Shown here: piece after piece, positions 1 through 64,000 of the stretch
How positions within the stretch are numbered: position 1 is the first letter of the stretch
Layout of the letters: each line of letters opens with the position of its first letter
Assembly: GCA_017399765.1 (NCBI GenBank)
Contig: JAFQBH010000020.1
Span: 47,299-111,298, forward strand
DNA: 64,000 nt
DNA from: Oscillospiraceae bacterium
GTDB lineage: Bacteria; Bacillota; Clostridia; Oscillospirales; Ruminococcaceae
Direction: 5' to 3'
Position numbers and translations under genes: made by a program
The notes under the pieces: generated by a model
What the model was told of the DNA's origin: nothing
The model's input: only the letters and a program-made list of their open reading frames with translations
The model's database searches: none

Positions 1-292
1 AATCGCCGGCGGAGGTAACAACTTTTTTTGTCTTTCCGGAAAAATCAACGCCCTGAACTTCCGCAAACTGAACTTCCGCGCCGAGTTTCTGCGCCTGTTC
101 AAAAAGCGCCATTGAATAATCATATCCGGAAACTCCGAACATTCCGGGATAATTTTCGATGGAAGGGGAATTGACAATTTGTCCGCCCGGAGCATATTTT
201 TCAAAAACAGTGCAGGAAAGACCTGCTCTTTGTCCATATATTGCGGCGGTAAGTCCGGCTGTACCGGCGCCGATTATGATAATATCTTTCAT
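1..292 (-). CDS. trxB: Thioredoxin-disulfide reductase, N-terminal part (cut by window edge)
   Basis: This flavoprotein would pass electrons from NADPH through FAD and a redox disulfide to thioredoxin in the cytoplasm. Only the first 97 or so codons lie in the window. The reverse-strand translation opens MKDIIIIGAGTAGLTAAIYG, which holds the FAD-binding GxGxxG fold. The motif PGGQIVNSPSIENYPG follows at about residues 40-55 and is typical of TrxB rather than of other two-dinucleotide flavoproteins. The CxxC redox site and the NADPH domain lie outside the window. The start ATG follows AGGAGAAAT. The family assignment is firm; the exact substrate (thioredoxin or a ferredoxin-dependent variant) cannot be settled from this part. 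Confidence 0.88.
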   Translation of the reverse strand, partial: MKDIIIIGAGTAGLTAAIYGQRAGLSCTVFEKYAPGGQIVNSPSIENYPGMFGVSGYDYSMALFEQAQKLGAEVQFAEVQGVDFSGKTKKVVTSAGD

Positions 293-361
293 ATTATTTC
301 TCCTTTTTCCGAAGATACACAAATATTATATCACAAAACTTTCCGGAATAATATATTTTAT

Positions 362-390
362 TTGAGCAAAAGGCGGTTTTGTGCTAAAAT
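362..390 (+). promoter_or_regulatory. Sigma-A promoter for the Ppx/GppA gene
   Basis: TTGAGC and TAAAAT are separated by exactly 17 bases and lie 33 bases before the start codon at 423. The elements are seen directly; activity is inferred. Confidence 0.6.
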
Positions 391-422
391 AATTAAAGAA
401 AAACTTTTCCGGAGGAGATTTT

Positions 423-1352
423 ATGAGAATCGGAATAATTGACTTTGGAACAAACACCCTTCGTCTCAATATTTTTGAAACGGAGGAAAGGGAATACTGC
501 AGTATCTACGATTTTGCAATTTACTCAAAAATTGTTGAAAACACCGTCGGAACGTCCCTTTCCCAGGACGGAATAGAACACGTTATCCAGGCAATCGAAG
601 AACATCAGCAGGCCTGCCGCCACTATCGCTGTGACAGAGTGGAATGTTTTTCAACCGCATCTCTCCGCTATATCGACAACGCGGAAGACGTTCTTGAACA
701 GGTGGAATTCCGCACCGGAATCAAAATAAAAATGATTTCCGGAGATGAGGAAGCAGAATACGATTATCTTGCACTCAAAAGCGTTGTGGACGAACCTTCC
801 GGAATCGGATGCGACCTCGGCGGCGGTTCGCTCCAGGTTTTCACTTTTGACGAAAACGGTCCCCGAAAAAGCGCAAGCTATCCTCTCGGAAGCAGCAGGA
901 CCGCAAAGAATTTTGTAAAAGGTGATATTCCGACTTTGGAGGAAATTTCCGCAATAAAAAACTGCGTTGCCGAATCTTTGCAGGCAACGGGAATCGAACC
1001 CGCTTCCGGAATTCTTTTTGCAATGGGCGGCACCGCAAAAGCCATTGAAAAGCTCTATAACGCCGTTATCGAAAAAAGCGACATATTTTCTCTTAAAAAC
1101 GTCAACATAATGCTGAAGCTCCTTACAGAGGCTCCGGCGGAAGCAAAGGAACTGATTGCCGAATTTGCGCCAAAGCGTGTTCGTACTCTTGTTCCTGGAC
1201 TTGCGGTCCTTGCGGGGGTTATGGAAAAAGCCGGCTGCGAAGGAATGAAAATCTATTCCGTAGGCGTCCGCGAAGGTTTTATGGAATCCATTCTTAACGA
1301 TGATACAAAACCGGAACCGGGCATTCTTGATTTTATCCTCGGAAGCATATAA
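423..1352 (+). CDS. Ppx/GppA family phosphatase
   Basis: This is an actin-fold phosphatase of the exopolyphosphatase / pppGpp phosphohydrolase family, expected to act on polyphosphate or (p)ppGpp in the cytoplasm. The N-terminus has the first phosphate-binding loop (GIIDFGTNTLRL, about residues 3-14) and the second appears as GCDLGGGSLQVF near residue 129. At 309 residues it is the short form with only the Ppx/GppA domain; the C-terminal HD-like domain of E. coli Ppx is absent. Translation starts at an ATG behind GGAGGAG. It is a single-gene transcript between its own promoter and a terminator. The choice between Ppx and GppA substrate is open. Confidence 0.85.
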   Translation: MRIGIIDFGTNTLRLNIFETEEREYCSIYDFAIYSKIVENTVGTSLSQDGIEHVIQAIEEHQQACRHYRCDRVECFSTASLRYIDNAEDVLEQVEFRTGIKIKMISGDEEAEYDYLALKSVVDEPSGIGCDLGGGSLQVFTFDENGPRKSASYPLGSSRTAKNFVKGDIPTLEEISAIKNCVAESLQATGIEPASGILFAMGGTAKAIEKLYNAVIEKSDIFSLKNVNIMLKLLTEAPAEAKELIAEFAPKRVRTLVPGLAVLAGVMEKAGCEGMKIYSVGVREGFMESILNDDTKPEPGILDFILGSI

Positions 1353-1360
1353 ATAACCGT

Positions 1361-1390
1361 GAAAAGACGCCTTTCGGCGTCTTTTCTTTT
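1361..1390 (+). terminator. Intrinsic terminator after the Ppx/GppA gene
   Basis: GAAAAGACGCC and GGCGTCTTTTC form a stem around a TTTC loop, followed by a T-rich tract. Confidence 0.85.
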
Positions 1391-1412
1391 ATCCGTAAAG
1401 GGGTATAGCCGG

Positions 1413-1441
1413 TTGACTATTTTGCCATAATATTGTATAAT
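1413..1441 (+). promoter_or_regulatory. Sigma-A promoter of uvrB-uvrA
   Basis: TTGACT and a perfect TATAAT are separated by 17 bases. The predicted transcript start falls just before the SOS box. Confidence 0.8.
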
Positions 1442-1456
1442 AAAGGATACGATAAA

Positions 1457-1470
1457 CGAACAAATGTTCA
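1457..1470 (+). promoter_or_regulatory. LexA (DinR-type) SOS box
   Basis: CGAACAAATGTTCA matches the Gram-positive LexA operator CGAAC-N4-GTTCG in all but the last base and is palindromic. It lies 16 bases downstream of the -10 element, where a bound repressor would block transcription. The ATG inside it (1464) is in frame with uvrB but has no ribosome binding site, so it is operator sequence and not the start codon. LexA control of uvrBA is established in Firmicutes; for this site it is inferred. Confidence 0.82.
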
Positions 1471-1490
1471 TCAAAAAGGAGGCGGAAAAT

Positions 1491-3503
1491 TTGGATTTCA
1501 AGCTTGTTTCACCTTTCAAGGCCACCGGCGACCAGCCCCAGGCAATTGAAAAACTTGTTGAAGGAATAAACCGCGGCGACAGGGAACAGACCCTTCTCGG
1601 AATAACCGGTTCCGGTAAAACCTTCACAATGGCTTCGGTAATCGAAAAAATAAACCGCCCCACAATCGTTCTTTCCCATAACAAAACCCTTGCGGCCCAG
1701 CTTTGCAGCGAATTCAAGGAGTTTTTTCCGGAAAACAGCGTTGAATATTTCGTATCTTATTACGATTATTATCAGCCGGAAGCATATATCGCCTCCAGCG
1801 ATACCTATATCGAAAAAACAAGCGACATCAACGATGAAATCGAAAAACTCCGCCATTCCGCAACAGCCGCTCTTTCCGAAAGGCGCGACGTAATAATCGT
1901 CGCTTCCGTTTCCTGCATCTATACCCTCGGCGACCCGATAGATTACCGCACAATGGTGCTTTCGCTCCGTCCGGGAATGGTGAAAGACCGTGACGAAGTC
2001 ATAACCCAGCTCGTCAATATGCAGTATGAGCGCAACGACATGAACCTTATCCGCAACAAATTCCGTGTTCGCGGCGACGTTATCGAAATCTGCCCCGCAT
2101 ATTCGGATGAAAAAATCTTCCGTATAGAATTTTTCGGCGACGAAGTTGACCGCATTACGGAGATCCAGGCAGTGACCGGAGAAGTTAAGGGAGTTCTTAA
2201 CCATGTTTCGATATATCCCGCTTCACATTACATTGTTCCGAAAGATAAAATGCTCAAGGCTGTTGATGAAATTCGGGAAGAATGTGAAGAAAGAGTAAAA
2301 TATTTCAAGGAAAAAGGAAAGCTCATCGAAGCCCAGAGAATCGAAGAGCGCACCAATTACGATATGGAAATGCTGACGGAAGTCGGCTTCTGCAAAGGAA
2401 TCGAAAACTATTCAAGGGTCCTTTCCGGAAGAGCCCCCGGTTCCTGCCCGACAACTCTTCTTGACTATTTCCCGGAAGATTTTGTCCTTTTCATCGACGA
2501 AAGCCACGTAACTCTTCCGCAGGTAAGAGCAATGTCCGGCGGTGACCGTTCAAGAAAGGAAAACCTTATCGAATATGGTTTCCGCCTTCCTTCCGCAATT
2601 GATAACCGTCCGCTCACCTTTGATGAATTCGACGGAAAACTCAACCAGATAATTTATGTCAGCGCAACTCCCGGTCAGTATGAAAAGGACCGGAGCACCC
2701 AGAAAGTTGAACAGGTGATACGTCCGACGGGACTTCTCGATCCGGAAATAAGCGTCCGGCCGGTTGAAGGACAAATCGAAGACCTTCTTTCCGAAATAAA
2801 TATGAGGGTCGAAAAGGGTGAAAGAACCCTTATCACAACCCTTACGAAAAAAATGGCGGAAAACCTTACGGATTATCTTATCCAGATGGGCGTGAAAGTC
2901 CGCTATATGCACCACGATATAGATACCATCGAGCGAATGGAAATAATCCGGGATTTGCGTCTCGGAGAATTTGACGTTCTCTGCGGAATAAACCTTCTGC
3001 GTGAAGGTTTGGATATTCCGGAAGTAAGCCTTGTTGCAATACTCGATGCGGATAAGGAAGGCTTCCTCCGAAGCGAAACTTCCCTTATCCAGACCATAGG
3101 CCGTGCGGCAAGAAACGCCGAAGGCAAGGTCATCATGTATGCGGACACTGTTACGGAAAGCATGGAAAAAGCTATTACCGAAACGGAACGCAGAAGAAAA
3201 ATCCAGGACGCTTATAACAAGGAACACGGAATCGTTCCGAAAACCATCAAAAAGGACGTCCGCGATATCATCGAAATTTCCAGTCATAAAGATGATGAAA
3301 AAGTCGGCAAACGCCGCCTTAGCTATAAAGAAACCGAAGAGGAGATCAAGCGCCTTACAAACGAAATGAAGGCCGCTTCAAAGATCCTTGAATTTGAGCA
3401 CGCGGCATATCTCCGCGACAGAATCAAAAAACTCCGTGAACAGTTGGAGGATGTACAGTATGAATCAAAGTTCCATCGTCATAAAGGGAGCAAGGGAACA
3501 TAA
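1491..3503 (+). CDS. uvrB: Excinuclease ABC subunit B
   Basis: UvrB is the helicase-like damage-verification subunit of nucleotide excision repair; it is loaded by UvrA and recruits UvrC. Visible features are the opening [18 protein letters not shown], Walker A GITGSGKT near residue 37, the beta-hairpin tyrosines in [10 protein letters not shown] near residue 90, helicase motifs including DESH, and a C-terminal UVR motif in about the last 50 residues. I chose the TTG start because AAGGAGG lies eight bases upstream; the in-frame ATG 27 bases earlier sits inside the SOS box. That gives 670 residues, normal for UvrB. The 3' end overlaps uvrA by 44 bases, so the two are probably translationally coupled. 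Confidence 0.97.
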
Positions 3504-6291
3504 CCTCAAAAATATCGACGTTGAGATCCCGCGCGATAAACTTGTTGTCCTGACCGGTCTTTCCGGTTCGGGAAAAAGTTCCCTTGCCTTTGATACAATC
3601 TATGCGGACGGTCAGCGCCGCTATATGGAAAGCCTTTCTTCCTATGCAAGAATGTTCCTCGGAATGATGGAAAAACCGGACGTGGATTCCATCGACGGTC
3701 TTTCTCCGGCAATTTCCATTGACCAGAAAAACACAAGCAAAAACCCCCGTTCCACCGTCGGAACCGTTACGGAGATCTATGACTATCTCCGTCTGCTCTA
3801 TGCAAGAATCGGCGTTCCTCATTGTCCGGTCTGCGGAAGAGAAATCAAACAGCAGACCATCGACCAGGTTGTTGACCAGGTTCTTGCTCTTCCGGAAGGA
3901 ACGAAAATCCAGCTTATGGCTCCGATAGTCCGCGGAAGAAAAGGCGAATATGTAAAAGAACTTGACGCCGCAAGAAAAAGCGGATTTGTCCGCGTAAGAA
4001 TCGACGGAAGCGTTTATGACCTTTCAGAGGAAATAAAACTCGACAAAAACAAAAAACACACCATTGAAATAATTGTTGACCGCCTTGTTGTAAAGCCGGA
4101 AGTCCGTTCCCGTCTTTCGGATTCTCTCGAAACCGTAATGCAGCAAAGCGGCGGCCTTGCGGTTGTCAATATAATCGGCGGTGAGGACCTTATGTTTTCA
4201 CAAAACTATGCCTGCCCGGATCACGGCGCCGCAATCGATGAACTTTCCCCGAGAATGTTCTCTTTCAACAACCCGTTCGGTGCCTGTGAAAAATGCACCG
4301 GTCTCGGCGTTTTTATGCAGGTGGATCCGGATCTTGTTCTTCCGAACAAAAATCTTTCGATCCGCGAAGGCGCAATCCACGCTTCCGGCTGGTATTATTA
4401 TGAAGGCGGAATCGCCACCAATTATTACGAAGCCCTTGCGAAGGAATATAATTTCTCCCTCGATGTTCCGGTAAAAGACCTTCCGAAAGAGGCGATAGAT
4501 ATTCTTCTTTACGGAAGCAAAGGCAGAAAAATCAAGGTAAAACGCGAAAGCAACAGCATGCACGGCTATTTTGAAAGCGAATTCGAAGGCATTATCAACA
4601 ATATGGAACGCCGCTTCCGCGAAACGAACAGCGAATGGATGAAGGAAGAAATTGCCCTCCAGATGCGCGCCGTTGACTGTCCGGACTGCCACGGCGAAAG
4701 ACTTAAACCGATTTCCCTCGGCGTAACTGTATGCGGAAAAAACATCAGCGATTTCACAAAGATGTCCGTTAAGGAAGCGCTCGATTTCGTCGAAAATATG
4801 CAGCTTACCGAGCGTGAACAGATGATTTCCTACCTCATCATCAAGGAAATAAAAGCAAGGCTCGGCTTCCTTAAAAACGTCGGACTCGAATATCTCACTC
4901 TTTCCCGAAGCGCAACAACTCTTTCCGGCGGCGAAGCCCAGCGAATCCGCCTTGCCACCCAGATAGGTTCCTCCCTTATGGGCGTTCTCTATATTCTCGA
5001 TGAACCGAGCATAGGTCTTCACCAGCGGGACAACGAAAAACTTATCGGAACTCTCCAGCATCTTCGGGATCTCGGAAACACCGTCATAGTCGTTGAGCAC
5101 GATACCGATACAATGCTTGCCGCGGACCACATTGTTGATATCGGTCCCGGAGCGGGTATCCACGGCGGAAACATCGTCTGTTCCGGAACGGTTCAGGATA
5201 TTATGAACTGTCCCGAATCCATAACCGGCGCCTATCTTTCCGGAAGGAAAAAAATCGAAATTCCGGAAAAAAGAAGGGAAGGCAACGGGAAAAAACTTCT
5301 TGTCCGTGGCGCTTATGAAAATAACCTCAAGCATATCGACGTTGAATTCCCTCTCGGAAAATTCGTTGTTGTAACGGGCGTTTCCGGTTCCGGAAAAAGC
5401 TCCCTCGTAAACGAAATCCTCTATAAAACCCTTGCCCGTGACCTCAACAAAGCAAAGCATATTCCCGGTCATTGCGAAGGAATCGAAGGCGAGGAATTCC
5501 TCGATAAAGTAATCTGCATCGACCAGTCGCCGATTGGAAGGACACCCCGTTCCAACCCGGCAACCTATACCGGAGTTTTCACCGATATCCGAAATCTTTT
5601 TGCGGAAACCGCAGAATCCAAGGCAAGAGGGTATAACGCAAGCCGCTATTCCTTCAACGTCCGTGGCGGAAGATGCGAAGCTTGTGAAGGGGACGGAATA
5701 ATCGAAATCGAAATGCATTTCCTTCCGAACATTTTCGTTCCCTGCGAAGTATGTAAGGGAAAACGCTATAACCGCGAAACCCTCGACGTTCATTATAAAG
5801 GAAAAAATATAAGCGACGTCCTCAATATGACCGTTGAGGAAGCGCTTTTGTTCTTCGATAACGTTCCGAAAATAAAACGCAAAATCGAGGTTCTCAACGA
5901 TGTCGGCCTCGGTTACGTAACCCTCGGTCAGGCGGCAACAACTCTTTCCGGAGGCGAAGCCCAGCGCGTTAAACTCGCAACCGAACTTGCGAAGCGTCCC
6001 ACCGGAAAAACCGTTTATATCCTCGATGAACCCACCACTGGACTTCATACCGCCGACGTTCATAAGCTTATCGAAGTTCTCCAGAAGCTTGTTGACGGAG
6101 GAAACACGGTTATCCTTATCGAGCATAACCTTGACGTGATCAAGGTTGCTGACCATATAATCGACCTTGGTCCGGAAGGCGGCGACGGCGGCGGTACCCT
6201 TGTTGTTGAAGGAACGCCGGAAGAAGTTGCGGCCTGTTCGGAATCTTATACAGGACAGTTCCTCAAACCTATCCTTGAACAGAAACTCTGA
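3460..6291 (+). CDS. uvrA: Excinuclease ABC subunit A
   Basis: UvrA is the dimeric ABC-type ATPase that scans DNA for lesions and loads UvrB. Two ATPase halves are seen: Walker [11 protein letters not shown] near residue 32 and [10 protein letters not shown] near 640, each with an LSGGEAQR signature (nt about 4920 and 5945). Zinc-finger cysteines occur as CPVCGREI and as CEACEGDG...CEVCKGKRY. The start ATG follows TTGGAGG by nine bases; an ATG nine bases earlier abuts the Shine-Dalgarno sequence and is unsuitable. Length is 943 residues, as usual. It is the second gene of the SOS-controlled operon. Confidence 0.97.
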
Positions 6292-6304
6292 CGGAGGTAA
6301 TGAA

Positions 6305-6856
6305 ATGACTTTTTATTTCACAAGCACCGAACCGAATATAAAAACTGCGGATTCAAAAAACGCAAAACTTACCGAAAACAAAATGATTTCGGCTTTCTGC
6401 CTTGCAAATCCGCTTGAAGAACCTTATAACTGGTTCCCCTGCGATTTCGGTTCCGACGGAACCGTTCAGTATCATGAGCTTTTTGAAAACGCTTTTAAGG
6501 AAGCAACCGAAAATAAAAAAGGTTTTCTTTATTCCGTTGAAGCGGAAGATGAAGACATTGAGGAAACCGGTGAAATTCTTACCGTTTGCAAAGCGAAAAA
6601 AGAACTTTCCGTAACTTCCTGCGAAGAAATTCAGAACCTTTATGACTGGCTTATGGAAAATGAGGATATGGGCCGTTTCCGCCTTTATACTTTTGAGCAG
6701 CACAGCCGCCAGGAACTTCTTCTTTGGGATAACTCGATTCTCCGCTATCTTTCAAAAAATAAAATGATCGAAGATCCGGAAAACCCTTACGCAAAATTCA
6801 TAAAAGAAAAACTTCCGAAAATCTGGGAAAAATATCTCAAACTTTGCGGAAAATAA
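6305..6856 (+). CDS. Hypothetical acidic protein downstream of uvrA
   Basis: I do not recognise this 183-residue protein. It starts at an ATG seven bases after GGAGG and lies 13 bases behind uvrA, so it is probably cotranscribed with the repair operon. It is acidic, soluble in appearance, and has no signal peptide or membrane segment. It is rich in aromatic residues (MTFYFTS at the start, EEPYNWFPCDFG near residue 40) and has a charged C-terminus (IWEKYLKLCGK). A strong terminator follows. A role in the SOS response can be proposed only from position. Confidence 0.75.
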   Translation: MTFYFTSTEPNIKTADSKNAKLTENKMISAFCLANPLEEPYNWFPCDFGSDGTVQYHELFENAFKEATENKKGFLYSVEAEDEDIEETGEILTVCKAKKELSVTSCEEIQNLYDWLMENEDMGRFRLYTFEQHSRQELLLWDNSILRYLSKNKMIEDPENPYAKFIKEKLPKIWEKYLKLCGK

Positions 6857-6857
6857 A

Positions 6858-6887
6858 AAAACGGCGGGATTTTCCCGCCGTTTTTTA
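6858..6887 (+). terminator. Terminator of the uvrBA operon
   Basis: An ACGGCGGGA/TCCCGCCGT stem is flanked by an A-run upstream and T6 downstream. Confidence 0.85.
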
Positions 6888-6978
6888 TATTTTAAAAATA
6901 TTTTCCTGAAAACTATATTAAATATTTAAAAAATATGTTATGATTAATTATCAATACATATAAAAAGGAGAGATCTCC

Positions 6979-7749
6979 ATGGCTGAACAGGCAATTTTCA
7001 AAAGTCAAACTTTCGGCGGATTCAATAAAGAAGAAGTCCTTAAATATATCGATAAAATGAACACGGAATATTCCGAAGAACACGATAAGGCGGAAGAGGA
7101 AATTTCTTCTCTCAGAACCGAGCTTGATGAAAAAGATATAAAACTTTCAAAAGCTGAAAACAGCCTTGAGGAACTCCAGGCAAAATATGATGAAATAATG
7201 GAAGCTTATGAGGAACTCCGCCAGCATTATCTTATGCTCAAGGAGCACAGCGATAATATCGAAGCCGAAAACGAAAAACTTTCCGCAAGACTTGAAAATT
7301 CCGAAAAAGAACTTGCGATAGAAAAAGAACTCAATTCCCAGCTTCGTGATAAAATCGAGGAAGAAGCCGGAAAAGCGGAGATTTTTGTTCTTAAAGAACG
7401 AAAACTCAACGCCGCAATCGACGATGCGGAAGAGTCTGCAAAACACATGCTCGCCTATGCAAAAGTCGGTGCTCAAAATATGATCACTGATGCTCAGGAA
7501 GCTGCGGAAGATATCAATAATGAGATCGAAGGCTTTAAAGCCGAACTTGAAAAAACAAAATCCTTTATGGAAGATTCTCTTGCCGTGCTCATCCAGCGCC
7601 TTGATTATATCGGAAAAACCGCCGAGGAAGCAAAAATCCCTTCCGGCGAAAAAACCGATAAAGCAAAAGAAATTCAGATGAGATATGATGCCCTTGTTTC
7701 CGAAACGGAAATAAAAGCAAAAACCTTAAAGGAACGCTTTTTTCGTTGA
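6979..7749 (+). CDS. DivIVA-like coiled-coil protein, reading frame apparently broken near the 3' end
   Basis: DivIVA-family proteins bind curved membrane and organise division or polar growth. The N-terminus (FKSQTFGGFNKEEVLKYID, residues 7-25) matches the DivIVA lipid-binding start, followed by a long Glu/Lys-rich coiled coil (about residues 30-220). The start ATG follows AAGGAG. The frame ends at TGA just after a run of six T. If one base is removed there, reading continues in good codon style to TAA at 7928-7930, adding a basic tail of about 60 residues ending FAEGVKSLLKAIKNML. The intact protein would be near 315 residues. A sequencing or assembly indel, a real mutation, or phase variation could explain this. 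Confidence 0.8.
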   Translation: MAEQAIFKSQTFGGFNKEEVLKYIDKMNTEYSEEHDKAEEEISSLRTELDEKDIKLSKAENSLEELQAKYDEIMEAYEELRQHYLMLKEHSDNIEAENEKLSARLENSEKELAIEKELNSQLRDKIEEEAGKAEIFVLKERKLNAAIDDAEESAKHMLAYAKVGAQNMITDAQEAAEDINNEIEGFKAELEKTKSFMEDSLAVLIQRLDYIGKTAEEAKIPSGEKTDKAKEIQMRYDALVSETEIKAKTLKERFFR

Positions 7750-7936
7750 GCCGCAAAAACCGGTAATAATCGCGACGGAAAAACAAAAAAGCGGCGAACA
7801 AAAAAGCCCTTTGCCGAAACAGACGCAAATTATAAAACGCCCGGTAACGGCGATTCGCAAAAAACCGAAGCGCCAGACTTTTGCCGAAGGGGTAAAGAGC
7901 CTTTTAAAAGCGATAAAAAATATGTTATAAACCCTT

Positions 7937-7966
7937 CTGACCGGAAAATTTCCGGTCAGAATTTTT
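7937..7966 (+). terminator. Terminator after the DivIVA-like gene
   Basis: The perfect stem CTGACCGGAAA/TTTCCGGTCAG is followed by AATTTTT. It begins seven bases after the TAA of the shifted frame, which supports that frame as the true gene end. Confidence 0.8.
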
Positions 7967-7986
7967 AAACAGTTAGGAGAAAATCT

Positions 7987-9111
7987 GTGGAAAAACTTAA
8001 AATATCCTGTCCCTGCCTTCTGGGCCTTGAAAGCGTGCTCGCCGGCGAAATGAAACGCATGGGCGCACAGAATATAACCGCCGAAGACGGAAGAGTTTCT
8101 TTCGAAGGAACTTTTGAAGATGCCGCCGCGGCAAACCTTCGCCTTAGAACTGCCGAAAGAGTTCAGATAGTTGTTGCCGAATTTGAGGCAAGAAGCTATG
8201 AGGAACTTTTCCAGGGAACTCTTGCGGCTCCCTGGGAAGAATTTATCGGAAGAAAAGACGCTTTTCCGGTAAAGGGAAGAACGGTCCGAAGCCAGCTTTA
8301 CAGCATGTCCGACTGCCAGTCCATCATCAAAAAAGCAATCTGCAAACATCTTGAAGGCGTTTATCACCAAAGCTGGTTTGATGAAACCGGCGCAACAATC
8401 CAGATCCAGTTTATGATTCTCAAAGATAAGGTCCGCCTTATGCTCGATACCTCCGGCACCGGACTTCATAAGCGCGGCTACAGAAAAAATTCCGTTGATG
8501 CTCCTATTAAGGAAACCATTGCCGCCGGAATTGTTGACCTTGCAAGAATCTATCCGGACAGCGTTGTCTGCGACCCGATGTGCGGTTCCGGAACTTTGCT
8601 TATCGAAGCCGCTATGAAAGCTCTTAACATCGCACCGGGACTTAACCGCCATTTTGCCGCGGAACAATGGGGCTGCTGGCCTTCCGAAACCTGGCAGCAT
8701 CAGAGAAGCGCCTGCCTTGATGAGATCCGTCACGACACAACATTCGTCGGCTATGGTTCCGATATCGATCCGGAAGCTGTCCGCCTTTCAATTGAAAACG
8801 CGAACAACGCCGGTGTCGGTTCAAAACTCCATTTCGAACAGCGCAACATGAAGGATTTTGTCTTCCCGGAAGCGGAGAAAAAGCTCATTGTCCTCTGCAA
8901 CCCGCCTTATGGCGAAAGACTTCTTGATATCAAGGAAGCGGAAGAACTCTATCGCTCCCTCGGAAAAGTTCTTACAATGGAAGAGGGAAGAAGCTTCAAT
9001 ATCATCTCTCCCCACGATGAATTCGAAAGCCTTTTCGGAAGAAAAGCCGACAAACGCAGAAAACTTTATAACGGCATGATAAAATGCCAGCTTTATATGT
9101 ATTACAAATGA
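7987..9111 (+). CDS. THUMP-domain class I RNA methyltransferase (RlmL/YpsC type)
   Basis: It probably methylates a guanine N2 in 23S rRNA using S-adenosylmethionine. The N-terminal part (about residues 1-160) fits the ferredoxin-like and THUMP RNA-binding region; the C-terminal half carries DPMCGSGTLLIEAA (SAM-binding motif I, near residue 198) and the catalytic motif NPPYGERL near residue 302. Its 374 residues match the single-domain YpsC form rather than the fused E. coli RlmKL. The GTG start lies behind AGGAGA. Its stop overlaps the start of the next methyltransferase gene. The target nucleotide is inferred from family only. Confidence 0.88.
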   Translation: MEKLKISCPCLLGLESVLAGEMKRMGAQNITAEDGRVSFEGTFEDAAAANLRLRTAERVQIVVAEFEARSYEELFQGTLAAPWEEFIGRKDAFPVKGRTVRSQLYSMSDCQSIIKKAICKHLEGVYHQSWFDETGATIQIQFMILKDKVRLMLDTSGTGLHKRGYRKNSVDAPIKETIAAGIVDLARIYPDSVVCDPMCGSGTLLIEAAMKALNIAPGLNRHFAAEQWGCWPSETWQHQRSACLDEIRHDTTFVGYGSDIDPEAVRLSIENANNAGVGSKLHFEQRNMKDFVFPEAEKKLIVLCNPPYGERLLDIKEAEELYRSLGKVLTMEEGRSFNIISPHDEFESLFGRKADKRRKLYNGMIKCQLYMYYK

Positions 9112-9893
9112 TGAAAAACGAAAGTAAAACTCTCTATATCCCGCTTTACGGAAAATCTTTTGTCAGCAAAAAAGGCATAATTCTCCGGGATAAAAAGGCC
9201 GAGGAAATCTGGGAAAAGGAAAAATTTCCGCTCGGCGGAAAAAGCAAATCAAAATGGCTTGCCTATTTTATGGGAATGCGCTCGGCGGTTATTGATAAAT
9301 GGCTTTCGGAAAAACTTTCCGAAAATCCGAAAAGCGTTGTTCTTCATATAGGCTGCGGACTTGATTCAAGGATCGAAAGGGTAAAAGCGCCTTTTGAAAA
9401 ATGGTTCGATATCGATTTTCCGGAAGTTATCGAAGTCCGAAAAAAATATTATTCAGAAACGGAAAATTATAAAATGCTCGGCGCTTCCGCTTCGGAAACG
9501 GATTGGATAAAAAATATTCCGGATTCCGAAAAAGCAATAATCATTCTCGAAGGCATAAGCATGTATCTTTCGGAAGCTGCAATAAAAAATCTTTTTAATG
9601 CAGTTTCGGAAAATTTTCCGGAAGCGGAAATTATAATGGACGTTTATACTAAAAAGGCGGTAAAAGCGAGCAGAATCAAGAATCCGATTCAGGATGTTGG
9701 AGCATTGCCTTCTTTCGGCGTTGATGATGCGCTGATTTTTGAAACGGAAAAAATAAAATTTTCCGGGGAAATCGAAATGACTCCCGGAGAAAAAATAAAC
9801 GAACTTTCCGGTTTTGAAAGGGCTTTCTTCAAAAAAATGTTCGCCGGAAAATTCGCAAAAAGTCTTTATAAAATTTTTACCTATAAAATTTAA
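9108..9893 (+). CDS. Leucine carboxyl methyltransferase-family SAM methyltransferase
   Basis: This is a class I methyltransferase of the LCM/Ppm1-TcmP type, which O-methylates carboxyl or small-molecule substrates. Seen are an N-terminal region with KSKWLAYFMGMRSAVIDKW, the SAM loop VVLHIGCGLDSRIER near residue 82, WFDIDFPEVIEVRK just after it, and LEGISMYLSEAAIKNLF near residue 150, all family hallmarks. The ATG overlaps the stop of the upstream gene (ATGA), so translation is probably coupled; no separate Shine-Dalgarno sequence is visible and the adjacent ATG at 9111 is an alternative. Length is 261 residues. The substrate is unknown. Confidence 0.8.
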   Translation: MMKNESKTLYIPLYGKSFVSKKGIILRDKKAEEIWEKEKFPLGGKSKSKWLAYFMGMRSAVIDKWLSEKLSENPKSVVLHIGCGLDSRIERVKAPFEKWFDIDFPEVIEVRKKYYSETENYKMLGASASETDWIKNIPDSEKAIIILEGISMYLSEAAIKNLFNAVSENFPEAEIIMDVYTKKAVKASRIKNPIQDVGALPSFGVDDALIFETEKIKFSGEIEMTPGEKINELSGFERAFFKKMFAGKFAKSLYKIFTYKI

Positions 9894-9895
9894 AG

Positions 9896-9930
9896 AAAAA
9901 AGCTCTGCGGCTTTGCCGCAGAGCTTTTTT
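9896..9930. terminator. Bidirectional terminator between the methyltransferase gene and comF
   Basis: AAAGCTCTGCGGC and GCCGCAGAGCTTT form a perfect stem with an A-run on one side and a T-run on the other, so it serves both converging genes. Confidence 0.85.
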
Positions 9931-10564
9931 AGCTGTGATATCTTGTTTTGAGCACCGTAAGAACGCAAACCTTTTCAGCACCTTTGTCATAAAGAGCCGA
10001 TGCACATTCCGTAACGGTGCTTCCGGTTGTAAAAATATCGTCAACAAGCAAAACCTTTTTTCCGAAAACCGAATCCGAAGATTCAAAAGCACCCGCAAGA
10101 TTAAGCCGTCTTTCCGAAACAGAAAGTTTGTGCTGTTTTTCAGTTTTGCGGATTTTCTTTAAATAATCCGGTCGGAAAGGAATATCCGCAAGAAGCGAAA
10201 ACTTTTTGGTAAGTTCGGAAAGTCTTGTGCTTTTTGTTTCAAAAGCCGGAACGGGGATAACCGCATCGAAATCGCGATCTTCAAGTTTTTCGTAACCGAG
10301 CAAAAGCCAGTCGCAAAGGGTATCGAAACAAAAAGCATAATCCGTTCCGAATTTAAAACGAAGAACGGTTTCCTTTGCGGGACCCTCATAATAAAAAGCG
10401 CAGGCAAAGCCGTTGAAATAATTTCCCGAAGCTATACATTCAGAAAGACAGCTGGGGCAAAGGCAGTTTCCGCGTACTGCTTTTTTACAGGAAATGCAGT
10501 TATAAGTGAAAAGTGAATTTCCAAAACGTTTAATTTTATATAAAGTTTTTGATAAGGAAAACAA
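9929..10564 (-). CDS. comF: ComF family protein (phosphoribosyltransferase-like)
   Basis: ComF proteins take part in DNA uptake and recombination in competent bacteria and carry a PRTase fold. The N-terminus has a four-cysteine zinc site (CISCKK and CLCPSCLSEC), the centre has FAFYYEGPAKETVLRFKF-like sequence, and the C-terminus has the PRPP loop VLLVDDIFTTGSTVTEC. I chose a TTG start preceded by GAGGTGA, giving 211 residues, close to the usual size. A GTG 48 bases further upstream (10612) would extend it into the regulator gene but has no Shine-Dalgarno. It follows the Xre gene and is probably cotranscribed. Confidence 0.85.
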   Translation of the reverse strand: MFSLSKTLYKIKRFGNSLFTYNCISCKKAVRGNCLCPSCLSECIASGNYFNGFACAFYYEGPAKETVLRFKFGTDYAFCFDTLCDWLLLGYEKLEDRDFDAVIPVPAFETKSTRLSELTKKFSLLADIPFRPDYLKKIRKTEKQHKLSVSERRLNLAGAFESSDSVFGKKVLLVDDIFTTGSTVTECASALYDKGAEKVCVLTVLKTRYHS

Positions 10565-10574
10565 AAAAGTCACC

Positions 10575-10769
10575 TCAGTCCGAAAGCCCAAGAATATAAT
10601 CGGTTGTGACACCGTAAATTTTTGAAAGAGAAATCAAAATTTCACTTGGGATATCGAGAAAACCGCTTTCGTATCTGGAATAAGTCGATTGACTGATATT
10701 AAGCATTTCGGCAAGCTGTTTTTGGCTGAAGTCTTTGTCTTCTCTTAAATCTCTGATTCTTTTATACAT
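10575..10769 (-). CDS. Small Xre-family DNA-binding regulator
   Basis: At 64 residues this protein is almost entirely a helix-turn-helix domain: LREDKDFSQKQLAEMLNISQSTYSRYESG covers the recognition helices and the C-terminus is the usual YGVTTDYILGLSD. It is likely a repressor of its own transcript. The ATG follows GGGTGAT. Directly upstream lies a pair of perfect inverted 17-bp repeats, a good candidate operator. The gene precedes comF on the same strand. The regulated process is unknown; autoregulation is inferred from the palindromes. Confidence 0.85.
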   Translation of the reverse strand: MYKRIRDLREDKDFSQKQLAEMLNISQSTYSRYESGFLDIPSEILISLSKIYGVTTDYILGLSD

Positions 10770-10795
10770 GATATCACCCGAAAATCATCATATCC

Positions 10796-10837
10796 TATGC
10801 AATTACTGCATATCCGGTTTTATGCAGTAATTGCATA
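10796..10837. repeat. Perfect 17-bp inverted repeat, candidate operator of the Xre gene
   Basis: TATGCAATTACTGCATA and its exact reverse complement TATGCAGTAATTGCATA are separated by eight bases. Each arm is itself nearly palindromic (ATGCA-N5-TGCAT), so two repressor dimers could bind in tandem. It lies 27 bases upstream of the regulator start codon and has no T-run, which argues against a terminator. Confidence 0.7.
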
Positions 10838-10852
10838 AAACTTTGAAAAAGT

Positions 10853-10878
10853 AAACCCCGCATTTATGCGGGGTTTTT
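10853..10878 (-). terminator. Terminator after the large amidase gene
   Basis: An AACCCCGCAT/ATGCGGGGTT stem lies immediately beyond the amidase stop codon. The T-run is stronger in the + direction, but the only gene entering it is on the minus strand. Confidence 0.7.
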
Positions 10879-13314
10879 TCAGTTATCGCAAATTTCAAGA
10901 ACCGCTTTTGTAACGGCAAAGGCGGTTTTCTGGATATCAACTGGGTCAATAAGGCTTTCAAGTTCCTTCGGGTTCGAAACAAAACCAACTTCCAGCATAA
11001 CCGCGGGGCACATTGTCATTCTTGTTACGGAATAATAACCCGCTTCGGAACCTTCGTTGTCACGGTTGGTGGAAGCGCTTATGTAATCGCAAAGCCGCTT
11101 TGCAAAATCTGCGCTGTGGTCATAATGATAATAGACGTAAGTTCCGCACCAAAGGTTTGCGGGTGCGTTTTCCGCAACGGAGTTTGCGTGGCAGCAGATA
11201 TAAACGTCCGCATAGCCGTATCTTGCGGGATCTGTTCTTTGATAAGAATCAAGTTTTTCTTCCCCGGCGGTAATAAGAATAATATCCGCGCCGAGCTTTT
11301 CAAGGCTTTCCGCAATTGCCATTGTGTTGGCAAGGTTGATTTCGGATTCATAAACGCCCTCTTCGCCGACAACGCTCAAAGCGCCGGGGTCGCCGCCGCC
11401 ATGGCCGGAACAAACAGCCGCAGTGATTCCGGAAAGAGGCTTTCCGGGAATATCGGAAAGGCTCGGTTCTCCTTTAAGAACAACGGAAAAAGTTCCGTTT
11501 TCCGGATCGGTAAAAACATCCCAGCCCCAGAGCGCGGTTTTTGAATAAAAGTTAACTGTAACGCTTCCGTCGCCGTTATCAACGGGATTTATGCGGTACA
11601 TAAGGTTCGATTCCATATCCGTTGAGGAAAAATCGCTCCAGTTTGTGTTGAAAAGGGTTATGGAAAAGGTTTTTCCGCTAATTGATCCCTTAAAAGCCGG
11701 AATTTTGGAACATTCGAGAATGAGTTTTTCATAATTCTTTCCGATTTCGCGCTTTGCGGAAGAAACGCTGTTCGTAATATCGGTGTCACCGGTGATAAAT
11801 TCAATGTGCGAAGGTTTCATAAATCCGCCGCAGGAAACTTTATACCAGCCGTTTTCGGTGATTTCGGTTACGTAATCAAGACAGCCGGTGCGGAGAGTTG
11901 TAACGTAATTTCCGTTTTCGGCGGCTTCTTTTTCAACGCCGGAAAGTTCCGTTGCCGCCCTTACGGCAAGTTTTGCGTTTTCGCCGATATAATAAACGGA
12001 AGCGGCGCTTTCATATTCCGTTTTGCTTCCGTTATAGGAAAGATAATAGGTAACTTTTCCGATTTCGGTAACTTCGTTTTCGGAATAATCTCCGGAAAGG
12101 TCGATTTCCGCAGAAAATTTAGCCGGAACGCCCGGATCGGCATAGGCAACCTGTTTTAAAACAACGGTTTTTTCGCCGATTTTTGCGGAAACGGAACCGC
12201 CGGAAGGTCCGATACAGGAAATTTTTGTAACGGTGCTTTCGGAATTTATTACCGAAGCGGAGGAAGGCGCGCAGGAGGAAAGTTTTTTGGTGGTTCCGGA
12301 ACCGCCGCTTCCTGTTCCGAGTTTTATGGTTACGGAATCGGAATCATTTCCCTGGCTGAAGGTGAAGGTTTTCGCTTTTTTTGTAACGTCAACGGTTACA
12401 GCAAAAAGTCCGCCTTTACTTATGCGTTCAACTTCCTCACCGTTCATATAAAGAGGTTTTTCCGGGTCGGAAGTTCCGAAAATCGAATATTTATATGTTT
12501 CGACAGTAACGCTTGAGGAAACCGGTCTTGTAATTTTAAGTTCGGTGGGGACGGAAAAATCCGCATATTCATCAAGAACCTTGCTGTCGAAAAATTCAAG
12601 AAGAAAATCCCCGGTTCCAAAGCGGTTTTCGATAAGCGCGGAATAATCCGAAACGCAAAAACCAAAGCCGTTAAGCTTGTTTACAAGAAGCTGGTTGCTT
12701 ATTTCAAAAATATCGCCGTAAAAATCGCCTTTTGTGACCGGAAGAAGAATCCTTCCGAAATCGTTTATGGTAACAATTTCCGCTCCGGAAAATTTTTCGG
12801 AAATTTCGAGAAGATATTCCTCATATCCGTTTTCGGAATGGCAGGAGAGAAGGTTTTCAACAAAAAGGGTTTTGAAATAACCTTTTCCGAAAAGATATTC
12901 CGCCTTTTCAAGGGCTTTTTCGTCGCCGAAAGGAACAAGGAACGAAAGACGTTCGCTTCCGGAAGCGGCGAAATATTCCGCAATGGTTTCTTCCGAAATT
13001 TCATCGGAAAAGACGAGATGATTTCCGGGCTTGAGTCCTTTGAAATGACTTTCGTTCACGATAGTATAGATTTCAAAATATTCAATTCCGTTTGCGGCGC
13101 TTATAAAATCCGAATAAAGATCCATTGAATCGGTTTTTCTCAAATCGAGAAGAACGCCGCTAAAGCCTTTTTCAATGGCGAAAGAATAAACTTCTTCCGG
13201 AGAATCTTTTTCATCAACGGAAAAAAGACGAAACGGAACTTCGGCGCCGAAAGCTGTTATCGAAAGAAGAAAAACAGCCGCAACTGCAAAAATTAAAGAA
13301 ACAAGCTTTTTCAA
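10879..13314 (-). CDS. Secreted N-acetylmuramoyl-L-alanine amidase with large N-terminal region
   Basis: It is predicted to cleave the amide bond between MurNAc and L-Ala in peptidoglycan outside the cell. A signal peptide is clear (MKKLVSLIFAVAAVFLL, cleavage after AFG-A). The last 200 residues are an Amidase_3 domain with the zinc ligands of SGHGGGDPGA, a Glu in EGVYESEIN, CCHANS, and the catalytic Glu in MLEVGFVSN. The first 250 residues (VYSFAIEKGFSGVLLDLRKTD) look like a TIM-barrel glycoside-hydrolase-like fold, followed by beta-rich and SH3-like segments. At 811 residues it is much longer than simple amidases. Its start overlaps the upstream cysteine-rich gene by four bases. Confidence 0.87.
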   Translation of the reverse strand: MKKLVSLIFAVAAVFLLSITAFGAEVPFRLFSVDEKDSPEEVYSFAIEKGFSGVLLDLRKTDSMDLYSDFISAANGIEYFEIYTIVNESHFKGLKPGNHLVFSDEISEETIAEYFAASGSERLSFLVPFGDEKALEKAEYLFGKGYFKTLFVENLLSCHSENGYEEYLLEISEKFSGAEIVTINDFGRILLPVTKGDFYGDIFEISNQLLVNKLNGFGFCVSDYSALIENRFGTGDFLLEFFDSKVLDEYADFSVPTELKITRPVSSSVTVETYKYSIFGTSDPEKPLYMNGEEVERISKGGLFAVTVDVTKKAKTFTFSQGNDSDSVTIKLGTGSGGSGTTKKLSSCAPSSASVINSESTVTKISCIGPSGGSVSAKIGEKTVVLKQVAYADPGVPAKFSAEIDLSGDYSENEVTEIGKVTYYLSYNGSKTEYESAASVYYIGENAKLAVRAATELSGVEKEAAENGNYVTTLRTGCLDYVTEITENGWYKVSCGGFMKPSHIEFITGDTDITNSVSSAKREIGKNYEKLILECSKIPAFKGSISGKTFSITLFNTNWSDFSSTDMESNLMYRINPVDNGDGSVTVNFYSKTALWGWDVFTDPENGTFSVVLKGEPSLSDIPGKPLSGITAAVCSGHGGGDPGALSVVGEEGVYESEINLANTMAIAESLEKLGADIILITAGEEKLDSYQRTDPARYGYADVYICCHANSVAENAPANLWCGTYVYYHYDHSADFAKRLCDYISASTNRDNEGSEAGYYSVTRMTMCPAVMLEVGFVSNPKELESLIDPVDIQKTAFAVTKAVLEICDN

Positions 13315-13532
13315 ATTTTAAATTCCTCCGGGTCAAAGGTCGGAAGTTCCGGTGCCTTCGGGCGCGGAACTCTTAAAAGCGGGTCGTAATCAAAACTGCG
13401 GCAATGGAAACCTTTTTCAACAATGCCTTTTTTCTTGCAAAGAACGTTTTTTCCGTCGGCGGAAAGATAGCCAAGGGAGCAATATTCACATCTCGGTTCA
13501 ATATTTTTATCGAAGAATTTTTTATCAAACAT
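13311..13532 (-). CDS. Small conserved cysteine-rich protein
   Basis: This 73-residue protein has a CEYCSLGYLSADGKNVLCKKKG segment plus a later FHCRSFDYDPLLRVPRP segment, giving four cysteines able to hold a metal or Fe-S site. The ATG sits behind GGAGG. It overlaps the following amidase gene by four bases (ATGA), so the two are translationally coupled. I cannot assign a function. Similar short proteins with a C-terminal RVPRPKAPELP-like tail seem common in clostridia, but that is recollection and not a search result. Confidence 0.8.
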   Translation of the reverse strand: MFDKKFFDKNIEPRCEYCSLGYLSADGKNVLCKKKGIVEKGFHCRSFDYDPLLRVPRPKAPELPTFDPEEFKI

Positions 13533-13587
13533 AAAGGAATTTCCTCCGTTTCGGGAAATTTATTTACATTTATAATATCATATATTT

Positions 13588-14715
13588 TTATGTTTGGCTA
13601 TGCCAAAAAATATTAAATTTATTCCAAATCCGACTTAAAAACGGTTCTTTTTCGCTTTTAGGCGGAACAATTGAAAGAAGAAAAAGCGAAGCCATGCAAA
13701 GAAGGCTTACCGCCGCCGGCGCCGAAGCAGAAAGAACCGCTTCAACGCTTCCTCCATTCGCAGAAAAAACAGCAGCAGTATCTTTGGAAAAAGCAAAAAA
13801 TATCCTTAAAATTGCCGCTGTTATTCCCGCATGAAAGAACCTTGAAACAATGAACGGAAAAAGCGGAATTTCGCTTTCTTCCGTTACCGCCGCAACCTGT
13901 AAAATCACCGAAATTCCGGAAAAGGAAGCTATCGCTCCGGCGGCAACAACTGCGGAAAAACCGCCGATTTCGGCGCAGGAAAAAACACCGGCGGTAACTT
14001 CGAAAAATCCCGAAAGAATTGCCGCGGCAAAAGGTTTTTCTTCCGAAAAACCAAAAAATGTTCCTGCGGAAGCAATTTCAAGGATTCCGCAGGCGATTAC
14101 AATAAAAGCGCACATCCGAAAACAGCTTTCCGCCGCGGAAATTATAGATTCGATCACCAAAGCAGAATTGCTTCGGTAATTTCCGGCGGAAGGAATTTTC
14201 GGGAAATCGCGTTTTTTTGAAAAAGCGGAAAGCAAAACCGCAATTATAAATGCGGAAAAAATCTGCGCCGAAAAAAGCAAAAACCCGGTTTCAATGCTCC
14301 CGAAAATTCCGATTCCGACCGCGGCAATAAGAAAAGGCGGTCCGGCGTTTACGCAAAAACAAAGCATTCTTGCTCCGGTTTTTCGGTCGATTTTTCCCTC
14401 AAGAACAGAATCGTTAATACATTTTGCCGCCGAAGGATATCCGCCGATGGCTGCCGAAAGCAAAATTCCGCCGCAGCTTTCGGGAATTTTAAAAAGCTTC
14501 GTAAAAGGTCGGAAAAGCTTTGAAAAAAATTCCGCCGCTCTGCTTTTGCAGATAAAAACCGAAAGCGCCATAAAGGGAAAAAGCGCCGGGATAACATAAT
14601 AGGAACACATAAAAAGCCCCCGGCGAATCCCTTCGCCGAGTTCCGAACTCTTAAAAAGAAGCATTACGCAAAGAGAAAAAGCACAAAGCGCCGTTAAAAA
14701 ACTTTTTTTAGTCAA
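13588..14715 (-). CDS. YlbJ-like sporulation membrane protein (nucleoside-recognition/Gate fold)
   Basis: YlbJ-type proteins are polytopic membrane proteins needed for spore cortex or coat formation in Bacillus. The 375-residue product has about eight to ten hydrophobic segments. It also has typical motifs: SYYVIPALFPFMALSVF near residue 40, GGYPSAAKCIND near residue 90 and CFCVNAGPPFLIAAVG near residue 115. Start is a TTG; the Shine-Dalgarno (AAAGGGTTGGTG) is weak, so the start is less certain. No terminator is seen after it. The presence of sigG in this window supports a spore-former. Confidence 0.8.
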   Translation of the reverse strand: MTKKSFLTALCAFSLCVMLLFKSSELGEGIRRGLFMCSYYVIPALFPFMALSVFICKSRAAEFFSKLFRPFTKLFKIPESCGGILLSAAIGGYPSAAKCINDSVLEGKIDRKTGARMLCFCVNAGPPFLIAAVGIGIFGSIETGFLLFSAQIFSAFIIAVLLSAFSKKRDFPKIPSAGNYRSNSALVIESIISAAESCFRMCAFIVIACGILEIASAGTFFGFSEEKPFAAAILSGFFEVTAGVFSCAEIGGFSAVVAAGAIASFSGISVILQVAAVTEESEIPLFPFIVSRFFHAGITAAILRIFFAFSKDTAAVFSANGGSVEAVLSASAPAAVSLLCMASLFLLSIVPPKSEKEPFLSRIWNKFNIFWHSQT

Positions 14716-14757
14716 AAAACACCAACCCTTTTCCGCAAGTTTGGAACAATTCGCGCC

Positions 14758-14786
14758 TTGATGTAAGGCGCTTTATGTGATATCAT
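14758..14786 (+). promoter_or_regulatory. Sigma-A promoter for the cyclase-fold lipoprotein gene
   Basis: TTGATG and TATCAT are separated by 17 bases. The predicted transcript start is near 14793, at the first in-frame ATG, which supports the downstream TTG at 14832 as the real start. Confidence 0.65.
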
Positions 14787-14831
14787 AAATCTATGAAAAA
14801 AAGAGCTGTTTTAGAAAGGGGAAATGTTTTC

Positions 14832-15782
14832 TTGAAAAAACTTCTGGCTTTCGTTTTGATATTTATGCTGATTTTTTCCGGTTGCGGCGCCGAAAAAATC
14901 GGAACCGATTACGATTTTTCAAAAGTTATGGAAGAAACCATGGCGAACATAATCGAAAACGCACCGGATCCGGGCCACAGCAGTATTTCCGGTGAATGGT
15001 CGGTAATGGTTGCAAAAAGATACGGTGCCGAAGTTCCGGAAGGCTGGGATGAAACCTATTATAAAAATCTTTGCGCAACTCTTGAGGAAAATTCCGGAAT
15101 TTTGACGAACACAAAACACAGCAATTATTCAAGGGCGGCTCTTACCGTTACCGCAATCGGAAAAGACCCGACGAATGTTGAAGGGTATAACCTTTTTGAA
15201 CATCATTCCGATTTTGAATTTGTTTCAAAACAAGGGCTTCCGGGAAGCATCTTCTCTCTGATTTCTCTCGATTCCGCAGGATATGAAATTCCCGGTGTTG
15301 ACAGAAATGTTTTTATCGAACATATCCTTTCGGAAGAATATGAAGTCGGCGGCTGGGCGCTTAAAGGCGAAGAACCGGACGTTGATATAACCGCCCAGGT
15401 TATCCAGGCTTTTGCTCCCTATTACGGAAAAGACGAAAAAATAACCGCGGCAGTTGACAGAGCGGTGGAGCATCTTTCCAAAGTCCAGCAGGAAAACGGC
15501 GGATTTTTCGCTTGGGAAGGCGAAAACGTCCAGACCACGGCCCAGGTTATAATCGCCCTTTCCTCGATTGGAATCAATATCCGCACAGATGAGCGCTTTA
15601 TCAAAGAAGACGGCTGGATAGGTTCCTATTTCATGCAGTATTACCTCGGGGACGGAGCTTTCTGCCACACTCTCGGAATGGCAAAGGACCCTATGGCAAC
15701 CGACCAGTGCATGCAGGCTATGATAGCTCTCGAGCTTTTTGAAAAAGGCGAAAGGTTCTACGATTTTACAAAAATTGAATAA
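14832..15782 (+). CDS. Lipoprotein with prenyltransferase/squalene-cyclase-like repeats
   Basis: This exported protein has a lipoprotein signal (MKKLLAFVLIFMLIFSGCG, lipobox SGC) and would be anchored to the outer face of the membrane. The mature part contains alpha/alpha-toroid type repeats, recognisable as GGWALKGEEPDVDITAQVIQA, NGGFFAWEGENVQTTAQVIIAL and DPMATDQCMQAMIAL. Such domains occur in surface proteins and near cobalamin uptake genes, where they may bind ligands; no catalytic Asp-rich motif is visible. The TTG start is supported by AAAGGGG ten bases upstream. The ligand is unknown. Confidence 0.8.
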   Translation: MKKLLAFVLIFMLIFSGCGAEKIGTDYDFSKVMEETMANIIENAPDPGHSSISGEWSVMVAKRYGAEVPEGWDETYYKNLCATLEENSGILTNTKHSNYSRAALTVTAIGKDPTNVEGYNLFEHHSDFEFVSKQGLPGSIFSLISLDSAGYEIPGVDRNVFIEHILSEEYEVGGWALKGEEPDVDITAQVIQAFAPYYGKDEKITAAVDRAVEHLSKVQQENGGFFAWEGENVQTTAQVIIALSSIGINIRTDERFIKEDGWIGSYFMQYYLGDGAFCHTLGMAKDPMATDQCMQAMIALELFEKGERFYDFTKIE

Positions 15783-15794
15783 TAAAAAACCTAT

Positions 15795-15822
15795 GGCGGG
15801 GGCTTGCTCCCGCCGTTTTTTA
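15795..15822 (+). terminator. Terminator after the lipoprotein gene
   Basis: GGCGGGGGC-TTGC-TCCCGCC stem followed by G and T6. Confidence 0.8.
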
Positions 15823-15900
15823 TCAAAAAATCCACTGGCTCAACAGTCCATTGACGAAAAAAAGTTTCTGAATTAAAATAGCGGGCAGGAGGTGAAGAAA

Positions 15901-16902
15901 ATGACCGACAAAAAAACTTTCGGTTCGTTTATCAAAAGCAAGCGGATCGAAAAGAACTATTCCCAAAAGGAACTGGCGGAAATGCTTTATGTGACCGAAG
16001 GCGCCGTCAGCAAATGGGAAAGGGGAATATCTTATCCCGACATCACGTTGGTTTCCGATATATGCCGGATTCTTGATATAAGCGAGCACGAATTTATTAC
16101 TTCATCAACGGATACGGCTGAAAGGGAAATGAAGCTTGATGCAAAAAAATTCCGAGTAATTCGCGGAACCTGGTTCTGGGTTCCGACAATTTCATATATT
16201 GCCGCGGCGCTGATTTGTTTTATCTGCAATCTTGCGGTGAACCGCACTCTCTCCTGGTTTTTCGTTGTTCTGGCGGCGCTTATCTGCGCCTATTCATTCG
16301 TACCGACTTTCACAAGTTTTTTTGAATCCAAAAAACTTCTTGTTTTTGCGGCAACAAGCTATCTTTCAATATGTCTGCTTTTGTTTGTCTGCGCGGTATA
16401 TACAAAAGGTTTTTCCTGGTTTATAACAGCCTGCATCGGAACTTTAATGGGTTATGCTCTGCTGTTTTTACCGATATTACTTTCTAAAACAAAACTATCC
16501 CGCTGGAAATTTTTAATTGCCTTCGGTTCGATTTTTGTTTTGAGCGTTCTGATGATTTTAAATATCCGTATTTGGGAAACTTTTCCGCTTTGGAAAGCGA
16601 TAGCTATGACCTGCTATGGTTTTGTGCCGGTTATTTTGTCCGCATATATTTGTACTTTAAAAATTGAGGCGTTTTTAAAAGCCGGAATCTGCACCGCGTT
16701 GAGTGCGGTTATGCTGTATTTTGCAAATTTTGTTGCAAAATGGCTTTTTGGTCCTTCGGACAGCAGTTATAAAATAGATTTTTATAACTGGGAAGAATGT
16801 ATTAACGGAAACATTAATTTTATCTGTCTTGTTTCGCTTCTTTTTATCGCCGCAATTCTTTTCGGAATCGGAATTTACAGAACCCAAAAAATGAATAAAT
16901 AA
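15901..16902 (+). CDS. Membrane-anchored Xre-family regulator
   Basis: The first 70 residues are an Xre helix-turn-helix (SKRIEKNYSQKELAEMLYVTEGAVSKWERG). Residues from about 95 to 333 contain seven or eight hydrophobic membrane segments. This is a known Firmicutes layout in which a DNA-binding domain is tethered to a membrane sensor; signal and targets are unknown. I chose the ATG behind AGGAGGTGA; a GTG nine bases upstream is part of that binding site. No target operon is obvious, since the gene stands alone between two terminators. Confidence 0.82.
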   Translation: MTDKKTFGSFIKSKRIEKNYSQKELAEMLYVTEGAVSKWERGISYPDITLVSDICRILDISEHEFITSSTDTAEREMKLDAKKFRVIRGTWFWVPTISYIAAALICFICNLAVNRTLSWFFVVLAALICAYSFVPTFTSFFESKKLLVFAATSYLSICLLLFVCAVYTKGFSWFITACIGTLMGYALLFLPILLSKTKLSRWKFLIAFGSIFVLSVLMILNIRIWETFPLWKAIAMTCYGFVPVILSAYICTLKIEAFLKAGICTALSAVMLYFANFVAKWLFGPSDSSYKIDFYNWEECINGNINFICLVSLLFIAAILFGIGIYRTQKMNK

Positions 16903-16907
16903 AAAAA

Positions 16908-16936
16908 TCCCGGCCGCCGGCCGGGATTTTTGTTTT
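16908..16936. terminator. Bidirectional terminator
   Basis: AATCCCGGCCG/CGGCCGGGATT-like stem with A-run and T-run flanks between two converging genes. Confidence 0.82.
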
Positions 16937-16939
16937 TTT

Positions 16940-17542
16940 TTATTTGCTTTCTTTTTTCTTTGCAAGTTTCGGGTTCTTCGCGCGTTTTTTCTTAACGGAA
17001 TATCCCATCTGGCCGATTTTTTTGCCCTGTGCAAAATATTCGCCGTGGGAATAGAACATAACTCCGGCTTTGCGAAGGTCAAGTCTTCCGTCCTCGTCGA
17101 TATATTTATCGTCAACCTGAATTGCTACGATTTCTGCAATGAACATATCGTGGCTTCCGAGATGCTTTACTTCGGTTACCTTGCATTCAAGGGAAATGGG
17201 GCTTTGGGCAAGAATCGGTGCGGAAACTTTCGATGCCGGAAGGGCGGTAAGCTTCATTTCCGCAAATTTATCGGTATCTTTTCCGGAACGCACTCCGCAG
17301 AAATCCGCCGCGCGAACAAGGGAATCGGTGGTAACGTTGATAACAAATTCGCCGCTTTCAGCGATAAGGTGGTGACTCCATCTTTCAGGACGAACGGAAA
17401 TATAGGTCATCGCCGGGCTGGAGTTGATGATTCCGGTCCATGCAATGGTGAGAACGTTGGGTTCTTCAACGGTGCCGCAGGTTACAAGAGCCGCGGGAAG
17501 AGGAGAAAGAAGAGTTGCGGGTTTCCAAACTTGTTTAGCCAT
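16940..17542 (-). CDS. Flavin reductase-like (FMN-binding split-barrel) protein
   Basis: These proteins bind FMN and reduce flavin or act as flavoredoxins in the cytoplasm. Family features are LSPLPAALVTCGTVEEPNVLTIAWTG near the start, the central SPAMTYISVRPERWSHHLI, and FVINVTTDSLVRAADFCGV around residue 75. The C-terminus is a short lysine-rich tail (KKKRAKNPKLAKKK). The ATG after GGAGG is preferred; a TTG 12 bases earlier overlaps that site. Length is 200 residues. The physiological partner is not evident from neighbours. Confidence 0.85.
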   Translation of the reverse strand: MAKQVWKPATLLSPLPAALVTCGTVEEPNVLTIAWTGIINSSPAMTYISVRPERWSHHLIAESGEFVINVTTDSLVRAADFCGVRSGKDTDKFAEMKLTALPASKVSAPILAQSPISLECKVTEVKHLGSHDMFIAEIVAIQVDDKYIDEDGRLDLRKAGVMFYSHGEYFAQGKKIGQMGYSVKKKRAKNPKLAKKKESK

Positions 17543-17661
17543 GTTTTCCTCCAAAGTTTTTTAGTGATATTTTATTATATCATTTTAATGTGGCAAATAA
17601 AACCCTTTTTTTACCTTGAATTATTTTTCTTTTTCGGAGGAAAATATTTTCGGGTGATTTG

Positions 17662-18069
17662 ATGGAAAAAATTAAAAATAACGGAAAAATTTTTGTTTTC
17701 GGCGCAGTGGGCTATTTTCTTCTGGAAACTCTTTGGCGCGGTCACAGCCATTGGTCAATGGCCGCCGCCGGAGGAATTTCACTTTTATGCCTTATAAAAA
17801 TTTTCAAAAAACTTAAAAACGCGCCGCTTTATTTTAAAGCAATTGTCGGCGGAACGGTAATAACCGCCGTTGAATTTGTTTTCGGAATTGTTTTTAACCT
17901 TTTGCTCGGAATGTCTGTTTGGGATTATTCAACCGTTCCGGGAAATATCCTCGGACAGATTTGCCCCTTGTTCAGCGTTCTTTGGTGCGGTCTGAGTTTT
18001 ATTGTTGCGTTTTTTGAAAAACTTATTTCCTCCGGAAAAATATTTCTTCCGAAAAAGGCGCTTCCATAA
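17662..18069 (+). CDS. Four-helix membrane protein (CmpB/DUF1113-like putative ABC permease family)
   Basis: The product has 135 residues and four hydrophobic segments. Motifs such as ETLWRGHSHWSMAAAGGI and GMSVWDYSTVPGNILGQICPLFSVLWC resemble the small membrane family annotated as putative ABC-transporter type IV (PF06541). That family has an acidic residue in the first helix and a WDYS motif. The ATG follows GGTGA closely, with a GGAGG further upstream. No ATPase gene is adjacent, so a transport role is uncertain. Confidence 0.7.
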   Translation: MEKIKNNGKIFVFGAVGYFLLETLWRGHSHWSMAAAGGISLLCLIKIFKKLKNAPLYFKAIVGGTVITAVEFVFGIVFNLLLGMSVWDYSTVPGNILGQICPLFSVLWCGLSFIVAFFEKLISSGKIFLPKKALP

Positions 18070-18123
18070 TTTTTCCGGAATATAAACGCCTCTTCGGTCA
18101 AAAATAATGCCGAGGTGAAGAAA

Positions 18124-18333
18124 ATGAGCAGTAACCGAGAGAAACTTAAAAATATGGGTGGGCCGGCGTTTGAAAACGACCCAAAAAGGGCAAGACCGTT
18201 TGGAACTTTTAACCCAATGCAGCAGGAACGTATCATTACTCATATGAATACGATTGGTTCCAAAAGAGAAGAGATGCACCGGCTTAATAACGCCATAAAC
18301 ATTGCGGATATGGTTGATATTGATTCTATCTGA
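18124..18333 (+). CDS. Small hypothetical protein
   Basis: This 69-residue, charged and Met/Asn-rich protein starts at an ATG seven bases behind GAGGTGA; a GTG nine bases earlier belongs to the binding site. It has no hydrophobic segment. The centre reads PKRARPFGTFNPMQQERI and the C-terminus INIADMVDIDSI. I do not recognise it. Its good Shine-Dalgarno and codon usage like its neighbours argue that it is real. Confidence 0.65.
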   Translation: MSSNREKLKNMGGPAFENDPKRARPFGTFNPMQQERIITHMNTIGSKREEMHRLNNAINIADMVDIDSI

Positions 18334-18448
18334 AAACCGCAAAAAGTTTCCGCAGGGGAGAAGGAAGAAGTTTCTCCTTTGCCTACATAAAATTAACCTA
18401 AAAACTCCTTTCGGAATAAAATAAATTACGGAGGGAGGAGATACATAT

Positions 18449-19528
18449 ATGCCCGATTTAACTAAAATTCCAAGTTGGTTTCTCGGCGCGAATGCGCCGA
18501 AAGGATATTATTCAAAATTTGACCAGCTTTTTTTTGCTTCTCCGGAAGGAAAATGCTTTCTTTTAAAAGGTGGTCCCGGAACGGGGAAATCAACAATGCT
18601 CAAAAAAATTGCATCCGTGCTCGAAGAAAAAGATTTGAGCACGGAACTTATATTTTGTTCCGCGGATACGGATTCTCTCGATGCCGTAATAACTTCCGAC
18701 GGAAAAATTGTCGCCCTTGACGCAACTTTGCCCCATGCTGTGGAGCCGAAGTATCCCGGAATTTATGAAACACTTGTTTCGCTTTCGGATTGCTGGAATG
18801 AAGAAATTCTCCGCGAGCACGCAAAGGAAATTGCAGCCCTTTTCGACGGGAACCGAAAACTCCATGAGGAGGCAAGAAGATATATTTCCGCCGCGGCAAG
18901 CCTCCTTGATGAAGCGGCAAGGCTTGGAATGGATTCTGTTCACAAAGAAAAGGCGGAAAAAGCCGCAATAAGAATCTGCGCAAAAGAATTCGGAAAGAAA
19001 AACCAGCGCAGGGGATGTGAAAAACAAAGATTTCTTAGCGCCGTTACGGATAAAGGCGTATTTTTTATGAACAGAACCCCAAGTCTCCTTTGTAAAAAAA
19101 TCTATGCGGTTGAGGACGAAGCCGGCGCCGTTTCGCGGATTTTTATGAATGCGGTTAAAAAATCCGCCCTTGAGCATGGGCTCGATATCATTACCTGCAA
19201 GTGTCCGATTTTCCCGAACGAAAAAACAGAACATGTTTTTGTCCCTTCGCTGAAGCTCGGATTCGTTACAATAAACAAACGCCACAATCTGGAAATCGTT
19301 CCGGAAAGAATCATTCATGCGTCAAGATTTTATGATCCAAAGAAATACTCCCATCGCAAAACAAAAATCCGTTTTTCCCTTCGTTCAGCCGCAAAACTTA
19401 TTGAAGAAGCGGTTGCCTGCATGAAGGAGGCAAAATCCCTGCACGATGAACTGGAAACATTTTATATAAAAGCAATGGATTTTTCGCTTGTTGAAGAGAA
19501 AACCGCAAAAATTCTTGATTTAATCTGA
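18449..19528 (+). CDS. P-loop ATPase/nucleotide-binding protein (PRK06851-like)
   Basis: This 359-residue protein has Walker A KGGPGTGKSTMLKK near residue 47 and the opening WFLGANAPKGYYSKFDQLF, which resembles a conserved clostridial/bacillar ATPase family of unknown role (the family I know as PRK06851). No membrane segment or DNA-binding motif is evident. The start has an excellent GGAGGGAGGAG. It stands alone ahead of a bidirectional terminator. Function remains unknown; some members occur in spore-formers, but nothing here proves a sporulation role. Confidence 0.72.
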   Translation: MPDLTKIPSWFLGANAPKGYYSKFDQLFFASPEGKCFLLKGGPGTGKSTMLKKIASVLEEKDLSTELIFCSADTDSLDAVITSDGKIVALDATLPHAVEPKYPGIYETLVSLSDCWNEEILREHAKEIAALFDGNRKLHEEARRYISAAASLLDEAARLGMDSVHKEKAEKAAIRICAKEFGKKNQRRGCEKQRFLSAVTDKGVFFMNRTPSLLCKKIYAVEDEAGAVSRIFMNAVKKSALEHGLDIITCKCPIFPNEKTEHVFVPSLKLGFVTINKRHNLEIVPERIIHASRFYDPKKYSHRKTKIRFSLRSAAKLIEEAVACMKEAKSLHDELETFYIKAMDFSLVEEKTAKILDLI

Positions 19529-19530
19529 AA

Positions 19531-19567
19531 AATACGCCTGCATAAAAATGCAGGCGTATTTTTTTTA
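19531..19567. terminator. Bidirectional terminator before ktrA
   Basis: AATACGCCTGCAT/ATGCAGGCGTATT stem with T8 following; it also terminates ktrA from the other side. Confidence 0.85.
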
Positions 19568-20221
19568 TTTAATTGCTTTTCCGGCAATGCGAAAAATATC
19601 GTCGCTTTTTCCAAGCACAACAACGTGGTCAGATTTTCGGAATTCATAATCCGGTCCCGGCATGGGCTGAAGATGTTCCTTGTGCTTAATTGCGATGATG
19701 TTTATGCGGTATTCTTTCCGGATATTGAGTTCAAGAATATTTTTTCCTGCCCATTCCGGAAGAATAGGAATTTCATAAATCGAATATTCGCTTGTAAGTT
19801 CAATATAATCGAAAATGTTGTCAGAATTATAACGCATCGCAACGCTTTCCGCAATTTCCCTTTCCGGATAAATAACTTCGTTCGCGCCGATTTTCTTAAG
19901 AAATTCCGCCTGGATATCCCTTTTTGCTTTTGCAACAACGTGGCGTGCACCCAATTTTTTAACAAGGGAAGTGGTAACAAGGGAAGACTGAAAATCATCA
20001 CAGATTGTAACGAAACAAACATCAAACTGGTTTACCCCAAGGGAACGGATAACCGCTTCATCGGTGCAATCGCCAATCTGCGCATCGGTAAAAGTGTTGG
20101 AATATTTTTCAACAAGCGCTTCGTCCTTATCAATTACCATAACTTCGTTTCCAAGTTGTTGAAGTTTGTGGGCAAGATGTCTTCCAAATCTTCCAAGACC
20201 GAGAACAAGAATAGATTTCAT
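19565..20221 (-). CDS. ktrA: Potassium uptake regulatory subunit KtrA/TrkA
   Basis: KtrA is the cytoplasmic RCK octamer that gates the KtrB membrane channel in response to nucleotides. The N-terminal RCK-N domain has the Rossmann motif ILVLGLGRFGRHLA at residues 4-17 and the acidic VMVIDKDE that contacts NAD(H)/ATP. The C-terminal RCK-C domain begins near residue 135 and ends with SDHVVVLGKSDDI. Length (218) is standard. It is encoded 12 bases downstream of ktrB in one operon. Confidence 0.93.
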   Translation of the reverse strand: MKSILVLGLGRFGRHLAHKLQQLGNEVMVIDKDEALVEKYSNTFTDAQIGDCTDEAVIRSLGVNQFDVCFVTICDDFQSSLVTTSLVKKLGARHVVAKAKRDIQAEFLKKIGANEVIYPEREIAESVAMRYNSDNIFDYIELTSEYSIYEIPILPEWAGKNILELNIRKEYRINIIAIKHKEHLQPMPGPDYEFRKSDHVVVLGKSDDIFRIAGKAIK

Positions 20222-20233
20222 TTTATTTTCTCC

Positions 20234-21577
20234 TTAACCAATCAAAATATTTTCAACAGGGCGTTCCGTAAAAATGGGCGTTTGTTTTTCCGCAAGAACA
20301 AGAACAAGCGAAAGCCCGCCGATTCTTCCGAAGAACATAAGCAAAATCAAAAGCAATTTTGAAAAAACGGTAAGTTCCGCCGTTATTCCAACGGAAAGCC
20401 CAACTGTTCCGACAGCGGAAACGGTTTCATAAAGCATATCGGAAAGAGAAAAAGGTTCAATAATTGTCATTATTGCACAGGAAAGAATAATGGCGCAAAG
20501 ATAAATTGTGGAGATGGAAGTTGCTTGATGAACAACGTTTTCGGCAATGCGTTTTTTAAAAATAGTGACATTTTTAATGTTTCTTGCGGAAGCGATGGAG
20601 CTAAGTATTACAACAAGAATGGTAGTTGTTTTAACTCCGCCGGCGGTCGAAGCAGGGCTTCCGCCGATGAACATAAAAACGGAAGTAAAAAGCTTCCCTG
20701 CTTCGCTGAGCTCGTTTTGCGGAACGGTGCAAAAACCCGCGGTTCTTGTTGTTGTGGATTGGAACATTGCCGCAAGAATTTTTTCCGGAACGGACATTTC
20801 AGAAAAAGAAGCGTTCCATTCTGAAACGAGGAAAAAAACAAAACCGAATGAGAGAAGAATTGCGCTCGATAGAACAGCAAGTTTGCTGTGAAGACAATAG
20901 TTTCTGAAATTAAAACGGTGTTTTTCAAAATCGTCCCAAACAAGAAAACCTATTCCACCGGTTATAATCAGAGACATAAGAGTAAGGTTAACAAGCCAAT
21001 CACCGGAATATGATGAAAAAGAAGTTTCAGAACTGAATTGGCTCATAAGGTCAAAACCCGCATTGCAAAAAGCGGAAACCGAATGGAAAACAGAATAAAA
21101 AAGTCCTTCTCCGAAGGGCATTTCGCGGCAAAACCGAAAAGAAAGAACAAGCGCGCCCAATCCTTCGATAAGAAAAGTTCCAAAAATAATTTTTTTCATC
21201 ATGGAAACAACGCCGTGATATCTCATGTTTCCGGAAATCTGAACAAGGATTTTTCTTTCTCCGAGAGAAATTTTTTTCTTCAAAAAAACCGAAAAAATGG
21301 TGAAAATAGACATAAACCCAAGTCCGCCGATTTGTATCAGGAAAAGAAGAACAATTTGGCCGAAGCGCGACCAATAAAGATATGTGTCCTTTACTGCAAG
21401 ACCGGTTACACAGGTGGAACTTGTTGCGGTGAAAAGCGCGGTCAAAGGGTCTGTCCAGTTTCCGGTTTTTGACGAAACAGGAAGACAGAGCAAAAAAGTT
21501 CCTGAAAGAATTACAACCATAAAACCAAGCGCAAGAAATTGGGAATAGGTCAGTTTTTTATAAATTTTTCTGAACAT
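20234..21577 (-). CDS. ktrB: Potassium uptake transmembrane subunit KtrB/TrkH
   Basis: KtrB forms the K+-translocating pore. The four pore loops of this superfamily are visible as SSTCVTGLAV, HSVSAFCNAGFD, STTTRTAGF and SAVGTVGLSVG, each providing a selectivity-filter glycine, with eight or more membrane helices. I chose the ATG preceded by GAGGT (447 residues); the longer reading frame adds 14 residues without a binding site. It precedes ktrA. No c-di-AMP riboswitch was found upstream; the spacer toward clpC is AT-rich. Confidence 0.93.
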   Translation of the reverse strand: MFRKIYKKLTYSQFLALGFMVVILSGTFLLCLPVSSKTGNWTDPLTALFTATSSTCVTGLAVKDTYLYWSRFGQIVLLFLIQIGGLGFMSIFTIFSVFLKKKISLGERKILVQISGNMRYHGVVSMMKKIIFGTFLIEGLGALVLSFRFCREMPFGEGLFYSVFHSVSAFCNAGFDLMSQFSSETSFSSYSGDWLVNLTLMSLIITGGIGFLVWDDFEKHRFNFRNYCLHSKLAVLSSAILLSFGFVFFLVSEWNASFSEMSVPEKILAAMFQSTTTRTAGFCTVPQNELSEAGKLFTSVFMFIGGSPASTAGGVKTTTILVVILSSIASARNIKNVTIFKKRIAENVVHQATSISTIYLCAIILSCAIMTIIEPFSLSDMLYETVSAVGTVGLSVGITAELTVFSKLLLILLMFFGRIGGLSLVLVLAEKQTPIFTERPVENILIG

Positions 21578-21776
21578 TTCAAACCTCGAAAAAAAGTTTA
21601 TATCTAATGTTAACACCAAAATCTGAATTTGTCACTAAAAACAAAAAGAGTTTCAATTATTTATAAAAAACTTCAAAATAACTTCTTTGTTGTTATGCAA
21701 ATTTTCCCTTTTTGAATAACCGAAATTTAACCGACAATATTAAAATGTGTAAGTTATATGAAAAGCGAGGTTCAAG

Positions 21777-24047
<2,271 letters not shown>

Positions 24048-24050
24048 AAA

Positions 24051-24080
24051 AATCCCGTCCTTTCCGGACGGGATTTTTTT
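24051..24080. terminator. Bidirectional terminator between clpC and ridA
   Basis: AATCCCGTCC-TTTC-CGGACGGGATT stem with a T7 tail. Confidence 0.85.
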
Positions 24081-24083
24081 ATA

Positions 24084-24458
24084 TCATTTAAGCGCAATGG
24101 CTTCGATTTCGATGGAAACACCTTTCGGAAGGGCCGCAACTTGAACACAGCTTCTTGCGGGATAGGGTTCTTTAAAAAATTCGGAATAAACTGCGTTGAT
24201 AGCCCCGAACTGTGCCATATCTGTGATGAAAACGGTGGTTTTGATAACTTTATCAAAACTACTTCCGCCTGCTTCAACAACTGCTTTAAGGTTAAGAAGA
24301 GCCTGTCTTGTCTGTTCGGAAATATCGGAACTTACGCTTCCGTCCGGAGCGACCGGAATCTGGCCGCTGGTGAAAATCATTTCACCAAGATCGATAGCCT
24401 GGGAATAAGGACCGATTGCTGCGGGTGCGTTATCGGTGTGAATCATTTTCTTTTCCAT
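24084..24458 (-). CDS. ridA: RidA family enamine/imine deaminase
   Basis: RidA hydrolyses reactive 2-aminoacrylate and related enamines released by PLP enzymes. Family signatures are AAIGPYSQAIDLGEMIFTSGQIP near the start, the central NLKAVVEAGGSSFDKVIKTTVFITDM, and the catalytic-site arginine in PARSCVQVAALPKGVSIEIEAIA. The ATG behind GGAGG gives 124 residues, the normal size. It stands 19 bases after the upstream ABC gene, which ends just before it on the same strand. Confidence 0.94.
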   Translation of the reverse strand: MEKKMIHTDNAPAAIGPYSQAIDLGEMIFTSGQIPVAPDGSVSSDISEQTRQALLNLKAVVEAGGSSFDKVIKTTVFITDMAQFGAINAVYSEFFKEPYPARSCVQVAALPKGVSIEIEAIALK

Positions 24459-24477
24459 GTTTTCCTCCATTTTTTAA

Positions 24478-25182
24478 TTACCATTCAATGTCTTCAACAA
24501 GCATTGGGTTTTGGTTTACAACGTTGCTTTCAACTTTGCCGCTTCTCATGCGTATAACGCGGTCTGCCATGGGCGCAAGAGCACCGTTGTGGGTAATAAG
24601 AACAACGGTCATGTTGTTTTTTCGGGAAGTTTCCTGTAAAAGGGAAAGGACCATTTTGCCGGTTACATAGTCAAGGGCACCGGTGGGTTCGTCGCAAAGA
24701 AGAAGTTTCGGGCTTTTTGCAAGGGCTCTTGCAATGGCAACGCGCTGCTGTTCGCCGCCGGAAAGCTGGGCGGGAAAGTTGTTTTTGCGGTCTTTAAGCC
24801 CAACCTGTTCAAGAACCTCGTCAACATCCATGTGGTTATCACAAATCTGTGTGGCAAGTTCAACGTTTTCTTTGGCGGTAAGGTTTTGAATAAGATTATA
24901 GAACTGAAAAACAAAACCGACGTCGTTCCTGCGGTACATGATAAGCTCTTTTTCGGAAAGTTTATCAACGGATCTTCCGGCAACGGTAATGCTTCCTTCG
25001 TTGCAGGTATCAATTCCGCCGAGCATATTTAAAACGGTGGTTTTTCCTGCGCCGGAAGCACCGAGGATAACGGCAAATTCACCTTCTTCAATGTTGAAAC
25101 TGACCCCATCTGCGGCGCTGACAACGCTTTCTCCCATTTGATAGCGTTTATAAACGTCTTTGAATTCAATATAGGAAGACAA
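24478..25182 (-). CDS. ABC transporter ATP-binding protein, LolD/MacB-like, without permease
   Basis: It has Walker [10 protein letters not shown] near residue 42, Q-loop VFQFYNLI, signature [15 protein letters not shown] and Walker [13 protein letters not shown], with [17 protein letters not shown] as in the FtsE/LolD/MacB group that drives FtsX-type permeases. The TTG start is supported by AGAAGG ten bases upstream, giving 234 residues; longer readings run into the tRNA terminator. No FtsX-like permease gene is adjacent, which is unusual, because the ATPase normally pairs with one. It may work with a permease encoded elsewhere. Confidence 0.85.
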
Positions 25183-25212
25183 TTTTAAATAACCTTCTTT
25201 TAAAAAATTTTT

Positions 25213-25252
25213 GGAAAAGCAAAAGAGAACCGATTTGACGGTTCTCTTTTGC
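25213..25252 (-). terminator. Terminator of the tRNA-Gly transcript
   Basis: GCAAAAGAGAACCG and CGGTTCTCTTTTGC form a perfect 14-bp stem with a six-base loop; on the minus strand TTTTCC follows. It separates the tRNA from the ABC gene. Confidence 0.82.
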
Positions 25253-25287
25253 ACTATACAACAACACGTCTGAAAACGGCATAAATC

Positions 25288-25361
25288 TGGAGCAGGCAAC
25301 GGGAATCGAACCCGCCTCTGTGGCTTGGGAAGCGACCGTTCTACCGATGAACTATGCCTGC
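25288..25361 (-). tRNA. tRNA-Gly, anticodon CCC
   Basis: The minus strand folds as a cloverleaf: acceptor GCAGGCA/TGCCTGC, D-arm GTTC/GAAC, anticodon loop TTCCCAA, T-arm GCGGG-TTCGATT-CCCGT, then T and an encoded CCA end. The anticodon reads CCC, decoding GGG. One oddity is a C-C mismatch in the third pair of the anticodon stem (GTCGC against GCCAC). A strong promoter and a terminator frame it as a single-tRNA unit. Confidence 0.9.
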
Positions 25362-25372
25362 GAATATAGAAT

Positions 25373-25401
25373 ATTATGTTGCATTTTTAAAAAAATGTCA
25401 A
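25373..25401 (-). promoter_or_regulatory. Strong promoter of tRNA-Gly
   Basis: On the minus strand TTGACA and CATAAT are separated by 17 bases, 12 bases ahead of the tRNA 5' end. Confidence 0.8.
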
Positions 25402-25437
25402 GATGAAAACTGTCGCAACTTTTAATAAAATCTTAAA

Positions 25438-25466
25438 TTGACAAAAAACGCCTTTAGGCTTATTCT
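25438..25466 (+). promoter_or_regulatory. Promoter of the aldo/keto reductase gene
   Basis: TTGACA and TATTCT are separated by 17 bases. The spacer contains a short CGCCTTTAGGC near-palindrome that might be an operator. Confidence 0.65.
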
Positions 25467-25499
25467 TAAAACAGACAAAGTTTTTCGGAGGTAGAAAAA

Positions 25500-26525
25500 A
25501 TGAAAACCATAACCCTCGGTTCAACAGGAATTGTAACGCCCCAAAACGCTTTCGGTGCATTGCCGGTACAGCGTGACGATATGGAAACCGCGGTAAAAAT
25601 CCTTCGCAGAGCATACGAAGGCGGAATGACCTTTTTCGATACCGCAAGAGCCTATACCGACAGCGAAGAAAAAATCGGAAACGCCCTTTCCGATATCCGC
25701 GAAAAAATCTTTATAGCGACAAAAACAGCCGCAAAAACTCCGGAAGATTTTTGGAAAGACCTTGAAACTTCCCTTCGCCTTATGAAAACCGATTACGTCG
25801 ATATCTACCAGTTCCACCAGGCTTCCCAATGCTATAAACCCGGCGACGGAACCGGAATGTATGAAGCTATGCTTGAAGCAAAAGCGCAGGGAAAGGTTCG
25901 CCATATCGGAATAACCGCACATAAAATAAAAATTGCGGAAGAAGCGGTTGAAAGCGGGCTTTATGAAACTCTTCAGTTCCCGCTTAGCTATCTTTCCGGC
26001 GAACAGGAACTTAACCTTGTAAAAAGATGCAAAGAGCAAAATATGGGCTTCATCGCAATGAAAGCTCTTGCCGGCGGACTTATCAACAATTCCGCCGCCG
26101 CTTTTGCCTGGATGCAGCAGTTCGATAATGTTCTTCCGATCTGGGGAATCCAGCGCATGACCGAGCTTGAAGAATTCCTCGGATATTTTGAAAATCCGGC
26201 GGAAATGAAAGGCGAACTCCTTGAAACAATTGAAAAAGACAGAGCGGAACTTGCGGGAGATTTCTGCCGCGGATGCGGTTACTGCATGCCCTGTCCCGCG
26301 GGAATAAAAATCAACGACTGCGCAAGAATGTCCCTTATGATCCGCCGCGCACCTTCAAAAGGCTGGGTTTCCGAAGAATGGCAGGCGGAAATGGCAAAAA
26401 TCGAAGACTGCATCCACTGCGGAAAATGTCATACAAAATGTCCCTATGGTCTCAACGCCGCGGAACTTCTTGTTAAAAATCTTGAGGATTACAAAAAAAT
26501 AATCGCCGGGGAAATCAAAGTTTAA
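25500..26525 (+). CDS. Aldo/keto reductase with C-terminal 4Fe-4S clusters
   Basis: The N-terminal 230 residues form an AKR barrel (TFFDTARAYTDSEEKIGNAL, catalytic Tyr in AYTDS, FHQ in YQFHQASQ). The C-terminal 100 residues carry two cysteine clusters, CRGCGYCMPCPAG near residue 259 and CIHCGKCHTKCPYGL near residue 305, typical of the ferredoxin-fused AKRs of anaerobes. It probably reduces an aldehyde or ketone with electrons from ferredoxin or NAD(P)H. The ATG follows CGGAGGT. The true substrate is unknown. Confidence 0.9.
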   Translation: MKTITLGSTGIVTPQNAFGALPVQRDDMETAVKILRRAYEGGMTFFDTARAYTDSEEKIGNALSDIREKIFIATKTAAKTPEDFWKDLETSLRLMKTDYVDIYQFHQASQCYKPGDGTGMYEAMLEAKAQGKVRHIGITAHKIKIAEEAVESGLYETLQFPLSYLSGEQELNLVKRCKEQNMGFIAMKALAGGLINNSAAAFAWMQQFDNVLPIWGIQRMTELEEFLGYFENPAEMKGELLETIEKDRAELAGDFCRGCGYCMPCPAGIKINDCARMSLMIRRAPSKGWVSEEWQAEMAKIEDCIHCGKCHTKCPYGLNAAELLVKNLEDYKKIIAGEIKV

Positions 26526-26527
26526 TG

Positions 26528-26577
26528 ACCTCCCTCTGATGAGGGAGGTGCCGAATGTAATGAGGCGGAGGGAGAGA
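26528..26577. repeat. Left end repeat of the DUF559 element
   Basis: ACCTCCCTC-TGAT-GAGGGAGGT forms a hairpin, followed by a spacer and GGCGGAGGGAGAGA. The GGAGGGAG serves as the Shine-Dalgarno for the enclosed gene. Confidence 0.75.
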
Positions 26578-26579
26578 AT

Positions 26580-26948
26580 ATGATAGAATATAATAAAAAT
26601 AATATTCCGGCCGCCAGATCTTTACGGAAAAATATGACTCCGTGGGAAAAGAAATTGTGGTATCAATTTTTAAGGAACTATCCTATTCGTTTTCAAAGGC
26701 AAAAAGCAATAGGCGAATATATAGTGGATTTTTACTGTGCAAAAGCGAAACTCATAGTGGAAATAGACGGAAAAGAACATTTTGAAAAAGAAATATACAC
26801 AAGGGATTTGATCAGGACGGAAGAACTTGAAAAATTCGGATTAAAGGTAATAAGAATTTCTAATTTCGATATTTATTATAAATTCGAAGATGTATGTAAA
26901 TATATTGATTCCGAGGTGAAAAATCTCTCCCTCAGTCAGCAATGCTGA
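26580..26948 (+). CDS. DUF559 / Vsr-like endonuclease-domain protein
   Basis: This 122-residue protein has the DUF559 layout: ARSLRKNMTPWEKKLWYQF (residues 12-30), then RFQRQKAIGEYIVDFYCAKAKLIVEIDGKEH. The Asp of VDFY, the Glu of VEID and a later Glu match the PD-(D/E)xK/Vsr nuclease fold. It is predicted to cut or nick DNA, but no substrate is known for the family. The ATG is four bases after the repeat-borne GGAGGGAGAG. The C-terminus LSLSQQC is read from the right repeat. Its A-rich codon use differs from the GAA/CTT-rich neighbours, in line with recent arrival. Confidence 0.85.
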   Translation: MIEYNKNNIPAARSLRKNMTPWEKKLWYQFLRNYPIRFQRQKAIGEYIVDFYCAKAKLIVEIDGKEHFEKEIYTRDLIRTEELEKFGLKVIRISNFDIYYKFEDVCKYIDSEVKNLSLSQQC

Positions 26949-26971
26949 CAGCTCCCTCATCAGAGGGAGCT
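26924..26971. repeat. Right end repeat of the DUF559 element
   Basis: TCTCTCCCTC, then the GTCAGC-AAT-GCTGAC hairpin, then CTCCCTC-ATCA-GAGGGAG. It is inverted relative to the left end; only the central hairpin differs. Confidence 0.75.
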
Positions 26972-26993
26972 TATGGAGAAAGGAGTTGATTTA

Positions 26994-27728
26994 ATGCCGA
27001 AAGATTTTGAAATAAAACGAAAAGTCCTTGTAAAATATAACGGAAAATCAAAGAATCCGGTAATTCCGGAAGGCGTTGTGAAAATCGGAAAAAGCGCCTT
27101 TGAGGTGGCGGAAATAGATTCTGTAACGATTCCGGAAACCGTTAAGGAAATCGGTGAAGATGCTTTTCGCGGTTCGGATATTCGGGAAATTGAAATTCCG
27201 GAAACGGTAACAAAAATCGGAAAGGAAGTATTTTTCCTTTGTGAGAATCTCCGGAAAATAAAAATTTCCGGAAAAATCGAAGGGGAAGTTCCGCGGATTT
27301 TCTGCATCTGCAAAAGGCTTTCGGAAATTGAAATTCCAAAAGATATGCCGAGAGCAAGCGGAATTTTAAGCGGATCGGCAATTAAAAAAGCCGAACTTCT
27401 TCCTACGGAAACGGAAATAAAGGATCTTGCATTTATCGGCTGCTGGAAACTTCAGGAAATAACAATTCCCGAAGGAGTTACAAAAATCGGTTACGGAGCT
27501 TTTTCAACCTGCGAAAGCCTTCGGAAAATCGTTCTTCCGGAAGGCCTTGAGGAAATCTGCGATAAAGCATTTTACGGCTGCAGGAATTTAAGGACCGTTG
27601 TTGTTCCGAAAAGCCTTAAGTATGTCGGCACAGGCGCATTTGCGGATTGCCCCAATCTCGGAGTAAGAACAATTTCAAAACTTGAAGGGAAAGGGGAAGA
27701 TATCTATGCAGAAGACGCATGGGATTAA
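26994..27728 (+). CDS. BspA-type leucine-rich repeat protein (LRR_5)
   Basis: The protein is built from about eight repeats of the form I-P-E-x-V-x-x-I-G-x-x-A-F, for example VIPEGVVKIGKSAF, TIPETVKEIGEDAF and TIPEGVTKIGYGAF, which are the BspA/Treponema-type LRR. Such domains bind proteins, often on the cell surface, but no signal peptide is present, so this copy may be intracellular. The ATG behind AAAGGAG gives 244 residues. The Shine-Dalgarno lies just beyond the DUF559 element. The end overlaps the next gene. Confidence 0.85.
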   Translation: MPKDFEIKRKVLVKYNGKSKNPVIPEGVVKIGKSAFEVAEIDSVTIPETVKEIGEDAFRGSDIREIEIPETVTKIGKEVFFLCENLRKIKISGKIEGEVPRIFCICKRLSEIEIPKDMPRASGILSGSAIKKAELLPTETEIKDLAFIGCWKLQEITIPEGVTKIGYGAFSTCESLRKIVLPEGLEEICDKAFYGCRNLRTVVVPKSLKYVGTGAFADCPNLGVRTISKLEGKGEDIYAEDAWD

Positions 27729-28209
27729 AATTGACAAAAGAAAAATTGCGGTTTTATCAATAATTGCCGCCGTTTTGCTGGTTATGGCAATATATTTCTT
27801 TCCGCGTCCGATAGAAAGCGCTTTTGATTCTCCGGTAAATGAAAACTGCGTAATACATATCAGCCAGAAAAAATTCACCTCCGCTTCAAAAGGTCCTTTG
27901 GATCTGGAAAGATATTCGGTTGAATGTACTCCGGAAAACGGACTGAATGAAAAATTACTGGAAATTTTGAGCAATGAAAAGATTGTAAATTTACCAAAAA
28001 ACCTTCTCCCCTGGAAAATCAAACGATACAGCGGCAATATCTGGTTCGATATAGCTATAGCAAGACCGGATAATACTGCGGAATGGATATATATCGGAGA
28101 TAACGAACTGTTTTTCAGTAAAGATGAGATGAAGTTTTATTATATAAACCGCTCGCTTGGAAATGCTCTTGATGAATTTGTAAGCGAATACGGAACAAAA
28201 ACCGAATAA
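27706..28209 (+). CDS. Hypothetical single-pass membrane protein
   Basis: The 167-residue product has a basic N-terminus (KIDKRK), one hydrophobic helix (residues about 15-33) and an extracytoplasmic domain of some 130 residues. I do not recognise the domain. The gene overlaps the end of the LRR gene by 23 bases and uses AAGGGGA as its binding site, so it is likely coupled to it. A TTG 24 bases upstream is an alternative start. Confidence 0.7.
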   Translation: MQKTHGIKIDKRKIAVLSIIAAVLLVMAIYFFPRPIESAFDSPVNENCVIHISQKKFTSASKGPLDLERYSVECTPENGLNEKLLEILSNEKIVNLPKNLLPWKIKRYSGNIWFDIAIARPDNTAEWIYIGDNELFFSKDEMKFYYINRSLGNALDEFVSEYGTKTE

Positions 28210-28218
28210 AAAAATAAA

Positions 28219-28247
28219 AAAGCATCTGCAGGGCAGATGCTTTTTTA
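28219..28247 (+). terminator. Terminator after the LRR operon
   Basis: AAGCATCTGC-AGG-GCAGATGCTT stem followed by T4. Confidence 0.82.
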
Positions 28248-28293
28248 TTCCCGCAAAGGGAATAACTAAAAGAAGAAAAGGAGTAAAAAAATC

Positions 28294-29877
28294 TTATTCA
28301 ACTGCCACAACGGAATCGAATTCCGCGGTGATTTCTTCTGCGGGAGCTTTTGTGAATTTAGAAACCGCGAAGATGACTGCGGTGGAAACAAGGAATGCCG
28401 GAAGAAGTTCATAAACCGTAAGAACGCTTATTCCGTTTGTTTTGCCGAAAGGAGTGAAAACATATTCCCAGATGAAAACCATTGCTCCGCCGGAAAGCAT
28501 TCCGGCAACGGCGGCGGAATGGGTAACTTTTTTCCAGAAAAGGCTGATGAGCATAAGCGGACCAAAAGTTGCGCCAAAGCCAGCCCAGGCAAAGGAAACT
28601 ACGTTGAAAATAACGCTGTTTTCATCAAGAGCAACAATAATTCCGAAAAGCGCGATTGCAACGAGAACGATTTTTGAGCAGCGCATGACCTGTTTGTCGG
28701 TGGCTCTCTTATGAAAAACTCCCTGATAAAGGTTCTTCGAAAATGCGGAAGCCGCAATGAGAAGATAGGAATCGGAAGAGCTTATTGTTGCCGCAAGAAT
28801 TCCGGACATGATTACGCCGGCAACGATAGGCGGAAGAAGTTTTCCGCAGATTATGATAAATACGTTTTCCGCGCCGGAAGAGGAAAGAAGAGCTTCTTCG
28901 GTGGGGAGCAATGCTCTTCCGATAATACCGATTGTAACCGCGGCCGCAAGAGAAATTATTACCCAAACGGTGGCGATGCGGCGACTCATGGTGATTTCGG
29001 AAGTTTTTCTTGCCGCCATAAAGCGGAGAAGAACCTGGGGCATTCCGAAATATCCGAGTCCCCAGCTGAGAGTTGAAAGAACAGTGATTATTCCGTAAGC
29101 GCCCGCTTCGCCGAAAACGGGTTTTCCGTTTTCAACAAGCTGAAGTCCGTTTTCGCCGAGGACCGGAGTTGCAATTCCGAAAAGCTCGAAGAAACCGGGA
29201 ATGTTCTTTGCGTTTTCAATAACAGCGCCGATTCCGCCGGCGGAAATGGTCGAAAGGGTAAGGATAACGGTGAGCGCAACAATCATAACGATTGCCTGCA
29301 TAAAATCGGAAGCGCTTTCCGCAAGGAATCCGCCGAGGAAGGTATAGACAATAACGAAAATTGCGCCGATTATCATCATCGGAACATAGGGAAGACCGAA
29401 AAGGGTGGAAAAAAGTTTTCCGCAGGCTACAAAGCAGCTTCCCGCATATACGGAAAAGAAAACAAGAATAAAAATTGAAGCAATGATAAGAAGAGATTTT
29501 TTGCCGTCCGCTTCGTGGAAGCGTTTTGAAAAATAATCCGGAACGGTGATAGCGTCGATTTTAACGCTGTAACGGCGAAGGCGCTTTGCAACAATGAGCC
29601 AGTTGACGTAAGTTCCTGCCGCAAGGCCTACAGCGGTCCAGAAAGCGTCTGCAAGACCCATCCAGTATGCAACGCCCGGAAGTCCCATCAAAAGCCAGCC
29701 GCTCATGTCGGAAGCTTCCGCGCTCATAGCGGTGACCCATGGACCAAGACTGCGTCCGCCGAGAAAATATTCGTTGCTGTTCCTGTTGGCGCGTTTGGAA
29801 AAATAAACGCCGATGGCGATTACGACCGCCATATAAAGAACCATTGAAATTAACATCTTGATCTGTGCGTCAGTCAT
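28294..29877 (-). CDS. putP: Sodium/proline symporter
   Basis: PutP takes up L-proline with Na+ across the cytoplasmic membrane (sodium:solute symporter family, about 13 helices). The N-terminal EYFLGGRSLGPWVTAMSAEASDMSGWLLMG region carries the Na+ and proline site residues, and the C-terminal half contains SGILAATISSSDSYLLIAASA, the second Na+ site. Length is 527 residues, within the family range. The ATG follows GGAGGG. It is transcribed alone from a consensus promoter. Confidence 0.93.
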   Translation of the reverse strand: MTDAQIKMLISMVLYMAVVIAIGVYFSKRANRNSNEYFLGGRSLGPWVTAMSAEASDMSGWLLMGLPGVAYWMGLADAFWTAVGLAAGTYVNWLIVAKRLRRYSVKIDAITVPDYFSKRFHEADGKKSLLIIASIFILVFFSVYAGSCFVACGKLFSTLFGLPYVPMMIIGAIFVIVYTFLGGFLAESASDFMQAIVMIVALTVILTLSTISAGGIGAVIENAKNIPGFFELFGIATPVLGENGLQLVENGKPVFGEAGAYGIITVLSTLSWGLGYFGMPQVLLRFMAARKTSEITMSRRIATVWVIISLAAAVTIGIIGRALLPTEEALLSSSGAENVFIIICGKLLPPIVAGVIMSGILAATISSSDSYLLIAASAFSKNLYQGVFHKRATDKQVMRCSKIVLVAIALFGIIVALDENSVIFNVVSFAWAGFGATFGPLMLISLFWKKVTHSAAVAGMLSGGAMVFIWEYVFTPFGKTNGISVLTVYELLPAFLVSTAVIFAVSKFTKAPAEEITAEFDSVVAVE

Positions 29878-29912
29878 GGTGAATGCCCTCCGTTTTCAAA
29901 AAACTTGAGCAT

Positions 29913-29941
29913 ATTATACACCTTCGTTTTATAGACTGCAA
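29913..29941 (-). promoter_or_regulatory. Promoter of putP
   Basis: On the minus strand TTGCAG and a perfect TATAAT are separated by 17 bases. Confidence 0.75.
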
Positions 29942-30115
29942 CACAGAATTAATTTTATACTTTTTATAGACTATTTTTAGATAAAATATAAAAATTTGTT
30001 TTAATTAAGCTAAATTTTAACTATACTAAAATACAGAATATAAAAAATACAAAATTTAGCGATATAAAAATAATTCAGCAAAATAAAGCGATAAAGTAAA
30101 AAGCAGGTGAGCGGG

Positions 30116-30144
30116 TTGACTAAATCAATTGTAAGTATTAAGAT
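30116..30144 (+). promoter_or_regulatory. Promoter of the dockerin-protein gene
   Basis: TTGACT and TAAGAT are separated by 17 bases, 37 bases ahead of the start codon. The -10 element is weak. Confidence 0.5.
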
Positions 30145-30181
30145 ATAAATATGTATAATCATCTGAAAAGAGGGCGTAAAA

Positions 30182-33100
30182 ATGATTAGTAAATATTTAA
30201 AAAAGATGATTTGTTCACTTCTTGCCGTTTTAATGGTAATAACCGCTGTGCCGATCAATGCGATAGCATTTGAACTTGAAGAAGTCAGCGAAAGCATTGA
30301 TGCAGAAGAGAACGTTGACTTTTCGGAGACCGAGGAGGAAATTTTCTTCGAAGAAGTTGAGCAAGAAGCGGAAACTTTGGCTACTACACCTGCAAAAGTA
30401 AACGATGCAGTTATTGAAGAACGTATTACAAAATTAAAGAAATTAAAAGGGAAATATTTCACGGTAAGTGGAAATCCATGTGCTTACATATCTGGACATG
30501 GTTGCAGTAATTGTGGTACCCCAAAATTGATAAAGTTAGGTTGGATAAAAGATATTATTGGAATATTGCCTGATAGTATAAATCGTCTTCCCGAATATCA
30601 TGTAAATGATGATTTTAGAACAACTCAAGATTGTCGATCTTGTAGAGCTTTTGCTTCAATAGCACATTGGTTTATCTATGCTCAAAAAAGTACGGATACT
30701 GTTAAAATTGGAGATCCTATAGTTTCTGAAGCGGCTTTTAATGCAACTACTATGAAAAAGGCTAAAAAAGGTGATATTTTGGCAATTCTTGATAGTAGTG
30801 GAAATCATTATCATTCGGTGATTTTTCTTGAATGTGTTAGCGGTGGAATAAAAGTACTTGATTGCAATTGGAACGGATCGAATGTTGGAAATTGTAAAGT
30901 TCAAGAATGGACTATGCTATATTCTTCCAAACATTATTCAAAAGTTACAATTTCCCGCGCTACAAATTATGATTCTAATGAAATTCCGGTCACTGGCATA
31001 TCCTTGAATTACTCAACCAAAGATTTAAGCGTCGGCGATCTTTTCCAGTTAACTGCGACAATAACTCCTTCAAATGCCACAAACAAAAACGTAACATGGT
31101 CCAGCGGTAATTCTTATATTGCAACTGTTTCAACTTCAGGACTTGTTGAAGCAAAAACTCCGGGATATGTTGTAATTACAGCAAAATCTGCAGATGGTCA
31201 AAAAACAACAAACTGCGGTATTTGGGTTGATATCTATAAAGTGGAATATGATACAAACGGAGGTACCGGGGGACCAACCATGCAATTTAAAAAGAAAGGG
31301 GAAACTTTAGTTCTGTCATCATCGGTTCCAACCAAGGAAGGATATGTTTTTGCCTATTGGAGCGGTTCTGATGGAGTAAACTATCTTCCGGGAAGTTCTT
31401 ATTATCAGAATAAACATCTTAAATTAACCGCGGTTTGGAAAGAAAGATCGCCTACCATTACTCTTGACAGCTTTGAATGTACTCCGAACTGTACGACAGG
31501 ATTCAATGTTTACATCGAAAACAATGATGCTACGGAAAATCTTTCGTTCGATTTTGATTTCGTGTATGACAAAACTGCTTTTGAAATAGAATCTATAGAA
31601 ACATTCTTCCCGGAGGATGGTGTTGTATCGGTAAACGGCGATAACGTCAAGTATGATGTAGTTAATGGCGAAACCAGTGCATTTTCAGGTATGTTCGCAA
31701 AAGTTGTACTGAAAATAAAAGATGCGGAAATAAAGGATTATGTTTTTACCATCAAAGTAAATAGATGGGTGAACGGTTTGGGAAATGTTGAACCGAAAAT
31801 TGTTGACGGAATAATCACAATGAATCATTCTGCCTGTGTTGTGCATTATTATTCGCCGGTTGAATGTGCTTTGCCTGAAGATGAAGTATATGAGTATGGC
31901 GATGAAATAATTATAGCGGATGCTCCGGAAGATGAAGATTGGGAGTTTATTTATTGGAGCGATGACAACGGTATAAAATATTACCCGGGCGAAAAAGTAA
32001 AGTTAGTAGATAGTTCTTTTTATCTGCAGGCAAACTGGAAACCAAAATGGACCCCGGTAATAACCGTTGAAAATGCAAGCGGTGCACCGGGAGAAACCAT
32101 TGTTATTCCCGTTAATATCACGAATAATTTGCATTCGGAAAATACGAACATATATGTTCTTATTTATACGGGAAATGCAATATATCAAGATTTTGAAGGT
32201 GTGCAAGGGCTTCCTGTAAATGGCAATATCGGAACAATATATGTTAAAATCCCCGAAAACGCAAAAAACGGTGATTCTTACATAATCAGCGCCGTTCCGA
32301 CGACATTCTCGGTATTTGAAGAAAACGGCATTATCGAAATATATGAATATGTTCAGACCAAAACAGGTGTTTTGACCGTCAAAGAACCGGAAAAAGAATA
32401 TACCGTAACCTTCGACCTGGGTAAAGGAACCGGCGGTCCGGAAGATATTACAGTTACCGGAAATGAATTTACCATTCCCGAAGAAATTCCAACCCGCGAA
32501 AATTGGATTTTCCTTTATTGGTTTGATGATGAAGGAATGTATAAACCGGGCGAAACATATACGATTTCAAAAGATAAAGAACTTGTTGCTTGTTGGGCTC
32601 CTGCATGGGACCCAGAGATAGTTGTTGGAGATGTTCTTGTAAATCCGGGTGATACTGTTGGTGTTCCTATTTATATCTATAACGCAAAAGAACCCGAAAA
32701 TACAACAATTAAATTCAGCGTAACCAGTGATACATTTACGAGAACTAATTATGAATACGCTTCGGAAATTCCGGAATACGGTTATTTGATGACTGCTTAT
32801 TTCAAAATTCCGGAAGATGCAGAACCGGGCAGCTATCCTGTAATTTTCAATCTTACTGAATATAATATTTCGTCTGCATATTATCTTACAGAAATCGTTA
32901 AGATTATAAATGGTTCTATAACAGTTACTAATCAAAAAATCTGTACGGTAACATTTGATCAAAATGACGGATGGGAAGCTTATATAGATAAATTTGAAGA
33001 AGGAACAAGTTTGTCTTTTAAAGATATTTATTTTGAAAGAGAAGGCTATACTGCAGAGTGTCTGAGAATTACTGAAGATGGTAAATGGGGTCCAAGGACA

Positions 33101-33709
33101 TATTTAGCTGATAAAAACGATATGATTTATGTATCGAATGATATGGAAATTAAAACAATTTGGCGCAATAACTCTGTAGAATACCCAACTATATCTTCTA
33201 AAGAAATTAAAGCCAAACCGGGCGATACTGTTACAGTTCAGGTGGAAACTTCTTTTAAAAACGGGTTTGATTTCGGAGAATATCTTTTACAGTGGGAAAA
33301 TGATCAGAATATAAATCTTAAAAGTTCGTATAATTGTTCTGGTGAAAACGAAAACAATATTATATATGAATTTGTTTTCGAAATCGGTGATGATGTTGCT
33401 CCTGGAAAACACAGTTGGAGTTTTAGCATTGTTGAAGCTTATACCCCGGAAGGAGAACTTTGGGCAGTAAAAGATATTCCGATAACTATTTCTGTTGAGA
33501 AGTCGAATTACGGTGACCTCAACGGCGACAAGGAAGTCAATATCAAAGATGCCTATCTTGCCCGCCTCATTGCCGCAAAACTCATAACAGCAACAGAAGT
33601 GCAGTCAACTCTCGGCGACGTTGACCTCGACGGCAAAATCACCGCAATCGACGCAAACCTTATCCGCAAATACGTCGTAAAGCTGATTGACAGTCTTCCG
33701 ATAAAATGA
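30182..33709 (+). CDS. Large modular secreted protein: papain/CHAP-like region, Big_2, InlB-type repeats, dockerin
   Basis: The 1175-residue product is exported (signal peptide residues 1-30). A region at about 90-260 has Cys151/Cys154, GDILAILDSSGNHYHSVIFLE (His209/His211) and VLDCNWNG, a Cys-His-Asn order like CHAP/NlpC/papain hydrolases. A Big_2 Ig-like domain follows at about 268-350. After it come alternating Listeria-Bacteroides (InlB B) repeats (VEYDTNGGTGG, TVTFDLGKGTGG, with AYWSG or LYWFD) and cohesin-like beta domains. The C-terminus has a type I dockerin with two calcium segments, GDLNGDKEVNIKDA and GDVDLDGKITAIDA, which would dock it to a cohesin scaffold. The N-terminal third is AT-richer with odd codon use, suggesting a mosaic origin. 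The start follows AGAGGGCG. Confidence 0.85.
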   Translation: MISKYLKKMICSLLAVLMVITAVPINAIAFELEEVSESIDAEENVDFSETEEEIFFEEVEQEAETLATTPAKVNDAVIEERITKLKKLKGKYFTVSGNPCAYISGHGCSNCGTPKLIKLGWIKDIIGILPDSINRLPEYHVNDDFRTTQDCRSCRAFASIAHWFIYAQKSTDTVKIGDPIVSEAAFNATTMKKAKKGDILAILDSSGNHYHSVIFLECVSGGIKVLDCNWNGSNVGNCKVQEWTMLYSSKHYSKVTISRATNYDSNEIPVTGISLNYSTKDLSVGDLFQLTATITPSNATNKNVTWSSGNSYIATVSTSGLVEAKTPGYVVITAKSADGQKTTNCGIWVDIYKVEYDTNGGTGGPTMQFKKKGETLVLSSSVPTKEGYVFAYWSGSDGVNYLPGSSYYQNKHLKLTAVWKERSPTITLDSFECTPNCTTGFNVYIENNDATENLSFDFDFVYDKTAFEIESIETFFPEDGVVSVNGDNVKYDVVNGETSAFSGMFAKVVLKIKDAEIKDYVFTIKVNRWVNGLGNVEPKIVDGIITMNHSACVVHYYSPVECALPEDEVYEYGDEIIIADAPEDEDWEFIYWSDDNGIKYYPGEKVKLVDSSFYLQANWKPKWTPVITVENASGAPGETIVIPVNITNNLHSENTNIYVLIYTGNAIYQDFEGVQGLPVNGNIGTIYVKIPENAKNGDSYIISAVPTTFSVFEENGIIEIYEYVQTKTGVLTVKEPEKEYTVTFDLGKGTGGPEDITVTGNEFTIPEEIPTRENWIFLYWFDDEGMYKPGETYTISKDKELVACWAPAWDPEIVVGDVLVNPGDTVGVPIYIYNAKEPENTTIKFSVTSDTFTRTNYEYASEIPEYGYLMTAYFKIPEDAEPGSYPVIFNLTEYNISSAYYLTEIVKIINGSITVTNQKICTVTFDQNDGWEAYIDKFEEGTSLSFKDIYFEREGYTAECLRITEDGKWGPRTYLADKNDMIYVSNDMEIKTIWRNNSVEYPTISSKEIKAKPGDTVTVQVETSFKNGFDFGEYLLQWENDQNINLKSSYNCSGENENNIIYEFVFEIGDDVAPGKHSWSFSIVEAYTPEGELWAVKDIPITISVEKSNYGDLNGDKEVNIKDAYLARLIAAKLITATEVQSTLGDVDLDGKITAIDANLIRKYVVKLIDSLPIK

Positions 33710-33718
33710 AAAACAAAA

Positions 33719-33751
33719 AATCCCTTGGAAAATTCCAAGGGATTTTTTTAT
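33719..33751. terminator. Bidirectional terminator
   Basis: AATCCCTTGGAA/TTCCAAGGGATT stem with T7, shared by converging genes. Confidence 0.85.
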
Positions 33752-34686
33752 AACAACTTTTCCTCAATAATATATTTAGGTCTGTGTTTCGCTTCAAGAT
33801 AAGCTCTGCAAACGTATTGCCCAACAACGCCGAGTGCGGTGAGGTTGATTCCGGTGCAAAGGAAAACCGAAGCGACTATCCAGCCGGCTATGCCTTTGAG
33901 CACGCCAAAAATCGCGAGCACCAAAAGAATGAGCATCGCAAGCACAGAAAATCCTGCGATGAGCACGCCTGCAAAAAGTATCATATCAACGGGCTTTACG
34001 CTGAAGGAAGTGATTCCGTTCCATGCAAGATCAATCATCTTTCCAACGCTGTATTTGCTTTCGCCCGCAAAACGCTCCCTGCGTTCGTAATAAACTTTTG
34101 CGGTTTTAAAACCGAGCATCGGCACCATTCCACGAAGGAAAAGGTTGGTTTCATCGAATTCCGAAAGCGCTTCAAGAGCTTTTTTGCTCATAAGGCGGTA
34201 GTCCGCATGGTTAAAGATGATATGCGTTCCAAAAAACTCCATAAGGCGGTAATAACCTTCGGCGGTAAAACGCTTCATAAAGCGGTCAGTGCTGCGTTTG
34301 TTGCGGACTCCGTAAACAATGTCGCAGCCTTCGCCGAATTTTTCAACCATTTCGTCAATGGCATCAATATCGTCCTGAAGGTCCGCATCAACGGAAATTG
34401 CCGCATCGCAAAATTCCTTTGCTTCCATAAGACCCGCAAGAAGGGCGTTCTGGTGCCCGCGGTTTCTGCTGAGTTTTATTCCGCAGAAAATCTCGTTTTT
34501 CTTATGAGCTTCGCAGATTGTTTCCCAGGTATCGTCAAAGGAACCATCGTCAACAAAAAGGACTCTGCTTTTTTTGGAAATCATTTTCCGCTCGATAAGA
34601 CTTTCGTATTTTTCTGTCATGACCCGAATGGTTTCGGGCAAAACTTTTTCCTCGTTGTAACAGGGGATTACGGTATAAAGTATCAT
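33748..34686 (-). CDS. GT2 family glycosyltransferase, GtrB/DPM1-like with two C-terminal helices
   Basis: It probably transfers a sugar from a nucleotide sugar to undecaprenyl phosphate at the inner face of the membrane. Seen are the GT-A opening ILYTVIPCYNEEKVLPETI, VLFVDDGSFDDTW, SRNRGHQNALLAGL and the metal-binding DADLQDD, then ESKYSVGKM and two hydrophobic helices at about 233-262 and 268-295. That layout is the GtrB/PglC-independent type. It overlaps rsuA by four bases (ATGA). A GtrA flippase-like gene lies 1 kb away on the other strand and may work with it. Confidence 0.9.
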   Translation of the reverse strand: MILYTVIPCYNEEKVLPETIRVMTEKYESLIERKMISKKSRVLFVDDGSFDDTWETICEAHKKNEIFCGIKLSRNRGHQNALLAGLMEAKEFCDAAISVDADLQDDIDAIDEMVEKFGEGCDIVYGVRNKRSTDRFMKRFTAEGYYRLMEFFGTHIIFNHADYRLMSKKALEALSEFDETNLFLRGMVPMLGFKTAKVYYERRERFAGESKYSVGKMIDLAWNGITSFSVKPVDMILFAGVLIAGFSVLAMLILLVLAIFGVLKGIAGWIVASVFLCTGINLTALGVVGQYVCRAYLEAKHRPKYIIEEKLL

Positions 34687-35390
34687 TCGTTCACCTTGCT
34701 TTCAATCAAAGCCAATTCTTCATTGGTAAGTTCCCGGCATTCGCCCGGAAGAAGATCTTCCGGAAGGGAAAAACCGCCCATGGAAAGGCGGTGGAGTTCC
34801 GTGACTTTTGCGCCGAAACAGCCGAACATTCTTTTTATCTGGTGGTAACGCCCTTCCGAAAGGGTGACTTCACAGGTAAAATCACCGGTTTTCAGGAGTT
34901 TTGCGGATTTGCAGATTCCGTCTGAAAGTTCGATTCCTTCGGAAAAACCTTTCTCCATTTCGTCCGTTACCGGAAGGTCGATGGTAACGGCGTATTTTTT
35001 CGGAACGTGTTTTCTCGGCGCAAGGATACGGTGGGCAAAATCGCCGTCATCGGTAATTATCATAAGTCCGGTGGTATCTTTATCAAGCCTTCCCGCCGGG
35101 AAAATTCCGTTTCGGAAAAGTTCCGGAGGAACAAGTTCAATAACGGTTTTCTGCTCCGGGTCTTCCGTTGCGGAAACATAGCCTTTCGGTTTATTGAGCA
35201 CAATATATATGTGCGCATTTCCGCTTATTTTGTTGCAGCCAAGAAAAATTTCGTCGTTTTCGCCAACTTTAAAGTCGGAAGAACGTATAATTTTACCGGA
35301 AACCGTAACTTTTCCTGCGGAAATTGCCGCCTTTGCGTCCTTTCGCGAGATTCCGGTTCTGTTCGAAATGATTTTATCAAGTCTTTCCAA
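34683..35390 (-). CDS. rsuA: 16S rRNA pseudouridine synthase, RsuA family
   Basis: RsuA-family enzymes convert one uridine of 16S rRNA to pseudouridine. An S4 RNA-binding domain opens the protein (MERLDKIISNRTGISRKDAKAAI). The catalytic motif GRLDKDTTGLMIITDDGD follows (Asp after RL is the nucleophile), then KKYAVTI, and EGRYHQIKRMFG near the C-terminus. I chose the TTG start because AAAGGAGG precedes it by eight bases; the longer GTG/ATG reading adds 12 residues without a site. Length is 235 residues. It is cotranscribed with the glycosyltransferase gene. Confidence 0.9.
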   Translation of the reverse strand: MERLDKIISNRTGISRKDAKAAISAGKVTVSGKIIRSSDFKVGENDEIFLGCNKISGNAHIYIVLNKPKGYVSATEDPEQKTVIELVPPELFRNGIFPAGRLDKDTTGLMIITDDGDFAHRILAPRKHVPKKYAVTIDLPVTDEMEKGFSEGIELSDGICKSAKLLKTGDFTCEVTLSEGRYHQIKRMFGCFGAKVTELHRLSMGGFSLPEDLLPGECRELTNEELALIESKVNE

Positions 35391-35443
35391 AAAACGTTCC
35401 TCCTTTCGGGAAAAATGGTCGGGCAAAATAATTGTAATGAAAA

Positions 35444-35625
35444 CTGTTGCTGCCTCCGAAGGTGGCAGCGACAGTCGGAAATGGAAAACTCAATTCGTTT
35501 GGTGGAGAGTTTATTCCCCCTTATTTTAAGGGGGAGTCGCTTGCGGGAGCAAGCGGGTAGGGGATAAAACTTTTCTTTTCAGGCACAACCCGGTTTCTTT
35601 TGGTTACAAAAGAAATGGGGTTGTA
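35444..35625. repeat. Cluster of REP-like palindromic intergenic repeats
   Basis: Three structures follow each other in a 326-base gene-free stretch. The first is CTGTTGCTGCC-TCCGAA-GGTGGCAGCGACAG. The second is a CCCCCTT/AAGGGGG hairpin with a neighbouring CGCTTGC/GCAAGCG hairpin, ending GGGTAGGGGAT. The third is an imperfect ACAACCC...GGGTTGT hairpin containing TTTCTTTTGGTTAC. None encodes a protein. They look like dispersed REP-type elements of clostridial genomes, but copy number must be checked outside the window. Confidence 0.65.
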
Positions 35626-35653
35626 TATTAAAAAGATTCAATTCAGTAATCTA

Positions 35654-35682
35654 TTGCTTTTCGCCACGATAAGTTATAGAAT
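35654..35682 (+). promoter_or_regulatory. Promoter of the gtrA-like gene
   Basis: TTGCTT and TAGAAT are separated by 17 bases, 34 bases ahead of the start codon. Confidence 0.6.
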
Positions 35683-35716
35683 ATAAAAAGTAATTTCAAA
35701 ATAAAAAGGATAAAAA

Positions 35717-36166
35717 ATGCTTAAAAAATTCTTTGAACTTCTTAAAAAAGGCGACCTTAAAGGTCTTTTGCTTGAACCGACGGAAGATACTTTTCTCCAG
35801 TTCTTCCGCTATATTTTTGTCGGCGGAGCAAGCTTTGTTACCGATTACGTTCTTCTTCATATCATAACCGAACTTGGTGTCTATTACCTTATTTCCGGGA
35901 TAATATCATTTATTGCCGGTCTTTGCGTAAATTATGCCCTTTCAAAATTTCTTGTTTTCAGTAAAAAAACGGCCGGTGCGGAAAAAGCAAAGGAATTTTC
36001 CGTTTTCGCAATAATCGCCGTTTTCGGTCTTGGGCTTACCGAACTTCTTATGTGGGTTTTTACCGAAAAACTTGGCTGGTATTATATGATTTCAAAAGCA
36101 TTTGCGGCGGGTATAGTCCTTTTCTGGAACTTCTTTATGAAAAAGATTCTTCTTTACAGAAAATAA
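35717..36166 (+). CDS. GtrA-like membrane protein (putative lipid-sugar flippase)
   Basis: GtrA-family proteins have four membrane helices and are thought to flip undecaprenyl-linked sugars. The 149-residue product has four hydrophobic segments. It also has the motifs FFRYIFVGGASFVTDYVLLHIITE, FIAGLCVNYALSKFLVF and the C-terminal FFMKKILLYRK. The ATG is preceded by AAAAAGGA. The first 28 residues are a charged cytoplasmic extension. The partner is probably the GT2 enzyme encoded nearby. Confidence 0.88.
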   Translation: MLKKFFELLKKGDLKGLLLEPTEDTFLQFFRYIFVGGASFVTDYVLLHIITELGVYYLISGIISFIAGLCVNYALSKFLVFSKKTAGAEKAKEFSVFAIIAVFGLGLTELLMWVFTEKLGWYYMISKAFAAGIVLFWNFFMKKILLYRK

Positions 36167-36172
36167 AATTTT

Positions 36173-36205
36173 ATCGGCGGTCAGTTTTGACCGCCGATTT
36201 TTTTA
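36173..36205. terminator. Bidirectional terminator
   Basis: ATCGGCGGTCA-GTTT-TGACCGCCGAT stem with T7, between converging genes. Confidence 0.85.
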
Positions 36206-36664
36206 TTTTTCAATGACGCCGAGAAGCATGTTTTGAAAATCTTTGTTGATTGGGATAAGCATTGCGCTGTTTTTAAGCCGAACATCAACAAAATCTCCGT
36301 TGACGCAATAAATATAATATCCTTCTTCATCGTTGGTAAAAGAACCGTAAATGATAATATATGTGCGGATTTCTTTTGGAGAAAGGCTGAATCTGTCGCC
36401 GAAATCAAGAAAAAATCCGGAAGAAACAAGGACGCGGTGAAGTTCTTTTATCTGTTCGCGGTCAAGTTTATATGTTTCGGAAGAGATAACTTCTCCGGTA
36501 AAAGCGTCTTCATGCTGAACAGTTGCGTTGACATAATCTGCTTCATCAAGTTTTGCAATGAATTCAATATCGGCGCCGGTAATGTGCATATAAGAGAACC
36601 AGCAAATCGCGCCAAAAAACAAAATAACAAAAGAAATGATTCCTATAATATGTTTTTTCGACAT
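36203..36664 (-). CDS. Hypothetical single-pass membrane protein
   Basis: The 153-residue product has a short cytoplasmic start (MSKKH), one helix (IIGIISFVILFFGAICWF) and an outer domain with TVQHEDAFTGEVISSETYKLD and the beta-rich TYIIIYGS...YYIYCVNGDFVDVRL. I do not recognise the fold. The second ATG of the reading frame is preferred because GGAG lies eight bases upstream of it and overlaps the first ATG. No signal cleavage site is evident, so it is probably anchored. Confidence 0.7.
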   Translation of the reverse strand: MSKKHIIGIISFVILFFGAICWFSYMHITGADIEFIAKLDEADYVNATVQHEDAFTGEVISSETYKLDREQIKELHRVLVSSGFFLDFGDRFSLSPKEIRTYIIIYGSFTNDEEGYYIYCVNGDFVDVRLKNSAMLIPINKDFQNMLLGVIEK

Positions 36665-36716
36665 TGCATCAACTCCCATGATAGTTCTGCTGTATAAAGG
36701 CTAAAAATGCAATAAA

Positions 36717-37997
36717 TCAGTCGATTTCAATTTTCTTTCCCGCAACGCATTTTGCGACGATTTTGCTGTCGGTATAAAGATAACAAAGTCTTTCAAAACG
36801 GTCGTGCATGGAAAGTTTTTTCGGGGTATAAAGTGCGGAATCGTCGATGACAACCGCGTCCATTTCAAAACCTTCCTCGAACGCACCGACTTTTCCGAAA
36901 AAGCTTCCGCCTCCTCTGGTTGCCATATAAAAAGCTTCGGCAACGGAAAGGGGCTTAAGGTTCTGGTCAACAAGTCTCCAGCGGAGTTTTGATGCAACAA
37001 CGGAATCGGTTATCGCACGGAAAATCGAAAGGGTGCTTCCGCCGGCAAGGTCACTTCCAAGACCGATTTTAAGACCTTTTTCAAGATATTTTCTTGCGGG
37101 AGCAATTCCGGTTGCAACGTTCATGTTGGATTGGGGACAAAGACAGATCCATACTCCGCGCTTTTCGATAAGTTCAAGTTCCTCATCGGAAGAATAAACG
37201 CAGTGTGCCATAATGGTGGGGCAGTTTTCTCCGCCGAAAATTCCGAATTTATCATAAGCCTCGCCGTAAAACTCGGTATCCGGACAAAGCTCTTTTACCC
37301 AGGCAATTTCTCCCTGGTTTTCGGAAAGGTGGCTCTGCATGGCAACGCCGTATTTTTTCTGGATCTCTCCAAGCTTCGCCATAACTTCGTCGGAACAGGT
37401 GGGAGTGAAGCGGGGGGTAAGAATGGGTTTTGTATTCTCAAATTTATCAATGGTTTCCGCAACCCATTTTTCCGTGTCGTTTCCGGAAACTTCCGCGCTT
37501 TCTTCGCGGATATAATCCGGGCAGTTGCGGTCCATATTCACTTTTCCAACGTAGGTTTTAAGACCGGTTTTGTCGAGCATTTCCATTAAAAGTTCCGTTG
37601 CGGGAACGTGTTTTGAAGCAAAAATAGAAGCTCTGGTGGTTGCGCTTTTCCGAAGATCGCGGACAAAACAGGAATAGGCTTTTTCCGCGTATTCAAGGTC
37701 GGCAAAAGCTGCTTCCTCCGGAAAAGCATATTTTTCAAGCCAGCCCAGAAGTTCTTCGTCCATTCCGGTTCCGATATAGGAATACTGCGCGGCGTGAACA
37801 TGAAGATCGGAAAAACCGGGGATTATTATTTTGTCGCCGAAATCGGTGAGCTCTGCGTCTTTCCAATCTTCCGGAAGTTCCTTGAAAACGCCTTTGCAGA
37901 TTCCGTTTTCGCAAAGGACCCAGCTGTTTTCAAAAATTTCGAGTTCTCTTTTTTCGTTTGTATGATAAATCTGGCCTTTCCAGGCAAAACGATTCAT
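36717..37997 (-). CDS. guaD: Guanine deaminase
   Basis: It deaminates guanine to xanthine in purine catabolism. The amidohydrolase metal site is visible: HVH at residues 66/68, SHLSEN near 238, AHCVYSS near 275 and the catalytic Asp in GLGSDLAGG near 325. The substrate-binding TPRFTPTCSDEVMAKLG is specific to guanine deaminases. Length (426) is typical. The Shine-Dalgarno is weak (AGAAAGAAG). No other purine-salvage gene is adjacent; the next gene upstream is a radical SAM gene on the same strand. Confidence 0.92.
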   Translation of the reverse strand: MNRFAWKGQIYHTNEKRELEIFENSWVLCENGICKGVFKELPEDWKDAELTDFGDKIIIPGFSDLHVHAAQYSYIGTGMDEELLGWLEKYAFPEEAAFADLEYAEKAYSCFVRDLRKSATTRASIFASKHVPATELLMEMLDKTGLKTYVGKVNMDRNCPDYIREESAEVSGNDTEKWVAETIDKFENTKPILTPRFTPTCSDEVMAKLGEIQKKYGVAMQSHLSENQGEIAWVKELCPDTEFYGEAYDKFGIFGGENCPTIMAHCVYSSDEELELIEKRGVWICLCPQSNMNVATGIAPARKYLEKGLKIGLGSDLAGGSTLSIFRAITDSVVASKLRWRLVDQNLKPLSVAEAFYMATRGGGSFFGKVGAFEEGFEMDAVVIDDSALYTPKKLSMHDRFERLCYLYTDSKIVAKCVAGKKIEID

Positions 37998-38017
37998 TAT
38001 ATATTATCTTCTTTCTG

Positions 38018-39931
38018 TTATTTAACTCTCTTCGGCTTTTTGGATTTTCCGGAAAGCTTCGGGTTCTTGTGTTTTCCAAGGGGTTTCTTTTCACTGTAAA
38101 CAACCTTGGTTCCGTTTTTCTCCGCAATGTTTTTTGCGCGGAAATCTTCCCTAACAAGGCAATCCGGACCGTTTCCGATAAGTTCTTCCCTGTGTGCCTT
38201 GCGAAGAGCTTTTCTTACCATATCCGCGTTTTCCGGGATATAATACTGCAAAAGAGCACGCTGAAGAGCCTTGTCCTCGGAATTGGTCGGAACATAAACT
38301 TCCTTCATGGTGTAAGGATCAAGTCCGGTGTAGAACATACAGGTGGAAACTGTTCCGGGAGTGGGATAAAAATCCTGGACCTGTTCCGGACGGATATCGT
38401 GTTTTTTAAGGAACTGGGCAACCGCAACGGCATCTTTAATGGTGCTTCCCGGATGGGAGGACATAAGATAGGGAACGAGATACTGTTCTTTTCCTGCGGA
38501 GCGGGTAAGTTCCATAAATCTCTTCTGGAATTTTTCAAAAACGTCGATATGGGGCTTGCCCATCATATCAAGAACGCCGGCGCTGCAATGTTCCGGCGCA
38601 ACTTTAAGGTGTCCGCTGACGTGATATCTTACAAGGTCTTTAAAGAATCTGTCGTCCTTGTCCGCCATAACGTAATCATAGCGGATTCCGCTGCGGATAA
38701 AAACGGCTTTAACTCTTGGAAGTGAACGAAGCTCACGGAGAATTTCAAGATATTCGCTGTGGTCTGCAATAAGATTCGGGCAGGGAGTTGGCGCAAGACA
38801 TTTTTTGCCGGCGCAAAGTCCGAGCTTTTTCTGCTTTTCGCAGGCGGGATTACGGAAGTTTGCGGAAGGACCGCCCACGTCATGAATATATCCTTTAAAG
38901 CGGGGGTCCGCGGTAAGTATCTTTGCTTCTTCCATAATGGATTCGCGGCTTCTGCTGGTGACATATCTTCCCTGATGGAAAGCAAGGGCGCAGAAGTTGC
39001 AGCCGCCGAAGCAGCCGCGGTTGTGGTTGATGGAGAAAAGAACTTCCTCAATGGCGGGAACGCCGCCCATTTTCTGATACATGGGGTGATAATCGCGCAT
39101 ATAGGGAAGAGCAAACACCTCGTCCAGCTCTTCCTGATTAAGAGGAGCGGAAGGCGGGTTTTGAACAAGCATCATGTTTCCGTGGCGCTGGATTATCTTT
39201 TTGCCGCGGATATGGTCCTGCTCGTCCTGCTGTTTTCTGGTGGCTATGGCGTATTCTTTTTTATCGGCGGAAACTTTCTCGAAGGAAGGACATTCGACAG
39301 CAGGACCCGGTTCATATTCGTTTACCGGAACAAGATAGCAGGTTCCGCGGATATCGGTCATGGTAACGGGGTATTCGCCGTTATTGAGTCTTTCAGCAAT
39401 TTCAAGGGTCTGGTGTTCGCCCATTCCGTAAGAAAGCAGATCTGCTCCGGAATCAAGAAGAACCGAAGGCATAACTTTGTTTTCCCAATAATCATAATGT
39501 GCGAAACGGCGGAGAGAAGCTTCGATTCCGCCGATGATAACCGGAACATCGGGATAAATGGATTTTATCTTTTTGCTGTAAACGGTAACAGCTCTGTCCG
39601 GACGAAGTCCCGCTTTTTTGCCCGGGGAATAAGCGTCATCGCGGCGTTTGCGTTTCGCAACGGTGTAATGGGCGACCATGGAGTCGATGTTACCTGCGGA
39701 AACAAGGAAACCAAGGCGCGGTTTTCCGAAACGGGTGAAATCATAATTGCTTTTCCAATCCGGCTGGGCAAGAATCGCAACTCTGTAACCTCTGCTTTCA
39801 AGCAGGCGGGAAAGAATTGCCGGACCGAAGGAAGGGTGGTCAACATAAGCGTCGCCGGTTACGAAGACAAAATCGACTTCGTCCCAGCCGCGTTTTTTCA
39901 TATCTTCTTTATTAACGGGCAAAAAAGGCAT
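38018..39931 (-). CDS. YgiQ family radical SAM protein (UPF0313)
   Basis: This 637-residue protein has a radical SAM core with the cluster motif CFGGCNFC near residue 306. It also has the family N-terminus GWDEVDFVFVTGDAYVDHPSFG and the B12-binding-like segment VPVIIGGIEASLRRFAHYDYW. The C-terminal region ends in a lysine-rich tail (KKPLGKHKNPKLSGKSKKPKRVK-like). YgiQ proteins generate a 5'-deoxyadenosyl radical; their substrate is not established. The ATG follows GGAGGT. Confidence 0.92.
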   Translation of the reverse strand: MPFLPVNKEDMKKRGWDEVDFVFVTGDAYVDHPSFGPAILSRLLESRGYRVAILAQPDWKSNYDFTRFGKPRLGFLVSAGNIDSMVAHYTVAKRKRRDDAYSPGKKAGLRPDRAVTVYSKKIKSIYPDVPVIIGGIEASLRRFAHYDYWENKVMPSVLLDSGADLLSYGMGEHQTLEIAERLNNGEYPVTMTDIRGTCYLVPVNEYEPGPAVECPSFEKVSADKKEYAIATRKQQDEQDHIRGKKIIQRHGNMMLVQNPPSAPLNQEELDEVFALPYMRDYHPMYQKMGGVPAIEEVLFSINHNRGCFGGCNFCALAFHQGRYVTSRSRESIMEEAKILTADPRFKGYIHDVGGPSANFRNPACEKQKKLGLCAGKKCLAPTPCPNLIADHSEYLEILRELRSLPRVKAVFIRSGIRYDYVMADKDDRFFKDLVRYHVSGHLKVAPEHCSAGVLDMMGKPHIDVFEKFQKRFMELTRSAGKEQYLVPYLMSSHPGSTIKDAVAVAQFLKKHDIRPEQVQDFYPTPGTVSTCMFYTGLDPYTMKEVYVPTNSEDKALQRALLQYYIPENADMVRKALRKAHREELIGNGPDCLVREDFRAKNIAEKNGTKVVYSEKKPLGKHKNPKLSGKSKKPKRVK

Positions 39932-40065
39932 TCCGATACCTCCAAAACATACTAAATCTATTATATTCTATCATAAAATGATAAAATATAAAAGAGTTTT
40001 CTTATGGCATATATCTCTAAATTATTCCGAATCGCAATCTTAAGACACTCTTTACAGAATATTCA

Positions 40066-40094
40066 TTGACTTGCAAAAGAAAAAAGAATAAAAT
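40066..40094 (+). promoter_or_regulatory. Promoter of the small membrane protein gene
   Basis: TTGACT and TAAAAT are separated by 17 bases. Confidence 0.7.
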
Positions 40095-40132
40095 TATTTC
40101 ATAGCAATTCAACAGAAGAGAGGTTTTCCGTT

Positions 40133-40342
40133 ATGAAAAAAGTTTTTTCAGCGCTTTGCGCTTTTATGATGAGTTTTATGCTTTCCGTAACCGCATTTGC
40201 CGGCGCACCGGTTCTTTTTGAACAGCCGGAAGGAATAATCAACACCGGCGGCGAAGGTTTTTGGCTTATGGTCGGGGCGGGCGTTCTTGCGGTTCTTGCA
40301 ATCGGAGGAATAATTTTCTTCTTTGTAAGCGGAAAGAAGTAA
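40133..40342 (+). CDS. Small exported or membrane protein
   Basis: The 69-residue product has an N-terminal signal (MKKVFSALCAFMMSFMLSVTAFAG, possible cleavage AFA-G), a short polar loop (EQPEGIINTGGEG) and one C-terminal helix (LMVGAGVLAVLAIGGIIFFF) ending SGKK. It would sit in the membrane with a small outer loop. I cannot assign a function. It is the first gene of a two-gene unit with the acetyltransferase gene eight bases downstream. Confidence 0.75.
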   Translation: MKKVFSALCAFMMSFMLSVTAFAGAPVLFEQPEGIINTGGEGFWLMVGAGVLAVLAIGGIIFFFVSGKK

Positions 40343-40349
40343 AACCCTA

Positions 40350-40985
40350 ATGAAAGTCAAATATATAGGAGAATCTTTTGGAATTGACAGCTTGACCAAT
40401 GGAAAAACATATATGGCTATTGAAGATAATGGAATGTATCGCGTTGTTGATGACAGCGATGAAGATTATCTCTATTCAAAAATAAATCCTGCACCACTTG
40501 ACGGAAGTGCTCCGGGTGGAAAATGGGAAATTGTTGAACAGAAAGACGAAATCAGAAAAGCGGAAAGAATAGATATTTATGCGCTTGCTTCACTTGCGTC
40601 TTTACCGGAAGTCTGGGGAGGAAACGAGGAAGAACTCCGTGAGGATTTTGAACAGCTTCTCGATTCTGAAAAAGATTTGGTTGCAGCTGCGGAGTTTTCC
40701 GGAAAGGTTGTCGGTTTTGCGAACATAAGACTTCGTACCGATTATGTTGCCGGAACAAAATCTTCCCCGGTGGCATATCTTGAGGGAATTGCCGTTTTGG
40801 AAGAATTCCGCGGAAAAGGAATTGCAAAAAAGCTTTTTGAATTCTGCGCCCAATGGGCAAAGGAAAAAGGCTGCACCGAATTCGGAAGCGATTGCCTTTT
40901 GACCAACGAAGCAAGCTATGCTTTCCATATGGCGCTCGGTTTTAAGGAAATAGAGCGCACCGTTCATTTTGCAAAAACAATATAA
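40350..40985 (+). CDS. AAC(6')-like GNAT acetyltransferase with extra N-terminal domain
   Basis: Residues about 67-211 match aminoglycoside 6'-N-acetyltransferases: EVWGGNEEELREDF, the signature RTDYVAGTKSSPVAYLEGIAV, the acetyl-CoA loop FRGKGIAKKL, then FGSDCLLTNEASYAFHMALGFKEIERTVHFAK. The first 65 residues (MKVKYIGESFGIDSLTNGKTY and KINPAPLDGSAPGGKWEIVE) form a separate SH3-like small domain not found in AAC(6') proteins. The protein would acetylate an amine with acetyl-CoA; whether aminoglycosides are a substrate is untested. The gene follows a small membrane protein gene and lacks a strong own Shine-Dalgarno, suggesting coupling. Confidence 0.8.
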   Translation: MKVKYIGESFGIDSLTNGKTYMAIEDNGMYRVVDDSDEDYLYSKINPAPLDGSAPGGKWEIVEQKDEIRKAERIDIYALASLASLPEVWGGNEEELREDFEQLLDSEKDLVAAAEFSGKVVGFANIRLRTDYVAGTKSSPVAYLEGIAVLEEFRGKGIAKKLFEFCAQWAKEKGCTEFGSDCLLTNEASYAFHMALGFKEIERTVHFAKTI

Positions 40986-40988
40986 AAA

Positions 40989-41016
40989 AACCTCCCCGGT
41001 TGGGGAGGTTTTTTAT
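40989..41016. terminator. Bidirectional terminator
   Basis: AACCTCCCC-GGTT-GGGGAGGTT stem with A- and T-runs. Confidence 0.85.
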
Positions 41017-41585
41017 TATGCATAAGTTTCCGGGCAGATTTCCTTGATTTTTTCCTGGAGCGCAAAGAAATCCTCCATTGCGGCGGGTTTCTGGTTCGGG
41101 TTGCGAAGAATCGCCGCCGGGTGAAAAGTTCCCATAACAAGGCGGCCGTCTTTTTCAATAAACTGACCGTGCTCTTTGGTTACTTTAAAGTTCGGGTCAA
41201 TAAAACGGATAGCCGAAACTCTTCCAAGGCATACGATTATCTTCGGGTCGATGATACGGATCTGTTCCTCAAGCCAGGGACGGCAGGCGGCAACTTCCGT
41301 TTCTTCCGGGTCGCGGTTTTTGGGCGGACGGCATTTTACCATGTTTGCGATATAGATGTTTTTCTCGCGGGAAAGATCGACCACCGCAAGCATCTTATCA
41401 AGAAGCATTCCGCCTCTTCCGACAAAAGGCTTGCCCTGCAGATCTTCGTTTTCTCCGGGACCTTCGCCGATGAAAAGAACTTTAGATTTCGGATTTCCGA
41501 TTCCGAAAACAACGTTGTTGCGGGTTTCACAAAGCCCGCATTTTTTACAGTTCAGACATTGAGCACGAAGTTCATCAAGTGACAT
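41016..41585 (-). CDS. Uracil-DNA glycosylase, family 4 (Fe-S)
   Basis: It removes uracil from DNA in base excision repair. The N-terminal cysteines in CLNCKKCGLC (residues 10-18) and two further downstream cysteines hold a 4Fe-4S cluster. Motif GEGPGENEDLQGKPFVGRGG near residue 42 is the family 4/5 uracil-binding motif, ANMVKCRPPKNRDP follows, and the C-terminal MGTFHPAAILRNP is the DNA-binding loop. The ATG behind GGAGGTG gives 189 residues; the longer reading lacks a binding site. It is normal in size. Confidence 0.92.
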   Translation of the reverse strand: MSLDELRAQCLNCKKCGLCETRNNVVFGIGNPKSKVLFIGEGPGENEDLQGKPFVGRGGMLLDKMLAVVDLSREKNIYIANMVKCRPPKNRDPEETEVAACRPWLEEQIRIIDPKIIVCLGRVSAIRFIDPNFKVTKEHGQFIEKDGRLVMGTFHPAAILRNPNQKPAAMEDFFALQEKIKEICPETYA

Positions 41586-41649
41586 GGGTTTGCACCTCCG
41601 GAAAGAATATAACAATATAATACATCATTCCGGAAGATTAATCAAGGGG

Positions 41650-42390
41650 TCAGATGAGCCGGATATAATCCGCATTTGCAAAGCCGACAGTTCCGTTATA
41701 GTTCACCGTGTACCAGCCGTTTCGGTTTCCGAGCACCGTGAGCACGGAATTGTTCGGCGCGGAGGAAATGATTTTTCCTCCGGTGCTCGGAAAATTTCTT
41801 ATATTCAAATTTCCGCTTGATAAAGCCACTTTTCCTGTTTGCGGAGCCATCGGCGGAACAAGCGGAAGCCCAAAATATTCCGTCATGGAAAGGGCGAGCT
41901 TTTCTGCAATCTGCCCAAGATTTGAAGTTATCCAGTTCGCGTCGTCGATGTTATCGTGATAAGCGATTTCAACGAGCACCGCCGGTGCTCGTGTTCTGGT
42001 TACCTCGCCGAGAGAAGTTGTGCTTTGAGCACGGGCACCTTCCGGATATGGATAAATCGTGCCGAGGTTTTCGGAAATCAGCACCGCGGCTCTTTTTCCG
42101 TTGACGCTGTTGGGCGCATAAAATGCAATTATGCCCTGAACTTCGCCGTATCTTCCTTCCGGCGCCGCGTTTGAATGGAGCGCAAGATGAAAATCATAAT
42201 TTCCGGCGTTTGAAGCGCGGATTGATGAACCTGCGGTCATCTGCGGAGTGTTCCTGCTGAAGCGTATTCCGCTTGAAATAAGCCATGGCTCAAGTTCGTC
42301 CGCAAGAAGGTTCATCCAATATTCTTCGCTGCCTCCGGTAACGTAAGTGTTTGCCTGCTGGGTGGAAGGGCTGAGATATATTATCGGCAT
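41650..42390 (-). CDS. N-acetylmuramoyl-L-alanine amidase-fold protein with C-terminal SH3 domain, no signal peptide
   Basis: The N-terminal 170 residues are Amidase_3-like: IYLSPSTQQANTYVTGG at the start, LALHSNA near residue 72 and LVEIAYHDN near residue 138, where Glu is catalytic. The first zinc-binding His of classical amidases (GHGG) is not visible; the SPSTQxxN type occurs in related clostridial and phage-like cell-wall hydrolases. The last 70 residues are a bacterial SH3 domain (LNIRNFPSTGGKIISSAPNNSVL). There is no signal peptide, so export would need lysis, a holin or another route. The start follows GGAGG. Confidence 0.82.
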   Translation of the reverse strand: MPIIYLSPSTQQANTYVTGGSEEYWMNLLADELEPWLISSGIRFSRNTPQMTAGSSIRASNAGNYDFHLALHSNAAPEGRYGEVQGIIAFYAPNSVNGKRAAVLISENLGTIYPYPEGARAQSTTSLGEVTRTRAPAVLVEIAYHDNIDDANWITSNLGQIAEKLALSMTEYFGLPLVPPMAPQTGKVALSSGNLNIRNFPSTGGKIISSAPNNSVLTVLGNRNGWYTVNYNGTVGFANADYIRLI

Positions 42391-42591
42391 AAAATTTCCT
42401 CCAAAACTTCAATATATCATCAGTTTATGCGGATAATAGTTTCGGGGTGAAAAATAAACATAAAAAATACAGATTTTCCCTTTATTTTATAGAATATTTC
42501 TGATATACTATGTATTTATGAAAATTTATTTATTTTTATTTTGCCATAAAAAGGAGAAAACGTTACGGAACAGTTAGTTGATATTGAAAGA

Positions 42592-43572
42592 ATGGAAAAC
42601 GCCGTTGCCCTTTTCGGAAGCTTCGACGAAAATATAAAAGAAATAGAAAAAGCCTACGGAGTCGGAATTCTTTGCCGTGGGACCCAGATAAAAATTTCCG
42701 GAGATCCGGAAAAAGTTTCTCTTGCGGGAAAAGCTGTGCAAAGCCTGCTTTCGCTTATAAGCAGAGGAGAAGAGCTTAACGACCAGAATATTCATTACGT
42801 TATGGATCTTGTTAACGAAGGCAACGAAGATCAGGTCAACAAAATCAGTTCCGACTGCATCTGTATAACTTCAAAAGGTAAACCGGTAAAAGCAAAAACC
42901 CTTGGTCAGAAAGCATATATCGAAGCCATTAAAAATACCACCATAACCATAGGCGTCGGCCCTGCAGGAACGGGTAAAACCTATCTTGCTGTCGCAATGG
43001 CCGTAAAAGCTTTCCGCAACCAGGAAGTAAACAGAATCATCCTTACCAGACCGGCTGTTGAAGCGGGCGAAAAACTCGGCTTTCTTCCCGGCGACCTTCA
43101 GAACAAAGTTGACCCCTATCTCCGCCCGCTTTATGATGCGCTTTTCGAAATGCTCGGCGCGGAAAACTATCAGCGCTTTGTTGAACGCGGAAACATCGAA
43201 GTTGCGCCTCTTGCTTATATGCGCGGAAGAACTCTTGATGATTCCTTCATAATTCTTGATGAAGCACAGAACACAACTCCGGAGCAGATGAAAATGTTCC
43301 TCACAAGGCTCGGTTTTAACTCCAAAGCCGTAATAAACGGCGACGCCACCCAGATAGACCTTCCGTCGATTAAGAAAAGCGGCCTTGTTGAAGCGGTAAA
43401 AGTTCTTAAAGATGTGGAAGATATTTCCCTTATAAAATTCACCGAAAAAGACGTTGTGCGCCATCGCCTTGTCCAGAATATTATTAAGGCGTACGAAAAA
43501 TATTACGAAAGGACAGCAAAAGAAAATGGCAATCGCAAAAGTTATCATATCAAACAGACAGAAAGAAATTAA
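42592..43572 (+). CDS. phoH: PhoH family ATPase (start codon unusual)
   Basis: PhoH proteins are P-loop NTPases linked to RNA metabolism. Seen are an N-terminal KH-like region (GVGILCRGTQIKISG), Walker A IGVGPAGTGKTYLA near residue 122 and Walker B FIILDEAQN near 217. In frame before the first ATG, nine codons read TEQLVDIER, which looks like the conserved family N-terminus. AAGGAG lies five to eight bases ahead of GTT-ACG, and an in-frame TAA sits just upstream, so translation may begin at a non-canonical codon (ACG or GTT at 42562-42567). The coordinates given are those from the first ATG. It heads the phoH-ybeY-era block. Confidence 0.88.
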   Translation: MENAVALFGSFDENIKEIEKAYGVGILCRGTQIKISGDPEKVSLAGKAVQSLLSLISRGEELNDQNIHYVMDLVNEGNEDQVNKISSDCICITSKGKPVKAKTLGQKAYIEAIKNTTITIGVGPAGTGKTYLAVAMAVKAFRNQEVNRIILTRPAVEAGEKLGFLPGDLQNKVDPYLRPLYDALFEMLGAENYQRFVERGNIEVAPLAYMRGRTLDDSFIILDEAQNTTPEQMKMFLTRLGFNSKAVINGDATQIDLPSIKKSGLVEAVKVLKDVEDISLIKFTEKDVVRHRLVQNIIKAYEKYYERTAKENGNRKSYHIKQTERN

Positions 43573-44023
43573 AATTCCGACCGGAATAAGAATGCTTATG
43601 CGCCGCTGCTGCGAAGCGACCCTTCTTACCGAAGGTTTTACGGAAACCGGCGAAATAAGCATAAGCTTTGTTTCGAACGAAGAGATAAAAGAAATCAATG
43701 CCGAATTCAGAAACGTTGATGCCGTAACCGATGTAATTTCATTCCCCTTGGGAGAAAACGGAATTTATGACCGCAATCCTGAAAGCGGCGCGCTTCTCCT
43801 AGGAGATATTGTGATTTCGCTCCAGAAAGCGGAACAGCAGGCTGAACTTTACGGGCACACTCTTCAAAGAGAGGTTGCCTATCTTACAGTCCATTCAGTT
43901 CTGCATCTTCTTGGTTATGACCATGTCAACGGCGGCATGGAACAGGTACATATGAGAGAAAGGGAGGAAACCGTCCTCGCGAAGCTTGGTCTTCAGCGTG
44001 ACGCAAGTTATGTCAATGATTAA
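43526..44023 (+). CDS. ybeY: Endoribonuclease YbeY (rRNA maturation factor)
   Basis: YbeY is a zinc-dependent single-strand endoribonuclease needed for 16S rRNA 3'-end maturation and ribosome quality control. The zinc motif HSVLHLLGYDH (HxxxHxxxxxH) lies near residue 118, after the conserved NAEFRNVDAVTDVISFPL near residue 60. The ATG preceded by AAAGGA at 12 bases gives 165 residues; the reading frame extends upstream inside phoH. It overlaps the end of phoH by 47 bases and the start of era by 14, so the three are one operon. Confidence 0.93.
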   Translation: MAIAKVIISNRQKEIKIPTGIRMLMRRCCEATLLTEGFTETGEISISFVSNEEIKEINAEFRNVDAVTDVISFPLGENGIYDRNPESGALLLGDIVISLQKAEQQAELYGHTLQREVAYLTVHSVLHLLGYDHVNGGMEQVHMREREETVLAKLGLQRDASYVND

Positions 44024-44930
44024 TAATAAAAATTTTGAAACAAAATCCGCTTTCGTAGCAATAGTAGGAAGACCGAACGTAGGCAAAAGCTCGCTTCTTA
44101 ACGCGCTTATCGGCGAAAAAGTTGCCGCAGTTTCCGCAAAACCCCAGACCACCAGAACTCGTATCACCGGTATCCTTACAAAAGGACTTACCCAGTTTGT
44201 TTTCATCGATACCCCCGGTCTTCATAAACCGAAGACAAAACTTGCGGATTTCATGGTAAAACAGGTGGGCGATTCTGTTGCAGATGTAGATATCGCAATT
44301 CTTGTTGTTGAACCCAAAGGCGAAATCACCCAGCCGGAACGTGACCTTATCGAACGCTTCAAGGCTCTTCGCCTTCCTGCAATCCTTTGCATCAACAAAA
44401 TCGATACTCTTGAAAACAAAGAGGAAATGCTTGCGAAAATCGCAATGCTTTCCAAAGAATATAATTTTGACGAGGTTATCCCGATTTCCGCGCTCAAAAA
44501 AGACGGAATCAATATCCTTACCGATGAGCTTGAAAAATATGCGGAAGAAGGCCCCCATTATTTTGCGGACGATTCCATAACCGACCAGCCGGAAAGAGCG
44601 ATCGTTGCGGAACTTATCCGCGAAAGAATGCTTGTTGACCTTGAGGACGAAGTTCCACACGGAATCGCCGTTTCCATCGAAGCCATGAAGGAACGCGAAG
44701 GCAAGGATATGGTCGATATCGACGCAATTATCTATTGCGAACGCGACAGCCACAAAGGAATAATTATCGGCAAAAAAGGCGCAATGCTCAAAAAAATCGG
44801 CAGCGAATCCAGAATGAGCATAGAACGCTTCCTCGGCTGCAAGGCAAACCTTCAGCTCTGGGTAAAAGTCAAGGAAGACTGGCGCAACCGCGACGGACTT
44901 CTCCGCAACTTCGGTTTCACCGAACAATAA
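44010..44930 (+). CDS. era: GTPase Era
   Basis: Era binds the 3' end of 16S rRNA and aids 30S assembly. G-motifs are clear: GRPNVGKSS (G1), DTPGLHKP (G3), INKID (G4) and SALKKDG (G5), then a C-terminal KH domain with GIIIGKKGAMLKKIG. Two ATG codons (44010 and 44016) fit; neither has a good Shine-Dalgarno, so coupling to ybeY is likely. Length is 306 residues from the first. dgkA and cdd genes, often found between ybeY and era, are absent. Confidence 0.96.
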   Translation: MSMINNKNFETKSAFVAIVGRPNVGKSSLLNALIGEKVAAVSAKPQTTRTRITGILTKGLTQFVFIDTPGLHKPKTKLADFMVKQVGDSVADVDIAILVVEPKGEITQPERDLIERFKALRLPAILCINKIDTLENKEEMLAKIAMLSKEYNFDEVIPISALKKDGINILTDELEKYAEEGPHYFADDSITDQPERAIVAELIRERMLVDLEDEVPHGIAVSIEAMKEREGKDMVDIDAIIYCERDSHKGIIIGKKGAMLKKIGSESRMSIERFLGCKANLQLWVKVKEDWRNRDGLLRNFGFTEQ

Positions 44931-44932
44931 AA

Positions 44933-44992
44933 GGCTCCCTTGTGTAAAGGGAGCTGTCACCGAAGGTGACTGAGGGATTGCAACCCTGTCAG
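44933..44992. repeat. REP-like palindromic repeat downstream of era
   Basis: Three adjacent hairpins begin two bases after the era stop: GGCTCCCTT-GTGT-AAGGGAGCT, GTCACC-GAA-GGTGAC and CTGAGGG-ATTGCAA-CCCTGTCAG. The same motif style (CTCCCT..AGGGAG, CTGTC, TGAC, GAGGGA) recurs at the ends of the DUF559 element. It may double as a terminator or mRNA end. Confidence 0.7.
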
Positions 44993-45129
44993 CTTTCGGA
45001 TGGATTATTCCCATTCAATCGTTGCATAGGTGCGGTGGAATGATTCTTTAAAAACAATTTTTACCTCACATATTGTTTTTCAAAAATCATAAAATGATTA
45101 TGAAAAAATTTTGATGCGGGGTAAAAGAT

Positions 45130-45363
45130 ATGAACGAAAAAAGCTGGAACGATTTTGAAAAAACAGGAAAAATAAGCGATTATCTGAACTATAAACTTTC
45201 GAACAAAAACGTTATCAATGAAAAGATAAACGCGGGCGAAATCAAACCCGCCCTTCCGACCGATGTCGGAAAGCCGGAAGAAAGTTCGGATTTTAAAAAG
45301 CTCCATTTTTCCGTGAACGGCGGTATTGGTTATGCAAATCAAGACGAAAGGCATCGTCCTTAA
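45130..45363 (+). CDS. Small hypothetical protein between era and recO
   Basis: The 77-residue charged product (NEKSWNDFEKTGKISDYLNYKLSNKN at the start) has no membrane segment. Its ATG follows GGGGTAAAAG, a moderate binding site, and its 3' end overlaps recO by 32 bases. The position, directly ahead of recO, resembles that of the short yqzL gene in Bacillus, but I cannot show homology. It is probably cotranscribed with recO. Confidence 0.7.
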   Translation: MNEKSWNDFEKTGKISDYLNYKLSNKNVINEKINAGEIKPALPTDVGKPEESSDFKKLHFSVNGGIGYANQDERHRP

Positions 45364-46081
45364 AGTACAGGATTATAATGAAAACGATAAACTTCTCGCC
45401 GTTTTAACGGAGGATCGGGGGGTTATATATGCCTATGCTTCCGGCGCAAGAAGAATGAAAAGCGCCCTTGCGACCGTTTCTTCAATGCTTTGTTACGGCG
45501 AATTTGTTTTTTTCAAAAACCGTGAAAAATATACGGTGGATTCCGCCGAAAGCGAAAGGCTTTTTTTCGGTATCCGAAAAGATTTGGACAGCCTTGCCTA
45601 CGCAAGCTATTTTTGCGAGCTTTGTTTAAGCGCCGCAAACCCCGAGGAGGATTCGAAGGATATCCTTCGGCTTCTTCTCAACACTTTACATATGCTTGAA
45701 AACAAAAAAGTCCATCCCGCAATGCTCAAGGCGATTTTTGAACTTCGCCTTATGAGTTTTATCGGTTATGCGCCTGATTTAATAGCCTGCAGCGAATGCG
45801 GCGAATTTGAAAAAGGGGCTTATTGGTTCGATACAAAAAGCGGAAGCGCAACCTGCACCGATTGCCGTCCAAACGGCGCCGCAGGCGAAGTTTTGCTTTC
45901 AAAAGCCGCTTTTCTTGCCGCAAGACATATTGTATATGCGCCGCTTGAACAGCTTTTTTCTTTCCGTGTCGGCGAAAATTCGCTTATCGAACTTTCGAAT
46001 GCGGCGGAAAAATATGTCATCGAACAAATGGACAAAGTTTACCCAACTCTTGAATTTCTGAACTCGATCCGTTCATTCTGA
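45332..46081 (+). CDS. recO: DNA repair protein RecO
   Basis: RecO anneals single strands and loads RecA with RecR. The N-terminal OB fold is recognised by KTKGIVLKVQDYNENDKLLAVLTEDRGVIYAYASGARR, and a zinc site by CSECG (near residue 153) and CTDC. The ATG is preferred over the TTG six bases earlier; the binding site is weak, so translation may depend on the overlapping upstream small gene. Length of 249 residues is typical. No terminator is seen before mutS2. Confidence 0.93.
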   Translation: MQIKTKGIVLKVQDYNENDKLLAVLTEDRGVIYAYASGARRMKSALATVSSMLCYGEFVFFKNREKYTVDSAESERLFFGIRKDLDSLAYASYFCELCLSAANPEEDSKDILRLLLNTLHMLENKKVHPAMLKAIFELRLMSFIGYAPDLIACSECGEFEKGAYWFDTKSGSATCTDCRPNGAAGEVLLSKAAFLAARHIVYAPLEQLFSFRVGENSLIELSNAAEKYVIEQMDKVYPTLEFLNSIRSF

Positions 46082-46182
46082 TTATAATTTTTAATATGTC
46101 CACCACAAAGCGGCGGACATATTCCGAATACATTTAAAATTCCGATTATTTATAATTTGAAGTAAACTTCAGAGGTAAAAAT

Positions 46183-48570
46183 ATGACCGAAAACAGACAC
46201 CAAAGGGCATTGGAACTTGATAAAATCCTCGCAATGCTTGCGGATTGCACCGGCTGTGAAGACAGCCGTAACCTTGCCCTTAAAACCGAACCGAAAACAA
46301 ACCTTCGGGAAGCAAAGCGCCTTATGGACAGAACCGCGGACGCTTTTATGCTTTCCGCAAGATTCGGCGCGCCTTCTCTTCATGGAGTTAAAAACGTTAC
46401 CGGTTCTCTCCGAAGAGCAAAAATGGGTGCGACCCTTTCGCTTCCGGAATTTATTGATATCGAAAGATTTTTAAAAGCTCTTCGGGAAATGAAAGATTTC
46501 CGCAATAATTATGAAGGCGAAAAAGAAACCTCCCTCGATGAATTTTTCGAAAGCCTTATGCCGAACCAGCGCCTTGAGGAAAAAATCGGTTTCACTGTTG
46601 TTTCCGAAGACGAAGTAAGCGATACCGCAAGCCCGACCCTTGCGGATATCCGCAGAAAAATCCGCAATTCCCAAAGCAAAGTCAAGGAGCAGCTTGACCG
46701 CCTTATCCATTCCAACACCTATTCAAAATATCTCCAGGAACCGATCGTCACAATGCGCGACGGAAGATACTGCGTTCCCGTAAAAGCGGAATACCGCAAC
46801 GAGATAAAAGGTATGGTTCACGATACCTCCGGTTCCGGCGCAACAATTTTTATCGAGCCTGCGGGCGTTGTTGACGAAAATAACGAAACCCGTGTCCTTA
46901 AAGCAAAGGAACAGCAGGAAATCCAGAGGATACTCTATGAGCTTTCATGCGATATCGGAAACCATGCGGATTCCTTTATCGAAGACTATGCCGCAATCGT
47001 TGAACTTGACCTTTATTTTGCAAAGGCAAGGCTTGCTTCAAAAATGAACGCTTCCGTTCCAAACCTTTCCGACGACGGAAAAGTCCGCCTTTCAAAAGCA
47101 AGACACCCACTTATCGATAAAAACAAAATCGTTCCGATAGATATTGCCCTCGGCTATGATTATGACGTTCTCGTAATAACCGGTCCGAACACCGGCGGCA
47201 AAACCGTTGCACTCAAAACCATCGGACTTCTCACTCTTATGGCCATGTGCGGAATGATGATCCCCGCGGGAGAAAGCTCCTCCGTTTCCGTTTTCGAAAA
47301 CGTTTTTGCGGATATCGGCGATGAACAGAGCATTGAGCAAAGCCTTTCAACTTTCTCTTCCCATATCAACAACACCATAAAAATCCTTGAACAGACCGAC
47401 GACAGAAGCCTTGTTCTTCTCGATGAACTCGGCGCAGGAACGGACCCTATCGAGGGTGCCGCTCTTGCAGTTGCAATAATCGAACGCCTTAAGCTTTATG
47501 GAGCAAAGGTTGCCGCAACAACCCACTATGCTGAAATCAAGATGTATGCGCTCCAGACTCCGAGGGTTGAAAACGCCTGCTGTGAATTCAATGTGGAAAC
47601 CCTTTCTCCGACCTATCGTCTGCTGGTCGGCGTTCCCGGAAAATCCAACGCATTCGCCATAACCGAGCGCCTTGGAATGGATACAAGCATTGTTGACAGA
47701 GCAAGGGAACTTGTTTCCGCGGAAAACGCAAATTTCGAGGATGTTGTCGAAAAGCTTGAACAAAGCCGCCAGGAACTTGAAAAAGAGCACGAAAAGGCCG
47801 AAAATTACCGTAAGGAAACAGAGCGTATCCGCCTTGAAATCGCAAAAGAAAAAGAGGAAATGGAACGCAACAGGGAAAAAGAACTCGAAGCCGCAAGACT
47901 TTCCGCAAAACGTCTTGTGGAACAGGTCCGTGCCGAATCCCAAAAGCTCATCGACGAAATTATCGAAACCAAAAAACAGGCAGAAGCGGAAGCTTCCGCC
48001 GATATGGCTGCAAGGGCAAGAGCCCAGATGAAAACCGGAATTGCCCGAATCCAGGATATCGCCGATCCTATTGCTTCCAAAGACAGCGGATACCGCCTTC
48101 CGAGAAATCTTGTCCGCGGCGATACCGTCCGCATAAACGGAATGAGCAAGGACGGAACTCTTGTTGGCCTTCCGGACGGAGCCGGCTATTGCCTTGTTCA
48201 GACCGGAATCGTTAAATCTAAAGTCCATATTTCCGAACTTCGCCTTATCGAAAACAATAAAGCGAAGAAAAACACCCTCGGCGGCGGTTCCGTAACAAAA
48301 ACCATCGAAAGCGCTTCAAGAAGAAAAGCCGCTTCCGAAGTTGACCTTCGCGGAATGGACGTTGAACAGGGCCTTCTCGAAATGGACAGATTCATTGATG
48401 AATGTGTGCTCCTCAACCTCAACACCGTTTCCATTATTCACGGAAAGGGAACCGGCGTTCTTCGCGCCGCTGTTCACCAGGCTCTTAAAAAGAACAAAGC
48501 GGTTCGCTCTTTCCGCCTCGGCGTTTACGGCGAAGGAGAAACCGGCGTAACCATTGTTGAACTTAAATGA
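46183..48570 (+). CDS. mutS2: Endonuclease MutS2
   Basis: MutS2 is a MutS-like ATPase that suppresses recombination and, in Firmicutes, splits collided ribosomes. The ATPase has ITGPNTGGKTVALKT near residue 332 and LLDELGAGTDP near 408. A long coiled coil (about 510-620, EKLEQSRQELEKEHEKAENYRKE-like) and a C-terminal Smr nuclease domain (VDLRGMDVEQGLLEMDRF and IIHGKGTGVLR) follow. Length of 795 residues is standard. The start is behind CAGAGGT. The stop overlaps the start of the ogt gene. Confidence 0.96.
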   Translation: MTENRHQRALELDKILAMLADCTGCEDSRNLALKTEPKTNLREAKRLMDRTADAFMLSARFGAPSLHGVKNVTGSLRRAKMGATLSLPEFIDIERFLKALREMKDFRNNYEGEKETSLDEFFESLMPNQRLEEKIGFTVVSEDEVSDTASPTLADIRRKIRNSQSKVKEQLDRLIHSNTYSKYLQEPIVTMRDGRYCVPVKAEYRNEIKGMVHDTSGSGATIFIEPAGVVDENNETRVLKAKEQQEIQRILYELSCDIGNHADSFIEDYAAIVELDLYFAKARLASKMNASVPNLSDDGKVRLSKARHPLIDKNKIVPIDIALGYDYDVLVITGPNTGGKTVALKTIGLLTLMAMCGMMIPAGESSSVSVFENVFADIGDEQSIEQSLSTFSSHINNTIKILEQTDDRSLVLLDELGAGTDPIEGAALAVAIIERLKLYGAKVAATTHYAEIKMYALQTPRVENACCEFNVETLSPTYRLLVGVPGKSNAFAITERLGMDTSIVDRARELVSAENANFEDVVEKLEQSRQELEKEHEKAENYRKETERIRLEIAKEKEEMERNREKELEAARLSAKRLVEQVRAESQKLIDEIIETKKQAEAEASADMAARARAQMKTGIARIQDIADPIASKDSGYRLPRNLVRGDTVRINGMSKDGTLVGLPDGAGYCLVQTGIVKSKVHISELRLIENNKAKKNTLGGGSVTKTIESASRRKAASEVDLRGMDVEQGLLEMDRFIDECVLLNLNTVSIIHGKGTGVLRAAVHQALKKNKAVRSFRLGVYGEGETGVTIVELK

Positions 48571-49061
48571 ACAAAACAGTAATTGATTCACCAATCGGAA
48601 AAATCGCGATTTTCGCCGAAAACGAAAAAATAATCCGCATCAATCTTAAAACAGATGAAAAACCGGATTCCGTAATAACGGAAAAAATCCTTTTAAAAGC
48701 CGAAAAACAGCTTTTTGAATATTTTTCCGGGAAAAGAAGATTTTTCGAACTGGAATATGAATTTTCCGGAACGGATTTTCAAAAATCCGTCTGGTGCGAA
48801 CTTGAAAAAATTCCCTTCGGGGAAACAAAAACCTATGGCGAAATTGCGGCCGCAATAGGAAATCCAAAAGCGGGAAGAGCCGTCGGTTCTTCCTGCAACA
48901 AAAATCCGCTTGCAATAATCGTTCCCTGCCACAGAGTTATCGGAGCGGGAGGAAATCTCACCGGTTTTGCCTGCGGAACGGAAGTTAAAAAATGGCTCCT
49001 TGGTCACGAAGCCGGATTGAAAGGAGAACATAATGAAAATCGAATGGAAAACCTGCGCTAA
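48567..49061 (+). CDS. ogt: Methylated-DNA-protein cysteine S-methyltransferase
   Basis: This suicide repair protein transfers the alkyl group of O6-methylguanine to its own cysteine. The active site PCHRVIGAGGNLTGFACG is at about residue 116, preceded by VWCELEKIPFGETKTYGEIAAAIGNPKAGRAVG, the DNA-binding helix-turn-helix. The N-terminal part is the short Ogt type without an Ada domain. The ATG overlaps the mutS2 stop (ATGA), and the 3' end overlaps the next gene by 29 bases. It thus joins repair genes in one transcript. Confidence 0.94.
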   Translation: MNKTVIDSPIGKIAIFAENEKIIRINLKTDEKPDSVITEKILLKAEKQLFEYFSGKRRFFELEYEFSGTDFQKSVWCELEKIPFGETKTYGEIAAAIGNPKAGRAVGSSCNKNPLAIIVPCHRVIGAGGNLTGFACGTEVKKWLLGHEAGLKGEHNENRMENLR

Positions 49062-50163
49062 AATCGTAATAAGTCTTTTTGCGCTTTTTCTTGCAATAAC
49101 ATATTGGAAAACCGTTTCCGGTTTTATCGGAATGGTGTTCGGCGCGGCGGCACCGCTTTTTATCGGCGCCGCAGTAGCTTATGTTGTCAACATACTTATG
49201 AGCTTTTATGAACGCAGATTTTTTGGAAAAACAAAAAACAAAAAACTGCTGAAAATAAAAAGACCGCTTTGCATGATAATCGCTTTCATAACCCTTGTTG
49301 CGGTTCTTGCCATTGTGGTCTGGCTTGTTCTGCCTCAATTTGTTTCCGCAATAATGCTTGTTGTGGATTATATCCCTGACGCAGTTGACTGGATCGTTGA
49401 ACAGCTCGAAAAACTCGAATATGTTCCGCAGGATATCATCGATATGCTTGTTTCAATCGATTGGAATTCCCAGATCGAAAAAATTATAAAAGCCGTAACT
49501 TCCGGCGTCGGAAACGTAATGGGAGTTGTTATCTCGACCGTTTCAACGGTTCTCGGCGGAATCGTAACCGCATTCCTGAGCCTTATTTTTGCAATTTATA
49601 TCCTTCTTGATAAGGAAAAACTCGAAAACCAGGCGGATAAAATCGCAAAAAAATATCTTAAACAAAGCTGGTATGAAAAGCTTCGCTATGTGCTTTATAC
49701 TTTCAGCGACAGCTTCCATAAATATATCGTCGGCCAATGTACCGAAGCGGTTATTCTCGGCGGACTTTGCGCCATAGGAATGGGAATACTCGGTCTTCCT
49801 TATGCAACGATGATTGGCGCGCTTGTTGCTTTCACAGCTCTTATTCCGGTTGCGGGCGCATTTATCGGCGGCGCAGTCGGTGCTTTTATGATTCTTATGG
49901 TAAACCCCATCCAGGCGCTTATTTTCATAGTATATCTTGTTGTTCTCCAGCAGCTTGAAGGAAATATCATCTATCCGAAGGTAGTCGGTTCCTCAATGGG
50001 TCTTCCGGCAATATGGGTTCTTGCGGCTGTAACCATAGGCGGCGGAGTAATGGGCGTTATGGGAATGCTCATCGGCGTTCCGATTGCCGCAACCGTTTAC
50101 CGCATAATCCGCAATGACGTCAACGGAAAAACCGAAGAGGAAATCAAAAAAGCGTTGGTTTGA
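49033..50163 (+). CDS. AI-2E family permease-like membrane protein
   Basis: This family (YdbI/YtvI/PerM) has six to eight helices and is reported to move small molecules or Na+/H+; the AI-2 label comes from one member. The sequence has the usual opening helix pair, a middle soluble segment (VEQLEKLEYVPQDIIDMLVSID), the family motif FHKYIVGQCTEAVILGGLC, and YPKVVGSSMGLPAIWVLAAVTIGG near the end. The start follows AAAGGAG. Length of 376 residues is typical. Substrate unknown. Confidence 0.87.
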   Translation: MKIEWKTCAKIVISLFALFLAITYWKTVSGFIGMVFGAAAPLFIGAAVAYVVNILMSFYERRFFGKTKNKKLLKIKRPLCMIIAFITLVAVLAIVVWLVLPQFVSAIMLVVDYIPDAVDWIVEQLEKLEYVPQDIIDMLVSIDWNSQIEKIIKAVTSGVGNVMGVVISTVSTVLGGIVTAFLSLIFAIYILLDKEKLENQADKIAKKYLKQSWYEKLRYVLYTFSDSFHKYIVGQCTEAVILGGLCAIGMGILGLPYATMIGALVAFTALIPVAGAFIGGAVGAFMILMVNPIQALIFIVYLVVLQQLEGNIIYPKVVGSSMGLPAIWVLAAVTIGGGVMGVMGMLIGVPIAATVYRIIRNDVNGKTEEEIKKALV

Positions 50164-50182
50164 TTAACTGAATTTTACAGTA

Positions 50183-50212
50183 GGGCGGGGGCTTTGCCCC
50201 CGCCGTTTTTTC
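50183..50212 (+). terminator. Terminator of the mutS2-ogt-permease operon
   Basis: GGGCGGGGGC/GCCCCCGCC stem followed by T6. Confidence 0.82.
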
Positions 50213-50224
50213 AATATAATAAAA

Positions 50225-50260
50225 AAACCTCCCGCAGATTTTCTGCGGGAGGTTTTTTTA
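50225..50260. terminator. Bidirectional terminator before the phosphofructokinase gene
   Basis: AACCTCCCGCAGA/TCTGCGGGAGGTT stem with T7. Confidence 0.83.
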
Positions 50261-50267
50261 TCTCAAC

Positions 50268-51527
50268 TTATTCGTTAACAGGTTCTGCGGGAATACGTTT
50301 GAGTCTTGCGTATTTGGGCATTCCGTGTTCATAAGGAGTTTCGATTTCGCCCTGGATAAGCGGAACAACATATTCGATAAATTCATCGGTAACGTTGTTG
50401 CCTTCTTCGTTGATCCATTCGCGCGGAACACATTTTTCTGCGTTCGCAACCTCTTTAAGATCAACAAGGATAGGTGTGCATTTGTAAATGCCGTATTTTG
50501 TGTCGCGGCGGAAAGCAACCATTTTTCCGGTTTCGCCGGAAACGGCGGCTTCAACAGCAAAAGCACCGGCCATTGCCGCTTCGTCACGGTCGGTTCTGGA
50601 ACCGGCGTGGCTTGCGCATCTCTGGAGAAGGGAAAGTTCGATTCCGCGGACTTTGGAACCGGTTTTTGCACGGATTATGTTGGACATGGTCGCAGCAAGG
50701 CCGCCAAGCTGGGAATGGCCGAATTCATCGGTGATGTTAAGATCATTGATTCCGTATTCGCTGATGAATTTTCCGTGTTTGTCTTTGATACCTTCGGAGA
50801 AAACAAGTACGATTCGTTTGTGGTGTCTATGGAATTCATCAAGATCCTTGAAGAACTGGTCCATATCAAAAGGAACTTCCGGAAGATATATAAAAGCGGG
50901 ACCTTCGCAGCAGATTTTGGAAAGTGCTGCTGCACCCGCAAGCCAGCCTGCGTGGCGTCCCATAACTTCGATTACAACGATTGCGTCACGGTCATAAACG
51001 TGAACGTCTTTTATAACTTCGGCAACGGAAAGAGCGATATATTTTGCGGAAGAACCGAAACCGGGGCAATGGTCAGTTCCGACAAGGTCGTTATCTATGG
51101 TCTTCGGAACGCCGATTATGCGGCATTCGTAATCCTGGGTCGCCATATATTCGGAAATTTTGTTGCAGGTATCCATGCTGTCGTTTCCGCCGTTATAGAA
51201 GAAATAACGGATGTCATATTTTTTGAAAATTTCGAGGATTCGTTTGTAATCGGTATCGTCCTCGCGGAAATCTTTGAGTTTATAGCGGCAGCTTCTTATA
51301 AGAGAAGCGGGGGTTGTGAGCATAAGTTCAAGGGTTTCTGCGTCTTCTTTGCCCATGTCGATAATGTTGTCATCAAGAACACCGCGGATTCCGTGCTGTG
51401 CGGCAAGAACTTTTGTAATGCATTTTTTTCCAAGCGCCGTTTTGATAACGCCGTATGCGCTGGAGTTGATAACTGCGGTAGGACCGCCGGATTGTCCGAT
51501 AAGACATGCGCCGATAAGTTCGCTCAT
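50268..51527 (-). CDS. pfp: 6-phosphofructokinase, probably pyrophosphate-dependent
   Basis: It phosphorylates fructose 6-phosphate in glycolysis. The sequence GGNDSMDTCNK near residue 96 has the bulky Asp after the glycines that favours PPi over ATP (ATP enzymes have GGDGS), and PKTIDNDLVGTDHCPGFG is the substrate-binding motif of the PPi group. MGRHAGWLAGAAALS and IVLVFSEG further support this. The ATG behind GGGGG gives 419 residues; 15 upstream residues of the longer reading lie in the leader. PPi dependence is inferred from these residues. Confidence 0.9.
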   Translation of the reverse strand: MSELIGACLIGQSGGPTAVINSSAYGVIKTALGKKCITKVLAAQHGIRGVLDDNIIDMGKEDAETLELMLTTPASLIRSCRYKLKDFREDDTDYKRILEIFKKYDIRYFFYNGGNDSMDTCNKISEYMATQDYECRIIGVPKTIDNDLVGTDHCPGFGSSAKYIALSVAEVIKDVHVYDRDAIVVIEVMGRHAGWLAGAAALSKICCEGPAFIYLPEVPFDMDQFFKDLDEFHRHHKRIVLVFSEGIKDKHGKFISEYGINDLNITDEFGHSQLGGLAATMSNIIRAKTGSKVRGIELSLLQRCASHAGSRTDRDEAAMAGAFAVEAAVSGETGKMVAFRRDTKYGIYKCTPILVDLKEVANAEKCVPREWINEEGNNVTDEFIEYVVPLIQGEIETPYEHGMPKYARLKRIPAEPVNE

Positions 51528-51617
51528 AAAAAAGCCCCCTGTTTTATGTAAAAAGTTTGTTAATTTCCACAATCTCAGTTTTGTTTAAAAACAGAACTTG
51601 TGTATATTAATAACATT

Positions 51618-51646
51618 ATTTTAACACATAATTTGTTAATCTTCAA
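51618..51646 (-). promoter_or_regulatory. Promoter of the phosphofructokinase gene
   Basis: On the minus strand TTGAAG and TAAAAT are separated by 17 bases. Confidence 0.65.
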
Positions 51647-51669
51647 TATAAAAGAAATACGAAAAATTG

Positions 51670-51697
51670 TTGAAAAACTTGGAATATCTGTTATACT
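51670..51697 (+). promoter_or_regulatory. Promoter of the membrane-anchored protein gene
   Basis: TTGAAA and TATACT are separated by 16 bases. It overlaps the first part of the longest reading frame, so the real start codon lies further on. Confidence 0.65.
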
Positions 51698-51729
51698 GTA
51701 TTAAGTATATGTTCAGAGGAGTGAAAAAT

Positions 51730-52248
51730 TTGACCTATAATCGTGAAAATAATATAAAATCATTTGCCGCGGCGATTATTCTTGTAATTGTAATTGCGGC
51801 TTTTGCTGCCGCAGGTTTTTTGATTTTCGGAGGAGAGGTTCCCGCCGAAGAAGACAGTTTCCCCTGGATAACTTCCGACCATGCGGCAAAGGGCGGAATG
51901 CTTGACGGAACTTTTTATGACGGAGAAAAAAATCCAGAAGGAAAACTTTCATATAAAATTGCGGGAGAAATTACCGTTGATGCCGATGAAGGAAAAGGCG
52001 ATTTTAAAATCGAAAATTCCGGAAAAAACACCTGCCTTATGAAAGTAAAAATCACCGTTGATGACGAAGTAATTTATCAGACAGGTTATCTTAAACCGAA
52101 CCAGCATATTGCAGAAGATTTCCTTGATAAAATTCCCGAAGTCGGAACTTATGAAGCAAAGGCATATTTTGAAGGCTTTGATCCTAATACAGAAGAATCC
52201 ATCGGTTCTTCGGAACCGACCGAAATAATAATAACCGTTTTGCAGTAA
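51730..52248 (+). CDS. Membrane-anchored hypothetical protein with Ig-like domain
   Basis: The 172-residue product has a short basic start, one helix (residues about 11-33) and an acidic outer domain of beta-rich character (KLSYKIAGEITVDADEGKGDFKIENSGKN). The end (TYEAKAYFEGFDPNTEESIGSSEPTEIIITVLQ) looks like a fibronectin/Ig-type fold. The TTG start is preferred because AGAGGAGTG lies eight bases upstream and the promoter excludes the earliest frame; an ATG at 51709 is an alternative. No function can be assigned. Confidence 0.75.
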   Translation: MTYNRENNIKSFAAAIILVIVIAAFAAAGFLIFGGEVPAEEDSFPWITSDHAAKGGMLDGTFYDGEKNPEGKLSYKIAGEITVDADEGKGDFKIENSGKNTCLMKVKITVDDEVIYQTGYLKPNQHIAEDFLDKIPEVGTYEAKAYFEGFDPNTEESIGSSEPTEIIITVLQ

Positions 52249-52252
52249 GTAA

Positions 52253-52288
52253 AAAAATCCGTGCTCAAAATTGAGCACGGATTTTTTT
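52253..52288. terminator. Bidirectional terminator
   Basis: AATCCGTGCTCAA/TTGAGCACGGATT stem with T7. Confidence 0.84.
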
Positions 52289-52299
52289 ATGCGGAAAAT

Positions 52300-52680
52300 T
52301 TAAAAAATGTTCCTGAAAAGGGGCCGTTCGCAATCCCAAATTTCATCAAGAAGAATTTTGCACCGGCTGATTTCTGAAGCGAGTTCGCCTTTTTCTTCGA
52401 ATTTTGCAAGGGGAACGAACCGCGAAACTGAAAAAGTGGTCTGGTCAAGAAGATCGTGGCGCACAATAAGTGAGAGAATGTGATGTTCAGAAAGCCAGTA
52501 TTCGGTGAATTTTTCGCATTCCAATGCGGTTTTTTCAAAATCCTCATTTGCGGTCAGCATATATAGTTCATCAAGTTTTAAGGTTGCTTCGTTTTTGATT
52601 TTTGTAATAGTATCAAGACAAAAACAGTTGAAAATAATCAAAAAAACAAGAAGTGCCGAAGCAAAAACGATTCGTTTCAT
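52300..52680 (-). CDS. DUF4363 family protein
   Basis: The 126-residue product has one N-terminal helix (IVFASALLVFLIIFNCFCL) and a helical outer part with ECEKFTEYWLSEHHILSLIVRHD near residue 55, the pattern I associate with DUF4363 proteins of Firmicutes. It overlaps the upstream DUF421 gene by four bases, a pairing that is common for this family. Its role is unknown; it may be an accessory subunit of the DUF421 protein. Confidence 0.78.
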   Translation of the reverse strand: MKRIVFASALLVFLIIFNCFCLDTITKIKNEATLKLDELYMLTANEDFEKTALECEKFTEYWLSEHHILSLIVRHDLLDQTTFSVSRFVPLAKFEEKGELASEISRCKILLDEIWDCERPLFRNIF

Positions 52681-53357
52681 TTTTTTCTTTCCTTTCTGAC
52701 AATGTGATATTTTGCAAATGGGTCACAGGTCATTAAAAAAACTTCTTTCACCGAAAGATTTTCTTTTTCGAGCACGCCGGAAAGCCATTTTTCTGTAAGG
52801 TTACATTCTTTAAGCACTTCTGAGCACAGGACTCCGTCACTTATGAGCACCATCGGCGGAGCGGGACATGGCTTTTCTTTTCCGCAAACATTTTTGGGAG
52901 TAAGGGGCTGAGCTTCCGGTTTTGGGAAAACCGTAAGCTGACCATTCGTTTCAACAATTGCCCATGAAACTTCTTCAATATCAAAAAAACCGTTTATCCT
53001 AAGCTGGCTCATAAGGTCTTCTATGGAAAAGCGAAGTTCGCGCATGCTTTCCTGGTCAATGTTTCCGTTTCGTATTATCGGAACAGGGCTGCCCGTAACA
53101 ATTACACGGGCTTTTTCATTTTTTAATGTTATAAAAGACAGAATAACTTCTGCGCTCATAAGCGTTATTATCGGAACAACCGCTCCGGAAAGGGGAATGT
53201 TTGTGTCTTCAATGGAAAGGGTGGCAATATTGGAAATCAAAATTGCGATAACAAATTCAGAAGGCTGAAGTTCGCCGAGCTGACGTTTGCCCATAATTCG
53301 AAGGCAAACGATTATTACCAGGTAAATTATAAGGGTTCGGAAAAACACAACAAACAT
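52677..53357 (-). CDS. DUF421 (YetF-like) membrane protein
   Basis: YetF-family proteins have two or three N-terminal helices and a cytoplasmic or spore-facing C-terminal domain; in Bacillus some members act in spore germination or envelope stability. Seen are the family motifs RIMGKRQLGELQPSEFVIAILISNIAT (residues 20-46), PIIRNGNIDQESMRELRFSIEDLMSQLR, and FDIEEVSWAIVETNGQLTVFPK. Length 226. A DUF4363 gene follows in the same operon. The start follows AGGAGGGCG. Confidence 0.88.
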   Translation of the reverse strand: MFVVFFRTLIIYLVIIVCLRIMGKRQLGELQPSEFVIAILISNIATLSIEDTNIPLSGAVVPIITLMSAEVILSFITLKNEKARVIVTGSPVPIIRNGNIDQESMRELRFSIEDLMSQLRINGFFDIEEVSWAIVETNGQLTVFPKPEAQPLTPKNVCGKEKPCPAPPMVLISDGVLCSEVLKECNLTEKWLSGVLEKENLSVKEVFLMTCDPFAKYHIVRKERKK

Positions 53358-53415
53358 CTTTCGCCCTCCTTTTTTATTTATTATTTACCGAATTGTTAAA
53401 AATAGCAGTTTATTA

Positions 53416-53444
53416 TTGATAAAAAAACAGAATCTTGCTATAAT
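53416..53444 (+). promoter_or_regulatory. Promoter of the lepB-mnmA operon
   Basis: TTGATA and a perfect TATAAT are separated by 17 bases, 45 bases upstream of lepB. Confidence 0.75.
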
Positions 53445-53489
53445 AATTTAATTGACAAAATAAAATCAAAACCGTTTACGGAGGAATAT

Positions 53490-54077
53490 ATGGAAGAATT
53501 ATTGTTTACAGATGAAGTGACCGAAGAACCTGCAAACGAAGAAGCCGTTCCGGAAAAAAAGAAAAAAAGCCTTAAGGAAGAAATTCTTGATTGGGCAAAA
53601 ACACTTCTTTTTTACTGCGTTCTGCCCCTTGTGATTTTTCAGACTTTCTGTTTTATGGCAAGCGTTCCGACAGGTTCAATGGAAACCACAATTCCGGTCG
53701 GAGCACAGGTCGTTACGACAAGAGTTTTCAACAAAGAGAATATAAACCGCGGCGATATTGTTGTTTTCGACAGCGAAGAACTTGAAATCATACTTATAAA
53801 ACGCTGCATAGGTCTTCCGGGAGATTCCGTTTATTTTGACGGAACCGGCGACGTTTATGTTAACGGAGAACTTCTTGATGAACCTTATGTAAGCAGCTGG
53901 TCGGATTTTGAAGGAAGTTTTGAAGTTCCGGAAAATCACTATTTCTTTGCAGGCGATAACAGAAAAGGTTCTCTTGACGCAAGATATTGGGATGAACCTT
54001 ATATCCATGAAGATCATATCAAGGGAAAAGCAAGATTTATTCTTTTCCCGTTCAGCGATTTCGGAATGCTTGAATAA
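53490..54077 (+). CDS. lepB: Signal peptidase I
   Basis: Signal peptidase I removes signal peptides from exported proteins at the outer face of the membrane. One N-terminal helix (LLFYCVLPLVIFQTFCFM) follows a charged cytoplasmic tail. The catalytic Ser is in VPTGSMETTIPVG (near residue 63), the Lys in LIKRCIGLPGD (near 102), and the C-terminal GDNRKGSLDARYW is conserved. The length of 195 residues fits the Gram-positive type. The start follows CGGAGG. It heads an operon with a microprotein gene and mnmA. Confidence 0.95.
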   Translation: MEELLFTDEVTEEPANEEAVPEKKKKSLKEEILDWAKTLLFYCVLPLVIFQTFCFMASVPTGSMETTIPVGAQVVTTRVFNKENINRGDIVVFDSEELEIILIKRCIGLPGDSVYFDGTGDVYVNGELLDEPYVSSWSDFEGSFEVPENHYFFAGDNRKGSLDARYWDEPYIHEDHIKGKARFILFPFSDFGMLE

Positions 54078-54093
54078 TTTCGGAGGTTAAAAA

Positions 54094-54192
54094 ATGCAGA
54101 ACAAACTTTTCGTAAGAATCATGGTAATTATTCTTATCATAGCAATGATAGTTCCTTCCTTTGCTTTTGCCCTTGCGTGGATGATCGGATGA
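54094..54192 (+). CDS. 32-residue membrane microprotein between lepB and mnmA
   Basis: A short reading frame starts at an ATG seven bases after a strong CGGAGG. It encodes MQNKLFVR, a hydrophobic stretch of about 20 residues rich in Ile, Val and Ala, and the end AWMIG. It would be a single-helix membrane protein, or a signal-like peptide. The stop overlaps the mnmA start in the form ATGA, and mnmA has no strong binding site of its own, so translation of this frame probably feeds ribosomes to mnmA. It may be related to small DUF4044-like proteins of Firmicutes, which I could not check. Confidence 0.72.
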   Translation: MQNKLFVRIMVIILIIAMIVPSFAFALAWMIG

Positions 54193-55199
54193 AGGTAATG
54201 GTTGGGCTCAGCGGCGGAGTTGACAGTGCGGCCGCAGCATATCTTTTAAAAGAACAGGGTTACGAGGTTGCTGGGGCGACCTTCCGCCTTTTTGATGATT
54301 GGGACAAAGCAAAGGACGCAAAAGCCGTTGCGGATTTTCTCGGAATCCCTCATTATATCTTCGATTTCCGCGAGATTTTCAAAAAGGAAGTACTCGATAA
54401 TTTCACCGAAGAATATAAAAAGGGAAGAACCCCGAACCCATGCGTAAGATGCAACAAATTCATTAAATTTCCGGCTTTTTTCGAGGAAGCGCAAAAACTC
54501 GGCTATGACCTTATTTCCACCGGTCATTATGCAAGAACCGACGGAAACAATATCTTCCGGGCAAAAAACCTTGCAAAAGACCAGAGTTATATGATGTATA
54601 ACATAGATAAGGAACTTATTCCTCATCTTCGTTTTCCTCTTGCGGATTTATCCAAAGACGAAATCCGCGCAATTGCGGAAAAAGCGGGAATCCCCGTTGC
54701 TAATAAGCCGGATTCCCAGGATATCTGCTTTATTCCGGACGGAGATACCCAGGGTTATATCGAACGGGTAATCGGCGAAATGCCCCATGGAAAATTTGTA
54801 GATGAATGCGGAAAATGCCTCGGCGAACATAAAGGCATCTGCCGCTATACCATAGGGCAGAGAAAAGGTCTCGGGCTTTCTCTTCCGGCGCCGCTTTATG
54901 TCGGAAAAATCGACCCGGAAGAAAACAAAGTTGTTCTCGTTGAAAACGAATCCCTTTTCAAAAAGCGCGTTATTGTCGATAATTTCCATTGGATAAACGG
55001 TGCACCGGATATGCCTGTCGCGGTAACCTGCAAAATCCGCTATGCCCATAATCCCGCTCCTGCTCTTGCAAGCACCTATTTCCGCGATGACAGAGCGCTC
55101 ATTTTGTTCGACGAACCCCAGAGAGCGGTGACCCCGGGACAGTCCGCTGTTATTTATTCCGGCGAAAAACTCCTCGGCGGCGGAGTTATCATAGGTTAA
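54189..55199 (+). CDS. mnmA: tRNA 2-thiouridine synthase MnmA
   Basis: MnmA activates U34 of tRNA-Lys/Glu/Gln with ATP and inserts sulfur. The PP-loop MVGLSGGVDSAAAAYLL is at the start, the two active cysteines are in NPCVRCNKFIKF (near residue 80) and SQDICFIPDGD (near 180), and TIGQRKGLG is conserved. The ATG overlapping the microprotein stop is chosen; 336 residues is slightly short but complete. A TTG/ATG 12 bases upstream lies inside the microprotein frame. Confidence 0.94.
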   Translation: MKVMVGLSGGVDSAAAAYLLKEQGYEVAGATFRLFDDWDKAKDAKAVADFLGIPHYIFDFREIFKKEVLDNFTEEYKKGRTPNPCVRCNKFIKFPAFFEEAQKLGYDLISTGHYARTDGNNIFRAKNLAKDQSYMMYNIDKELIPHLRFPLADLSKDEIRAIAEKAGIPVANKPDSQDICFIPDGDTQGYIERVIGEMPHGKFVDECGKCLGEHKGICRYTIGQRKGLGLSLPAPLYVGKIDPEENKVVLVENESLFKKRVIVDNFHWINGAPDMPVAVTCKIRYAHNPAPALASTYFRDDRALILFDEPQRAVTPGQSAVIYSGEKLLGGGVIIG

Positions 55200-55219
55200 T
55201 TTTAACAAAGGGTTTAGAA

Positions 55220-55546
55220 ATGATTTCAATTACAGTAAAAAAAGAAGAATGGGAAGAAATAGAAAAACTTATCCCGGAAATTTTTCCGGAGTTACATTTT
55301 GAACTTGTGGTTGAAGATATTAGTCTTAAAATACTTGGACTTGCAGAATCAGTGCCGTGCGTTGTTTCGATTGATACGGATTTTTCCGGTTATGAGAGTA
55401 TTTTAGATGAACTTTCTCAGCTTGAAACGGATGCATATCTTAATGACGATTATGAGGACTCACCCGAATATTATCGTTATGAAAGATATAAGAATCTCTG
55501 GCCGATTCTTTTTAATGCGATTAACAATCATCGAGCTGGTAATTGA
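55220..55546 (+). CDS. Hypothetical acidic protein
   Basis: The 108-residue product (MISITVKKEEWEEIEKLIPEIFPELHFELVVED at the start) is acidic and helical in look, without signal or membrane segment. The C-terminus EYYRYERYKNLWPILFNAINNHRAGN is aromatic. The binding site (AGGGTTTAG) is weak, 20 bases after mnmA. I do not recognise it. The last codons overlap the promoter of the following leader, an arrangement that suggests compact packing. Confidence 0.65.
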   Translation: MISITVKKEEWEEIEKLIPEIFPELHFELVVEDISLKILGLAESVPCVVSIDTDFSGYESILDELSQLETDAYLNDDYEDSPEYYRYERYKNLWPILFNAINNHRAGN

Positions 55547-55571
55547 CAATCTCCATGCACTTGTGTATAAT
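55543..55571 (+). promoter_or_regulatory. Perfect consensus promoter ahead of the leader peptide
   Basis: TTGACA and TATAAT are separated by exactly 17 bases, the best sigma-A match in the window. It drives a leader of roughly 110 bases up to a terminator. Confidence 0.9.
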
Positions 55572-55601
55572 ATTCATATTATATTTTTGAAAGGTCAAAA
55601 A

Positions 55602-55640
55602 ATGGACGACGCAGACATACGAAGTATTATTATAAATTGA
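55602..55640 (+). CDS. Putative 12-residue leader peptide MDDADIRSIIIN
   Basis: A short frame follows GAAAGG by seven bases and encodes MDDADIRSIIIN. The stop is seven bases ahead of an intrinsic terminator hairpin. The layout is that of a transcription attenuator. The first residues are acidic (Asp-Asp-Ala-Asp). In E. coli, acidic/proline-rich N-termini such as that of MgtL make ribosomes fall off when Mg2+ is low. Three consecutive Ile codons (ATT ATT ATA) are a second possible sensing point. Whether the peptide is made is untested; the regulatory role is an inference. Confidence 0.6.
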   Translation: MDDADIRSIIIN

Positions 55641-55647
55641 TTTTCGG

Positions 55648-55688
55648 AGCATAGCCTGGGCAAAAATTGCCTCGGGCTGTGCTTTTTT
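55648..55688 (+). terminator. Intrinsic terminator or attenuator upstream of the CNNM/CorC gene
   Basis: AGCATAGCC-TGGGCAA and TTGCC-TCGGGCTGTGCT pair as a long imperfect stem followed by T6. It lies between the leader peptide and the start of the transporter gene, so it would end most transcripts unless prevented. Confidence 0.8.
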
Positions 55689-55729
55689 GCGTTAACTATA
55701 AATTTTCGAAAGGTTGTATCAATTAAAAA

Positions 55730-56980
55730 ATGAACAATATCGGCACAATAATCGCCATGGGCGTTCTTGTAATGATGTCGGCATATTTTTCCGCAACGGA
55801 AACCGCTTTCAACAGTCTTAACGTTACAAAAGTAAAAATATCGGCAGAAAAAGGCGACAAAGGAGCAATCCTTATGCTCCGGCTTGTTGAAGATTATAAC
55901 CGCCTTCTTACAACGATCCTTGTCGGAAACAACATAGTAAACATCGCCCTTTCCGCAATGGCAACTGTTTTCTTTATCGAACTTGTCGGCGATGCGGGCG
56001 CAACTCTTTCCACCGCGGTAATCACCGTTGTTGTTCTCATTTTCGGTGAAATTACTCCGAAAAGCGTTGCAAAGGAATCTCCCGAAGCTTTTGCAAGATT
56101 TTCCGCACCGATAATCAATTTCCTTGCGGTAATCCTTACCCCCATAAACTATCTTTTCGGTCTTTGGAAAAAGCTTATTTCAATCATTTTTAAATGCGGC
56201 GACGAACAGGCTGTTACCGAAGAAGAACTTCTTTCCATGGTCGATGAAGTCGAGCACAGCGGCGGAATCGGAGAACAGGAAGGCGAACTTATCCGAAACG
56301 CAATGGAACTCAACGAAAAAGACTGCGCCGATATCGCAACTCCCCGTGTTGATATCGAAGCGGTAGGAAAAGACTGGACAAAGGAAGAAGTTGCGGAAGT
56401 TTTTGTGGAAACCGGATATTCCCGTCTGCCGGTTTATGTGGACAGCCTTGATAACATAATCGGAATTATCCACCGCACCGATTTCTATAACAATTACGAA
56501 ATGGAAAACATCGCCGATACAATGCTCACAAAACCGGTTTTTGTTCCTAAAACCATGAAAATCGGCGCACTTTTAAAACTTCTTCAGAAAAACAAATGCC
56601 ACATGGCTGTTGTAACCGATGAATACGGCGGCACTTACGGAATTGTAACAATGGAAGATATCCTTGAAGAACTTGTCGGCGAAATCTGGGACGAACACGA
56701 CGAAGTTGAAGAGGATATCAGCGAAAACAAAGGCGTTTATACCGTTTCCGGAAGTATGGAACCGGAAGAACTTTTTGAAGAGCTTGAAATCGATATTGAG
56801 GAAGTTCCCTATGCAACCTTGAGCGGCTGGATCATGGACGAACTCAACAAAGTTCCGGAAGTGGGCGATACCTTTGAAAACAGCGGCTACAGATTCACTG
56901 TCGAAACCGTTGACGGAATGAGGGTGGATACCGCCCTTGTCGAAAAACTTGAACCGCTTTCCGAAGCAGAGGAAGAATAA
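55730..56980 (+). CDS. CNNM/CorC-type transporter with CBS pair (hemolysin C family)
   Basis: Family members (MpfA, YhdP, CorC/HlyC) export Mg2+ or Co2+. The N-terminal CNNM (DUF21) domain has four hydrophobic segments with the opening SAYFSATETAFNSLN and the VGNNIVNIALSAMA pore region. CBS domains follow (about 200-330; ATPRVDIEAVGKDWTKEE and MAVVTDEYGGTYGIVTMEDILEELVGEIWDE), and a C-terminal CorC/HlyC FAD-like domain ends the 416-residue protein. GAAAGG lies 16 bases before the ATG, longer than usual. An attenuator-like leader precedes it. Confidence 0.9.
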   Translation: MNNIGTIIAMGVLVMMSAYFSATETAFNSLNVTKVKISAEKGDKGAILMLRLVEDYNRLLTTILVGNNIVNIALSAMATVFFIELVGDAGATLSTAVITVVVLIFGEITPKSVAKESPEAFARFSAPIINFLAVILTPINYLFGLWKKLISIIFKCGDEQAVTEEELLSMVDEVEHSGGIGEQEGELIRNAMELNEKDCADIATPRVDIEAVGKDWTKEEVAEVFVETGYSRLPVYVDSLDNIIGIIHRTDFYNNYEMENIADTMLTKPVFVPKTMKIGALLKLLQKNKCHMAVVTDEYGGTYGIVTMEDILEELVGEIWDEHDEVEEDISENKGVYTVSGSMEPEELFEELEIDIEEVPYATLSGWIMDELNKVPEVGDTFENSGYRFTVETVDGMRVDTALVEKLEPLSEAEEE

Positions 56981-57421
56981 ATGGAACTTGTTATCAAAAA
57001 ATTCGATGAACTTACCGTAAACGAGCTTTATGATATTTTAAAGCTCCGGGTCAACGTTTTTGTTGTGGAACAGGAATGTCCGTATCCGGAAATCGATGAT
57101 AAGGACCAGAACGCTTATCACATCTGGCTCCGGGACGAGGAAGGCATTGCCGCCTATCTCCGTGTTCTCGATAAAGGCGTTTCCTTCGAAGATGCCGCAG
57201 TCGGAAGAGTTATTTCCGCAAGGCGCAGAAAAGGTTTTGGAACAATCGTGCTCAAAGAGGGAATCCGCCTTGCGAAGGAAAAATTCGGCGCGGATAAAAT
57301 TACAATCGAAGCCCAAGTCTATGCAAGAAAATTCTATGAAAACGTTGGTTTCAGGCAGGTTTCGGAAGAATTTCTTGAGGACGGAATTCCGCATATTCTT
57401 ATGACTCTTGAAGTTGAATAA
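56981..57421 (+). CDS. ElaA-like GNAT acetyltransferase
   Basis: This 146-residue GNAT has the ElaA/YjdJ start (LTVNELYDILKLRVNVFVVEQECPYPEIDDKDQNAYHIW), where the VFVVEQECPYPEID segment is specific to this group. It also has an acetyl-CoA loop (VISARRRKGFGTIVLKEGI) and a C-terminal IEAQVYARKFYENVGF. The ATG directly follows the upstream stop with no gap, so it is coupled to the transporter gene. Substrate unknown. Confidence 0.87.
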   Translation: MELVIKKFDELTVNELYDILKLRVNVFVVEQECPYPEIDDKDQNAYHIWLRDEEGIAAYLRVLDKGVSFEDAAVGRVISARRRKGFGTIVLKEGIRLAKEKFGADKITIEAQVYARKFYENVGFRQVSEEFLEDGIPHILMTLEVE

Positions 57422-57428
57422 AAAAAGA

Positions 57429-57461
57429 AATCCGCATATCGCAGTGATATGCGGATTTTTT
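57429..57461 (+). terminator. Terminator after the ElaA-like gene
   Basis: AATCCGCATATC-GCAGT-GATATGCGGATT stem with T-run. Confidence 0.85.
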
Positions 57462-57553
57462 AAAATCAACAAAATTAAAAAAACATGGTGTTCATTCTGA
57501 CCGAATCGGAATTTATAATGATGTTGTAAATTTTGAAAAGGAGGTTCATAAAA

Positions 57554-57904
57554 ATGAACACTGATAAAATCTGGGCGGAAGCTATTGCGAAAGAATATGC
57601 CCCAAAAGATGATTCCAAAGTAACAGCACTTAAAAAACTTGATAAAAAAGCAAAACTTCCCGCAACGGTTTTTGCCTATTCCTTCGGAATAGTTTCTTCA
57701 CTTGTTGCAGGTCTCGGAATGTGTCTTGCAATGCAGGTAATAGGCGAGGGAACAGCTATGCTCGTTTTGGGAATTATAATCGGAATAATCGGTTTTTCCT
57801 GCTGCGGAATAAACTATCCGATATATAAAAAACTTCTTGAAAAAGGTAAGAAAAAATATGCTTTTGAAATCGTTGAACTTGCTAAAGAAATAAGCGGAGA
57901 CTAA
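57554..57904 (+). CDS. Small membrane protein with two helices
   Basis: The 116-residue product has a charged N-terminus (DKIWAEAIAKEYAPKDDSKVTALKKLDKKAK), two hydrophobic helices (about residues 37-58 and 65-83), a loop with YPIYKKLLEKGKKKYAFEI, and an acidic end. Proteins with the same plan are annotated in clostridia as dihydropteridine reductase-like, but I see no nucleotide-binding motif to support enzymatic activity. The ATG follows AAAGGAGG. The TetR gene begins 24 bases after, so the regulator may control it. Confidence 0.75.
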   Translation: MNTDKIWAEAIAKEYAPKDDSKVTALKKLDKKAKLPATVFAYSFGIVSSLVAGLGMCLAMQVIGEGTAMLVLGIIIGIIGFSCCGINYPIYKKLLEKGKKKYAFEIVELAKEISGD

Positions 57905-57928
57905 TTTTTTTTGAAAGGGAATGATCGG

Positions 57929-58519
57929 TTGAATAAAAACGAAAGCAAATATTTCAATACTGCCGTAAAAATGAATATGGCGCTTATAGAAATTTTAAAA
58001 ACAAAACCTTTTGAATTTATTACAGTAAGCGAAATTTGCAAAAAAGCCGGGGTCAACCGTTCAACTTTTTATCTCCATTACGAAAATACAAAGGATCTTC
58101 TGGAAGAAACGGTAAAGAAAATGTCCGGCGATTTTGTTTTGTATTTTATTCCGGACGGAAAGATTTCGCCGATTGATTTTGATAATGTTCCAAGGGAAAA
58201 ACTGTTTTTTATCACCGAAAAATATCTGATGCCGTATCTTTCATACTTTAAGGAAAACAGAAAAATTTTTCTGACACTTCTTGAAAACAGAGAGCTTTTT
58301 GGTTTTGAAGAGATCTATAAAAAACTTTATGATAACATCTTCAACCCGATTCTTAACAGATTCAGATATCCGGAAGGCGAAAGAAAATATGTAATGGCGT
58401 TTTATCTGAACGGAATTAATTCAATCATAACGGAATGGATTAAAGATGATTGCGCTAAACCGGAAGAAGAAATAATAAAAATAATAAACGATTGCATTTT
58501 CGGGCTTAATAATTATTAA
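57929..58519 (+). CDS. TetR/AcrR family regulator
   Basis: The first 60 residues are a TetR helix-turn-helix: FEFITVSEICKKAGVNRSTFYLHYENTKDLLEE. The C-terminal ligand domain (about 140 residues) carries YFKENRKIFLTLLENRELFGFEEIYKKLYD and NGINSIITEWI, resembling the TetR_C_33/DUF-type of gut Firmicutes. The TTG behind AAAGGGA is chosen (196 residues). It follows the two-helix protein gene. Ligand and targets are unknown. Confidence 0.87.
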   Translation: MNKNESKYFNTAVKMNMALIEILKTKPFEFITVSEICKKAGVNRSTFYLHYENTKDLLEETVKKMSGDFVLYFIPDGKISPIDFDNVPREKLFFITEKYLMPYLSYFKENRKIFLTLLENRELFGFEEIYKKLYDNIFNPILNRFRYPEGERKYVMAFYLNGINSIITEWIKDDCAKPEEEIIKIINDCIFGLNNY

Positions 58520-58520
58520 A

Positions 58521-58550
58521 AAAATCCGCAGATTTTCTGCGGATTTTTTT
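58521..58550 (+). terminator. Terminator after the TetR gene
   Basis: AATCCGCAGA-TTT-TCTGCGGATT stem with T7. Confidence 0.83.
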
Positions 58551-58619
58551 GTTTTGGTGCAACAAAATCGGGTTTTTATGCTACTATTATTTCAGAAGGA
58601 TAAAAAGGAGAATGATTTT

Positions 58620-59321
58620 ATGAAAAAAATTATTTCTGTTTTTCTTGCCGTTGCGATGTTGCTTTCTTTTTCCGCCTGCGGAGGGAAAGATGAAATTGTT
58701 GTTCCGGAGGAAGAAATGATCGAATCAGAATCCGATATAAAAATCGAAACCGAACCGGAGCAGACGGAAAGCATTGAAAAAATTCCGGAAAGCTATCTCA
58801 AAATTGAAAACGGAAAACTTTCCGGAATGATACACCCAATGGTTCCTGTTTCTCCGGAAGGAGAAAATGTTTTTGAAAATGAACTTGTTGAAGTTTCAAT
58901 GTCTGTTCCGGAAGGCTAGGAACCGGGAACCCTTGAGGAAAAAGGCGAAATTTACGGCATAACTTTTAAACTGCCCTGGGATAATTACCATTATGCAAGT
59001 CTTTCTGTCTATAAAGATATCGGAAAGACTTATGACGAGTTTCTTGCAAATCATTCCCTCTGGGTTGGAATAAACGAACATACCTACCATGAAGCAGAAG
59101 GGAATTTTTTAAATGGAAGTTATATTCATTTTGACTATCCGGCATTTGATAAATATGACCATGAAGAAGATGCAGTTCCGGTTTACGGAAGATTTTATCA
59201 GCTCCAGTTTGACGGATATGTAGCAGATGTGGGTGTTTATATCAGAATAGATTCCGAAGAAAACACGCTTATTGATGAAAAAATCTGTGATGAATTTATT
59301 TCTTCAATAATAATCGGCTGA
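58620..59321 (+). pseudogene. Lipoprotein gene interrupted by an in-frame TAG
   Basis: An exported lipoprotein (MKKIISVFLAVAMLLSFSACGG, lipobox SAC) runs to TAG at 58917-58919. In the same frame coding-style sequence continues for another 133 codons (EPGTLEEKGEIYGITFKLPWDNYHYASL...) to TGA at 59319, with a globular look. The whole would be 233 residues. RBS is AAAAGGAG. Either a nonsense mutation made a pseudogene, or the amber codon is read through. I do not recognise the protein family. The frame has no other stop or shift, so the damage, if real, is recent. Confidence 0.75.
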
Positions 59322-59342
59322 AATTGTTAACAAAAAGTTTTC

Positions 59343-59371
59343 TTGTAAGTTTTTGCGGGTAATGGTAAACT
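59343..59371 (+). promoter_or_regulatory. Promoter of the TIGR00266 gene
   Basis: TTGTAA and TAAACT are separated by 17 bases. Confidence 0.55.
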
Positions 59372-59403
59372 TTAGTTGAAAAATATAAAAAGGAGGCGTT
59401 TTT

Positions 59404-60081
59404 ATGCGTTATGAAATTGAAGGAGGCTCTCTTCCCGCATTGGTAATCCAGCTTGAAGCCGGCGAAGGTCTTGTAAGTGAATCCGGCGGAAGAACTTGGA
59501 TAAAAGGCCCGATCACAACCGACGTAAAAGCCGACGGCGGTCTTGGCGGAAGCATTGGAAGAATGTTTTCCGGCGAAAGTCTTTTCCTCAACCACTATAA
59601 AGCCAAAGGAGCGGGTGAAATCGCCTTTACTTCCTCTTTCCCGGGAAGAATAATTTCACGCCAGCTTGCACCGGGCGAAAGCGTAATTTGCCAGAAACGC
59701 GCTTTTCTTTGCGCAACCGAAGGTACCCAGCTTTCAATTTTCTTCCGTAAAAAAGTTGGAGCGGGTCTTTTCGGCGGCGAAGGTTTTATTATGCAAAAGG
59801 TCACAGGTCCCGGCCTTGCTTTCTTCGAAATCGACGGTTACTGCAAGGAATATAATCTTGCGGCGGGCGAAGAACTTGTCTGCGACACCGGCGTTGTTGC
59901 AATGATGGAGGAAAGCTGCAAAATGGACGTAAGAATGGTCGGAAGCGTTAAAAATGCCCTTTTCGGCGGCGAAGGTCTTGTTGATACCGTTATAACCGGT
60001 CCCGGAAGAGTTATGCTCCAGACAATGCCGATTTATAAGGTCGCAAGCGCGATCCAGCCCTTCATAGTTCAGGGAAAATAA
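59404..60081 (+). CDS. TIGR00266/AIM24 family protein
   Basis: This family is a double beta-roll protein of unknown biochemical role, sometimes linked to membrane or redox stress. The 225-residue product has repeated motifs: YEIEGGSLPALVIQLEAGEGLVSESG at the start, GGLGGSIGRMFSGESLFLNHYKAKGAGEIAF, LFGGEGFIMQKVTGPGLAF, and ALFGGEGLVDTVITGPGRVMLQTM near the end. It has no membrane segment. The ATG follows AAAGGAGG. A bidirectional terminator separates it from pcp. Confidence 0.85.
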   Translation: MRYEIEGGSLPALVIQLEAGEGLVSESGGRTWIKGPITTDVKADGGLGGSIGRMFSGESLFLNHYKAKGAGEIAFTSSFPGRIISRQLAPGESVICQKRAFLCATEGTQLSIFFRKKVGAGLFGGEGFIMQKVTGPGLAFFEIDGYCKEYNLAAGEELVCDTGVVAMMEESCKMDVRMVGSVKNALFGGEGLVDTVITGPGRVMLQTMPIYKVASAIQPFIVQGK

Positions 60082-60088
60082 AACATAG

Positions 60089-60125
60089 CAAAAACTCCCT
60101 GCCGTTTCCGGCAGGGAGTTTTTTA
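60089..60125. terminator. Bidirectional terminator
   Basis: AAAACTCCCTGCC-GTTTC-GGCAGGGAGTTTT stem. Confidence 0.86.
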
Positions 60126-60707
60126 TATCGCTTCGATTGCAATTTCAAGGGCTTTCGCGATTGTTTCAAGCGGAAGACTGGGCTTATCGTTTGTCTGTTC
60201 CGGAATGAACGGAACGTGTATAAAACAGGCTTTTGTTTCCGTTCCTTTATAATGATGAAGAACGTGATAAATAAGGTCGTTGCAAACGTAAGTTCCTGCG
60301 GAATAGGAAACGGAGCAGGGGATATTCTCTTCGGAAATTGCAAAAGTCATTTTTCTCACCGGAAGTGTTGAAAAATATGCGTTTTCGCCACCTTCGACAC
60401 AGGGAACATCCTTCGGCTGTTTTCCTTCGTTATCCGGAATTGAAGCAAAGCGAAGGTTTATGGTGACCATTTCCGGAGTAACACCGGTTCTTCCTCCCGC
60501 CTGACCGACGCAGATTATTGCGTCGGGGCTTATTTCTTCCGCTTTTTTGATAACTGTTTCCGCCGCTTTTTCAAAAACAACGGGAATTTCAATTTTTGTG
60601 AGTTCAAAATCACCTATCACATTCGGAAGAAGTTTAACAGCTTCCCAGGAAGGATTGATTTTTTCTCCGCCGAAAGGTTCAAAACCGGTTATCAGAAGTT
60701 TTTTCAT
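60123..60707 (-). CDS. pcp: Pyroglutamyl-peptidase I
   Basis: It removes N-terminal pyroglutamate from peptides in the cytoplasm. The C15 peptidase features are KKLLITGFEPFGGEKINPSWEAVKLLP at the start, AIICVGQAGGRTGVTPEMVTINLRFA with the catalytic Glu (near 75-80), SYSAGTYVCNDLIYHVLHH with the catalytic Cys (near 140), and CFIHVPFIPEQ with the His (near 165). The ATG behind GGCGGTGA is chosen; the GTG nine bases upstream is part of that site. Length is 194 residues. Confidence 0.93.
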   Translation of the reverse strand: MKKLLITGFEPFGGEKINPSWEAVKLLPNVIGDFELTKIEIPVVFEKAAETVIKKAEEISPDAIICVGQAGGRTGVTPEMVTINLRFASIPDNEGKQPKDVPCVEGGENAYFSTLPVRKMTFAISEENIPCSVSYSAGTYVCNDLIYHVLHHYKGTETKACFIHVPFIPEQTNDKPSLPLETIAKALEIAIEAI

Positions 60708-60761
60708 AAAAATCACCGCCGAAAAATTTATGGAAATATTTTATCATAAAACGTTGACGGT

Positions 60762-61532
60762 TTAAAGCTGTTTTTTAATTTTTTGCAAAGCACCTTTTTC
60801 CAATCTGGAAACCTGAGCCTGGCTTATGCCGATTTGGGAAGCAACGTCCATTTGGGTCCTTCCGTCAAAAAAACGCATTGCGAGAATCCGTTTTTCCCTT
60901 TTGGAAAGGCTTTTTACCGCTTCCTTAAGCGCAATTTCTTCTAGCCAGCCGGCATCGGAATTTTTGTCGCTCAGCTGGTCCATAACAAAAATCGTGTCGC
61001 CGGAATCGGAATAAACCGGCTCATAAAGCGAAACCGGTTCAACAATGGATTCAAGAGCGACAACAACCTGGCTTTTTGGAATTTCCATGATTTTTGCTAT
61101 TTCATCAACAAGCGGTTCGCGCCCATGCTCATTGATAAAATCTTCCTTGATCTGCATCGCCCGATAAGCTATATCGCGCATTGAACGGCTTACCCGAACC
61201 GCGCCGGAATCCCGCAAAAACCGCCTTATCTCGCCGATTATCATAGGCACACCATAGGTGGAAAAACGCACGTCAAGGCTTGGGTCAAAGTTGTCGATTG
61301 CCTTAATAAGCCCTATGCAGCCCACCTGAAAGAGGTCATCGGGTGGTTCGCCTCGGCCGGAAAACTTTTGAACAACGCTTAAAACAAGCCGCAAATTTCC
61401 GTTTATCATTTTTTCTCTTGCATTTTTATCGCCGTTTTTTGCAAGTTTCAAAAGTTCCGTCTTTTCTTTTTCTGTGAGCACCGGAAGTTTTGCCGTGTTG
61501 ATTCCGCAAATTTCTACTTTACCGTAATACAT
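60762..61532 (-). CDS. sigG: Sporulation sigma factor SigG
   Basis: Sigma-G directs late forespore transcription. The SigG-specific N-terminus (KVEICGINTAKLPVLTEKEKTELL) separates it from SigF. Region 2 contains NLRLVLSVVQKF, DDLFQVGCIGLIKAIDNFDPSLDVRFSTYGVPMI; region 3 EIRRFLRDSGAVRVSRSMRD; region 4 TQMDVASQIGISQAQVSRLEKGAL. Length 256. The start follows GGGGA. The sigE gene, usually adjacent to sigG, is not in this window; a ylmC-type gene is divergent. Confidence 0.95.
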   Translation of the reverse strand: MYYGKVEICGINTAKLPVLTEKEKTELLKLAKNGDKNAREKMINGNLRLVLSVVQKFSGRGEPPDDLFQVGCIGLIKAIDNFDPSLDVRFSTYGVPMIIGEIRRFLRDSGAVRVSRSMRDIAYRAMQIKEDFINEHGREPLVDEIAKIMEIPKSQVVVALESIVEPVSLYEPVYSDSGDTIFVMDQLSDKNSDAGWLEEIALKEAVKSLSKREKRILAMRFFDGRTQMDVASQIGISQAQVSRLEKGALQKIKKQL

Positions 61533-61578
61533 AAAAATTCCCCGTTCAAAAATGTTTTGGCAAGGTTGATTTTTGACT

Positions 61579-61637
61579 TTTGAGCACGAATATATTCATT
61601 TGAGCACGGAATAAAAAATGGTAAAATTTTGAGCACG
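61579..61637. repeat. Three direct repeats TTTGAGCACG in the sigG/ylmC intergenic region
   Basis: TTTGAGCACG occurs at 61579, 61599 and 61628, spaced 20 and 29 bases, close to two and three helical turns. They lie in the 160-base divergent promoter region, as operator repeats might. Confidence 0.55.
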
Positions 61638-61693
61638 GACAAACAAAAAACCAAATAAAACAGCATATATTTTTTCAATGGGGGAGTGATAAT

Positions 61694-61996
61694 ATGCTTG
61701 CAGCTTTTGGGGAAATTTGCGAAAAAGAAATTATAAACACTTTGGACGGAAGCTCTTTCGGTTTTGCCGGCGACATCCTTTTCGATACCGAAACACGAAA
61801 AATAACCGCAATTATTGTGAAAGGCAAGCCAAAATTTTTCGGAGTTTTCGGAAGGGAAGAAGACCTTTCGATAATGTGGGATAAAATTGAAACCATAGGA
61901 AAAGATATAATTCTTGTGAAAACCGAGGAATATGGCAGAATTCACAATAAAAAAGAAAATATTTTCCAAAAAATTTTTAATATTTTCTTTTATTAA
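61694..61996 (+). CDS. YlmC/YmxH-type sporulation protein (PRC-barrel)
   Basis: The 100-residue product begins MLAAFGEICEKEIINTLDGSSFGFAGDILFDTETRKITAIIVKGKPKFFG, the pattern of the YlmC/YmxH family found next to sigE-sigG in spore-formers. It folds as a PRC-barrel, a small beta domain that binds RNA or proteins. The C-terminus KKENIFQKIFNIFFY is amphipathic. The ATG follows GGGGGAGTG. It is divergent from sigG, so the shared intergenic region may be regulated in the forespore. Confidence 0.88.
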   Translation: MLAAFGEICEKEIINTLDGSSFGFAGDILFDTETRKITAIIVKGKPKFFGVFGREEDLSIMWDKIETIGKDIILVKTEEYGRIHNKKENIFQKIFNIFFY

Positions 61997-62009
61997 ATGG
62001 CAAAAACGG

Positions 62010-62038
62010 TTGCAATAAATTGCTTTTAGTGTTATAAT
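62010..62038 (+). promoter_or_regulatory. Strong promoter of rpsB-tsf
   Basis: TTGCAA and a perfect TATAAT are separated by 17 bases. Confidence 0.82.
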
Positions 62039-62043
62039 CTAAT

Positions 62044-62166
62044 GGCTGGAAGACTGTAAGTCTATAATTGCGTCTTCTAAAAGCACACACACCCCACAAT
62101 CCCGTCGGTCGTTGACCGGGAAAAGCCCGGTTGCTGCCGGGAAATGACTGGGGTGGAGGTAATAAC
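62044..62166 (+). promoter_or_regulatory. Structured 5' leader of rpsB, candidate ribosomal-protein autoregulatory RNA
   Basis: The leader has one hairpin (GAAGAC/GTCTTC at 62049 and 62072) and a larger structure closed by CACCCCA (62090) and TGGGGTG (62149). Inside are TCCCG/CGGGA and ACCGGG-AAAAG-CCCGGT. The last stem ends just before the rpsB ribosome binding site, so a protein-stabilised fold could block initiation. S2 leaders are known in other bacteria; I do not recognise this one by sequence. Confidence 0.55.
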
Positions 62167-62182
62167 AAGGAGGAAAAAATTA

Positions 62183-62905
62183 ATGTCCGTAGTATCTATG
62201 AAACAGCTGCTTGAAGCTGGTGTACACTTTGGTCACCAGACCCGCCGCTGGAACCCTAAAATGGCTCCGTATATCTTCACCGAAAGAAACGGAATCTACA
62301 TCATCGACCTTCAGAAAACCGTTAAAAAAATCGAGGAAGCATATTCCTTCATTAACGAAGTTTCCGCAGAAGGCAAATCCGTTCTTTTCGTCGGCACCAA
62401 AAAACAGGCAGCTGATTCCGTTCGTGAAGAAGCTGAAAGAGCAGGCGCTTACTGGGTAAACGCTCGCTGGCTCGGCGGTATGCTCACCAACTTCAAAACC
62501 ATCAGAAGAAGAATCGCTCGTCTTCAGCAGCTCCGCAAAATGGAAGAAGACGGCACTTTCGAACGTCTTACCAAGAAAGAAGCAACCAAACTTACTCTTG
62601 AAATCGAAAAACTTGAAAAATTCCTTGGTGGTATCGAAGATATGACCGAGCTTCCCGGCGCTCTTTTCATTGTTGACTCCAGAAAAGAAAAAATTGCCGT
62701 TGCAGAAGCAAAAAGACTCGGTATTCCGATCGTAGCTATTGTTGACACTAACTGTGACCCCGACGATGTCGACTATGTTATCCCCGGCAACGATGACGCT
62801 ATCCGCGCTGTAAAACTCATCGCAGGCACCATCGCTGACGCTATCATCGAAGGCAGACAGGGTGAACAGAATCTTCCTGAAGAATCTGAAGAGGAGGCAG
62901 AATAA
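62183..62905 (+). CDS. rpsB: 30S ribosomal protein S2
   Basis: S2 joins late in 30S assembly and is needed for S1 binding. The sequence starts [27 protein letters not shown], continues with the conserved [19 protein letters not shown] and [17 protein letters not shown], and has [24 protein letters not shown] near the end. The ATG behind AAGGAGG gives 240 residues, the standard length. Codon use is the high-expression type. The C-terminus is acidic, ending ESEEEAE. It is cotranscribed with tsf. Confidence 0.98.
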
Positions 62906-62906
62906 T

Positions 62907-63827
62907 ATGCCCTTTACCGCTCAAGACGTTAAAACTCTCCGTGAAATGACCGAATGCGGAATGCTCGACTGCAAAAAAGCTCTCATCGAAACCGATGGCG
63001 ATATGGAAAAAGCAGTTGAATTCCTTCGTGAAAAAGGTCTTGCATCCGTTGCAAAAAAATCCGGCAGAATCGCAGCAGAAGGTCTTGTTCTTGCATTTAC
63101 CGATGCAGAAAAGAAAGTTTCCGTTGCTATCGAAGTTAACTCCGAAACCGACTTCGTTTCCAAAAACGAAGATTTCCGTGAATTCGTAAAACTTGCAGGA
63201 CAGGCTGTTATCGATAACGATCCTGCAGACGTCGAAGCTCTCCTCGCTTGTGTTGTTGACGGCAGAACCGTTAACGAACACCTTCAGGACAGACAGCTCA
63301 AAATCCGTGAAAACCTTAAAGTTCGCCGCTTCGTTCGTTACGAAGGCGATGTTGCAACTTATGTTCACGGCGGCGGCACCATCGGTGTTATGGTAAAATT
63401 CGCAACCGATGTTGCAGACAAAGAAGGCTTTGCTGAATACGGCAAAGACGTTGCAATGCAGATCGCTGCAGCAAACCCCACCTATATCTGCGAGCACTGC
63501 GTTCCCGCAGAAGTTATTGCTCATGAGAAAGAAATCCTCTTTGCTCAGATCAGCAACGACGAAAAACTTGCAAACAAACCCGACGCAGTTAAAGAAAAAA
63601 TGGTTGACGGCAGAATCGGCAAATTCTATAAAGAAAACTGCCTCATGAACCAGGAATTCGTAAAAGATCCTGACCTCGATATCAAAGGCTACACCGAAAA
63701 AGTTGCAAAAGAACTCGGCGGTTCCATTAAAATCACTGAATTCGTTCGCATGGAAAAAGGCGAAGGCATCGAGAAAAAACAGGAAAACTTCGCAGACGAA
63801 GTTGCCAAACAGATGGCAGGCAAATAA
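62907..63827 (+). CDS. tsf: Elongation factor Ts
   Basis: EF-Ts is the nucleotide exchange factor of EF-Tu. It has MPFTAQDVKTLREMTECGMLDCKKALIETDGDMEKAVEFLREKG (UBA domain and the conserved TDGD), VAIEVNSETDFVSKN near residue 76, and MQIAAANPTYI for the core. Length is 306 residues. The ATG follows GAGGAGG, one base after the rpsB stop codon. No clear terminator follows; only a short CTTAAT/ATTAAG palindrome without a T-run. Confidence 0.98.
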   Translation: MPFTAQDVKTLREMTECGMLDCKKALIETDGDMEKAVEFLREKGLASVAKKSGRIAAEGLVLAFTDAEKKVSVAIEVNSETDFVSKNEDFREFVKLAGQAVIDNDPADVEALLACVVDGRTVNEHLQDRQLKIRENLKVRRFVRYEGDVATYVHGGGTIGVMVKFATDVADKEGFAEYGKDVAMQIAAANPTYICEHCVPAEVIAHEKEILFAQISNDEKLANKPDAVKEKMVDGRIGKFYKENCLMNQEFVKDPDLDIKGYTEKVAKELGGSIKITEFVRMEKGEGIEKKQENFADEVAKQMAGK

Positions 63828-63853
63828 TTCAGCCTTAATGAATTAAGTGCGTT

Positions 63854-63895
63854 ATGACAGAAGAATATAGATTTGTATTATAATTTATATTCTTC
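63854..63895. promoter_or_regulatory. Inverted repeat overlapping a promoter, candidate operator or attenuator
   Basis: GAAGAATATA (63860-63869) and TATATTCTTC (63886-63895) are perfect inverted repeats with a 16-base gap. TATTAT and TATAAT -10 elements lie between them and ATGACA just before, so a protein bound here would control the next gene. Confidence 0.5.
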
Positions 63896-63946
63896 TGGAT
63901 TTTATTAAAGCGTAAATTGCAGAAAATTACAGGGAGGTGCATTCAT

Positions 63947-64000
63947 ATGAGTTTAGTCGAAACCGTAAAGAATGCCGGTATAGTCGGTGCGGGCGGCGCA
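63947..64000 (+). CDS. RnfC/PduS-like Fe-S protein, N-terminal start (cut by window edge)
   Basis: Only 18 codons are visible: MSLVETVKNAGIVGAGGA. The sequence VETVKxAGIVGAGGAGFPTHVKL is the start of RnfC-type and PduS-like SLBB/4Fe-4S electron-transfer proteins, as I remember them; the window ends before the diagnostic residues. The ATG follows GGGAGGTG. The assignment is therefore provisional. Confidence 0.55.
   Translation, partial: MSLVETVKNAGIVGAGGA

Follow-up and report, generated by a model that had tools for sequence, protein, structure and literature searches.

Ribosome-mediated attenuators of the trp type combine a leader frame, a terminator and the coupling of transcription to translation; the ribosome stalls at a scarce codon, or in other cases is stalled by a drug. 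MgtL, the short leader of mgtA in E. coli and Salmonella, carries an early acidic EPDP motif, and the Mg2+-dependent dissociation of the ribosome on these early acidic residues senses Mg2+ for the control of its transport (PMC11282234). MgtL stands before an importer gene and acts through Rho-dependent termination, and ribosome drop-off turns the gene on. In mgtQ, the acidic residues 2 and 5 lower the translation of the leader itself and affect the downstream Mg2+ transporter, also an importer, by acting on mgtB translation via alternative stem-loops (PMC8092293). The efflux-linked genes corC (ybeX) and mgpA of E. coli and Salmonella are induced by high Mg2+; the N-terminus of CorC carries an IRD sequence within the coding sequence, and the YoaL leader overlaps the sequence ahead of mgpA (PMC12421838). 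The account given there calls the mechanism unclear, and no leader with an intrinsic terminator was found described in it. Apart from this related discussion of CorC and YoaL (PMC12421838), no prior description of such a leader in Clostridia was found in the open-access literature, preprints aside.

The window, the whole 64,000-nucleotide stretch of an Oscillospiraceae genome that was analysed, contains a leader that would work like MgtL yet is not itself an MgtL leader. As in MgtL, a short frame with early acidic residues, preceded by a Shine-Dalgarno (SD) sequence, stands upstream of a Mg2+-transport-type gene. Unlike in MgtL, this gene is of the exporter-type CNNM/CorC family and the terminator is intrinsic, in place of an importer and a Rho terminator, and judged from the geometry, drop-off should turn the gene off. 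The early acidic residues ahead of a transporter gene are shared with mgtQ, which differs in its target and has the opposite sign. The expected sign is that of corC and mgpA, whose induction by high Mg2+ shows that such a sign occurs in enterobacteria through other layouts. With the trp-type attenuators the locus shares the leader frame, the terminator and the coupling, whereas the proposed signal is a ribosome that falls off an acidic peptide rather than one that stalls. Very probably the leader is a genuine and conserved attenuator that is gated by translation. That it senses Mg2+ through ribosome instability and keeps a likely exporter off when Mg2+ is scarce is the main reading, to which we give a probability of roughly 0.6.

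In this model, the acidic start of the peptide, elsewhere often acidic plus proline, would destabilise the elongating ribosome, more so at low Mg2+. At low Mg2+ the ribosome would be lost, leaving bare RNA behind the RNA polymerase, the terminator would fold and no exporter transcript would be made. At ample Mg2+ the ribosome would translate as far as the stop codon, located within or past the hairpin or a short way ahead of it, so that the terminator would be hindered and the exporter made. Mg2+ as the signal and ribosome drop-off on the leader are what we infer; the sequence-level predictions of this inverted-MgtL model, proposed in the earlier note, were supported. If the model is true, it would explain how ample Mg2+ can turn on a Mg2+ exporter where no riboswitch is present. 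Mg2+ sensing by drop-off was found described for enterobacterial importer leaders, and its widespread use with reversed output in Clostridia would show the principle to be a general one.

The promoter at 55543-55571 on the + strand had been called perfect, and it matched the consensus at 12/12 positions with TTGACA at 55543-55548, TATAAT at 55566-55571 and a spacer of 17 nt. It was the sole 12/12 match among 31 promoter-like sites in the 12 kb scanned (50000-62000). Between mnmA and the promoter lies a 108-codon frame at 55220-55546 that overlaps the -35 box and had no Pfam match; judged by eye, the apparent end of mnmA is followed directly by the promoter in several relatives, L005 and L007 among them. 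The leader frame MDDADIRSIIIN of 12 codons extends over 55602-55640 (+ strand) with its stop included (ATG 55602-55604, TGA 55638-55640), and its SD, GAAAGG, was read from the sequence at 55589-55594 (+ strand). The intrinsic terminator follows at 55646-55688 on the + strand, with the hairpin at 55646-55685 and the T6 run at 55683-55688. Folding gave the hairpin -27.5 kcal/mol (z -5.7), and none of 200 shuffled sequences was equally stable; the leader taken whole had a folding z of -4.9. The G+C-rich core starts 7 nt past the leader stop, the distance previously given for the T6 hairpin, and the full hairpin 5 nt past it.

The gene at 55730-56980 (+ strand) had been placed in the CNNM/CorC family, and it carries the domains of such transporters (MpfA, CorB): Pfam CNNM (3.9e-48), CBS and CorC_HlyC were all over the cut-off. 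The nearest solved chain was 7m1t (E 6e-55), with 7m1u, 7cff and 7cfg as further solved relatives; 7m1t and 7m1u bear the database name 'Hemolysin, contains CBS domains' and are presumably archaeal CorB. Judged by its family, the product likely exports Mg2+, the nearest characterised CNNM/CorB relatives being described as Mg2+ efflux transporters (PMC12421838). An SD-like GAAAGG was read at 55708-55713 (+ strand). Its distance of 16 nt to the ATG is unusually long. The GAAAGG is invariant in the 14 close genus copies, in which the stretch GTTGTATC together with it (55708-55732) is invariant or nearly so.

The occurrence of such leaders outside the genus was surveyed with CNNM homologues collected at E <= 1e-90, which were present in 129 of 394 genomes from the order and 91 of 391 genomes from the class. 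The 20 lowest-scoring loci among the 130 matches of the order search were left out (two of them were already included otherwise), as were the 15 lowest-scoring among 81 same-class matches of the class search. A script scored SD-preceded frames of 8-60 codons and terminators in the sequence ahead of each gene, to a maximum of 420 nt. Further open frames from the same sequences, 150 codons or longer, served as controls, a mixture of genuine genes and possible false reading frames; their start codons were chosen by SD and codon preference, those of the CNNM genes by alignment. From 1574 de-duplicated genes, 404 with less than 60 nt upstream were excluded, which reduced the CNNM genes from 197 to 179, with 167 outside the genus.

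The acidity criteria were fixed only once the first leaders were known. By these criteria, 70/167 non-genus CNNM genes versus 23/991 controls had an SD frame whose start is acidic or acidic plus proline (Fisher 2e-45, ignoring phylogeny), and 45/167 versus 5/991 had such a frame with a terminator. When at least three acidic residues at positions 2-8 and a terminator were demanded, 33/167 CNNM genes and 0/991 controls remained, and an earlier, smaller locus set with the genus included gave 28/100 versus 0/781 by the strictest criterion. Leaving residue 2 free and keeping the terminator resulted in 49/167 versus 13/991. Among genes with 250 nt or more of sequence ahead of them, the acidic-start frame preceded 50 of the 77 non-genus CNNM genes and 15 of the 320 controls. 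SD frames of any kind were also commoner before CNNM genes (116/167 versus 445/991). When only the frame with the best SD was taken for every gene, acidic residues filled 197 of 812 positions from residue 2 to residue 8 (24%) for CNNM, versus 187 of 3115 (6%) in the controls. Counted by taxon with the window's genus included, 82 of 178 genomes carried the frame, 57 of them together with a terminator; among genera the count was 48 of 101, and among the families examined 23 of 31. The recurrence check proposed for Clostridia thus turned out positive, with acidic-start frames and terminators before CNNM genes across the class. By script, the frame was absent at 97/167 non-genus CNNM genes, which speaks against the model; a homologue with 53% identity (G028) is among the CNNM genes without it.

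This distribution bears on the question of which signal a translation-gated attenuator would read. A signal other than Mg2+, either general ribosome fitness (ABC-F helpers, antibiotics) or polyamines, appears rather unlikely to us. In its favour, ABC-F factors of E. coli and B. subtilis help ribosomes over acidic and Asp-Pro motifs (PMC11282234, PMC11381351), and PaeA, a CorC-domain protein, exports polyamines (PMC12421838). Against such signals speak the concentration of acidic leaders before CNNM genes among the genes compared and the Mg2+ efflux ascribed to the nearest characterised CNNM/CorB relatives (PMC12421838). In B. subtilis, poly-Asp and Asp-Pro motifs are described to stall ribosomes, with ABC-F factors helping (PMC11381351), which makes an effect of acidic peptides in Firmicutes plausible; those motifs are long and internal.

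The leaders came in two styles. One is rich in Asp and Ser (MDSDDGDYPANTE..., MDGDSSDDNT..., MDDGSDSDST...), and the other is acidic plus proline (MDEPPP..., MDIPPLCHN..., MEQPP..., MSDPDPAGRL...) and resembles the EPDP motif of MgtL. Asp accounted for 33.9% of residues 2-8 in the 70 leaders, which were selected for acidity, versus 2.4% in control frames. Both Asp and both Glu codons were used (GAC 115, GAT 51, GAA 18, GAG 11). Eighty named loci were scanned separately and are included in no count. Hungatella hathewayi WAL-18680 has the leader MPDNAPEDAAPYND... with a terminator of -25.4 kcal/mol, Firmicutes bacterium CAG:176 has MDTDSGDHPG... with one of -23.9, and in Pseudoflavonifractor sp. 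524-17 no terminator was scored past the frame MDEPPLQF.... An acidic frame, METDSDSDENRR..., also stands before the CNNM gene of Erysipelotrichaceae bacterium UBA4808 (L289), with no clear terminator; we take this group to lie outside Clostridia. If the model holds, these dozens of natural leaders would be material for working out what kind of peptide start makes ribosomes unstable.

Leader and control frames were compared for where their stop codon falls with respect to the terminator. None of the 45 non-genus acidic-start frames with a terminator stopped more than 12 nt ahead of the hairpin, versus 50 of 152 control frames. In a listing of 44 acidic-start frames, the stop fell beyond the hairpin in 31, inside it in 7 and at most 12 nt before it in 6; 6 of the 31 leaders with a stop beyond the hairpin depend on weak hairpins (-9.2 to -12.0 kcal/mol). 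The 12 genus copies listed for stop position all end at most 12 nt before the hairpin. The leader frame is therefore so positioned that its translation can act on an intrinsic terminator ahead of the gene. In all 45 frames a ribosome that completes the peptide would come to lie over, within or beyond the terminator, and completed translation would hinder termination. These positions agree with the earlier proposal that completed translation means read-through. A weak point of the model is the window copy. With a ribosome at its leader stop, covering the RNA to about 55650 by the footprint length of a ribosome, the hairpin would lose the stem base beside the T-run and keep the rest, i.e. -19.9 of the -27.5 kcal/mol, and this modelled incomplete disruption would count against gating there. 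An alternative antiterminator helix was considered and rejected, because leader pieces lacking the 3' arm of the terminator gave only weak folds (-5.4 to -10.2 kcal/mol).

Within the genus, the leader DNA gave a single strong match per genome in 14 of 15 genomes (E <= 2e-31), with the next-best match anywhere in the same search at E 0.004; its single copy ruled out a repeat element. All 14 matches sit immediately upstream of the CNNM gene. The promoter is conserved together with the leader, TATAAT being present in 14/14 close copies and TTGACA in all 13 whose contig extends there, and the SD core AAAGG is invariant. Conservation of the acidic frame in close relatives had been set beforehand as one test on which the proposal could fail, and it passed. 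The frame was intact with codons 1-5 invariant in 14/14 copies, i.e. in 14 of the 15 genus genomes. The amino acid varies at codons 6, 7, 9, 10 and 11: codon 6 encodes either Ile or Thr, codon 7 has become Pro in one copy, and codon 10 encodes Ile, Leu, Phe, Met or Lys; in G005, codons 9 and 11 differ as well. The fifteenth genome, G011, has a divergent acidic-proline leader, MDDGDPGG (MDDGDPGGCREDRDFEA); by eye, its stop falls in the 5' arm of a hairpin that is followed by T6.

The same alignment was examined for constraint on the RNA. The base of the terminator stem is nearly invariant; two apical pairs had changes on both sides that keep the pairing, and several sequences break apical pairs. 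RNAalifold also placed an invariant helix between 55608-55615 (leader codons 3-5) and the end of the T-run with the following GCGTT, from about 55685. This helix and the five first codons, invariant at every nucleotide in the 14 copies, are what would be expected if the leader RNA bound a ligand or a protein and the short frame were incidental, an explanation that we consider improbable. The covariation term was +0.47, slightly unfavourable, and no Rfam family was found in the window at gathering score, which removed a known RNA family as a candidate. Being invariant, the helix is neither supported nor excluded by covariation. Overall, pN (0.080) exceeds pS (0.057) in the genus, driven by codons 6-11; with the acidic-end codons identical at every base, constraint on RNA and on peptide is indistinguishable there. 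Between genera the leaders have the acidic start in common, not the sequence. Summed over eight non-genus groups of two or three leaders, pS was 0.23 and pN 0.05. The MSDPDP trio supplies 17 of the 29.5 synonymous differences in this comparison, the MDSDDGD trio has zero synonymous changes and the MDEPPP pair nearly equal rates. The codon differences outside the genus thus favour selection on the peptide and argue against an RNA regulator.

The search of 55400-55800 returned one chance-level Rfam hit (E 0.2) on the opposite strand. The M-box riboswitch (RF00380) was not found in the window at gathering score nor in 55400-55800 at E <= 1. It was absent from the window's genome and present in 1 of about 20-21 relatives searched, the divergent G011 (L307, G011:C14:19684-19848); the other 12 genus genomes searched were without it.

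A plain terminator of the upstream unit, or a leaky unregulated leader with an acidic frame by chance, is very unlikely. Terminator-like sites are indeed abundant, with 32 seen versus 15.7 expected in the 12 kb and at least one in 287/991 control upstream regions, so that the hairpin by itself proves little. The conserved consensus promoter, however, separates the upstream genes from the hairpin, and the enrichment of acidic frames over the control genes would not be explained. Amino-acid attenuation on the three Ile codons of the window copy, suggested in the earlier note as an alternative sensing point, has a negligible probability and was dropped, since the variable codons 6, 7 and 9-11 leave these Ile codons no conserved feature in the genus and no run of Ile occurs in the leaders from elsewhere.

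One group of leaders, MSDPDPAG... (L032, L033, L040, L233), had no terminator by script (L032, L033) or by eye. In the MSDPDP leaders the late codons of the frame are predicted to fold against the region with the exporter's SD, so that translation to the end would free this SD. The folding suggests that in this branch the exporter's SD region, and not a terminator, may be the target, with the same sign.

Acidic residues were also seen at the start of the exporter-type proteins themselves. Residue 2 was acidic in 33/70 CNNM proteins with a leader, 81/112 without a leader and 144/1377 control genes, a comparison uncontrolled for phylogeny in which some genes counted as without a leader had too little upstream sequence. 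These numbers are suggestive of a complementary role of the leader and an acidic exporter N-terminus; the N-terminus may instead reflect membrane topology. Only tentatively, and as a possibility that we hold to be doubtful, ribosome instability on acidic peptides could be a general riboswitch-free Mg2+ sensor for exporters in Clostridia, moving between the leader, where it would gate a terminator or in one branch an SD, and the coding N-terminus.

A second CNNM paralogue (L308-L320; G000:C8:22897-24180 and 12 other genus copies) had no leader by eye. Its coding N-terminus reads MDDPGSP or MDDPGST in 13/13 genus copies, an acidic-plus-proline start within an exporter-type gene, comparable to what has been described for CorC of E. 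coli. Among genomes outside the genus, G015 has MNPEGP.
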